Shown piece after piece: positions 1 to 30,832 of a stretch of DNA of 30,832 bases. Position 1 is the first letter of the stretch; each line of letters begins with the position of its first letter. Origin of the DNA: a virus; the IMG/VR virus record IMGVR_UViG_3300046463_000093, positions 1 to 30,832 of that record. The stretch is one strand, 5' to 3'. The notes below the pieces were generated by a model, which made no database searches, was not told where the DNA came from, and saw nothing but the letters and a program-made list of their open reading frames with translations. The translations under genes and the position numbers were made by a program.

Positions 1-416
1 CGCTGACTAAACGAACGCAAGAGATAGCGGAACAAGCCCTAGCCGAGGGAAAGACGCCGCTTGAAGTCATGCTGGAGAACATGCGGCACTTCCAGCAAGT
101 GGCGCTTGATGCGGAAAAGGTTATCGACGGTCTGACTGCGGTTCAGATAACCGGCAAGGAAATGTCGCCGGAGGAACAGTTCAAGGTTCTTCTGGCGCAA
201 GTGAAACGCGCCGCTGGCGTTAGACACATGGCCCACGAGTGCGCGAGAGACGCCGCACCGTTCATGCATCCTCGATTGGCATCAACGCAGATTTCAGGAA
301 ATCCAGAAAGTCCAATAGAGGTCATAGAGCGCATTGAGCGCGTTATCGTCGAAGCAGACCCTCAGGATCGAGACGCCGCGGGCGTTCCTCCCGCTTCTGA
401 CGCCAAGAAGGTATAA
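1..416 (+). CDS. Terminase small subunit-like protein (5' end missing)
   Basis: The frame is open from base 3 with no start codon inside the window, so at least the N-terminus is missing; 137 residues are visible. The sequence is helical and charged and contains the segment AAPFMHPRLAS near residues 80-95, a pattern I associate with the small protein encoded just before the large terminase in many proteobacterial phages. Its role would be to recognise the packaging site and recruit the large terminase. The gene overlaps the large terminase by 83 bases. The assignment rests mainly on position and this motif; no DNA-binding domain is visible because the N-terminus is cut. Confidence 0.6.
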   Translation, partial: LTKRTQEIAEQALAEGKTPLEVMLENMRHFQQVALDAEKVIDGLTAVQITGKEMSPEEQFKVLLAQVKRAAGVRHMAHECARDAAPFMHPRLASTQISGNPESPIEVIERIERVIVEADPQDRDAAGVPPASDAKKV

Positions 417-1590
417 GGGAGCCAAGGGCGGCCGGGGCTCTGCCAAGTCGCATTTCTTTGCATCGAACCTAATTGGCGAGCTGATAGGAACTGACAGGCG
501 CGCGGTTTGCGTTCGCGAAGTGCAGCGCACGTTGGATCAGTCGGTCAAGCAATTGATTGACGATAAGATAGCATCCCTTGGCGTTAAGGACTATTTCCGC
601 TCGACGGATAAGTATATCGAGACGCGCGACGGCGGCTTGATAATCTTTGAGGGTATGCAAAACCATACAGCAGACAGCATTAAGTCGCTGGAAGCGTATG
701 ACATTGCATGGGTTGAGGAAGCACAATCGCTTTCGCAGCGCAGCTTAAACCTGCTCTATCCGACGATACGCGAGCCTGGCTCAGAGCTTTGGTTTTCGTG
801 GAATCCGACCAGCGATGACGACCCTGTTGATTCATACTTCCGCAACAACGACGGCGATCCTGATTTCTGCTGCGTTGAAGTAACCTACGCAGATAACCCT
901 TGGTTTCCCGACGAGCTGCGGCGGGACATGGAACGGGACAGGCGTAGAGACCCCGACAAGTACGCGCATATCTGGCTGGGCGGTTATCAGAAGAACACCG
1001 AAGCCAGGGTATTCAAGAACTGGCGCATTGGCGATGCGGCTGAGTTCTCGCACGATCCGCCGCGGTATTACTACGGCGCGGATTGGGGCTTTGCCATCGA
1101 TCCGACAGTGTTGGTTCGTTGTTATATCGTTAACCAAACGCTTTACGTCGATCGCGAAGTCTATCGCGTCGGCTGCAAGATTGAAGATACGCCAGCCCTA
1201 TTCGATATGCTCGACAACAAGCGGGCTAGGCAATGGCCAATAACGGCTGATAGTGCCAGACCTGAGACGATTGCCCACATGCGCGATCATGGCTATCCGC
1301 GTATGGTGCCGGCCAAGAAGGGCGCGGACTCGGTTAAAGAGGGCGTCGAGTTCCTGAAGAATTACGACATTGTGGTTCACCCAGATTGTCGAAACACGGT
1401 CGATGAACTGGCCAAGTACAGTTATTTGATTGACAAGAAAACCGAGCAGGTATTGCCCAGGCTTTCCGATAAGAAGAACCACGTTATTGACGCGCTGCGC
1501 TATGCCGTTGAAAGTCTCAGGCGCGCGGTAGAGCCGCCGACAATAAACGTGCTGCACATACCGGCGCCGCATATTGAGAAGATGTGGTAA
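334..1590 (+). CDS. Terminase large subunit (PBSX/XtmB type)
   Basis: The 418-residue motor protein translocates DNA into the prohead and cuts concatemers. The ATPase half shows Walker A GGRGSAKS at residues 32-39 with K38, and Walker B DIAWVEEA at 123-130 with acidic pair E128/E129. The nuclease half shows D250 (YGADWGF), D306 (ADSARPE) and D386 (HVIDALRY), the spacing expected of an RNase H-fold terminase nuclease. The start is TTG at 334: the same frame has a TAG at 325-327, and no ATG or GTG precedes the Walker A motif, so this is the only reasonable start. It lies inside the upstream gene, suggesting translational coupling. Length is normal for the family. Confidence 0.95.
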   Translation: MSALSSKQTLRIETPRAFLPLLTPRRYKGAKGGRGSAKSHFFASNLIGELIGTDRRAVCVREVQRTLDQSVKQLIDDKIASLGVKDYFRSTDKYIETRDGGLIIFEGMQNHTADSIKSLEAYDIAWVEEAQSLSQRSLNLLYPTIREPGSELWFSWNPTSDDDPVDSYFRNNDGDPDFCCVEVTYADNPWFPDELRRDMERDRRRDPDKYAHIWLGGYQKNTEARVFKNWRIGDAAEFSHDPPRYYYGADWGFAIDPTVLVRCYIVNQTLYVDREVYRVGCKIEDTPALFDMLDNKRARQWPITADSARPETIAHMRDHGYPRMVPAKKGADSVKEGVEFLKNYDIVVHPDCRNTVDELAKYSYLIDKKTEQVLPRLSDKKNHVIDALRYAVESLRRAVEPPTINVLHIPAPHIEKMW

Positions 1591-1961
1591 TGATCGTCGT
1601 TGCAAAGTCTGAGCGCGATCCGCGCTGGCAGTTTCGCAAGTGGGGCAAGTGGCGGAGGGTTAAGAAGGCTGGACCTCCTGACGAACCGCGAGATTCGCAC
1701 GGCGAGTGGACCAGCGGCGGTGCCGTATTGCAGGCAGACAAATATAATACAAGGATTGTTTCAAAACCAAGTTCAAGGAGCGTTCGTCGTGGCCGCCGAA
1801 CCATTCAAGAAATGGTCATGGCTCATGCCGTTGAATATCAAGATAGCGGAAGGCCAATGCGAACATCGTGGACGACGAGTCGTGGCGAGGCAGAGGCGTG
1901 GCAGGCGGCAATTCAGCAGACTGGATATAGTGCCTCTGGCCGCGGCTATCCGACAGAATAG
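1590..1961 (+). CDS. Small basic protein with virion-type linker motif, unknown function
   Basis: I do not recognise a named family. The ATG at 1590 overlaps the terminase stop (TAATG), giving 123 residues; an in-frame GTG at 1584 would add two. It has three parts: an N-terminus MIVVAKSERDPRW, then a linker DEPRDSHGEWTSGG (about residues 33-46) of a type often found at the C-terminal ends of phage head proteins before variable domains, then a basic region of about 80 residues without recognisable motifs. The N-terminus resembles that of the MuF protein at 5422 (MLVVAKGELDSRW). The 3' end overlaps a minus-strand gene by 16 bases. A packaged cargo protein is possible but unproven. Confidence 0.6.
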   Translation: MIVVAKSERDPRWQFRKWGKWRRVKKAGPPDEPRDSHGEWTSGGAVLQADKYNTRIVSKPSSRSVRRGRRTIQEMVMAHAVEYQDSGRPMRTSWTTSRGEAEAWQAAIQQTGYSASGRGYPTE

Positions 1962-2158
1962 TTAGGGTATTTTGTTTGTTGGAGCGCGGCAACCGCAGCA
2001 TCATGGGCGTTCTTTAGTTCTCCCGTGATCGGCTCTGTTAGCCCCATGCCGTCAGCAACAGCCCAATGCGCTGCAAGCAATTTTGCTAAAGCATACCGCA
2101 GCAAATCAATTTCTTTATGTTGTTCGGCGGTGAGCTTTATCCAGTGGCGTTGGTGCAT
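1946..2158 (-). CDS. Small antisense protein, 70 aa, unknown function
   Basis: This minus-strand gene has an ATG at 2158 preceded by AAGGA ten bases upstream, a credible ribosome binding site. The product begins MHQRHWIKLTAEQHKEIDLL and is mostly predicted amphipathic helix, with no transmembrane segment and no recognised family. It lies 7 bases after the stop of another minus-strand gene (2165-2320), so the two probably form one operon read against the phage late genes. Its 3' end overlaps the plus-strand gene at 1590 by 16 bases. Small reversed genes of this kind are typical of morons expressed from a prophage, or of accessory defence or immunity genes; the function here is unknown. Confidence 0.6.
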   Translation of the reverse strand: MHQRHWIKLTAEQHKEIDLLRYALAKLLAAHWAVADGMGLTEPITGELKNAHDAAVAALQQTKYPNYSVG

Positions 2159-2164
2159 CGCGGC

Positions 2165-2320
2165 CTATTCCTTGTGATCCTGTTCAAAGAAAGCGACCAT
2201 CGCTTTCATGGCGTCGCCATCGCTAGTGTTCTGCATGTTTGCGGCAAGATCAAACGGCGATGGTTCGCGCTTCCATCGCTTGCGGAAGCTGGCAATCCAC
2301 TCTCGTATGATCTTTTCCAC
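2165..2320 (-). CDS. Small antisense protein, 51 aa, unknown function
   Basis: A GTG start at 2320 is preceded by AGAGG with a 6-base gap, a good ribosome binding site. The reading frame gives 51 residues beginning (M)EKIIREWIASFRKRWKREP and ending FFEQDHKE. The protein is rich in Lys, Arg and aromatic residues in its first half and acidic at the end; there is no transmembrane segment. It is first in a two-gene minus-strand operon with the 70-residue gene 7 bases downstream. A promoter candidate lies about 95 bases upstream. No family was recognised. Confidence 0.6.
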   Translation of the reverse strand: MEKIIREWIASFRKRWKREPSPFDLAANMQNTSDGDAMKAMVAFFEQDHKE

Positions 2321-2412
2321 GGCGGGCCTCTATATTGTGTCCTGGCTGTAGGGCAATAAGTACATCACCAGAACTTGTGAGCTACGCGCTAGGCGCATCT
2401 GCCCTAAAAAAT

Positions 2413-2441
2413 AATATATTCCGTTTCGCTAATTGTTACAA
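2413..2441 (-). promoter_or_regulatory. Candidate sigma70-type promoter for the minus-strand operon
   Basis: Read on the minus strand, a -35 element TTGTAA (plus-strand bases 2436-2441; 4 of 6 consensus matches) is separated by exactly 17 bases from a -10 element TATATT (2413-2418; 5 of 6). It faces the GTG at 2320. The surrounding 2405-2468 stretch is much more AT-rich than the flanking genes. The -35 overlaps the imperfect dyad TTGT-T-ACAA, which could be an operator. It would let the reversed genes be transcribed independently of the late operon. Confidence 0.5.
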
Positions 2442-2460
2442 ATTAAATTTATAGGAATAT

Positions 2461-2474
2461 AGCCATATATGGCT
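2461..2474. repeat. 14-bp perfect palindrome over the portal start codon
   Basis: AGCCATATATGGCT is self-complementary over all 14 bases and contains the portal ATG (2469-2471). It could be an operator for a DNA-binding dimer, or fold in RNA to hide the start codon. The rest of 2321-2468 contains no gene; it carries the minus-strand promoter candidate and AT-rich sequence. I found no convincing plus-strand promoter there. Confidence 0.4.
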
Positions 2475-3965
2475 GACGAACCGATTGCCAAAGCGGTCAA
2501 CGATCCATCGCCGCTAACCCCGGCAGTCGGCTCAATGACAACGCCGGACGTAAGTTTCACGCCGTTTGAAGAAATCGGCGTTTCCGGTTTACGCGCCTTC
2601 TCCGGCTACATTCAGGAAGAATATCTTCCCGAATTAAAGGGCACCAAGGCGGTTAAAGTTTACCGCATGATGTCGGAAGGCGATGCGATATGCTGTTCCG
2701 TCCTAACGGCAATAGAGCTTATCCTTCGCGCTGTGGACTGGCGCGTTGAGCCGGTTGACGATAGCCCGCAAGCAGAACAAGCGGCTGAGTTTCTCGACGG
2801 CATATTCGAGGACATGGCGCAACCGCTTGAGGACATCATTGCGGAAGCGTTGAGCTTTCTAAGGTTCGGCTGGTCGTATTTCGAGATTATCTATAAGCGC
2901 CGCGTTGGTCCTACCGAGGACGACGGCTCTAAGCGGTCCAAGTTCACGGACGGCAAGATTGGCATTCGCAAGTTAGCCATTCGCTCGCAGGACTCATTGC
3001 TGCGCTGGGAAATCCAGGACGACGGCGGCGTGCTTGGCATGTGGCAATTGCCTCCTTTGGGTGGCCAGCAAATCTTTCTGCCGATCGACAAGTGTTTGTT
3101 GTTTAGAACCACCAGCCGCAAGAACTCGCCTGAAGGCGTGAGCATATTACGGTCTGCTTACCGCGCCTGGTACATGCTAAAAACAATCGAGGACATTGAA
3201 GCGGTCGGCATCGAGCGTGAGCTGGCCGGGCTTCCTGTGGTTACTGTGCCGGCGCGGTATCTGGCCTCTGATGCGTCGGCGCCTGACAAAGCATTGCTAA
3301 CTGCCGCTACTCAAATGGCGCGCGACCTGAAGTTCAATCAGCAGGCCGGCGTTGTGATCCCGTCCGACACCTGGCAGAACCCGGACGGTACTTATACCCA
3401 GAACCGTCTCGTTGACATCAAGCTACTGTCAACAGGCGGCGCTAGGCGTATTGATACCGACGTTATAGTTCAACGTCACCAGCGCAACATTGCCCGCTCC
3501 GCTCTAGCAGATTTCATCATGCTGGGCGATCAGCGCGGTTCCTATGCGTTGTCAAAGAATAAATCAGAGTTGTTCCTGCGCGCGTGCGAAGCGTATTTGA
3601 ATCAGATTGAGTCGGTGATTAACCGTTTTCTCGTGCCGCGTATCTGGGCGCTGAATAACAATGACCCAAAACTAATGCCGCATGTCAAAGCGGGTCGTGT
3701 TGCTCCTGTCGATCTAGCCGAGTTGGGCACCTACATTCAGCAATTGGCCGCTGCTGGCGCGCCGCTGTTTCCGAACGAGGATTTGGAAACATATCTTGCT
3801 GACGTTGGTGGCCTGCCGGAACCTAGCCCGGATGTACGGCAGGTTCCGGGAATGCCGGGACAGCAGAACGGACAGGACACGGCTAACGAGACGCCAAGCA
3901 ATCCTGCCGAGTTGAGTAACGAAGGATTTATGGACGCTTCGGGCGGGCCGCCGCGCTCGAAATAA
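2469..3965 (+). CDS. Phage portal protein (DUF935/Mu gp29-like)
   Basis: At 498 residues this is the expected size for a portal, the dodecameric ring at the capsid vertex through which DNA passes and to which terminase and neck proteins dock. The N-terminal third (about residues 35-100) matches the pattern of DUF935-type portals, with repeated helices and WRVEP near residue 93. The middle has an acidic and aromatic core, and the C-terminus (about 455-498) is a disordered Gln/Asn/Pro-rich tail ending in PPRSK. An AGGAA lies 11 bases before the ATG. The stop overlaps the next ATG (TAATG). Position after terminase supports the call. Portal is secure; the subfamily is less so. Confidence 0.9.
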   Translation: MADEPIAKAVNDPSPLTPAVGSMTTPDVSFTPFEEIGVSGLRAFSGYIQEEYLPELKGTKAVKVYRMMSEGDAICCSVLTAIELILRAVDWRVEPVDDSPQAEQAAEFLDGIFEDMAQPLEDIIAEALSFLRFGWSYFEIIYKRRVGPTEDDGSKRSKFTDGKIGIRKLAIRSQDSLLRWEIQDDGGVLGMWQLPPLGGQQIFLPIDKCLLFRTTSRKNSPEGVSILRSAYRAWYMLKTIEDIEAVGIERELAGLPVVTVPARYLASDASAPDKALLTAATQMARDLKFNQQAGVVIPSDTWQNPDGTYTQNRLVDIKLLSTGGARRIDTDVIVQRHQRNIARSALADFIMLGDQRGSYALSKNKSELFLRACEAYLNQIESVINRFLVPRIWALNNNDPKLMPHVKAGRVAPVDLAELGTYIQQLAAAGAPLFPNEDLETYLADVGGLPEPSPDVRQVPGMPGQQNGQDTANETPSNPAELSNEGFMDASGGPPRSK

Positions 3966-4699
3966 TGGGGTATCTTTTACAGTCGTCCTCTGGGTTATCA
4001 GATACTTATTTCGCGAGCGGTTCGATTTGGTTTCGATCTGTCGGCGGAGCCGCGAACACTCCTCTTTTGCAAATATTAACTCCTGGTCTATTTAGTGATA
4101 ATGGCGGAATAGATTTCGGTTGCAATTCTGGCTCTGGATTCCAGATGAATTTTGCAGGAGACACCTATTCCAGCGGGAATTATGCATCAATAAATAGTCC
4201 AAATTTTGCAATTGCAGGAGATGCATGGCATCACGTCTCATTCGCGGTAGATGCAAATCACGATGTTTCGTACACGGCTAATTTAGTATTTGACGGTTCA
4301 TCTAAATCTATGACGACGACAGCGGCACCATCTCCACCTGACCGCAGGCAGATTAAACTAAACGGGCTAGATGTTGGATTACCAGGACTACCTGTTTCTC
4401 CATCTTACGATGCTGGAGGCTTAGGCGGCGGTTCTTTGCCTATTTGTTTCGGTGATTATCAGTTCTGGGTTGGACAATATATTGATTGGACCAATGCGAC
4501 TAATTACGCGAAGATAGTTAACGTAAGCGCTGGAAAGGGAACGCCGGTTGACCCAGCAATAGCCGCCGCTGCTTTCGGTCAACAAACCTTGTTGTTCAAG
4601 GGCAATCATACAGCGTTCACAAACAATCTAGGAACCGGAGGCGCATTCACGCTAACCGGAACAGACGCGGATTTCACCCCAACGCCTAGCTATGGATAA
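3965..4699 (+). CDS. Laminin G/concanavalin A-like structural protein
   Basis: The 244-residue protein looks all-beta, rich in Gly, Ser, Thr and aromatics. The segment AWHHVSFAVD (W88-H89-H90) followed by NLVFDGSS is the characteristic strand pair of LamG/concanavalin-type lectin folds, which bind carbohydrates. There is no signal peptide. The gene is coupled to the portal stop by a one-base overlap. The sequence is visibly more AT-rich than portal and terminase, hinting at recent acquisition. A lectin-like protein this early in the head module is unusual; it could decorate the capsid or bind glycans on the host surface or the environment. A tail fibre component is an alternative. The fold call is moderately sure, the role is inference. 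Confidence 0.6.
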   Translation: MGYLLQSSSGLSDTYFASGSIWFRSVGGAANTPLLQILTPGLFSDNGGIDFGCNSGSGFQMNFAGDTYSSGNYASINSPNFAIAGDAWHHVSFAVDANHDVSYTANLVFDGSSKSMTTTAAPSPPDRRQIKLNGLDVGLPGLPVSPSYDAGGLGGGSLPICFGDYQFWVGQYIDWTNATNYAKIVNVSAGKGTPVDPAIAAAAFGQQTLLFKGNHTAFTNNLGTGGAFTLTGTDADFTPTPSYG

Positions 4700-4877
4700 G
4701 CCAACAGACAACGCATTGCTCGGCACGCTCTTGAGGCTGCGCAACAACGCGCTCGACTTGGAACTGCGTGACCTCGCTCTCGCTTATAACGAATCTGCCA
4801 GACGACTAGCGAACGATATTACCGCGAAACACATGATAGCATTTGCAAAGGCTGTTAATGCATCAAAACGAGCGTAG
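4692..4877 (+). CDS. Small helical protein, 61 aa, unknown function
   Basis: The ATG at 4692 overlaps the end of the LamG-like gene by 8 bases, so translation is probably coupled. The product MDKPTDNALLGTLLRLRNNA... is almost entirely predicted helix, with alternating Leu and charged residues compatible with a coiled coil or helical bundle, and no transmembrane segment. No family was recognised. Its place between portal and MuF genes suggests a minor head or accessory role. Confidence 0.55.
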   Translation: MDKPTDNALLGTLLRLRNNALDLELRDLALAYNESARRLANDITAKHMIAFAKAVNASKRA

Positions 4878-4882
4878 TTGCG

Positions 4883-4978
4883 ATGATGAGCATCGTCATC
4901 ATCATCGTCACTATCTTGTGGCGCTAAACATCAATGGCGAAATCAACATTCTTCGACCGAATAAGGAACACATCATAA
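4883..4978 (+). other. Two possible 14-codon mini-ORFs before the Ig-like gene
   Basis: Bases 4883-4927 encode a 14-residue hydrophobic peptide (MMSIVIIIVTILWR) and 4934-4978 encode MAKSTFFDRIRNTS, whose TAA overlaps the ATG of the Ig-like gene (TAATG). Neither has a clear ribosome binding site. The chain of stop-start overlaps could couple translation into the Ig-like gene. They may equally be chance; nothing beyond the arrangement supports them. Confidence 0.2.
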
Positions 4979-5289
4979 TGATTGAAGTCACCGTTGGTCA
5001 TCAAATCGTTTGCACGATTTCCTATCTCGACCAGAACGGCAATCCGATGCTGACGCAGCCGACGCCCGATAGCGCGCCGGTTTGGTCGAATAGCACGCCG
5101 GCCACGGAAACGCTGGTTGCGGCGGCTGATGGTAGTTCGGCCACAGCTACCACGGTAGCTGCCGGAACGGACGTTGTGAGCCTGAGCGTTGTGGTTGGCG
5201 GGCAGACGTTTGCCGCGACTTTGGCAGTGCAGGTTGACGCTCCGCCGCAGGTATTGACATCCGTCAGCATTGCCGCGGTTGCGCAGTAA
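4978..5289 (+). CDS. Ig-like (bacterial Ig/cadherin-type) domain protein
   Basis: The ATG at 4978 is preceded by AAGGA ten bases upstream; a longer frame from a TTG at 4843 exists but its extra residues are an unlikely His-rich run, so I chose 4978. The 103 residues form one beta-sandwich of the bacterial Ig type: VTVGHQIVCTISYLDQNGNP, then a Trp (PVWSNS), then ADGSSATATTVAAGTDVVSL and a final strand. Single Ig-like domains are common phage decoration or tail-tube add-ons that weakly bind glycans. Here it sits between portal and MuF genes, so capsid decoration is the more likely role. The exact Ig subfamily cannot be told by eye. Confidence 0.65.
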   Translation: MIEVTVGHQIVCTISYLDQNGNPMLTQPTPDSAPVWSNSTPATETLVAAADGSSATATTVAAGTDVVSLSVVVGGQTFAATLAVQVDAPPQVLTSVSIAAVAQ

Positions 5290-5296
5290 CAAATCA

Positions 5297-5428
5297 ATGC
5301 GGCGCGGGCTAGTGATTGGCTCGCGCCGTTTAATTCTTGTGGCGCTGTTGTTGCTTTCCGGCTGCGCTACGTCGGAGTCTCCCGGTGCCGGTGACCTGTG
5401 GAAAGTCTGCGTGCAGTATAAATGCTAG
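5297..5428 (+). CDS. Tiny lipoprotein, 43 aa
   Basis: The frame encodes a complete bacterial lipoprotein: basic N-terminus with RR, hydrophobic stretch LILVALLLL, lipobox LSGC (C23 would be lipidated), then only 20 mature residues starting CATSESPGAG and containing two further cysteines (C38, C43). The stop overlaps the MuF start by 7 bases (ATGCTAG), so the two are translationally linked. No strong ribosome binding site is visible. The size and lipobox recall Rz1-type outer-membrane spanins, but no partner spanin or lysis gene is nearby. Small phage lipoproteins can also block receptors against superinfection. Lipoprotein is well supported by sequence; the role is open. Confidence 0.7.
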   Translation: MRRGLVIGSRRLILVALLLLSGCATSESPGAGDLWKVCVQYKC

Positions 5429-6987
5429 TCGTCGCTAAGGGCGAGCTGGATAGCCGGTGGGTTTGTAGGCATCATAAGACAAAGGTTATTAAAACATCGC
5501 GTAATAATAACCCAAGCGTTATTATTTCCAAGGCCGACACCACAGAAGTCCAACGTCTCCTAGCGCAGCAATCGCAACTATCCGCGCAAGTCAGACGTTC
5601 GTTCATGGATGCCGTCTCGCGCATTCAAGACCAGATCGACGTTGACCAGGTTGCTCAGTTGCTACGTCAAGGCCAAACGCAACAGGCAATCGAGCAAGCC
5701 ACCCAAGCCGTCATGGGCGGCTATGGTTCGCTCGGGACTGCTATAACGCACGCGACGATTACCGCTGGCATTACCGCGGCGCAGGCTTCGCCAGAGCTTG
5801 GAGAACTAGGCGTATCGTTCGGCATTACCAATCCTGGAACTATTCAGTTCCTGCAAAATTACGAGATGAACCTTATCACAGGTTTATCTCAGGATTCGCT
5901 CGCCTCTGTCCGCGCAGCTATTCAGGCCGGTGTTACTGCGGGGCGTAATCCGTTAGACATCGCTCGTGACATACGCGACTTGATCGGGTTAACCCCTAGA
6001 CAAACTCAAGCCGTATTGAACTATCGCGGGTATCTGGAAAACCTTGATCCTGCGGCGTTGGCTAGAGACTTGAGAGACGCGCGGTTCGATCCAACGATAC
6101 AATCGGCGCTGGACGATCAGTCGTCTTTATCGGCGGACTATATCGACAAGGTTGTGGCGCGCTATCAATCGCGCATGTTGAACTATCGGGCCGATACGAT
6201 TTCTAGGACTGAGGCTTTGCGCGCGGTGAACGCCGGCAATCATCAGTTGTGGAATGGCGCCGTGAATAGCGGGACGCTCGGCGCCGATCAGGTTGTTAGG
6301 CAATGGATCTACACTAGGGATGGCAGAACCCGTCCGTGGCACGTTTCGGTTCCATCGTTAAATCCAGATGGGGTCGGATTGAACGAACCGTTCGATACTG
6401 AGCTTGGCCCGATGATGTATCCGGGGGACGAGAATGGACTTCCGGAAAATTCCATAAATTGCAGATGCACGGTTTTTTATCGCGTCAAGCCGGACCTTGG
6501 AAAGCGCGATGGGCCACGCTATATTGCGCCTATGGAGAAGTCCAACCCATACCACGAGCCAGCAGGCAGCCCAATTGGTGGGCAGTTTGCGTCTAGTCCA
6601 ACCGGAAAGCTTCCTCTACCAGATACATTTGCCATACCGCGCGCTCCCAACGAAACAGAAATGCGAATACACAGCCGCATTGAAAATGTTCCGCTTAATA
6701 GGGCTTTGGGAACAGAGACGACGCGACAGTGGGAAAGGTTTAACAATGGCGATCACCCACCAGAATTAATAAGTGGTTATGGTGACAAGCCTGTAGCAGC
6801 TAAATTATCTAACGGAAATTATCTTATTTACGACGGACACCACCGCGCCGAATTGGCGTTGAAAAATGGCATTATGTCGCTTGATATGCATGTAATCAAC
6901 GTAAAAGATTATGCACCTGGTTCTGACCAAAAACCTTCGAGCGGTCCATCAATCGACGAACTTTTCAGAGAACTTACGAAGCCGTAG
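5422..6987 (+). CDS. MuF/SPP1 gp7-type head protein with C-terminal ParB-like domain
   Basis: This 521-residue protein combines several parts. Residues 1-37 are an N-terminal extension starting MLVVAKGELDSRW. Residues about 40-255 are helical. Residues about 256-355 carry the MuF signature: SRTEALRA near 260, DGRTRPWH near 299, GLNEPFD, YPGD and INCRC near 346. Residues about 377-392 are a linker, HEPAGSPIGGQFASS. Residues about 430-505 resemble a ParB/sulfiredoxin-fold domain: VPL, KPV, then YLIYDGHHRAELAL with D471-G-H-H-R475, the ParB catalytic/nucleotide-binding motif. MuF proteins are minor head components, and MuF-effector fusions are known as phage-carried polymorphic toxins. The DNA from about 6600 on is more AT-rich, suggesting a swapped-in domain. 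Confidence 0.88.
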   Translation: MLVVAKGELDSRWVCRHHKTKVIKTSRNNNPSVIISKADTTEVQRLLAQQSQLSAQVRRSFMDAVSRIQDQIDVDQVAQLLRQGQTQQAIEQATQAVMGGYGSLGTAITHATITAGITAAQASPELGELGVSFGITNPGTIQFLQNYEMNLITGLSQDSLASVRAAIQAGVTAGRNPLDIARDIRDLIGLTPRQTQAVLNYRGYLENLDPAALARDLRDARFDPTIQSALDDQSSLSADYIDKVVARYQSRMLNYRADTISRTEALRAVNAGNHQLWNGAVNSGTLGADQVVRQWIYTRDGRTRPWHVSVPSLNPDGVGLNEPFDTELGPMMYPGDENGLPENSINCRCTVFYRVKPDLGKRDGPRYIAPMEKSNPYHEPAGSPIGGQFASSPTGKLPLPDTFAIPRAPNETEMRIHSRIENVPLNRALGTETTRQWERFNNGDHPPELISGYGDKPVAAKLSNGNYLIYDGHHRAELALKNGIMSLDMHVINVKDYAPGSDQKPSSGPSIDELFRELTKP

Positions 6988-7165
6988 CTATAACTAGCGC
7001 GGCTAGAACCTCTAACCTATTCTTCAAGTCAGTAATTATCTCTTTCGTGAACTCATCCTTCGCCGGATGCAGTTCCGCCAATTCGTGCAAATCCGATAAC
7101 AGCGCAAGCAGCGAACCGTATGGCTCCGGCAATCTAACCGGCTGCATTCCTGCGCGCTGAAACAT
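6974..7165 (-). CDS. Small antisense protein, 63 aa, unknown function
   Basis: The minus-strand frame from ATG 7165 encodes MFQRAGMQPVRLPEPYGSLL..., a Leu- and Glu-rich helical protein with no transmembrane segment and no recognised family. The ribosome binding site is weak; the region just before the ATG is one arm of a 10-bp inverted repeat. Its last 14 bases overlap the 3' end of the MuF-ParB gene, so the two are convergent. It could be a moron, or a protein linked to the ParB-like domain (for example immunity), but immunity genes for such fusions usually follow on the same strand. The coding call itself is moderate. Confidence 0.5.
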   Translation of the reverse strand: MFQRAGMQPVRLPEPYGSLLALLSDLHELAELHPAKDEFTKEIITDLKNRLEVLAALVIATAS

Positions 7166-7168
7166 GAA

Positions 7169-7244
7169 TGTGCCCGGCGTAACGTCAACGCCACACTAAT
7201 CAGAAAGCCTAATGGCGATAGGGCGAATGATATGGCCGGGCACA
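7169..7244 (-). promoter_or_regulatory. Inverted repeat in the leader of the 63-aa antisense gene
   Basis: TGTGCCCGGC (7169-7178) and GCCGGGCACA (7235-7244) are perfect 10-bp reverse complements separated by 56 bases. On the minus-strand transcript the second arm ends 3 bases before the ATG at 7165, so pairing would bury the ribosome binding region. A smaller repeat (GGCGT/ACGCC) lies inside. No other gene is visible in 7166-7276. Confidence 0.4.
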
Positions 7245-7276
7245 GCCTTCTAACGATCCAATAATGGATACAAACA

Positions 7277-8026
7277 TTGTACGCCACAGACTCTAAGATT
7301 TTGGCTCCGGTATCTAAGCTATTGCCGCCGCCGGCAATGGCTGAATTCGTCGTCGCGGCTAATGACGCCGACCGTGCCGGGATGGATCACAACGAGTGCA
7401 TGAAGTCGGCATGGGGCGCCGTCTGGGAGAACTGGCGACGGACCAATAAGGGCCATTACGTCCGCAAGGACAACCCAACGGCTTCCGGTCCTGGTGGCGT
7501 TCATGTCGATGCGCCATTGGGTGGTGGCAAGAAACCCAAGAAGAAACCAAACCTTTCGATTGACGACGAGGCTGGCAGCGATCTTGAGGAAGAAGTCGTT
7601 GACGATGTGCGGCAGGTTTATCGCGCCAACAAGATTCTAAAGGTCGATGATTCCCTTGGTCTTGTGTTCGGCTGGGCGATTGTCTGTAAGCAGGACGGCG
7701 AAGATTATTTCGATCTACAGGACGACCATATCCCAGAAGATACCATGATTAAGGCCGCCACTGATTTCATGCAGAACTCTCGCGTTGGCGGCAACATGCA
7801 CGAGACGGACGAGTACGGAGACCCAGTAGCTTCCGGTGACATTGTATTTGCCATGCCGTTGACGGCGGACGTTGCCAAGGCGTTCGGAATTGAGACAAGC
7901 ACAACCGGATTGATGATTGCCTATAAGCCGGCAGACGATGCCATTTTACAGAAGTTCCGTGAGGGGAGCCTCACCGGCTTCAGTATCGGGGGTGTCCGCG
8001 GCATCGATGAGGAAGTCCCGGAATGA
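7277..8026 (+). CDS. XkdF-like putative prohead serine protease
   Basis: From about residue 118 the sequence follows the XkdF pattern: KVDDSLGLVFGWAIV, then DYFDLQDDHIPEDT, MHETDEYG, and near the end STTGLMIAYKP and SLTGFSIGG. This is the protease-like fold class that processes the prohead and scaffold. The N-terminal part (MAEFVVAANDADRAGMDHNE...) precedes a linker with GPGGVHVDAPLGGGKK. Two starts are possible: TTG at 7277 (249 aa) or ATG at 7337 (229 aa); neither has a strong ribosome binding site. The stop overlaps the next start (ATGA). The catalytic triad cannot be fixed by eye, so protease activity is inferred from family and position. Confidence 0.7.
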   Translation: MYATDSKILAPVSKLLPPPAMAEFVVAANDADRAGMDHNECMKSAWGAVWENWRRTNKGHYVRKDNPTASGPGGVHVDAPLGGGKKPKKKPNLSIDDEAGSDLEEEVVDDVRQVYRANKILKVDDSLGLVFGWAIVCKQDGEDYFDLQDDHIPEDTMIKAATDFMQNSRVGGNMHETDEYGDPVASGDIVFAMPLTADVAKAFGIETSTTGLMIAYKPADDAILQKFREGSLTGFSIGGVRGIDEEVPE

Positions 8027-8691
8027 AAAGATTCCGTCTTGGTAAGGCATCCGGCGTTGCGTGGCCGTCATTCAATGGTAAAGCAACGCTAGTCGGCACG
8101 AGCCCAGGCGGCGTTAGCGTTTATTATGACGCGACGCTCGGCGCGCCTGGATTACAGAACGCCACGGACCTGCTTGCCGCGGCGGACACTATTGTGTCGT
8201 TTAACGACCTAACATTTGGCACACCGCATTCCCCCGTTAACGTCATCGTCTTTGCTCTTGGCGGTGTTACTGACGGCACTGGCGGCGCCGACCACATGGG
8301 ATGCGATTATGCGTCTGGTGGAAACATCGAAGTTGACGCCTCGTTCGGACAGTCCGAACGCGTGTCCGCATTGTTCGAGGCCGAGCTATCCGAATGCGCG
8401 ATGAACGGTCAACTATGCGGACTATCAACCGGCGAGTCTTTATCGCGCTGGTGTGCAACGGTAGTGAGCAACAATGCACTATCTGATTTCGCTACTGCAC
8501 CAACTTGGGTCTCCGATGGTTATCCTAATTTCGTTGATAGCACAGACCAGACAGACCAGAACCCGGACTCCATCGGCTGTGGCGTTGCATTCCTATCATG
8601 TCACGGGCTCTACGGCAGCGCCGTGGCCGCTGTTCCTGGCTGCCGCACAGGCCGCAAACATTACATCGGACGATCCGTTCGGCGCGCTTAA
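8023..8691 (+). CDS. Unknown protein, probably frameshifted at about 8593
   Basis: The zero frame gives 222 residues. Up to GCGVAF (about residue 190) it reads as a normal protein resembling a hypothetical family I recall from proteobacteria, with GADHMGCDYASGG, a helix SALFEAELSEC, GLSTGESLSRW and DGYPNFVDSTDQTDQN. After that the zero frame becomes an unlikely basic tail (CRTGRKHYIGRSVRRA), while the +1 frame continues with a sensible helix (LFLAAAQAANITSDDPF) and a Pro-rich tail ending at 8887. The joined product would be about 287 residues. There is no canonical +1 slip site at TTC CTA TCA, so an indel mutation or sequencing error is as likely as programmed shifting. The start overlaps the previous stop (ATGA). 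Function is unknown. Confidence 0.6.
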   Translation: MKRFRLGKASGVAWPSFNGKATLVGTSPGGVSVYYDATLGAPGLQNATDLLAAADTIVSFNDLTFGTPHSPVNVIVFALGGVTDGTGGADHMGCDYASGGNIEVDASFGQSERVSALFEAELSECAMNGQLCGLSTGESLSRWCATVVSNNALSDFATAPTWVSDGYPNFVDSTDQTDQNPDSIGCGVAFLSCHGLYGSAVAAVPGCRTGRKHYIGRSVRRA

Positions 8692-8887
8692 TCCGCAGCC
8701 GGTTCCTGCGCCTGCACCCGTCCCAGCACCAACCCCGCAACCGGCGCCGCCTCCCGCTCCTGTTCCGGCGCCAACACCGGGGCCGGCGCCACCTCCCGCG
8801 CCGGTCCCAGAACCTCACGGCCACGAGCATCACCACCACCATCATCACGAATGGGGCGAACGCGATGACGGGGACGATATAGGGTGA
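8594..8887 (+). CDS. Plus-one-frame C-terminal part of the 8023 gene: Pro-rich and His-rich tail
   Basis: This frame has no convincing start of its own and is best read as the continuation of the 8023 gene after a +1 shift. It encodes a helix (WPLFLAAAQAAN), then about 40 residues of alternating Pro-Ala repeats such as PAPAPVPAPTPQPAPPPAPV, and finally a metal-binding-like run GHEHHHHHHHEWGERDDGDD with seven consecutive histidines. Such a regular repeat in only one frame is strong evidence that the frame is translated. A small hairpin (ACGGC-AGC-GCCGT, 8612-8624) lies just after the presumed shift. The tail could act as a flexible linker and metal-binding tip. Confidence 0.55.
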   Translation, partial: YHVTGSTAAPWPLFLAAAQAANITSDDPFGALNPQPVPAPAPVPAPTPQPAPPPAPVPAPTPGPAPPPAPVPEPHGHEHHHHHHHEWGERDDGDDIG

Positions 8888-8896
8888 TACTAGTTG

Positions 8897-9100
8897 ATGA
8901 ATAGGGTTTCTTCTGCGAAACATTTCTTTGAATCGGCAGATGAAATATGCCGACAATGGCAAGATGCTTTTGGTCGAGGAATTTGGCGCGAGGGCCACCC
9001 GCTAGATTTAGAAAAGCTTCGCAAGAGGAGAGAAGCAAAGATTGCCTATTTGCGAACCATTCGAGAAACTCTTGAATCCCACGGTGGAACGCTCCATTGA
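8897..9100 (+). CDS. Small charged protein, 67 aa, unknown function
   Basis: The ATG at 8897 follows AGGGTG by ten bases. The product (MNRVSSAKHFFESADEICRQ...) is helical and rich in Arg, Glu and Lys, with RKRREAK near residue 42, and no transmembrane segment. The stop overlaps the next start as TTGA. It is one of three small genes between the XkdF-like and scaffold genes. No family was recognised. Confidence 0.55.
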   Translation: MNRVSSAKHFFESADEICRQWQDAFGRGIWREGHPLDLEKLRKRREAKIAYLRTIRETLESHGGTLH

Positions 9101-9429
9101 GCGGAGTAGGTTTGTCGGCTCCAGAGCCCGTGCACTGGCTATTGAAATCAGAGCGAGACGTTAAGCGCAGAGTCGAAGCCTTCATTCGCGGTGAGGAAGG
9201 CGACAGCTTCGACGTTGCTGGGCCGCCTGACGATTCAGAAATTATTCGTATTAAGGAAAATCCCGGCGGCGCCGTAACGCTTCCCTGCGTTCGCCTCAAT
9301 TTGAAAATGCAGGACACGCTAAACGGCAAAGCGGTCCATGTATCATGTTCTGATACAGATTTATACACGATCCTAGATTGGCAGCGCCGCGATCTTATCA
9401 GGCGACGCCTGGAAATTAAAAGGAACTGA
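9097..9429 (+). CDS. Unknown protein, 110 aa, in head operon
   Basis: The TTG start at 9097 overlaps the previous stop (TTGA) and has GGTGGA eight bases upstream; a GTG at 9130 is a weaker alternative. The product mixes short helices and strands (VHWLLKSERDVKRRVEAF, then GGAVTLPCVRLNLKM and a final basic helix). It has no transmembrane segment and no recognised motif. Its neighbours suggest a head-assembly accessory, but the sequence alone does not show this. Confidence 0.55.
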   Translation: MSGVGLSAPEPVHWLLKSERDVKRRVEAFIRGEEGDSFDVAGPPDDSEIIRIKENPGGAVTLPCVRLNLKMQDTLNGKAVHVSCSDTDLYTILDWQRRDLIRRRLEIKRN

Positions 9430-9431
9430 TT

Positions 9432-9614
9432 ATGAGCCGCAGATTGAAAGACACCATTTCCAACTATGTCGTGACCCTGTTCAAGAAGAAGGGCGCGACG
9501 GTTGACACTTCCGCGAACACGATTACGGCGACGCAAAAGCAGACTCGGCATTCCGTTGATCGTCATACGCAGAAGCTTCTTATCAAGCGCAGCAACCTGA
9601 CGGTTTCTGGCTAA
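9432..9614 (+). CDS. Small basic protein, 60 aa, unknown function
   Basis: An AAGGA seven bases before the ATG supports the start. The product is Lys/Arg/Thr-rich (MSRRLKDTISNYVVTLFKKK...) with a predicted basic helix followed by polar strands. Its TAA overlaps the next ATG (TAATG), coupling it to the scaffold-like gene. No family was recognised; nucleic-acid binding is possible from charge only. Confidence 0.55.
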   Translation: MSRRLKDTISNYVVTLFKKKGATVDTSANTITATQKQTRHSVDRHTQKLLIKRSNLTVSG

Positions 9615-10624
9615 TGGCCAAGCGGATTATGCGTAGCTTCCGCCTGAGTGAAATCAGCGCGGTGGATCGGCCAGCGCAGGCCGGCGCGAAGATGACGATA
9701 ATGAAGCGCGAGTTTTCACAAGACGAGCGAGACCAACTCGCAGCCTCAGGCGCGGCGTTGCCTGACGGCTCATTTCCTATCAAGTCCAAGCAGGATTTGG
9801 AGAACGCCATTCATGCCGTTGGCCGGGCGTCTGATCCGGGCAAGGCAAAATCTCACATCATTAGCCGCGCGAAAACGCTCGGCGCTACCGATTTGCTGCC
9901 TGACGATTGGAAGGCAGGAAAGTCACTCAATGAGGTCGATATGACTGAACAAGAGATCAACAAAAAGATCGAGGAAGCCGTTGTGGCCAAGACCTCTGAT
10001 CTTCAGAAGCTTCTTGACGAAGCCAACGCGACTATCGCCAAGGCTCCCAAGAAAAAGCCGGTTGCCGATGGCGACGCGGAAGATGCCGCGGACGGCGGCG
10101 CCGACGAGGACACCGAGAAGTCCAAGAAGCGTTTCGAGGCGGCGGTTGCTGCCGAAGTCGAAAAGCGCGTTGCGGTCGTCAAGGCCGACGAGGCTTTCGA
10201 GGCCGAGGGCGTCACCATCCGCAAGTCGGAAGTTGGCGAAACCGCCTTCAAGTTCATGAAGGCGCAGGCCGAGAAGATCGAACTTGCCGATTTCGCCAAG
10301 GTTGCGGAACAGCAGTTCGGCAAGCTTCCAGGCGAGCCGATTGCCAAGGCCAAGGCGCTTCGCGCGATTGCCAAGCTCGGCAAGGAAGATCGCGAAGTAG
10401 TCGAGACCATGCTCAAGGGCGGCGATGCCGCGCTCAAGCAGGGCATGAGCGAGATCGGCCACGGTGCGTCATCTTCGGGTGCGCAGGACGAACTCAACAA
10501 GCGCGCGGCTGCATACGGCACTGAGCATAAGCTCAACAAGTATGTCGCCATGACCAAGTTCCTCGAAACCGCTGAAGGCCGCGAGCTTTACAAGCGCGTT
10601 CAGGACGAAAAGGACGCGGCGTAA
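9614..10624 (+). CDS. Head scaffold-like protein with DUF6582-like N-terminal region
   Basis: The 336-residue protein has three regions. Residues 1-30 contain LSEISAVDRPAQAGA, a motif also found at the ends of XkdF/prohead-protease proteins. Residues about 33-100 (LAASGAALPDGSFPIKS ... KAKSHIISRAKTLGATDLLP) match a small domain I know as DUF6582-like. From residue 110 on the protein is Glu/Lys/Ala-rich, helical and charged, as scaffolding proteins are. It directly precedes the decoration-like and capsid genes, the usual place for a scaffold. A strong internal start at 9941 could give a scaffold-only form. The scaffold role is inferred from composition and position. Confidence 0.7.
   Translation: MAKRIMRSFRLSEISAVDRPAQAGAKMTIMKREFSQDERDQLAASGAALPDGSFPIKSKQDLENAIHAVGRASDPGKAKSHIISRAKTLGATDLLPDDWKAGKSLNEVDMTEQEINKKIEEAVVAKTSDLQKLLDEANATIAKAPKKKPVADGDAEDAADGGADEDTEKSKKRFEAAVAAEVEKRVAVVKADEAFEAEGVTIRKSEVGETAFKFMKAQAEKIELADFAKVAEQQFGKLPGEPIAKAKALRAIAKLGKEDREVVETMLKGGDAALKQGMSEIGHGASSSGAQDELNKRAAAYGTEHKLNKYVAMTKFLETAEGRELYKRVQDEKDAA
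9932..9943 (+). promoter_or_regulatory. Internal ribosome binding site and ATG for a short scaffold form
   Basis: GAGG at 9932-9935 lies five bases before an in-frame ATG at 9941, residue 110 of the scaffold-like gene. Initiation here would give a 227-residue protein beginning MTEQEINKK, exactly where the DUF6582-like region ends and the charged helical region begins. Nested scaffold genes are known, for example lambda Nu3 inside C. Confidence 0.5.
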
Positions 10625-10650
10625 TCGCCGGCGAAATGAGGTTTTAACCA

Positions 10651-11028
10651 ATGGCTACTGAACAAAAACTTGAAGTCGTTAGCTTGCCGGCCAATGCTGA
10701 TTTGAGTGCAAAGCAGTATTACGCCGCCAAGCTTTCCAATGCGAGCGGCACGGCGAAGGTCGATGTCGCAGGCGTCGATGATTTTATTGTCGGCATTATC
10801 CAGAACGATGCCAACGCTGCCGGTCGCGCTGTCGAAGTCGGAATTTCCGGCATCAGCAAGGTTATCTTGGGCGCTTCCGTTACCGCGGCAGACACCCTGA
10901 CTTGCGATACCAACGGCAAGGCCATCACCCGCGCTTCGGGCGATGCCTATGCGATTGGTGTCGCTCTTACCAGCGGCTCGTCTGGCGATATTATCTCCGT
11001 TCTTCTCCGTCCGGTCGGCAAGTCGTAA
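10651..11028 (+). CDS. Capsid decoration/stabilisation-like protein (DUF2190-like)
   Basis: The 125-residue product is beta-rich and opens MATEQKLEVVSLPANADLS. A middle section with DDFIVGIIQNDANAAGRAVE and VTAADTLTCDTNGKAI is the pattern of short beta-barrel proteins encoded just before major capsid genes, which trimerise on the capsid surface. GAGG nine bases before the ATG supports the start. Codon usage is clean, as expected of an abundant protein. A terminator-like hairpin follows. The decoration role is inferred from family resemblance and position. Confidence 0.65.
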   Translation: MATEQKLEVVSLPANADLSAKQYYAAKLSNASGTAKVDVAGVDDFIVGIIQNDANAAGRAVEVGISGISKVILGASVTAADTLTCDTNGKAITRASGDAYAIGVALTSGSSGDIISVLLRPVGKS

Positions 11029-11041
11029 TTGCCCTGACCAA

Positions 11042-11076
11042 CGCGGGATGATTTAAGCCCGCGACTTTTATTTTTT
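11042..11076 (+). terminator. Rho-independent terminator-like hairpin before the capsid gene
   Basis: CGCGGG (11042-11047) pairs with CCCGCG (11058-11063) across a 10-base loop, followed by ACTTTTATTTTTTG. The T-rich tail makes it a likely terminator or attenuator. It lies between the decoration and capsid genes and would modulate expression between them. Confidence 0.6.
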
Positions 11077-11080
11077 GCTC

Positions 11081-11095
11081 GCGTCGTGACGACGC
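11081..11095. repeat. 15-bp palindrome upstream of the capsid gene
   Basis: GCGTCGT and ACGACGC are perfect 7-bp arms around a single G. In RNA it can form a 6-bp stem with a TGA loop. It follows the terminator-like hairpin and lies 28 bases before the capsid ATG. It could be an operator or a second leader hairpin. Confidence 0.4.
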
Positions 11096-11122
11096 CGGCA
11101 ATCCCATCGATGGAAATATTAG

Positions 11123-12124
11123 ATGGCTAATCCGCAACGCTCTGACGTCCACGTTGATACGCCGCTTACGGCTATCAGCGTGGCATACATGCAAGACCCG
11201 GCCGGCTTTGTTGCCGATCGGGTTTTCCCGAACGTGCCGGTCCAGAAACAGTCTGATCGGTACTTCGTCTATTCACGCGCCGACTTCAACCGCGACACGA
11301 TGGCAAAGCGCGCCATCGGTGCGGAATCAGCCGGCGACGGCTTCCGACTCGACAATACTCCGACTTACTTTGCCGAGCCGTATGCACTGCATCACGACAT
11401 CGACGACCAGATCCGCTCGAATGCGGACGGTCCCCTCGATCTCGACCGTGATGTGACTAACTTCCTGTCGCAGAAAGCCCTGTTGAACAAGGAAAACAGC
11501 TTCGTCTCGAACTTCTTCACGACCGGCGTTTGGACCGGCGCGAATGTGGACGTGACGGGCGTTTCCGCTTCTCCGGCTGGTAACACCGCGCTGCAATGGA
11601 ACGACTCGAACTCGACTCCGATCGAGGACGTGCGCTTGTACGGCGATACCGTGCAGGGCAAGACGGGCTTCCGCCCGAACAAGCTTGTCGTGGGACGCCA
11701 GGTCTGGTCGAAGCTTATCGACCATCCCGACCTGACGGATCGTATCAAGTACGGCACCTCGTCTGCTGTCAATCCCGCGATTGTCACCAAGCAGGCGGTG
11801 TCGATGGTGTTCGAGCTTTCCGAAGTTCTCGTCATGGAGGGCGTGCAGAACACCGCGAACGAAGGCGCGACCGAATCCGGCTCATTCATTGCCGGCAAGA
11901 ACGCGCTGCTCGTTTATGCGGCTCCTGCTCCTGGCATCATGATTCCCACAGGTGGTTATACCTTCTCGTGGACCGGATTGTTCGGGGCTGGCCCGCTCGG
12001 CCAGCGCGTCATGAAGTTCCGCATGGAATGGCTCAAGTCGGATCGCGTTGAACTGGAAATGGCTTATGCCATGAAGGTGATTGACGCAAAATTGGGCGTC
12101 TTCTTTAGCTCAATCGTAGCTTAG
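11123..12124 (+). CDS. Major capsid protein (HK97-fold type)
   Basis: The 333-residue protein has the pattern of phage major capsid proteins: N-terminal SVAYMQDPAGFVADRVFPNV, then QSDRYFVYSRADFNRD, a central domain with FRPNKLVVGRQVWSKL and HPDLTDRIKYG, and the C-terminal LLVYAAPAP, TFSWTG and SDRVELEMAYAMKV. It forms the icosahedral shell. Codon use is the cleanest in the window (many C-ending codons), consistent with very high expression. GGAA lies nine bases before the ATG. A terminator-like hairpin follows the stop. No cleavage site for a delta domain is evident, in keeping with a separate scaffold gene. Confidence 0.92.
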   Translation: MANPQRSDVHVDTPLTAISVAYMQDPAGFVADRVFPNVPVQKQSDRYFVYSRADFNRDTMAKRAIGAESAGDGFRLDNTPTYFAEPYALHHDIDDQIRSNADGPLDLDRDVTNFLSQKALLNKENSFVSNFFTTGVWTGANVDVTGVSASPAGNTALQWNDSNSTPIEDVRLYGDTVQGKTGFRPNKLVVGRQVWSKLIDHPDLTDRIKYGTSSAVNPAIVTKQAVSMVFELSEVLVMEGVQNTANEGATESGSFIAGKNALLVYAAPAPGIMIPTGGYTFSWTGLFGAGPLGQRVMKFRMEWLKSDRVELEMAYAMKVIDAKLGVFFSSIVA

Positions 12125-12130
12125 AGCTAA

Positions 12131-12247
12131 TCAAAAATGCAGTCGGCGCGCAATGCGCCGGCTGTTTTCACGCCAGCGTAGGAATTTTACGGCGGCGAAA
12201 AAACAAGCGACGGCAATTAGTCCGACCGCAATAGTTATTTCTATCAT
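12131..12247 (-). CDS. Small antisense membrane protein, 38 aa
   Basis: The minus-strand ATG at 12247 has a perfect GGAGG six bases upstream, the best ribosome binding site in this region. The product has one hydrophobic segment, IAVGLIAVACFFAAV (about residues 6-20), followed by a strongly basic tail ending NSRRIARRLHF. This is a typical single-pass inner-membrane miniprotein with cytoplasmic basic tail. The tail is encoded by the capsid terminator hairpin on the other strand. A minus-strand frame ending at 12244 overlaps its start as ATGA but looks non-coding. Possible roles are superinfection exclusion or holin-like activity; neither is shown. Confidence 0.65.
   Translation of the reverse strand: MIEITIAVGLIAVACFFAAVKFLRWRENSRRIARRLHF
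12142..12168 (+). terminator. Terminator-like hairpin after the capsid gene
   Basis: GTCGGCGC (12142-12149) pairs with GCGCCGGC (12155-12162) with one G-T pair and a 5-base loop, followed by TGTTTT. It begins 18 bases after the capsid stop and would end or reduce transcription of the capsid operon. It also lies inside the 3' part of the minus-strand gene at 12131-12247. Confidence 0.55.
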
Positions 12248-12319
12248 GGCTTGCCTCCGTCTCCAATGTGGTGACGGGGGAAGCTTTCAAGCAATACAAA
12301 AAACACGGATATTATTGTA

Positions 12320-12679
12320 ATGGCCAGAGCCTCGATATGGCTGGCGAAATTCAACCGCGAGGCTGATTTCGTCGCGCAAAGACCAATGCTGGTTAATGGT
12401 GCAAAACTTCTGCCCGGCGACCTGATAGACAAAACGAAATTCTCGACCAGACGCCTGCGCTGTCTTTATGAAATGCGCAAGATACGGGTTGCTACTTTGA
12501 ACGAGAGGCAATTGCTGCGCTGGGAAATCAATGAAGATGGCAGTGTTAGCGGGTCTCCGGTAGCCCTGGAAACGTTTAAAATTGATCCGTCTACTATGAT
12601 TACAATACACGCAACGCCAGGCGAAATAGTGCGTGTCGCACCCAAGAAACGCGGCCGTCCAAAACGTGCCGTTGCCTGA
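12320..12679 (+). CDS. Unknown basic protein with AT-hook-like end, 119 aa
   Basis: The product begins MARASIWLAKFNREADFVA and has a compact mixed middle containing LLPGDLIDKTKFSTRRLRCLYEMRKI in outline, then ends in the basic run KKRGRPKRAVA, similar to an AT-hook (core RGRP) that binds AT-rich minor groove. The ribosome binding site is weak (GGAT 11 bases upstream). It is the first plus-strand gene after the capsid terminator and overlaps the next gene. Its opening makes it a possible small head-tail or DNA-associated protein, but no family was recognised. Confidence 0.6.
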   Translation: MARASIWLAKFNREADFVAQRPMLVNGAKLLPGDLIDKTKFSTRRLRCLYEMRKIRVATLNERQLLRWEINEDGSVSGSPVALETFKIDPSTMITIHATPGEIVRVAPKKRGRPKRAVA

Positions 12680-13331
12680 ATACAGCGAAATAAAGCCGCC
12701 ATACTGGAACGACAAGCCGCTGCTGATTGTTGGTTCTGGTTCGTCGCTAAAGGGATTTGACTTCAATAGATTGCGTGGGCTCGGCTACATCCTTGCGGTT
12801 AAGGAATCCGTCTGGGATTTGCCGTTTGCCGATGCCTGTTTTTCATTGCACCTGCCGTGGACAAAGCGGCGCGAACAAGAATTAAAAACCCTTGCGGTGC
12901 CGCTCTATCTCGCGGTGCCAAAAGGCATGTCGGAAAAACAATATGGACCGATTATTCCTGGTGCCATCTACATTGATAGAGGTAACGAGAAACACCTGTC
13001 TGATAATCCGGCGCTCATCCACGCGGGCGGTAATAGTGGATTTGGCGCTCTTAACTTGGCTTATCTTAAGCGCGCTAAATCAATTTACCTCTTTGGCTTC
13101 GACTTCAACCGCAGTGGCGGACACTACTGTCCCGACAGATACGAAGAACCAGACAGCCACAATGCCCGCTATTGGGAAAATTGGGGCGACAACTTCATTA
13201 ACACTAAGCAGCAACTTGCGAACGCTGGAATATCCGTAACCAACGCCTCGCCTAATTCATCCGTTAAAGCATTTCCGAAGGTAACAATTGAAGCGGCGCT
13301 GGAGCGTTTACATTGGTTTCGAGCCGCGTGA
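12633..13331 (+). CDS. Rossmann-fold protein of DUF115/MptE- or GT42-like type
   Basis: The core starts LLIVGSGSSLKGFDFNRL (about residues 30-47), a nucleotide-binding loop like those of DUF115/MptE-like proteins and GT42 sialyltransferases. Later GNSGFGALNLAYLKRAKSIY and LFGFDFNRSGGHY follow the same fold, where a buried helix precedes the strand and acidic substrate loop. It therefore probably acts on a nucleotide-activated sugar or related substrate. Starts at GTG 12633 (232 aa) or GTG 12666 (221 aa) are possible; both overlap the preceding gene. The next gene begins inside its 3' end. Family resemblance is by eye only; a catalytic role is inference. Confidence 0.6.
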   Translation: MSHPRNAAVQNVPLPEYSEIKPPYWNDKPLLIVGSGSSLKGFDFNRLRGLGYILAVKESVWDLPFADACFSLHLPWTKRREQELKTLAVPLYLAVPKGMSEKQYGPIIPGAIYIDRGNEKHLSDNPALIHAGGNSGFGALNLAYLKRAKSIYLFGFDFNRSGGHYCPDRYEEPDSHNARYWENWGDNFINTKQQLANAGISVTNASPNSSVKAFPKVTIEAALERLHWFRAA

Positions 13332-14028
13332 GGCTCAGGCTTTCGCGGTAGCTAGGCACTCGATACGACGCCGACTTCATGCGCCGATACCAATACACGG
13401 AGTAATCCTTGACGATCTTCGAGCTAAAGGACTTTACACGCGCGAAACGTCGCGGCGTGTCAACGGCGATGGCCGATGGCAACTATGGGATGAAATCTCG
13501 CAAGCTCCATGCAGTACAGAATTCGCCATCAGTAGATTCCTTGTTCCTCATCTGGCCGGTGACGGTCTGGCGCTGTTCATGGATTGCGACATGCTGGTGC
13601 GCGATGACCTATCTAAGTTGTTTCGACAGGTAGAGAACGCATACGAGCAAAAGGCGGTCTGGTGCGTCAAGCACGATTACACGCCACGCGATGCTGTCAA
13701 GATGGATGGGCAGGCCCAGACATCTTACCAGAAAAAAAACTGGAGCAGCTTCGCAATGTTCGATTGCGATGCGCCGGCCAACAAAGCACTAACGGTTGAG
13801 CTAGTGAATACCGCACCGGGGCGTCTGCTACATCAGTTCTGCTGGCTGGCAGACTGCGACATTGGCGAACTGTCACCGGAATGGAATTGGCTGGCCGGCG
13901 AAAGCGATCCGATTGAAAACCCCAAAGTCGTGCATCACACTCTTGGTTCGCCTTGCATGGCTGGTTACGAGAATGTGCCGTTTGCTGATGAGTGGCGCAA
14001 AGAACTTAATAGTTGGGCTAAGAATTAA
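13288..14028 (+). CDS. Putative glycosyltransferase (GT-A, DxD)
   Basis: The 246-residue protein opens VYIGFEPREAQAFAVARHSI, as in GT8-like enzymes that begin with a nucleotide-sugar-binding strand, and has ALFMDCDMLVRDDLSKLF (about residues 109-126) with DCD serving as the metal-binding DxD. Later conserved-looking segments include NWSSFAMFDCD, LSPEWNWLAGE and KVVHHTLGSP, the last resembling the HxxG-type end of GT8 folds. It would transfer a sugar from a nucleotide donor. The TTG start at 13288 has AAGG six bases upstream and lies 44 bases inside the previous gene. The acceptor is unknown; a virion protein or glycan are candidates. Confidence 0.75.
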   Translation: MKRRWSVYIGFEPREAQAFAVARHSIRRRLHAPIPIHGVILDDLRAKGLYTRETSRRVNGDGRWQLWDEISQAPCSTEFAISRFLVPHLAGDGLALFMDCDMLVRDDLSKLFRQVENAYEQKAVWCVKHDYTPRDAVKMDGQAQTSYQKKNWSSFAMFDCDAPANKALTVELVNTAPGRLLHQFCWLADCDIGELSPEWNWLAGESDPIENPKVVHHTLGSPCMAGYENVPFADEWRKELNSWAKN

Positions 14029-14238
14029 ATGGCAAATGCTTATCTCGGCGGTCACCAAGTGTGGAATCTTTGGCGCGGCGCCGGAACCGCTGACTACGCT
14101 ACGGGAGAACTAGATCGCGCTAATAAAGAAAAAGACGTAATCGGCCGCTTGGATGAAATTTCCGCACATTTACAATCAAGCGCATCCCTAGATTATCAAA
14201 CCGAAAAACATCGTTCTCGGCTAATTAAAGCAAAATAA
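14029..14238 (+). CDS. Small protein coupled to the radical SAM gene, 69 aa
   Basis: The ATG at 14029 follows the glycosyltransferase stop directly, and the stop overlaps the radical SAM ATG (TAATG at 14236-14240). The N-terminal part is Gly- and aromatic-rich (MANAYLGGHQVWNLWRGAG) and the rest is a charged helix. There are no cysteines. Its tight coupling to a SPASM enzyme makes it a possible substrate or partner of that enzyme; it could equally be a phage structural peptide. No family was recognised. Confidence 0.55.
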   Translation: MANAYLGGHQVWNLWRGAGTADYATGELDRANKEKDVIGRLDEISAHLQSSASLDYQTEKHRSRLIKAK

Positions 14239-15194
14239 TGAGCATTACCGAACGCATTGACGCGATAACGAAGATTGCTCCTGAATATCTTAATACTGTT
14301 TTGCCTGCGCCCAAGTCTGTAAAAATCGAGCTTACCGGACGCTGCAATTTCTCATGCTCGTTCTGTGCGCGGTCTCTGGAGTTGCGCGACCAGAAGGATA
14401 TGTCGCGCGGCATGTTCGAGCGGCTTGCGCTGGAAATGCGCGAGGCTGGCGTCGAGGAATTGGGACTGTTCTATTTGGGCGAAAGCCTGATGTGCGGATG
14501 GCTTGAGGAAGCTGTCAAGTTCGCCAAGCATACGGCTAAATTTCCATATGTGTTCTTGACGACGAACGGCTCACTCGCCAAGCCACAACGGCTGCGCAAG
14601 CTGTTTGGCGCAGGATTGGATAGCCTCAAGTTCTCCTTGAACTACGCCGACGAAAAGCAGTTCGTTGAGATATCGCGCAGCAATCCGAAGCTGTTTGATA
14701 TCATGATATCAAATATCAAGTCGGCCAAGGCAGAGCGCGACCAAATCGAGAAAGACATCGGCCACCGCTGCGGACTATACGCCTCCTATATTCAGTATGA
14801 CGGCGAACAGGCCAAGCGCATGGGCGCGATGGTTGAAGAACTGGCACCGTATCTCGATGAGATTTATGCGCTGCCGCTCTACAGCCAAGCCGAGTTGGTT
14901 GGCGACAGCGAGCGCGATAAAGGCTGGAACGTCACGGCGGGAAACCGCGGCAGGATCGGTGCCTTACGGTCGCCAATCCCTTGCTGGGCCGCCTTCCAAG
15001 AGGGCCACATAACGCATAACGGCCGCCTCAGCGCCTGCTGCTTTGACCACGATGGCCGCTTTGAAATGGGCGACCTGACCAAGCAATCGTTCATGGAGGC
15101 GTGGAATTCTGCTGCGTTCCAATCGCTGCGAGGTTCGCACTTATGCGGCGACGTGCGCGGGACGGCGTGCGAAACCTGTGTTGCTTACTCTTAG
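14238..15194 (+). CDS. Radical SAM protein with SPASM domain
   Basis: The 318-residue enzyme carries the radical SAM cluster motif CNFSCSFC (C36, C40, C43) in the expected Cx3Cx2C spacing near the N-terminus, followed by the TIM-barrel pattern (LGLFYLGESLM, FLTTNGSLA). The C-terminal SPASM part has C249 (PCWAAF), C267/C268 (SACCFDHDGR), C303, C311 and C314 (CETC), enough to bind extra iron-sulfur clusters. SPASM enzymes modify peptides or sugar-derived substrates by radical chemistry. It lies between two glycosyltransferases and next to two methyltransferases. It is rare in a virion operon. The substrate is unknown: sugar or peptide are both possible. Confidence 0.9.
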   Translation: MSITERIDAITKIAPEYLNTVLPAPKSVKIELTGRCNFSCSFCARSLELRDQKDMSRGMFERLALEMREAGVEELGLFYLGESLMCGWLEEAVKFAKHTAKFPYVFLTTNGSLAKPQRLRKLFGAGLDSLKFSLNYADEKQFVEISRSNPKLFDIMISNIKSAKAERDQIEKDIGHRCGLYASYIQYDGEQAKRMGAMVEELAPYLDEIYALPLYSQAELVGDSERDKGWNVTAGNRGRIGALRSPIPCWAAFQEGHITHNGRLSACCFDHDGRFEMGDLTKQSFMEAWNSAAFQSLRGSHLCGDVRGTACETCVAYS

Positions 15195-15206
15195 GAGGCC
15201 GCTGTC
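15193..15206 (+). promoter_or_regulatory. Perfect Shine-Dalgarno AGGAGG before a GTC codon
   Basis: AGGAGG at 15193-15198 overlaps the radical SAM stop (TAG 15192-15194). Five bases later, at 15204-15206, lies GTC, where homologous-looking proteins would start (continuing GYGDEILGSG). No ATG, GTG or TTG occurs in this frame until 15381. The site decides the start of the next gene and marks an unusual or mutated initiator. Confidence 0.55.
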
Positions 15207-16007
15207 GGATACGGCGACGAGATCCTTGGGAGCGGTCTAGCCAAGGGCGCGGCTAAATATAGGCGGGTTGCTTTCGGTGACGGCAATAAGATTATCTGGC
15301 ATCGCAACGCGCATGAGATATTCCGGGGAAATCCCAACGTTGCGCCGCCCGGATCTGAAGGCAGCGAACCTGTAGACTGGGTGCTTCATTATCCAGGTTG
15401 CCGGGTTTATGCCCGCAGATGGGAAGGGCGCTGGGTTTGGAATCCCGGCTTTAAGGCGATCCCCGGCGAGATTTATCTGACCGAGCAAGAGCGCGGATGG
15501 GCCGCGCAGAACGACGCCGACATTATTGTAGAGCCTAACGTAAAGTATCAGTCTCCGAACAAGCAATGGCCGGTCGATCGTTACCAGAAGGTTGTCGATA
15601 GTCTTTGCGCAGCTGGGTTCAATGTGGCGCAGTTCGCGACAGGAAAACATTTGTTGCGTGGCGCTAGGGTTATTGATGCGCCAAGTTTTCGTGCTGCTTG
15701 CGCCGTATTGGAACGCGCGCAGTTATTTATAGGCCCAGAGGGCGGGCTGCACCACGCAGCGGCGGCAGTCAATACGGATGCTGTTGTTATCTTCGGCGGG
15801 TTCATAGGCCCGCTGGTTACAGGGTACGATTCGCATATCAACCTGTTCACCGGAACGGATAGGGGATGTGGGAATAATATGCCCTGCGCTCACTGCAAGA
15901 TTTGCATGGATCGCATAACGGTCGAGAAGGTTTTGGAATCCGCTGATAAGTTCTTGACAGGCGGTATGCACATTGTCGGACGCAAACATCAGCACATCAA
16001 TGTCTGA
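15204..16007 (+). CDS. Heptosyltransferase-like GT-B glycosyltransferase (GT9 type)
   Basis: Starting at GTC the protein has 267 residues: GYGDEILGSGLAKG at the N-terminus, then IIWHRNAHEIFRGNPNVAPP, and a C-terminal half with PNKQWPVDRYQKVVDSL and FIGPEGGLHHAAAAVNTDAV, the donor-binding loop of ADP-heptose-type GT-B enzymes. A Cys-rich segment CGNNMPCAHCKICM (about residues 221-234) follows, possibly structural. It transfers a sugar onto a glycan or protein. The start is abnormal: AGGAGG precedes a GTC, and the first standard start (GTG 15381) would remove 59 residues including the N-terminal Rossmann loop. It may therefore use a rare start, arise by readthrough of the radical SAM TAG, or be damaged. 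Confidence 0.7.
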   Translation, partial: VGYGDEILGSGLAKGAAKYRRVAFGDGNKIIWHRNAHEIFRGNPNVAPPGSEGSEPVDWVLHYPGCRVYARRWEGRWVWNPGFKAIPGEIYLTEQERGWAAQNDADIIVEPNVKYQSPNKQWPVDRYQKVVDSLCAAGFNVAQFATGKHLLRGARVIDAPSFRAACAVLERAQLFIGPEGGLHHAAAAVNTDAVVIFGGFIGPLVTGYDSHINLFTGTDRGCGNNMPCAHCKICMDRITVEKVLESADKFLTGGMHIVGRKHQHINV

Positions 16008-16524
16008 TTTGATTTCCGAAGAATATCGCAGTCAATTGCTGGCGATGAACGCCGCGGGTGCCTGGGGTGGCGGAGGAGCTAGTTTCGCCAAGCACGCTTA
16101 CAAGCTTGTCAAGCATTACGAGGCCAAGACAATTCTGGATTACGGTTGCGGGCCGGGGACTTTCAAGAAAGCCCTAGCCCAAACTGATTTGACAATCATC
16201 GAATACGATCCTGGAATACCAGGCAAAGAGGCATTACCGCAGCCCGCTGAAATTGTTATTTGTGGCGATGTTCTTGAGCATATCGAGCCGGACAAACTGC
16301 CGAATGTGCTTGCGCATATTCACAGCCTGACTTTGAAGGCAGCCGCCCTGATGATTTCGCTAAGGCCCGCTGAAAAGCGCCTACCGGACGGCCGCAACGC
16401 TCATTTGATAATCGACAATGCGGCATGGTGGTTCCAGCAAATATCAAAGTTTGATTGGAAAGTGGAATATTTGCCGATCCCAAAGCGCCCTGACATTGGA
16501 AGGTTCCTGGCGGTGAAGGTTTGA
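16000..16524 (+). CDS. Class I SAM-dependent methyltransferase
   Basis: From the ATG at 16000 (174 aa; overlaps the GT-B stop by 8 bases), motif I ILDYGCGPGTF and motif II-like VICGDVLEHIEPDKL are clear. The C-terminal substrate part contains GRNAHLIIDNAAWWFQQI. A TTG at 15973 would add nine residues of unlikely sequence. It transfers a methyl group from S-adenosylmethionine, probably to a sugar or other small acceptor given its neighbours. It overlaps the next gene as TTGA. Confidence 0.8.
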   Translation: MSDLISEEYRSQLLAMNAAGAWGGGGASFAKHAYKLVKHYEAKTILDYGCGPGTFKKALAQTDLTIIEYDPGIPGKEALPQPAEIVICGDVLEHIEPDKLPNVLAHIHSLTLKAAALMISLRPAEKRLPDGRNAHLIIDNAAWWFQQISKFDWKVEYLPIPKRPDIGRFLAVKV

Positions 16525-17174
16525 AACAAGTCAAAGGATTCTGGCTACCGAACGGCGAGGAACACCTTGTCCAGTTCTTGAATGATGGACCGGAGTTTGC
16601 CGGTGGTCCGACCTATCAATTGCGCAAACTTTTACCGGCGCTGCAATACGTCAAGAACTTCCGCCATGCAGTTGACATCGGCGCGCATTGTGGGTTGTGG
16701 GCTAGGCCATTAGCGGCCATGTTCCGGAAGGTCACGGCTTTCGAGCCAGTGGCAAGACACCGCGAATGCCTTGAGGAAAATATTGTAGAGTTCGGTATTG
16801 ATAATATCACGGTGCAGCCGTTCGCCCTTGGCGACGAGGAAAAGGAAATCTGCCTAAAGACTGGCGCTAGTTCGAGCGGAGATACGTTTGTTTCTCCCGG
16901 CGGAGAGCATCAAGCGAAAATGCGAAAGCTTGACTCGTTCGGATTGACACAAGTTGATTTCATAAAATGTGACGCCGAAGGATTCGAGTACTTCATTATG
17001 AAGGGCGGCGAGAAAACTATTAGACAATGCAATCCGTGCATCGTGGTGGAGCAGAAGCCGAACAAGGGCAAGAATTTCGGCATAGACGATACCGCTGCGG
17101 TTAGCCTTTTGACTGACTGGGGCGCCAAACTCAGGTTTCAGATTTCCGGCGATTTTGTCCTTTCCTGGCAATAG
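16521..17174 (+). CDS. FkbM-family methyltransferase
   Basis: The 217-residue product shows the FkbM pattern: HAVDIGAHCGLWARPLAAMF with the SAM-binding loop, VTAFEPVARHRECLEENI, and DFIKCDAEGFEYFIMKGGE, where the acidic DAEG segment follows the central strand. FkbM enzymes O-methylate sugars or polyketides. The TTG start at 16521 overlaps the previous stop (TTGA). Two methyltransferases in a row next to glycosyltransferases suggests methylated sugar decoration. Exact substrate unknown. Confidence 0.85.
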   Translation: MKQVKGFWLPNGEEHLVQFLNDGPEFAGGPTYQLRKLLPALQYVKNFRHAVDIGAHCGLWARPLAAMFRKVTAFEPVARHRECLEENIVEFGIDNITVQPFALGDEEKEICLKTGASSSGDTFVSPGGEHQAKMRKLDSFGLTQVDFIKCDAEGFEYFIMKGGEKTIRQCNPCIVVEQKPNKGKNFGIDDTAAVSLLTDWGAKLRFQISGDFVLSWQ

Positions 17175-17954
17175 ATGCTATGGCTCAAGCTTGAGCGCGA
17201 ACGACTAGAAAAGACCACGCGCATATTAAGCGCGCTTGGGGCGGGCTGGGGCGAACCAGCCCAGATGACTCAGGATGACCCTCCTGACGATGGCAATCCG
17301 TTTGTTGTCTGGGGGCAATTGTATTCTGCGCTTCGGTTAATCCCGCAGGCATTAAAGACCGGACGCCCGTTCTGGCAACTCGATAACGGCTTCTGGCAGC
17401 CGGGACGTGGCGGCAACGGCGGATTTTACCGGCTTAATTATCGCGGCCTGTCTCCGATATTAATGGACGAACCGAGCGCACAGCGCGGGTTCTATGGCTC
17501 TCCGTTGCTAAAGCCGTGGCGCAAGACCGGAAAGCACATTCTGCTGGCATTTCCAGGAGATGGTTTCGGACGATCCGTTGGCCTCGATATGACGCAATGG
17601 GCCGAGGATATGAAGCGGATTCTCCCGACAAAAACAGACCGCCCCATTGTTGTTCGTCCGAAGAAATGCGGCACACCGTTAGCCAAGCATTTTGACGATT
17701 GCTGGGCCCTTGTAACTCATTCTAGCAACGTGGCCGTTGATGCTGCAATCGCGGGTGTCCCGGTTTTTGTTGCTGCTTCCAATCCTGCTGCTCCGGTTGG
17801 AAATCTTGATCTGGAAGATTTGGAAAACCCGGTTATGCCGGCGAGGAAGAAATGGCTCTATTCGCTCTCCTGCCAGCAATACACGATTGAAGAAATGAAG
17901 AACGGCACGGCATACGAATTCATGAGCATGGTTAGAAAACAGGTGGACGCATGA
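17175..17954 (+). CDS. Capsular polysaccharide synthesis-like protein (GT-B C-terminal type)
   Basis: The 259-residue protein starts right after the FkbM stop. The first part has FVVWGQLYSALRLIPQALK and PFWQLDNGFW, and the second contains WALVTHSSNVAVDAAIAGVP, the serine-rich loop followed by helix typical of capsule-synthesis (KpsS/KpsC-like) and other GT-B enzymes, then PVFVAASNPAAPVGNL. In those families this loop binds the nucleotide-sugar donor. It ends overlapping the next gene as ATGA. It probably completes the sugar cassette; the exact reaction is unknown. Confidence 0.6.
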   Translation: MLWLKLERERLEKTTRILSALGAGWGEPAQMTQDDPPDDGNPFVVWGQLYSALRLIPQALKTGRPFWQLDNGFWQPGRGGNGGFYRLNYRGLSPILMDEPSAQRGFYGSPLLKPWRKTGKHILLAFPGDGFGRSVGLDMTQWAEDMKRILPTKTDRPIVVRPKKCGTPLAKHFDDCWALVTHSSNVAVDAAIAGVPVFVAASNPAAPVGNLDLEDLENPVMPARKKWLYSLSCQQYTIEEMKNGTAYEFMSMVRKQVDA

Positions 17955-18271
17955 GTTCATGGTGGCGTAAGGCTGCAATTCTTGCTGGGGCAACGTCTGG
18001 TCCCGGATCATGGCGCAAGCGCGCTGCCATTGCTCTTGGCGCAAATAATCAGACTGGCGACACATGGTCGCGAAAGATAGTCGTACAAGAAGGCGTCAAG
18101 GACACGACATTTGGTCCGTGGGATCGCAGATTGGTAACGCCTATTGCTGGTGTTGGCCCGTGGGCGCGCAAGATTTATAACGCCGGATTTGGTCCGCCTG
18201 GGGATTTGCTGCTTACGGACGGCGCATCTCATGTGCTGCTTACCGACGCATCATCAAAACTAATTCTATAA
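17951..18271 (+). CDS. W-x-R-K repeat protein with tail-type C-terminal motif, 106 aa
   Basis: Five repeats carry a Trp followed by basic residues: SSWWRKAAILAGA, GSWRKRAAIALGA, DTWSRKIV, GPWDRRLV and GPWARKIY, at intervals of about 15-22 residues. The C-terminus from residue 84 is GDLLLTDGASHVLLTDASSK, nearly matching the motif in the protein at 22098. There is no signal peptide. Its position between the sugar cassette and the tail fibre makes a minor tail or adhesin role likely. The repeats are obvious in the sequence; no family was recognised. Confidence 0.6.
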   Translation: MSSWWRKAAILAGATSGPGSWRKRAAIALGANNQTGDTWSRKIVVQEGVKDTTFGPWDRRLVTPIAGVGPWARKIYNAGFGPPGDLLLTDGASHVLLTDASSKLIL

Positions 18272-18283
18272 GGTATATTTTAT

Positions 18284-19981
18284 ATGGCTGATTCTACAGT
18301 CGCCGCATTAACTGCGGCATCGACGCTGGACGGCACGGAGCTTTATTATACCGTACAGGGCGCAGCCGATCGCAAGGCTACGGGCGCGCAGATCAAGACG
18401 CTTGTAAGCTCAAGCCCGACACTGGTGACGCCGACGCTTGGTGTTGCTACCGCTACATCCATCAACAAGATGGCCATTACAGCGCCAGCAACAAGTTCAA
18501 CGCTTGCTGTGGCTGATGGCAAGACCCTAACCGCCAGCAACACATTGACGCTGACTGCGACGGATGGATCAACGCTTGCCATAGGGACGGGCGGCACGCT
18601 CGGCAGCAACGCATATACCTCAACGGCATATGCGCCAGCGGCATCTCCTACCATTACAGGCCACGCCACGATTGAAGGCGTAACCGCCACGGGGGCGACA
18701 GGCACCGGCAAGTTTGTATTCGATGGGACGCCGACTCTTGTAACCCCGGTCCTCGGAGCGGCGACGGGGACATCAATTACAGTTAGTGGCGCTCTCTCAA
18801 GCGGCACGCAGCAATCAGCCCAAGGTTCGCTAGTTCTCAACAATACGGCGGCTGGGGCTTTCGCAACGACTATCAAGTCGTCCAACAGCGCAACCGCTGC
18901 CGTCACTTATACATTGCCGACGGCGGTAGGAGCATCAGGAACAGTCCTGACGGATGCGGCGGGAAACGGTGTTCTCAGTTGGGCGGCGGGTGGCGGCGGC
19001 GGTGCAACGCTTGGTGCAAACACATTTACCGATACGCAAACCATTACGCAGGGAACTGCGACACATGCTCTTCTCGTAAGCACAGGCGGGTCAAATACCG
19101 GCTCAGATGCAACGTCGGCAGTCAGTCTTGCGTGGACTCTAAACACATCTGGTTCTCCGGATGTGTTCAAGTTGGCCGTAACGGATACGGCGGGAGGGGC
19201 ATCCACAAAAATAATGAATATTTACGGGGGCTCCTCAGGGACGACAAGTTTGTTTAGTGTGGATCGAGTTGGCAGTATTATTATGGGAGGCGATACCGGG
19301 GGCGGAACATATAATGCTACAATAGATTCTGGACAATGCGGCCTTCATTTAGATGCAAATGGCAGCAGTTTTATTTTTGGAGTTGCTAGTAACACTTTCC
19401 AGATTGGGAAGATTGATGCTCCGGTACCAGATGCACAAACCTTACAGGTGCAATCCACTTCTGTAGGATCCGGGAATAACGCGGGGGCTGACTTTACGAT
19501 TAGGGCATCATTATCAAATGGCAGTGGCGTGGGCGGGAAAATAATATTCAAATCATCCCTGTCATCAGCCGGGTCTGGAAATCTGAATACTGCCGCCGCA
19601 TCATTGACAATTGCAAATTCTAGCGCAACCGGAATAGCCTTCAATGGCTATGGCGCGGGCGCACTTTCGACTGACGCCAGTGGCAATATAACTGCAACAT
19701 CTGATGAAAAGGTAAAGGATATTCAGGGTTCATTTATTTCGGGCCTTGCTGAAATAATGCAGATAAACCCCATTCGTTATCGCTGGAAACAAGGCAGCGG
19801 AATGGAAACGCTACACGAATATGCTGGATTTGGAGCGCGGAACGTCAATAGCGCAATTCCCCTTGCCACCGGCATGACGCCGGACGGGCTGCTTACCTTG
19901 CAAGATCGCGCTCTACTCGCGACCTGCGTCAATGCGATCAAGGAACTCGCTAACAGGATTGGCCCTGATGCAAACCCTTGA
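18284..19981 (+). CDS. Tail fibre/spike with C-terminal S74 chaperone domain
   Basis: The 565-residue protein starts MADSTVAALTAASTLDGTEL, then has long Gly/Ala/Ser/Thr repeats typical of trimeric beta-structured fibres (for example TVSGALSSGTQQ and ANTFTDTQTIT). The C-terminal domain (about 465-565) is of the peptidase S74 type: S473 in TSDEKVKDI, with K478 five residues later, the Ser-x4-Lys dyad of the endosialidase chaperone, then MQINPIRYRWK, HEYAGFGARNVNSAIP and LATCVNAIKELANRI. After trimer folding the chaperone would cut itself off just before S473. AAGG lies ten bases before the ATG. It recognises host surface glycans or proteins. Confidence 0.88.
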   Translation: MADSTVAALTAASTLDGTELYYTVQGAADRKATGAQIKTLVSSSPTLVTPTLGVATATSINKMAITAPATSSTLAVADGKTLTASNTLTLTATDGSTLAIGTGGTLGSNAYTSTAYAPAASPTITGHATIEGVTATGATGTGKFVFDGTPTLVTPVLGAATGTSITVSGALSSGTQQSAQGSLVLNNTAAGAFATTIKSSNSATAAVTYTLPTAVGASGTVLTDAAGNGVLSWAAGGGGGATLGANTFTDTQTITQGTATHALLVSTGGSNTGSDATSAVSLAWTLNTSGSPDVFKLAVTDTAGGASTKIMNIYGGSSGTTSLFSVDRVGSIIMGGDTGGGTYNATIDSGQCGLHLDANGSSFIFGVASNTFQIGKIDAPVPDAQTLQVQSTSVGSGNNAGADFTIRASLSNGSGVGGKIIFKSSLSSAGSGNLNTAAASLTIANSSATGIAFNGYGAGALSTDASGNITATSDEKVKDIQGSFISGLAEIMQINPIRYRWKQGSGMETLHEYAGFGARNVNSAIPLATGMTPDGLLTLQDRALLATCVNAIKELANRIGPDANP

Positions 19982-20117
19982 GCAGCGACTAAAGACTGTG
20001 ATTGGTGAGCAGGTTTTTGTTATTCAAGAATTGCAAAGGCAACTTGAAGAATCTCAGGCAAAGATCAGAGACTTAGAACAGGAGCAGTCCAACACGCCAA
20101 AAGTTGTCTCAAAGTAA
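19968..20117 (+). CDS. Small coiled-coil protein after the tail fibre, 49 aa
   Basis: The ATG at 19968 overlaps the fibre gene by 14 bases. The product MQTLEQRLKTVIGEQVFVIQ... is almost wholly a heptad-repeat coiled coil (RQLEESQAKIRDLEQEQ). A longer form from 19932 would overlap the fibre more and is less likely. It may help fibre trimers assemble. No family was recognised. Confidence 0.6.
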   Translation: MQTLEQRLKTVIGEQVFVIQELQRQLEESQAKIRDLEQEQSNTPKVVSK

Positions 20118-21614
20118 ATGCCTACACTTGAGTCCATCGTCGGACCTGTCCCGGCCAATTATAATATGCTGCCTTGGCCGGGAGCATTTGCAACCGCGAC
20201 GGATTTTACCGTTACGGCACCAGCCAGGGTGCCTTTTTTCTGGACGAATACAAGGTCATCAATTGCTGCGGGGGTAACGGCCCCGGATGGATCAGAGAAC
20301 GCGCAAAAACTTGTCGAGAACTCAGGAAGCGGTACACATTTCGTTCAATCCACAAATGGTCCGACAACAAATATTTTTCCGGTTTCGCGCAAGATCGCTT
20401 TCATTGCCCAGGCGGCAGGAAGAACAAGAATTGTCGTCACGGATCAGAACTTTGAAATTGCAAATGACACTACGTCAATAGGGTTTGATTTATCAGGAGG
20501 CAATGTCGGATACGATAATGTCGTCGGCCCAAATGCAACATTGGTCGATACAGGAATGACCGCCCTCGGAGATGGTTGGTGGCTTGGCTGGTTTGACGTA
20601 ACTAATAGCGATCTTACTGACGGGGTTCGCCAATGGATGCAACAAATAAATTTAGATAATGGATCGGGCACGGCGGCGCGATCTATCAGCTATACAGGCG
20701 ATGGAACATCAGGGGTAAACATCTGGTGGGTCAACATGCTGCCAACAACGGCGTGGACGACTCAAAAACTTGGCCTATTTGATGATTTCAACGACCTATC
20801 AACGATAGACGTCAACGACACTAGGGCTCCTGGATTTAATTGGTACGTTCACAATCTGTTTCCCCATTCGTTTATGACTACGTTCGGATGGACAACAAAT
20901 CCTCCAAGTGTGCCTACTGCGCCAACCACTCTTTCGATTTCCAGTCCATCTGTTTTGAGAATTTACAATGGAAGTCCAACCGCGAACGGATGGGGCTCCC
21001 AGTTGTGGAGTGTGGCAACAGATGGAGGAAATGGGTATGTCGGCACAGTATTTTCTCCGCCGATGTTGATGGAAAGCTATTTTTTTGCGGCTAATTCCGG
21101 CGCAATGTGGGGATCAACGGTTAACGCTTTGCTGCCTACCATTCCGCCATCCGGCAGATTTTTAGAGTGGGATGTGTATGAGAGCACCGGAACCCAAGCG
21201 TATCAGACAGGAACGCGCACACTGCACGAATGGAGCAATCCATCATCCCCGGCGGACAACAAGAATGGATTTAGCTCCGGATTTTATATTCAATCGCAAT
21301 GGAATCGCGTTGCCGGCATGTGGATCCCTGCCGGTTCTGGATGGGGGGTGTTTTTGTCTTTTTGCAACGGCCAATATGTCATCAACACGGATGCCTCTTA
21401 CAATGCTGCGGCGCTCCCCTTGAACTGGACAGATCCCGTGATTGGAACGCCATCGGAAGCCGATATCGAAAAAATGCCGGTATTTTTTAGCTGCACCGAC
21501 GGCGATATTTTTTATATAGACTGGGTTAAGATTTACACAAACCAGACATTAGTAAATCGACATAGAACTGCATCTGACCATCAACGCGGTGTACGCCAAA
21601 TGCAGCAGGCATAA
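20118..21614 (+). CDS. GH16-like putative depolymerase/tail protein with N-terminal carbohydrate-binding-like region
   Basis: The 498-residue protein follows the coiled-coil gene directly. The first part (about residues 45-115) resembles phage carbohydrate-binding modules: VTAPDGSENAQKLVENSG and GTHFVQS. The second half looks like a concanavalin/GH16 jelly roll (NDLSTIDVNDTRAPGFNW ... GFSSGFYIQSQWN ... FYIDWVKIYTNQ). The motif EWDVYE (E350, D352, E355) matches the GH16 ExDxxE catalytic signature, though with Trp in place of the usual aliphatic residue. It may cut host capsule or exopolysaccharide. The catalytic call depends on the motif alone. Confidence 0.65.
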   Translation: MPTLESIVGPVPANYNMLPWPGAFATATDFTVTAPARVPFFWTNTRSSIAAGVTAPDGSENAQKLVENSGSGTHFVQSTNGPTTNIFPVSRKIAFIAQAAGRTRIVVTDQNFEIANDTTSIGFDLSGGNVGYDNVVGPNATLVDTGMTALGDGWWLGWFDVTNSDLTDGVRQWMQQINLDNGSGTAARSISYTGDGTSGVNIWWVNMLPTTAWTTQKLGLFDDFNDLSTIDVNDTRAPGFNWYVHNLFPHSFMTTFGWTTNPPSVPTAPTTLSISSPSVLRIYNGSPTANGWGSQLWSVATDGGNGYVGTVFSPPMLMESYFFAANSGAMWGSTVNALLPTIPPSGRFLEWDVYESTGTQAYQTGTRTLHEWSNPSSPADNKNGFSSGFYIQSQWNRVAGMWIPAGSGWGVFLSFCNGQYVINTDASYNAAALPLNWTDPVIGTPSEADIEKMPVFFSCTDGDIFYIDWVKIYTNQTLVNRHRTASDHQRGVRQMQQA

Positions 21615-22097
21615 ATGGCAACGCTAAAGCAATCCACGGCATATAACCGCACGTTTCTTCTAGTGGAGAGTGCAGATCATATCACAGGGTTAACCGGTGC
21701 GTCGCCATCGGTATATCTATCAAAAGCCGGCGGGGCATTCGGAGGTGCCATTACCGCGACCGTACATGAATTATCTTATGGGCAGTATTATATCGCGCTG
21801 ACGACCGGAGACACAGACACGCTTGGTGATTTGGCGTTTCATGTCACCGCTGCAAGCGGCGATCCGACCGATTTCGTTGACCAAATTACGGCTAACATTC
21901 TTGGCGACACGCTTCCGGCAAGCGTTGCTGGCGCTGTCGGGAGTGTCACTGGTTTAACCGCATCAGATGTCGGCGCCATCAAGACACAGACGGATAAAAT
22001 GGCATTCACCGTCACCCATAAAATAGACGCGAACATTCTCGCCGTTAATAGCGTAACAGTAAACGGCAATGGTGCCGGAATCCCGTGGGGGCCTTGA
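21615..22097 (+). CDS. Minor tail/adhesin protein, 160 aa
   Basis: It begins MATLKQSTAYNRTFLLVESA and continues DHITGLTGASPSVYLSKAGG and FGGAITATVHELSYGQYYIA, a sequence pattern repeatedly found in phage baseplate or fibre-associated proteins. It is beta-rich, with no signal peptide. The start directly follows the previous stop. The C-terminal part has a helix-like section (SDVGAIKTQTDKMAFTVTHK) and ends ILAVNSVTVNGNGAG. The role is inferred from resemblance and location. Confidence 0.65.
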   Translation: MATLKQSTAYNRTFLLVESADHITGLTGASPSVYLSKAGGAFGGAITATVHELSYGQYYIALTTGDTDTLGDLAFHVTAASGDPTDFVDQITANILGDTLPASVAGAVGSVTGLTASDVGAIKTQTDKMAFTVTHKIDANILAVNSVTVNGNGAGIPWGP

Positions 22098-22445
22098 GTG
22101 GCATCGGCATGGGCCGCATCCTGGCTCGATACTTGGGGTAATAGCTGGGGTGCGACTGCCCCGCCAATTATATTTACAGTATCCGGGACTTTGCAATTAT
22201 CAACGTCACTTTCCGGCGCTTCGACACTTCAGATAAATCTAACCGGCATAGGTGGCCAATCAGCGTCAGTTCCGGGACCGGGTGGCGGCGATCTCTTGCT
22301 TTCAAACGCGACGGACCATGTTCTTCTCTCAGACAACATTAGCAGGCTTCTGATTGGCTCTGCCGGAACGGTTATCGCATCGATTGGGAAATACGCATTG
22401 TCTGGAACTGATTTGAATACCATCTCAATATCTGGAACAGCATAG
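22098..22445 (+). CDS. Small beta-rich tail protein, 115 aa
   Basis: GTG start directly after the previous TGA. The N-terminus is Trp-rich (ASAWAASWLDTWGNSWG), followed by beta-rich sequence and the motif GDLLLSNATDHVLLSDNISR (from residue 64), closely resembling the end of the protein at 17951. It finishes with a Gly/Ser/Thr-rich strand section. The motif suggests that both proteins share a fold or partner. No family was recognised; tail or fibre accessory is likely. Confidence 0.6.
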   Translation: MASAWAASWLDTWGNSWGATAPPIIFTVSGTLQLSTSLSGASTLQINLTGIGGQSASVPGPGGGDLLLSNATDHVLLSDNISRLLIGSAGTVIASIGKYALSGTDLNTISISGTA

Positions 22446-22811
22446 ATGCCGGCTACAAATCAGAACTTAACAGTTTATGCCGGTAATGATGTAACCATTA
22501 ATATTCCTGTGCTTGATGACAGCGGCAACAAGGTTGACCTTTCTGGAGCTACTGTCCGCTGGTGGATGGGTAAGTCTGTTACCGCGACAGGAACCAGTAT
22601 CTTCCTTGAGAAAATAAGCCCGGCAACGATTACAATAGATATTGCAACCGACGTTGATACTGCCGTTATCGCACTACATCGCGCCGACACCAAAACGATT
22701 AAACCGGGCACCTACTACCACGAATGCGAAGTTGTCGATTCATCCGGCAATGTTACGACGGTCACGACCGGACAATTCATATTGAAGCCCGTCCTCATTA
22801 CGGACCCCTAA
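22446..22811 (+). CDS. Ig-like baseplate/tail protein (BppU-like), 121 aa
   Basis: Opening NLTVYAGNDVTINIPVLDDS, then VDLSGATVRWWMGKS and a closing KPGTYYHECEVVDSSGNVTT, this is the beta-sandwich pattern of phage BppU-like or Ig-like adaptors that attach receptor-binding proteins. The start follows the preceding stop without a gap. The location after fibres fits an adaptor. Resemblance is by eye. Confidence 0.6.
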   Translation: MPATNQNLTVYAGNDVTINIPVLDDSGNKVDLSGATVRWWMGKSVTATGTSIFLEKISPATITIDIATDVDTAVIALHRADTKTIKPGTYYHECEVVDSSGNVTTVTTGQFILKPVLITDP

Positions 22812-23243
22812 ATGGCCATTGATCCAGACACGGTTCGCATTCTCATAGGCGATACGGACAGCAGCAATCAGATTCTAACCGATGACCAGCTTACTACTCT
22901 GATTGCGCTTTATAATGATACATTCAACGCCGCAGCCGGGTGTGCTGATGCTATCGCAGCCCTGTATTCCGGTGGAACGTCGGTTTCGATTTCAGGGCTG
23001 ATTAGCGTTGAGCAGCAACAGAAGGCCATTGCATATCGCGCGCTCGCTACCCGCCTGCGTATGCAGGCCACGCAAAGCCAGTCTATGGGCGCTCCGATTG
23101 TTACGGGTATTTCTCAGGGCGACATGGATAGCGTCGATAGCGATACCGACCGCGATCCCAACCGCTTTAAGGTTGGAATGTCCGACTTCCCCGGCGTTCA
23201 AGTTGCCGAGTCTAACGATACCGATCCGCAACTAGAACAATGA
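22812..23243 (+). CDS. Head-tail connector/adaptor-like protein
   Basis: The 143-residue product begins MAIDPDTVRILIGDTDSSNQ and has ILTDDQLTTLIALYNDTFNA and a helix-turn-helix arrangement (FNAAAGCADAIAALYS, EQQQKAIAYRALATRLRMQA), typical of gp6/gp15-type adaptors bound beneath the portal. It precedes head closure and tail completion genes, the usual order. The stop overlaps the next start (ATGA). Confidence 0.65.
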   Translation: MAIDPDTVRILIGDTDSSNQILTDDQLTTLIALYNDTFNAAAGCADAIAALYSGGTSVSISGLISVEQQQKAIAYRALATRLRMQATQSQSMGAPIVTGISQGDMDSVDSDTDRDPNRFKVGMSDFPGVQVAESNDTDPQLEQ

Positions 23244-23605
23244 GCGTCGTCACCGACCTACAGAATACCGTCCTGTCACTGCTGACTGAATGGGGCCGCA
23301 TCAACATTACGCTGCGCAGACTAACTCCAGGCGCTTATAACCCGTCAACCGGCGGCTCTGCTGCATCAACGACAAAAGATTATACCGTTACCGGGGCGCT
23401 TCTTAATTACAAGGACTACGAGGTTAATGGAACATCTGTTCTTGCCGCCGATCGTCGTTGCGTCATCGCGGCAAAGAACATGACGATTGTTCCGGCTGTT
23501 ACCGATACCGTTATAGTGGACAGCATTTCCTATAACGTGGTCAACCTACAGATTCAGGAAGTAGGCGGCACTCCATTGGCCTATTCATTGCAGATCCGGC
23601 GATGA
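23240..23605 (+). CDS. Head closure/head-tail joining protein
   Basis: The 121-residue product has a short helix then a beta barrel (VTGALLNYKDYEVNGTSVLA, RRCVIAAKNMTIVPAVTDTV), as in head-closure proteins such as HK97 gp7-like families. The start overlaps the adaptor stop (ATGA), and the stop overlaps the next start (ATGA). Its place in the neck gene order supports the call. Confidence 0.65.
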   Translation: MSVVTDLQNTVLSLLTEWGRINITLRRLTPGAYNPSTGGSAASTTKDYTVTGALLNYKDYEVNGTSVLAADRRCVIAAKNMTIVPAVTDTVIVDSISYNVVNLQIQEVGGTPLAYSLQIRR

Positions 23606-24027
23606 TACAAGAAAAGTTCGTCGCCGTTGACATCGAGAAAATTAAGGGCCGCGTTAAGGCGTTCGCGACTGAATTCGTCCAGGATGTCGGACAAGCGGTA
23701 GTGGAAGCAACGCCGGTAAAGACCGGATTCCTTCGCGGCTCATGGTGGGCCAAGATTAATGGCGATGCCGAAGGCCCCGGCAGCCCGGACCCCAGCGGTT
23801 CGGTTGCCGTCTCGCGCATGGCGCTTGTCGCCGCGGAGCTTCAACTTGGCGACAAATACACCATGAACAACGGCGCGGCTTATGCCGCCCGCATGGAGTT
23901 CGGCTTTGTCGGAACAGACAGTCTTGGACGAAAATATAACCAGCAGCCGCGCGCCTTCGTTCGCTCGACCATAGACAATGCGGAGACTATTGCTGAAGCT
24001 ACCGCCGAGCGGGTGTCTAAACTTTGA
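23602..24027 (+). CDS. HK97 gp10-like neck/tail completion protein
   Basis: VVEATPVKTGFLRGSWWAKI (about residues 32-51) is the hallmark of the HK97 gp10-like family, where T-P-V-x-T-G-x-L-R-G/S precedes the first strand. The end, YAARMEFGF, and NQQPRAFVRSTI are also typical. It joins the head closure ring to the tail terminator. Overlaps with both neighbours suggest coupling. Confidence 0.85.
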   Translation: MIQEKFVAVDIEKIKGRVKAFATEFVQDVGQAVVEATPVKTGFLRGSWWAKINGDAEGPGSPDPSGSVAVSRMALVAAELQLGDKYTMNNGAAYAARMEFGFVGTDSLGRKYNQQPRAFVRSTIDNAETIAEATAERVSKL

Positions 24028-24440
24028 CGACTTACAGCGACGTTCGCGCGTGCCTACAAATACAGGCAGCGACGGCTTCTGGATTCCCGACCCAAGTTTC
24101 GTATGAAGGCGCTCTCTTTACCTCGACCATCGGAACACCGTGGGCCAAGTTGAAATTGCTGCCTGTTGATGATGGCCCGTTCTCCGTCAGTGGAGCAATC
24201 CGATACGCGTACGGTTTGTTTCAGGTCGATGTTAATTATCCGGCGAGAGGTTCTCCCGGCACTCTAACTGTAGAGCAGGCCGCCGACAACGTGATTGCCG
24301 TTTTCAAGCCAGGCACGCATTTGGAGAGCGGTTCGACGTTAGTGACGATCGATAGGGCCAAGCGTGGGCCGATAATTATTTCTGAGGACTGGCTGTGTCT
24401 GCCGGTCACTATTTCTTGGCGTTCATACCCGAACGCCTAA
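24024..24440 (+). CDS. Tail terminator-like protein
   Basis: The 138-residue protein starts at TTG 24024 (TTGA overlap). The pattern of an N-terminal helix, LPVDDGPFSVSGAIRYAYGL and FQVDVNYPARGSPGTLTVEQ, then TVEQAADNVIAVFKPGTHLE with a final WLCLPVTISWRS, fits tail terminators (gpU/DUF4128-like), which cap the tail tube. The order before the tail tube supports it. Confidence 0.7.
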   Translation: MTTYSDVRACLQIQAATASGFPTQVSYEGALFTSTIGTPWAKLKLLPVDDGPFSVSGAIRYAYGLFQVDVNYPARGSPGTLTVEQAADNVIAVFKPGTHLESGSTLVTIDRAKRGPIIISEDWLCLPVTISWRSYPNA

Positions 24441-24457
24441 TGCCCTGACATTAAAAA

Positions 24458-24497
24458 CGCGGATTGGGCATCCGCGCTCGATAACGCTGTGAAGCGT
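24458..24497 (+). promoter_or_regulatory. Two hairpins in the leader of the tail tube gene
   Basis: CGCGGAT (24458-24464) pairs with ATCCGCG (24470-24476) over a 5-base loop, and ACGCT (24484-24488) pairs with AGCGT (24493-24497) over GTGA. The first hairpin has an A-run on its left, so it is terminator-like on the minus strand and mainly structural on the plus strand. The order of landmarks matches the leader of the capsid gene. Confidence 0.5.
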
Positions 24498-24526
24498 CAT
24501 CATTCCTTCCCAATGGAGAGCCCATT

Positions 24527-24982
24527 ATGGCTGTCAATACCGCATCCGGTTGTAAAGTTTACATCGGAACCACTGCTACCAATCCGAGCGGCGATACCTA
24601 TACGCAAATCGGATTCATCTCGAATGCCGGTGCGTTCGGACGCACCTATTCGCTTATCAAGTTCGACTCACTGCCGGATCGCAACACCCTGAAGTTCAAG
24701 GGACAGCGCGACGACGGCAACATGACCATTGAAGCCGGTCGCGATGCTGCCGATGCCGGACAGGCGGCGGTTATCACCGCGCTTGATTCTGACCAGGATT
24801 ACAACTTCCAAGTTGTCTTGAACGACTCCAGCGGCATTTCCGGCTCGCACGGAACGCAGTTCTTGTTCAAGGCCAAGGTCATGTCCTACCCGACCACGAT
24901 CGGCACTCCAACCAACGTCGTGATGACCAAGTTCGACGTGCAGATCAAGTCGGGTTCGATCATCGAAACCCCGGCTACCTGA
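24527..24982 (+). CDS. Major tail (tube) protein
   Basis: The 151-residue protein has the sequence pattern of siphovirus tube proteins: MAVNTASGCKVYIGT, YTQIGFISNAGAFGRTYSLI, then DDGNMTIEAGRDAADAGQAA and FQVVLNDSSG, with VMTKFDVQIKSGS at the end. It polymerises into hexameric rings along the tape measure. GGAGAG six bases before the ATG gives strong translation, and codon use is clean. The two-hairpin leader upstream and the chaperone pair downstream fit the assignment. Confidence 0.88.
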   Translation: MAVNTASGCKVYIGTTATNPSGDTYTQIGFISNAGAFGRTYSLIKFDSLPDRNTLKFKGQRDDGNMTIEAGRDAADAGQAAVITALDSDQDYNFQVVLNDSSGISGSHGTQFLFKAKVMSYPTTIGTPTNVVMTKFDVQIKSGSIIETPAT

Positions 24983-25016
24983 TAAACCTGAAAAGAAATA
25001 GCAAAAAGGATTATTT

Positions 25017-25445
25017 ATGGACTTGTCTAAGGTTCTTGATACCGCAGAAACGGGCGCAGTTCTTAAAGTCAAACACCCGTCAACCGGAGAAACCATTAAG
25101 AACGACGACGGTTCCGACCTTACGATAACGCTGGCGGGCATTGATAGTGCCCGCTGGCGCAAGGGTCAGGACTCGATTGGAGACAGAAGGCTCAAGGCCG
25201 CTACTCCTAGAGGCGGTTCGTCCTCTTACAAGTCAATGGGCGAGGCGAGGGAAGATCAAGTCTTTCTGTTAGCCAACGCAACGCTTTCCTGGAATGGCGT
25301 CGAGTTGGAAGGTAAGGCAATCGAATGCACGCTCGATAATGCCAAGATGGTTTATTCACATCCAAATCTTGGCTGGTTGGTTGAACAGGTTGATCGGTTC
25401 ATTGCCGACCGCACAAATTTTTCGACGGCCTCGTTGCAAATCTAA
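25017..25445 (+). CDS. Tail assembly chaperone (G-type, zero frame)
   Basis: AAAAGGATT lies just before the ATG. The 142-residue product, MDLSKVLDTAETGAVLKVKH..., ends ASLQI at a TAA. It follows the tail tube gene and precedes the tape measure, the standard place for the first tail assembly chaperone, which coats the tape measure before tube polymerisation. The 3' end contains a complete -1 frameshift signal, so a minority of ribosomes should make the longer GT-type protein. The family is inferred from place and frameshift more than from motifs. Confidence 0.8.
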   Translation: MDLSKVLDTAETGAVLKVKHPSTGETIKNDDGSDLTITLAGIDSARWRKGQDSIGDRRLKAATPRGGSSSYKSMGEAREDQVFLLANATLSWNGVELEGKAIECTLDNAKMVYSHPNLGWLVEQVDRFIADRTNFSTASLQI

Positions 25446-25861
25446 TCGAGTGCGCCGAGGCCGAATTCAAGCTTAATAAGCGCGACGATAAAGGTGGGAC
25501 TCCTCGTCACCGCAACGAACTTCTGGAACGTCTAGGCCGGATCGGACCGGAATGGCGACCAGACCCGCCGCCCATCGAACTAGCCCATATCTGGGGCTGG
25601 TTCATGGAGTTGCACCAATGGCGCGGTTTTCAGGACGGCCAGCCCAAACCACTTGACTTTCTTGCGATGGAAGCGTGGGCGCGCGTAACGGGACGTGAAC
25701 TATCTCCGATAGTCCTTAATATATTTGGCTTGTTGGAACGCACATTCTTTGTAGTAGAAACAGGCAAGTCTGACGTTGCTGAAACGCAAGATATTTCCGA
25801 AAAGCTTAAGGCTAATTTCCGCTCCATGATGTCAGACAAGGATTTCAAGACAGCGAAATGA
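25017..25861 (+). CDS. Tail assembly chaperone fusion (GT-type) by -1 frameshift
   Basis: After slipping at AAATTTT (25415-25421), the product continues in the -1 frame as FFDGLVANLIECAEAEFKLN, through HIWGWFMELHQWRGF and VTGRELSPIVLNIFGLLERT to a TGA at 25859-25861; total about 281 residues. The -1 frame is open for the whole span, and its second half has no other good start before ATG 25604. The C-terminal T part is helical, as in other chaperone fusions that recruit tail tube subunits. The 3' end overlaps a minus-strand gene by 17 bases. The exact ratio of G to GT cannot be told from sequence. Confidence 0.8.
25415..25463 (+). promoter_or_regulatory. Programmed -1 ribosomal frameshift signal
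   Basis: The slippery heptamer A AAT TTT (25415-25421) fits X XXY YYZ with X=A, Y=T. Four bases after it, CGGCCTCG (25426-25433) pairs perfectly with CGAGGCCG (25456-25463), an 8-bp GC-rich stem with a 22-base loop that holds the zero-frame stop (25443-25445). Slip site, short spacer and stem together are the textbook layout. Confidence 0.85.
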
Positions 25862-26051
25862 GTGCGCCCATCTTCAATGGTTCCATGATGATGGATATGA
25901 ATTGCAGGTTTGCAGTTTTCAAATCATCTACAAAGTCGCTGCCGTGGTAAGTAACTCTGAGCGAGTCATCAAGCCAGCGATCCACGCGCACAACGAGCAA
26001 CCCGTCGCAGTCATTCCTAGCCCAATAATATCCTGGTTCGGTCGGCTGCAT
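25845..26051 (-). CDS. Small antisense protein, 68 aa (PGYYWA type)
   Basis: The minus-strand ATG at 26051 has AGGAG six bases upstream. The product opens MQPTEPGYYWARNDCDGLL, a start I associate with many small phage/prophage proteins of unknown function, and continues VRVDRWLDDSLRVTYHGSDF, beta-rich and without a transmembrane segment. A TATAAT box lies about 30 bases upstream of the start. Its 3' end overlaps the chaperone gene by 17 bases. It sits between the chaperone and the tape measure, a place normally free of reversed genes, so it looks like an inserted moron. Confidence 0.75.
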   Translation of the reverse strand: MQPTEPGYYWARNDCDGLLVVRVDRWLDDSLRVTYHGSDFVDDLKTANLQFISIIMEPLKMGALISLS

Positions 26052-26072
26052 GATCTTCTCCTAATCATCCGG

Positions 26073-26114
26073 GATTTTTCGATGCGAATTATACCATTAA
26101 TGAGTAGAAAAATC
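26073..26114 (-). promoter_or_regulatory. Promoter and operator-like repeats for the PGYYWA-type gene
   Basis: On the minus strand a perfect -10 TATAAT (plus bases 26088-26093) lies about 37 bases before the ATG at 26051; no good -35 is visible. Perfect 8-bp inverted repeats GATTTTTC (26073-26080) and GAAAAATC (26107-26114) flank it on both sides, as expected of repressor half-sites. They overlap the tape measure's own leader. Confidence 0.5.
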
Positions 26115-26116
26115 TA

Positions 26117-29100
26117 GTGGCCGATCTGGGCACTATTAGCTTTACGGTTGACACGTCTGGCCTCCAACAGGGGGCGCAGGCTCTCGATTCGTTTAACCAA
26201 AAGCAAAAAGAGGCCGCACAGGGGGCCGAACAGTTCACCTCGGCGCAGCGGCAGGCGTCGTCCGCGCTACAGCAGAATACAACCGCCATAAATGGGCTGG
26301 GGTCAAACCTTGGAGCTGCTGGCCAGTCTATCATAACGCTGAATAGCCGTCTGCTTAGTCTAACAAATTCTCTCGCCGGCCACAATGAGGGGATGTATAG
26401 CGCCGGGGCCGCCGCTCGCGCCCTTGGAGTCGAACATGAATCTGCCCGCGCATCAACGATGGCGTTTCGCGAGGCTTTATATTCTGTCGCGCCGGCCGCT
26501 TATGCTGCCGGCATTCCTATTACTGGGCTGGGTGCTATCATGCACGCTGCTCGTGGCGGCATTGATATACTTGCAGTCGCCATCGGCGGTGCCCTGGTTG
26601 CTGCGCTAGAAAGCGCGGCAGACAAAGCTAACGTGATGGAGACCAGGCTTAAGGAAATCATGGGACAGTCTGCGGGGGCAACCGCATTTAATGCCCTGTC
26701 GGAAGGCGCCAAGGCAGCCAACCTTTCCCTGTCCGACATTATCCCGACGTTTGAAACGCTGATGCAGAAGCAACAGCAGTTGGGGGCCAATAAAGGATTT
26801 GTCGGGGATTTGTCATTCCTTGGCTTGGGAGATAATGCAAAGACCGCATTGCTTGAGTTTGGCAAGGCGCTTCAGTTGGACGGCGACACTGGAGACGTTG
26901 CCAGCAAAGCCCTTGGCACATATTTCGATGCCATGCAGAAGGTCAACACGGCTACCGGGAAGGCGACCGGACTAACCACGGACCTATTCCAATCAATTGA
27001 AAAGGAATCCCCAAGGGCCGCACAACTTCTAGCGCAGGGTCTAAACTTTGGCGAGGGGCCAAGCGCAGTAACTCAGCTTATGCGTTCTTTGGAACAGGGC
27101 GCGACCATAACCATTCCGCAGTTATTACAAGCATTCCAGAGAATGGGGCCGACTATTGATAACGAGCTTTCCACTCGTATTCCTGGATTGGCTCAGTCAT
27201 TTAATCAAGTAAAGAATTCCGCGCTTGAGTTGTTTACTGCTATCGGCAGGGCTGAAGGCATTACGAGTTTTGCGACAGCGTTAGGCTCTGTGTCCGAAGC
27301 GATGAAGGGACTTTCTTCTTCTCAGGACGGAATACAAAACGTCATTGAGGGATTCAAGACATTTACCACGCTAATCGTTGGCATGAGGGCTGGCCCAGCA
27401 GGGGCATTAGCTGCGTTCACCATCCTGTTCAAGAGCGAAATGGACAAGATGGTAGAGGATATGGGATTCAGCCAGGGCGCCGTAGAAAACTTTAACGAGG
27501 CGCTTAAGGTAATCACCGTTGCTGCCGCGTTCTCGGTAAACCCGTTCCTTGGTATCATCACTGCCCTTATAGAATTCAGAAGCGAAATCAAGGATACGAT
27601 TGATTGGATAAATAAATTAATCGAAGCGAAAACTCAAATGGCGCAGGCGGCGACCGGCGCTATTCCCGGAGCCATGTTGGGCGCGGGTGCTGGGTTTATG
27701 GTCGGGGGTCCGGTTGGCGCAATTGCCGGTGGCCTCCTTGGCGGAGCCGCCGGGGCATTTGCAGCAACTCGCGGCGGTCCAACGCAATCCACCGGGGATC
27801 AGCAGACCGACCAATTTGCGAACGAAACGGCAATGCAGAACGGGGATGCCGTAAGTTTGGTTCTTGAAAAAGTAAAACAAGCAAGCGATGCGGCATCAGC
27901 CAGCGTCGGTATGCTAAATAGTAGCTTTGCCGCAACTCCTGCGGTGGCAGAACAGGCCGGCTCGGCGGCGTCGAAGGCTGCTCAGACCGCATCCAGCGCC
28001 GTTTCGCAATCCAATCTTGCTATCGTGCAATCGACGCAAGCCGCAATTGCGCAAATGAATGCGGCGTCCGTTGGGGCCGGGGTGTCTGGCGCAGGCAACG
28101 CCGTTTCCGGTCCGTCTTTCTCAACGGACCAATTTGCCACGGAAACGTCAGCACAAACTGTTGGCTTCGCCACGGGTGGAGCGTTTACGGTCGGCGGTTC
28201 CGGCGGTACTGACACAACTCGCGTTTCGTTCATGGCGACGCCTGGCGAGACGGTGACAGTTACCCCGCAAGGATTGGACGCTCCGGCTGGCTTGGGCGGT
28301 GCTGTTTCAGCGACATCGCTGCCGATGTCAACTACTCCTGCGCAGAATACGGCCACTGGAACGGCTGCTGCCGCGACGATTGTTGTAGCTGCGCCTTCAA
28401 CGGCGGCACAATCTCCAGTCAATGACTCGTTACTCCATAGCACACTATCTAACGCCGTTGCCAACGGAAGCGGCGGCCTCGTCACTACAATGTCAGGCGC
28501 CAAAGTCGATATTGTAACCGCCGTCAATACTATGAATGCGAACGTGACGGCTGCGCTTGCAAACATTGCGGCAACGACAGCGAAAGCAGCGACGACTGCA
28601 ACGGCCGCGGCTACGGCGGCCACGGCGGCATCATCTGGTAGCGGCGGAAGCGGTGGCTTCAGGCTCAAGGGCGACAACAGCCCGATCTTAGCGGCACAGA
28701 TGAAAGAGGCGGCGGCTTACGAAAAGGACTCGGCGGCACAACAGGCCATTGCAGAAAAGCAGACAGCGGCGGCTGATGCATTGCACAATGCTGCCATTGA
28801 TATTCAGAACGGCGTCGCTACCCAGCAGGAGCAGCAGCTTTATAATGCGTCAGGCATGGGCAACACGACCGGCTGGGGAATGCCGCGCAACGCACAGCCG
28901 TCGGCTTCGGGTGGCACGCTGCCGCCGAACTCAAGACAGGTTGGCGGGTTGCCGCCGCACTCGGTAAGCGCGCCGAGTTTCAATGTCGGGTATGATATTC
29001 CAGGCGGATATTCAGATACCGGAGGTTATGGCGTCGGTTCTCCGCAAACCGGAAACTTCGTGACGCCGCCCAGTGGCCAGATAGACATGACGGGCAATTC

Positions 29101-30088
29101 GCTCGATTCCATGATGGCGCAGGGCAGCGCATACACCGGACCGTCAGCTTATGACAATCTTTCAAGCTATGCCGATTACGCCACGTCGCCGTCAACGTAT
29201 GCTTCTTCAACTCCATTAGATTCCGTTGATCCAAACAGTTTCTATGGCAATTATGCAGACGGTGGTTCTTTTGCTGTTGGTGGCTTTGGCGGAACGGATA
29301 GTCAGCCAGTCCGTTTCAATGCCACTCCTGGAGAGCCTGTAGCAATCGGCAATGACGGCATTAGCCAAATCCTGCATTCGGTATTAGCCAAGGTTGATCT
29401 TGGCGGAATGTTCTCTGGACTGATTAATCCAGTCCAAACAGCACCACAAGCTCCGGCACCATCAGCCGTTCAATTTGCGCCCCATACATCGACGGAAATT
29501 AATCACACCGTTGTTAATCAGGCTGCACAAAGCGCGACGCAGCCAATCATTATGCCGGCACCGTTGCAATCCCCTTCCGACAATGTTCAACCTGAAACGT
29601 CTGTTCCGCCGTGGTTCACTCCTCTGTCGGCGTCTACTCCGGAATCTCAACCTAATATTAGTCCACCGTCAGCCGTTTCTCAGCCGATAGTTCCTGATTT
29701 CAGCGGCCTTTTGTCAGGGCTATCTAGCCTTGCCACAAGCACGCCAGAGTTGCCCAGCGCGAGGCAGCCAGATTTCCTCGCAGCACAACGGCCAATCGTT
29801 CCCGATTTTAGCGGGCTGATTTCTGGGATCTCTAGCCTTATCACGAGCAAGCCTGATACGCCTATCGCCGCTTCCGTTGCGCAGCCAAGTGCTGCACCGC
29901 TACCGCCAATCCATGCACCGGAACCTGCTGATAAGAAAAACACCGATAATCAGGACGCGCAAAACGCCCGCCAGATCGGACGGAACAACAAGTCTCTGAC
30001 GTTTAAGGTGGCGCAGGACCGCAACGGACAGCCCGCGTTCGTCGCTTCAATGTCTCAGATGCAACGTGCTATTCAGGCGGCGCGGTGA
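26117..30088 (+). CDS. Tape measure protein, 1323 aa
   Basis: Its length and place after the chaperones mark it as the tape measure, which sets tail length and is ejected with the DNA. The N-terminus is helical (QQGAQALDSFNQKQKEAAQG). Hydrophobic segments at about 133-170 and 514-552 (GAMLGAGAGFMVGGPVG..., a glycine-zipper) could insert in the host membrane. Two motif copies, FATGGAFTVGGSGGTD (from residue 684) and YADGGSFAVGGFGGTD (from 1046), are each followed by ATPGE. The C-terminal part is Ala/Pro/Ser-rich with a 36-residue repeat. GTG start, weak ribosome site. At roughly 0.15 nm per residue the tail would be near 200 nm. Confidence 0.9.
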   Translation: MADLGTISFTVDTSGLQQGAQALDSFNQKQKEAAQGAEQFTSAQRQASSALQQNTTAINGLGSNLGAAGQSIITLNSRLLSLTNSLAGHNEGMYSAGAAARALGVEHESARASTMAFREALYSVAPAAYAAGIPITGLGAIMHAARGGIDILAVAIGGALVAALESAADKANVMETRLKEIMGQSAGATAFNALSEGAKAANLSLSDIIPTFETLMQKQQQLGANKGFVGDLSFLGLGDNAKTALLEFGKALQLDGDTGDVASKALGTYFDAMQKVNTATGKATGLTTDLFQSIEKESPRAAQLLAQGLNFGEGPSAVTQLMRSLEQGATITIPQLLQAFQRMGPTIDNELSTRIPGLAQSFNQVKNSALELFTAIGRAEGITSFATALGSVSEAMKGLSSSQDGIQNVIEGFKTFTTLIVGMRAGPAGALAAFTILFKSEMDKMVEDMGFSQGAVENFNEALKVITVAAAFSVNPFLGIITALIEFRSEIKDTIDWINKLIEAKTQMAQAATGAIPGAMLGAGAGFMVGGPVGAIAGGLLGGAAGAFAATRGGPTQSTGDQQTDQFANETAMQNGDAVSLVLEKVKQASDAASASVGMLNSSFAATPAVAEQAGSAASKAAQTASSAVSQSNLAIVQSTQAAIAQMNAASVGAGVSGAGNAVSGPSFSTDQFATETSAQTVGFATGGAFTVGGSGGTDTTRVSFMATPGETVTVTPQGLDAPAGLGGAVSATSLPMSTTPAQNTATGTAAAATIVVAAPSTAAQSPVNDSLLHSTLSNAVANGSGGLVTTMSGAKVDIVTAVNTMNANVTAALANIAATTAKAATTATAAATAATAASSGSGGSGGFRLKGDNSPILAAQMKEAAAYEKDSAAQQAIAEKQTAAADALHNAAIDIQNGVATQQEQQLYNASGMGNTTGWGMPRNAQPSASGGTLPPNSRQVGGLPPHSVSAPSFNVGYDIPGGYSDTGGYGVGSPQTGNFVTPPSGQIDMTGNSLDSMMAQGSAYTGPSAYDNLSSYADYATSPSTYASSTPLDSVDPNSFYGNYADGGSFAVGGFGGTDSQPVRFNATPGEPVAIGNDGISQILHSVLAKVDLGGMFSGLINPVQTAPQAPAPSAVQFAPHTSTEINHTVVNQAAQSATQPIIMPAPLQSPSDNVQPETSVPPWFTPLSASTPESQPNISPPSAVSQPIVPDFSGLLSGLSSLATSTPELPSARQPDFLAAQRPIVPDFSGLISGISSLITSKPDTPIAASVAQPSAAPLPPIHAPEPADKKNTDNQDAQNARQIGRNNKSLTFKVAQDRNGQPAFVASMSQMQRAIQAAR
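29684..29860 (+). repeat. Tandem 36-codon repeat in the tape measure
   Basis: PIVPDFSGLLSGLSSLATS at 29684 recurs as PIVPDFSGLISGISSLITS at 29792, exactly 108 bases (36 codons) later, with further similarity in the bases. It indicates a recent duplication in the Pro/Ser-rich C-terminal part of the protein. Confidence 0.75.
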
Positions 30089-30714
30089 ACTTACCCATCG
30101 TTCCGGACGCAATCGCCGCAGAGGCGAAAGTCGATATTACCTTTGACACGTCCGTTAATCCGAGCGAGTCCGGGATCAGTGGTCGCAAGTCCTACCGCGA
30201 CCAAGCTATGCGCAAATATACTGTTGCCCTTGGTCCGAACGACGCCAAGGAAATCAAGTCTGTTTTCCTGGCCGTTAGAGGAAACAAATGGCCGCTTTGC
30301 ATCCGCGACTATGATGACAACTATCAACTTACCAATGAGCCGCAGACCCACGTCGGTGGTGTTATAAACCTAGTGCGAACCCTCACACCAGCAACCGGGT
30401 CCTCGCGGACGGGGTACACCAATACTTATTCCCAGCGCATCCTTATTGTCGATCAACGAGACGAAGCGTTCTCGGTAGAAATAAACGGCTCTCCAGCCAC
30501 TTCCGGGACTTGGACTTTAAGCGACCCCGGCATCCTGACAGTAACGGGACTATCTTCCGGCGACGTTGTGACGGTCACAGGGGAATATCTAATCCCGGTC
30601 TGCTTTGCCGATGACGCCATTACCATAACGATGCACTCGACTGGCGCATTTGAAGTTGCGGATGTCCATCTCAATGAAATCCTCGAACAAGAATTAACTG
30701 ACCTAACCACATGA
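30085..30714 (+). CDS. DUF2460-family distal tail protein
   Basis: The 209-residue product begins at a GTG that overlaps the tape measure stop (GTGA). Its pattern (AKVDITFDTSVNPSESGISG, then KSYRDQAMRKYTVALGPNDA and FLAVRGNKWPLCIRDYDDNY) is that of DUF2460 proteins, encoded after tape measures in alphaproteobacterial phages and gene transfer agents. It forms part of the tail tip hub. The C-terminal half is beta-rich (LTVTGLSSGDVVTVTGEYLI). Confidence 0.85.
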   Translation: MNLPIVPDAIAAEAKVDITFDTSVNPSESGISGRKSYRDQAMRKYTVALGPNDAKEIKSVFLAVRGNKWPLCIRDYDDNYQLTNEPQTHVGGVINLVRTLTPATGSSRTGYTNTYSQRILIVDQRDEAFSVEINGSPATSGTWTLSDPGILTVTGLSSGDVVTVTGEYLIPVCFADDAITITMHSTGAFEVADVHLNEILEQELTDLTT

Positions 30715-30724
30715 TCGGGCAACC

Positions 30725-30832
30725 ATGTCTGTAACCTACCGTTCGTCTTTAAAGACGACGCGAATGAACTCTGTGCTGAGTGACATCGATAACAGCACAA
30801 ACGCCGCAACTCTTGAGATCGGCACGACTGCA
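30725..30832 (+). CDS. Tail protein, 5' part only
   Basis: The ATG at 30725 opens a frame that is still open at the window end (36 codons). The sequence MSVTYRSSLKTTRMNSVLSD, then ATLEIGTTA, resembles the start of small beta-rich tail tip proteins in related phages. No strong ribosome site is seen. With only this part visible the call stays tentative. Confidence 0.5.
   Translation, partial: MSVTYRSSLKTTRMNSVLSDIDNSTNAATLEIGTTA

Follow-up and report, generated by a model that had tools for sequence, protein, structure and literature searches.

The window, the whole 30,832-nucleotide stretch of IMG/VR record IMGVR_UViG_3300046463_000093, is a siphophage fragment of an uncultured bacterial virus. 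Between positions 12633 and 17954 it carries eight same-strand genes that overlap or abut, flanked by the major capsid gene and by fibre/connector genes (Table 1). The original prediction saw in this region a set of sugar-modifying genes that includes a radical SAM enzyme and lies within a co-directional late structural operon; this description is borne out, and the arrangement is kept in relatives. Every gene it named lies in its place on one strand, although its count of seven has to give way to the eight that it listed. A promoter and terminator scan gave no clear excess over shuffles and thus no support for an internal promoter.

Table 1. Genes of the cassette and its flanks, with the matches on which their names rest.
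Feature	Position	Strand	Evidence
Major capsid protein (flank, backbone gene)	11123..12124	+	PHROG 1005 major head protein 3.7e-80
Backbone protein adjoining the capsid gene (outside cassette)	12320..12679	+	PHROG 32158 2e-7; RHph_Y60 match
GT42/sialyltransferase-like (Rossmann, MptE-like) protein	12633..13331	+	PHROG 4603 'alpha-2,3-sialyltransferase' 5.6e-23; weak PF01973
GTA, GT8-like GT-A glycosyltransferase	13288..14028	+	PHROG 28018 6e-48; DxD; fold; genome co-occurrence
69-aa ORF	14029..14238	+	no family match, not conserved
Radical SAM enzyme, predicted Twitch type	14238..15194	+	PF04055 6e-13; PF13186 6e-12; 165-sequence alignment
GT9 (heptosyltransferase-like) GT-B enzyme	15204..16007	+	PF01075 2.7e-9
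Class I SAM methyltransferase MT1	16000..16524	+	PF13489 1.1e-7; PHROG 24759 1.9e-20
FkbM-family methyltransferase	16521..17174	+	PF05050 5.9e-15; TIGR01444 73.8 bits (cut-off 37.7)
Putative GT-B-like/capsule-type glycosyltransferase	17175..17954	+	weak DUF6716 0.034; 159-member cluster
W-x-R-K repeat protein (flank, virion-type, outside cassette)	17951..18271	+	48% RHph_Y60 homologue
Fibre/virion structural protein (flank)	18284..19981	+	PHROG 6002 virion structural protein 3e-13

The capsid protein matches those of Roseobacter phage RDJL6 and Rhizobium phage RHph_Y60 at 48%. A virus with a 55% identical capsid protein (locus L099) has a related cassette at the same place, whereas RDJL6, RHph_Y60 and two further loci (L265 and L267) have none at the corresponding place; the cassette is therefore an insertion 3' of the capsid gene. 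In the cassette-less RHph_Y60, a 45% match to the adjoining backbone protein lies directly 3' of the capsid gene, and the homologue of the W-x-R-K protein lies beside a putative head fibre gene. Repeats within the cassette are limited to short chance-like pairs, so that no insertion scar is visible. A capsid, packaging or connector family, among those listed, lies within 7 kb in at least 54 of 84 viral radical SAM loci. The W-x-R-K protein had been named, beside capsid and fibre proteins, as a candidate target; a special role of this kind is not supported, given its homologue in a cassette-less phage. As a dedicated substrate it was rejected on the same homologue and because no second protein with at least three such motifs was found in about 240 loci.

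The start of the GT9 gene is probably at 15204 and not at 15381, because this frame matches the starts of homologues after AGGAGG. The frame reads ...AVGYGDEI, homologues begin MG[YL]GD or VGIGD, and a GTC codon, five bases after AGGAGG (15193-15198), stands where homologues have an ATG or GTG start. The ATG of MT1 at 16000 overlaps the GT9 stop, and of 85 viral loci with the radical SAM gene, 31 have a member of the MT1 cluster nearby. The product of 17175-17954 gave no significant family match in the profile search, and its family is found near 21 of the 85. The 69-aa ORF was predicted to be coupled to the radical SAM enzyme, a link that could not be upheld since no homologue was found in about 240 loci (tblastn); for the same reason it was ruled out as a RiPP precursor.

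The PF04055 match, above its cut-off, and the motif C36xxxC40xxC43 (CX3CX2C), invariant in 165 homologues, place the central enzyme in the radical SAM superfamily. Beyond this motif C249, C267, C311 and C314 are likewise invariant, C268 is present in 164 of 165 and C303 is not conserved. The profile of the enzyme matches both the radical SAM and the Twitch domains of BtrN, and C249-x17-C267 and C311-x2-C314 align to the BtrN Twitch domain. BtrN, a radical SAM dehydrogenase with a Twitch domain, oxidises an aminocyclitol in the butirosin pathway. The first two auxiliary-cluster cysteines stand 18 residues apart in both proteins, but their structural-alignment identity is about 15%, and the phage enzyme has the extra conserved Cys268 and glycosyltransferases as neighbours. 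A SPASM domain is defined by the seven-cysteine motif CX9-15GX4C-gap-CX2CX5CX3C-gap-C (PMC6231123), and a Twitch domain is a truncated form with one auxiliary cluster and up to four cysteine ligands. The enzyme had been called a SPASM protein, but it has only five conserved C-terminal cysteines and no CX2CX5CX3C; by its sequence it belongs to the Twitch subclass, with one predicted auxiliary cluster. In a Foldseek search its AlphaFold model (pLDDT 79) retrieved SuiB first, followed by BtrN, viperin and MoaA, a ranking that does not tell enzymes acting on sugars from those acting on peptides. No NCBIfam radical SAM equivalog reached its cut-off (best, TIGR04317, 64.6 versus 380 bits), which leaves the enzyme in no named family. 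An anti-phage viperin/pVip was discarded (NF038283, 34.6 versus a cut-off of 180 bits; PADLOC pVip, only 36.6 bits), as was a metalloenzyme or W-cofactor maturase, whose NCBIfam scores are far below cut-off. Among 50,697 deposited phage records the family has no member (best match 25% identity), yet it is common in metagenomic phages and Proteobacteria. The analysis also returned a match to a Brachyspira plasmid.

GTA is the strict partner of this radical SAM enzyme. Its DxD residues, D99 and D101, are invariant in the alignment, and its AlphaFold model (pLDDT 78.5) has a GT8-like GT-A fold, with GlyE, WbbM, the GT8 protein 3tzt and LgtC as top Foldseek matches and glycogenin further down; the Pfam GT8 model PF01501 matches it weakly (14.2 bits; 24.3 for a relative). 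Of 85 viral loci, 56 have GTA close to the radical SAM gene. All 51 gene-called pairs are on the same strand, 39 overlap or lie at most 30 bp apart, and both gene orders occur. When lineages are counted at 90% identity, GTA is within 400 bp in 32 of 60 and any sugar gene within 5 kb in 48 of 60. The same gene families recur around the radical SAM enzyme in dozens of phage lineages, so that the grouping of the cassette exceeds chance. Scattering of the genes in relatives had been set beforehand as the finding that would count against a cassette: the radical SAM-GTA pair stays together, but the remaining genes are shuffled. The GTA of this window falls in a clade in which most of the other viral sequences come without the radical SAM gene. 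In some phage cassettes the pair is adjoined by a GDP-mannose dehydratase and a DegT aminotransferase, nucleotide-sugar enzymes like those that act ahead of DesII-type steps.

In bacteria, the radical SAM and GTA genes are usually unlinked yet co-occur, GTA being present in 29 of 37 radical SAM genomes; Azospirillum halopraeferens, Magnetospirillum and Thalassobaculum fulvum are among the bacteria in which the copies are unlinked. Among Alphaproteobacteria, GTA was found in 7 of 8 genomes with the radical SAM gene versus 31 of 377 (Fisher 4e-7), and among Burkholderiales in 14 of 16 versus 33 of 383 (Fisher 1.5e-12). The near-constant company that the radical SAM enzyme keeps with the GTA family in viruses and bacteria is new and suggests an undescribed sugar-decoration step. 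A TPR-glycosyltransferase lies within 4 kb of GTA at 13 of 20 bacterial loci, and the bacterial GTA surroundings contain GT41 and sulfotransferase domains. In viruses, 38 of 82 radical SAM loci have a TPR-glycosyltransferase no more than 6 kb from that gene, compared with 2 of 80 loci chosen by GTA. The GT9 enzyme is remotely similar to the glycosyltransferase domain of these proteins (hhalign E 4.8e-5, probability 68%), with no BLASTP match.

Based on these associations, we favour with moderate confidence a late glycan pathway that includes a radical step on a sugar. A late-expressed, glycan-building cassette would have been gained between the capsid and head-tail-connector genes; its GT8-like, GT9, sialyltransferase-like and GT-B-like enzymes would build a short glycan, which the two methyltransferases may cap. 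In the same pathway the Twitch enzyme would cleave SAM to a 5'-deoxyadenosyl radical able to abstract a hydrogen atom from a carbohydrate, either a nucleotide sugar or the growing glycan. The carbohydrate would then be oxidised, epimerised or deoxygenated with the aid of the single auxiliary cluster, and the product may be transferred by GTA or before GTA acts. The likeliest acceptor would be a virion protein from the same operon, with the host envelope second; a virion protein may thus carry a radically rearranged sugar, one of the possibilities originally proposed. Against this reading count the lack of a TPR-glycosyltransferase in this window, the clade to which its GTA belongs, the nar-gene neighbours of some bacterial radical SAM genes and the mixed outcome of the fold search. 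More tentatively, and with some doubt on our part, the cassette may represent an undescribed protein-glycosylation pathway common to Proteobacteria and phages, in which the Twitch enzyme remodels a sugar by oxidation, epimerisation or deoxygenation, a dedicated GT8-like enzyme adds it and a TPR- or GT9-type enzyme links it to protein, captured repeatedly by phages for their virions. In such a pathway, the adjacent C267 and C268 would provide one cluster ligand and a possible hydrogen-atom donor.

The cassette could instead remodel the host surface by altering LPS, O-antigen or capsule, with the radical SAM enzyme making an unusual O-antigen sugar; the benefit would be to exclude other phages or to stop progeny from sticking to debris. 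The heptosyltransferase-like GT9 enzyme and the GMD, DegT and sialyltransferase-like genes of relatives, which are of LPS/O-antigen type, point in this direction, and the same role has been proposed for the GT8 genes of pelagimyophages (PMC7029224). We consider it unlikely, since a place among late structural genes, next to those for capsid and fibre, is late for remodelling, the TPR-GT/GT41-type partners in relatives are of a protein-modifying type and profile searches identified no flippase, ligase or polymerase in the cassette.

Alternatively, the radical SAM enzyme may modify a peptide or protein, such as the 69-aa ORF or the W-x-R-K protein, as a RiPP-like maturase to which the sugar enzymes are unrelated. 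Its top fold match, SuiB, crosslinks Lys and Trp, and weak NCBIfam matches include peptide maturases such as WgkB. However, such maturases carry an RRE domain that binds the leader, and their precursor peptide is encoded nearby. No RRE was found here, only about 35 residues preceding CX3CX2C; the enzyme appears to be of Twitch and not seven-cysteine SPASM type, no other family member has a homologue of the 69-aa ORF beside it, a W-x-R protein occurs in a phage without the cassette and the strict partner is a glycosyltransferase, all of which makes this reading improbable. Bacterial radical SAM genes mostly have unrelated housekeeping neighbours, and a subset lies near nar genes, with NarK, NarX and Fnr-type neighbours; in 5 of 14 narG-positive genomes the distance to narG is 3.7-8.5 kb. 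This placement could indicate another role or only anaerobic expression. It is very improbable that the enzyme serves as a maturase or in anaerobic metabolism and is linked to the sugar genes only by co-transport in mobile DNA, for this nar placement and a likeness to the metalloenzyme maturases TIGR04317 and TIGR04311 (the best in NCBIfam, far below cut-off) stand against the absence of narG from most radical SAM bacteria tested (23 of 37), the presence of GTA in the same genomes, unlinked, in two groups of bacteria, which co-transport poorly explains, and a phage gene order that flips while the pair stays.

Phage glycan cassettes are known; none with a conserved radical step was described in the literature found. 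The original prediction knew of no described system with a radical SAM step beside sugar enzymes and two methyltransferases in a structural operon. The gene content was partly known before: the host-recognition clusters of pelagimyophages were reported to contain GT8 glycosyltransferases along with cassettes of radical SAM genes, but neither pairing nor mechanism is given there (PMC7029224). Compared by description, those clusters resemble the present one in their GT8-type and radical SAM genes, which lie in a hypervariable stretch together with genes for tail fibres; unlike here, they are known by gene content only, with no conserved pair, bacterial counterpart or capsid-connector insertion. 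The GTA link, with its flipping order in phages and unlinked genes in bacteria, offers a concrete, testable pathway. If correct, that pathway would reveal how chemically unusual sugars come to coat phages or their hosts, and would assign a function to a set of bacterial radical SAM genes that now lack annotation. In mycobacteriophage Che8 and other F1 phages, a glycan on the capsid protein has been shown (Freeman et al. 2023, cited in PMC11256854); phage glycosyltransferases are common to both cases, but the virion glycan here is a prediction and the passages on these phages in PMC11256854 mention no radical SAM step. In Caulobacter, FlmG O-glycosylates flagellin by transferring pseudaminic acid (PMC7591256). 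This cytoplasmic protein glycosylation has the TPR and GT-B architecture of the TPR-glycosyltransferases beside GTA and radical SAM genes in relatives, but the passages on FlmG describe no radical SAM or GT8-like partner, and this window contains no TPR-GT (FlmG-like) enzyme. A podovirus from Manatee Spring, ctDrO704 (MW202512), has homologues of TPR-GT, MT1, FkbM and GTA after its capsid gene but lacks the radical SAM gene; these homologues are annotated there as tetratricopeptide repeat, endonuclease, FkbM and galT-like.

Within the 30,832 bases of this IMG/VR virus record, the eight genes of the cassette are co-directional and overlap or abut one another, with the capsid gene on one side and fibre genes on the other. 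In order, they encode a GT42/sialyltransferase-like protein, GTA (a GT8-like GT-A glycosyltransferase), a 69-aa ORF, the radical SAM enzyme, GT9, MT1 (a class I SAM methyltransferase), FkbM and a GT-B-like protein. The open frame of GT9 has its first ATG, GTG or TTG no earlier than residue 63. Because GT9 homologues start MG[YL]GD or VGIGD, and the equivalent in the window is GTC-GGA-TAC-GGC-GAC five bases 3' of AGGAGG, the gene probably starts at 15204. At 15193-15206, the perfect AGGAGG overlaps the radical SAM stop codon and precedes the apparent GTC start; since homologues use ATG or GTG, this appears to be a non-canonical start, a mutation or a sequencing error.

Features of the window and the basis of their assignment
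Feature	Position	Basis or remark
Terminase	334	PHROG profile
Portal	2469	PHROG profile
Head morphogenesis	5422	PHROG profile
Putative methyltransferase/protease	7277-8026	Matches 'DNA methyltransferase' PHROG and head maturation proteases; homologue in Rhizobium phage RHph_Y60 annotated DNA methyltransferase/prohead protease
Scaffold	10651	PHROG profile
Major head protein	11123	PHROG profile
Cassette	12633-17954	Eight genes
GTA	13288-14028	
Radical SAM enzyme	14238-15194	
GT-B-like protein	17175-17954	
W-x-R-K repeat protein	17951-18271	
Fibre/virion proteins	18284, 20118	PHROG profiles
Head closure, Neck1, tail terminator, major tail protein, tape measure		PHROG profiles
Glycoside hydrolase	30085	PHROG profile

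The original prediction placed the radical SAM enzyme in the SPASM class. In an alignment of 165 homologues, the SAM-cluster Cys 36, 40 and 43 and the C-terminal Cys 249, 267, 311 and 314 are invariant, and Cys 268 is kept in 164. Because a SPASM domain requires seven Cys (PMC6231123) and five are kept here, the conserved pattern assigns the C-terminal domain to Twitch instead. The enzyme's profile matches BtrN over both domains, with C249 and C267 aligned to BtrN Cys. Its AlphaFold model (pLDDT 79) is about equally similar to SuiB, BtrN, viperin, MoaA, BlsE and DesII, and the fold therefore leaves the substrate unsettled. The enzyme has no N-terminal leader-binding domain, and its scores are not near the cut-off of any NCBIfam equivalog. 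The best match is 25% identical among deposited phages and, by structure, 20% identical in BFVD.

Across viruses, the enzyme is coupled to GTA, which has an invariant DxD and a GT-A fold closest to GlyE, WbbM, GT8 3tzt and LgtC. Of 85 viral loci with the radical SAM gene, 56 have GTA no more than 7 kb away. All 51 gene-called pairs share a strand; in 39 the two genes overlap or are at most 30 bp apart, and the radical SAM gene comes first in 32 of the 51 pairs and GTA in 19. When viral enzymes are grouped at 90% identity, GTA is found within 400 bp in 32 of 60 lineages and a sugar gene within 5 kb in 48. TPR-glycosyltransferases (TPR-GTs), MT1, GT-B-like, FkbM, GDP-mannose dehydratase (GMD), DegT aminotransferase and a GT29-like protein also recur. 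A TPR-GT lies near the radical SAM gene (within 6 kb) in 38/82 viral loci versus 2/80 viral loci selected by GTA alone, a set skewed toward the window's own GTA clade. At the level of gene content, radical SAM cassettes and GT8 glycosyltransferases have been reported from pelagimyophage host-recognition clusters (PMC7029224), and genes for radical SAM enzymes, methyltransferases and glycosyltransferases have been reported as jointly enriched in viruses of the Tasman Sea (PMC7150976). The literature found contains no description of the radical SAM-GTA pair, its bacterial counterpart or its function.

The closest cultured capsid relatives, Roseobacter phage RDJL6 and Rhizobium phage RHph_Y60 (48% each), lack sugar genes 3' of the capsid gene and carry small structural and tail genes there; no cassette gene was seen in the metagenomic relatives L265 and L267. 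In viral locus L099, whose capsid protein is 55% identical to the window's, GT42-GTA-110 aa-radical SAM-FkbM-methyltransferase-GT-B-like lies exactly between the capsid gene and connector homologues. This distribution indicates that the cassette is optional cargo at the capsid-connector site, its content shuffled. The W-x-R-K gene appears to belong to the virion genes and not to depend on the cassette. RHph_Y60 has a W-x-R-repeat homologue (732-980 of locus L269) beside a putative head fibre gene, and the C-terminal stretch of the W-x-R-K protein (LLLTDGASHVLLTDASSKLIL) resembles part of the protein at 22098 of the window.

The enzyme tree interleaves viral and bacterial sequences, placing the window beside viral L002, L003, L094 and L099 and bacterial L168, L170, L174 and L187; this points to repeated virus-bacterium exchange, with some branches weakly supported. 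One GTA clade (n=47, support 0.98) holds 30 viral members, 29 with the radical SAM enzyme, and 17 bacterial ones; the window's GTA falls in a second, few of whose members have the enzyme. Since the enzymes of L003 and L094 (first GTA clade) and of the window, L002 and L099 (second) form a single clade, the trees indicate that the transferase was swapped and the pairing retained.

Bacterial contigs, chiefly Rhodospirillales and Burkholderiales MAGs, also carry the enzyme, with GTA directly beside it in only a few; GTA is present in 29 of 37 such genomes, nearly always at another locus. The two co-occur among 385 Alphaproteobacteria (enzyme 8, GTA 38, both 7; Fisher 4.0e-7), 399 Burkholderiales (16, 47 and 14; 1.5e-12) and, at order level around Thalassobaculum, 36 genomes (5, 13 and 4; p 0.047), in tests that take no account of relatedness and include many incomplete MAGs. 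TPR-GT genes lie within 4 kb of GTA in 13 of 20 bacterial GTA loci and near the radical SAM gene in 7 of 80 bacterial loci. Bacterial GTA genes repeatedly have GT41, group-1 glycosyltransferase and sulfotransferase domains around them; in loci L245-L264 porin (Porin_4) domains are found repeatedly in the vicinity as well, along with those of GT41 and sulfotransferases, and the porins might be acceptors. In five bacterial genomes (G004, G010, G013, G017, G034; loci L168, L179, L187, L195, L236), narG lies 3.7-8.5 kb from the radical SAM gene, with NarK/NarX/Fnr-type neighbours; this placement may mean no more than that an oxygen-sensitive enzyme is expressed under anaerobic conditions. One Burkholderiales genome (G504 C55:39573-41449) has tandem radical SAM copies of this family (281 and 526 bits).

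Those Twitch radical SAM enzymes whose substrates are sugars or aminocyclitols oxidise, epimerise or deoxygenate them, DegT and GMD enzymes yield amino- and deoxy-nucleotide sugars, and FkbM methyltransferases often O-methylate sugars. In the proposed pathway, the radical SAM enzyme would edit a sugar, GTA would add that sugar, and methylation would cap it. The proposed acceptor is a virion protein, given that the genes sit inside a structural operon and that, in other loci, the pair occurs together with TPR-GTs of the protein type; an envelope acceptor is a real alternative. The flagellin O-glycosyltransferase FlmG has a TPR plus GT-B architecture (PMC7591256), as do the TPR-GTs near GTA or the radical SAM gene. 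A complete deposited podovirus (L271, MW202512, locus 4245-7678) carries capsid, TPR-GT, MT1, FkbM and GTA genes without a radical SAM gene, and is a usable comparison system.
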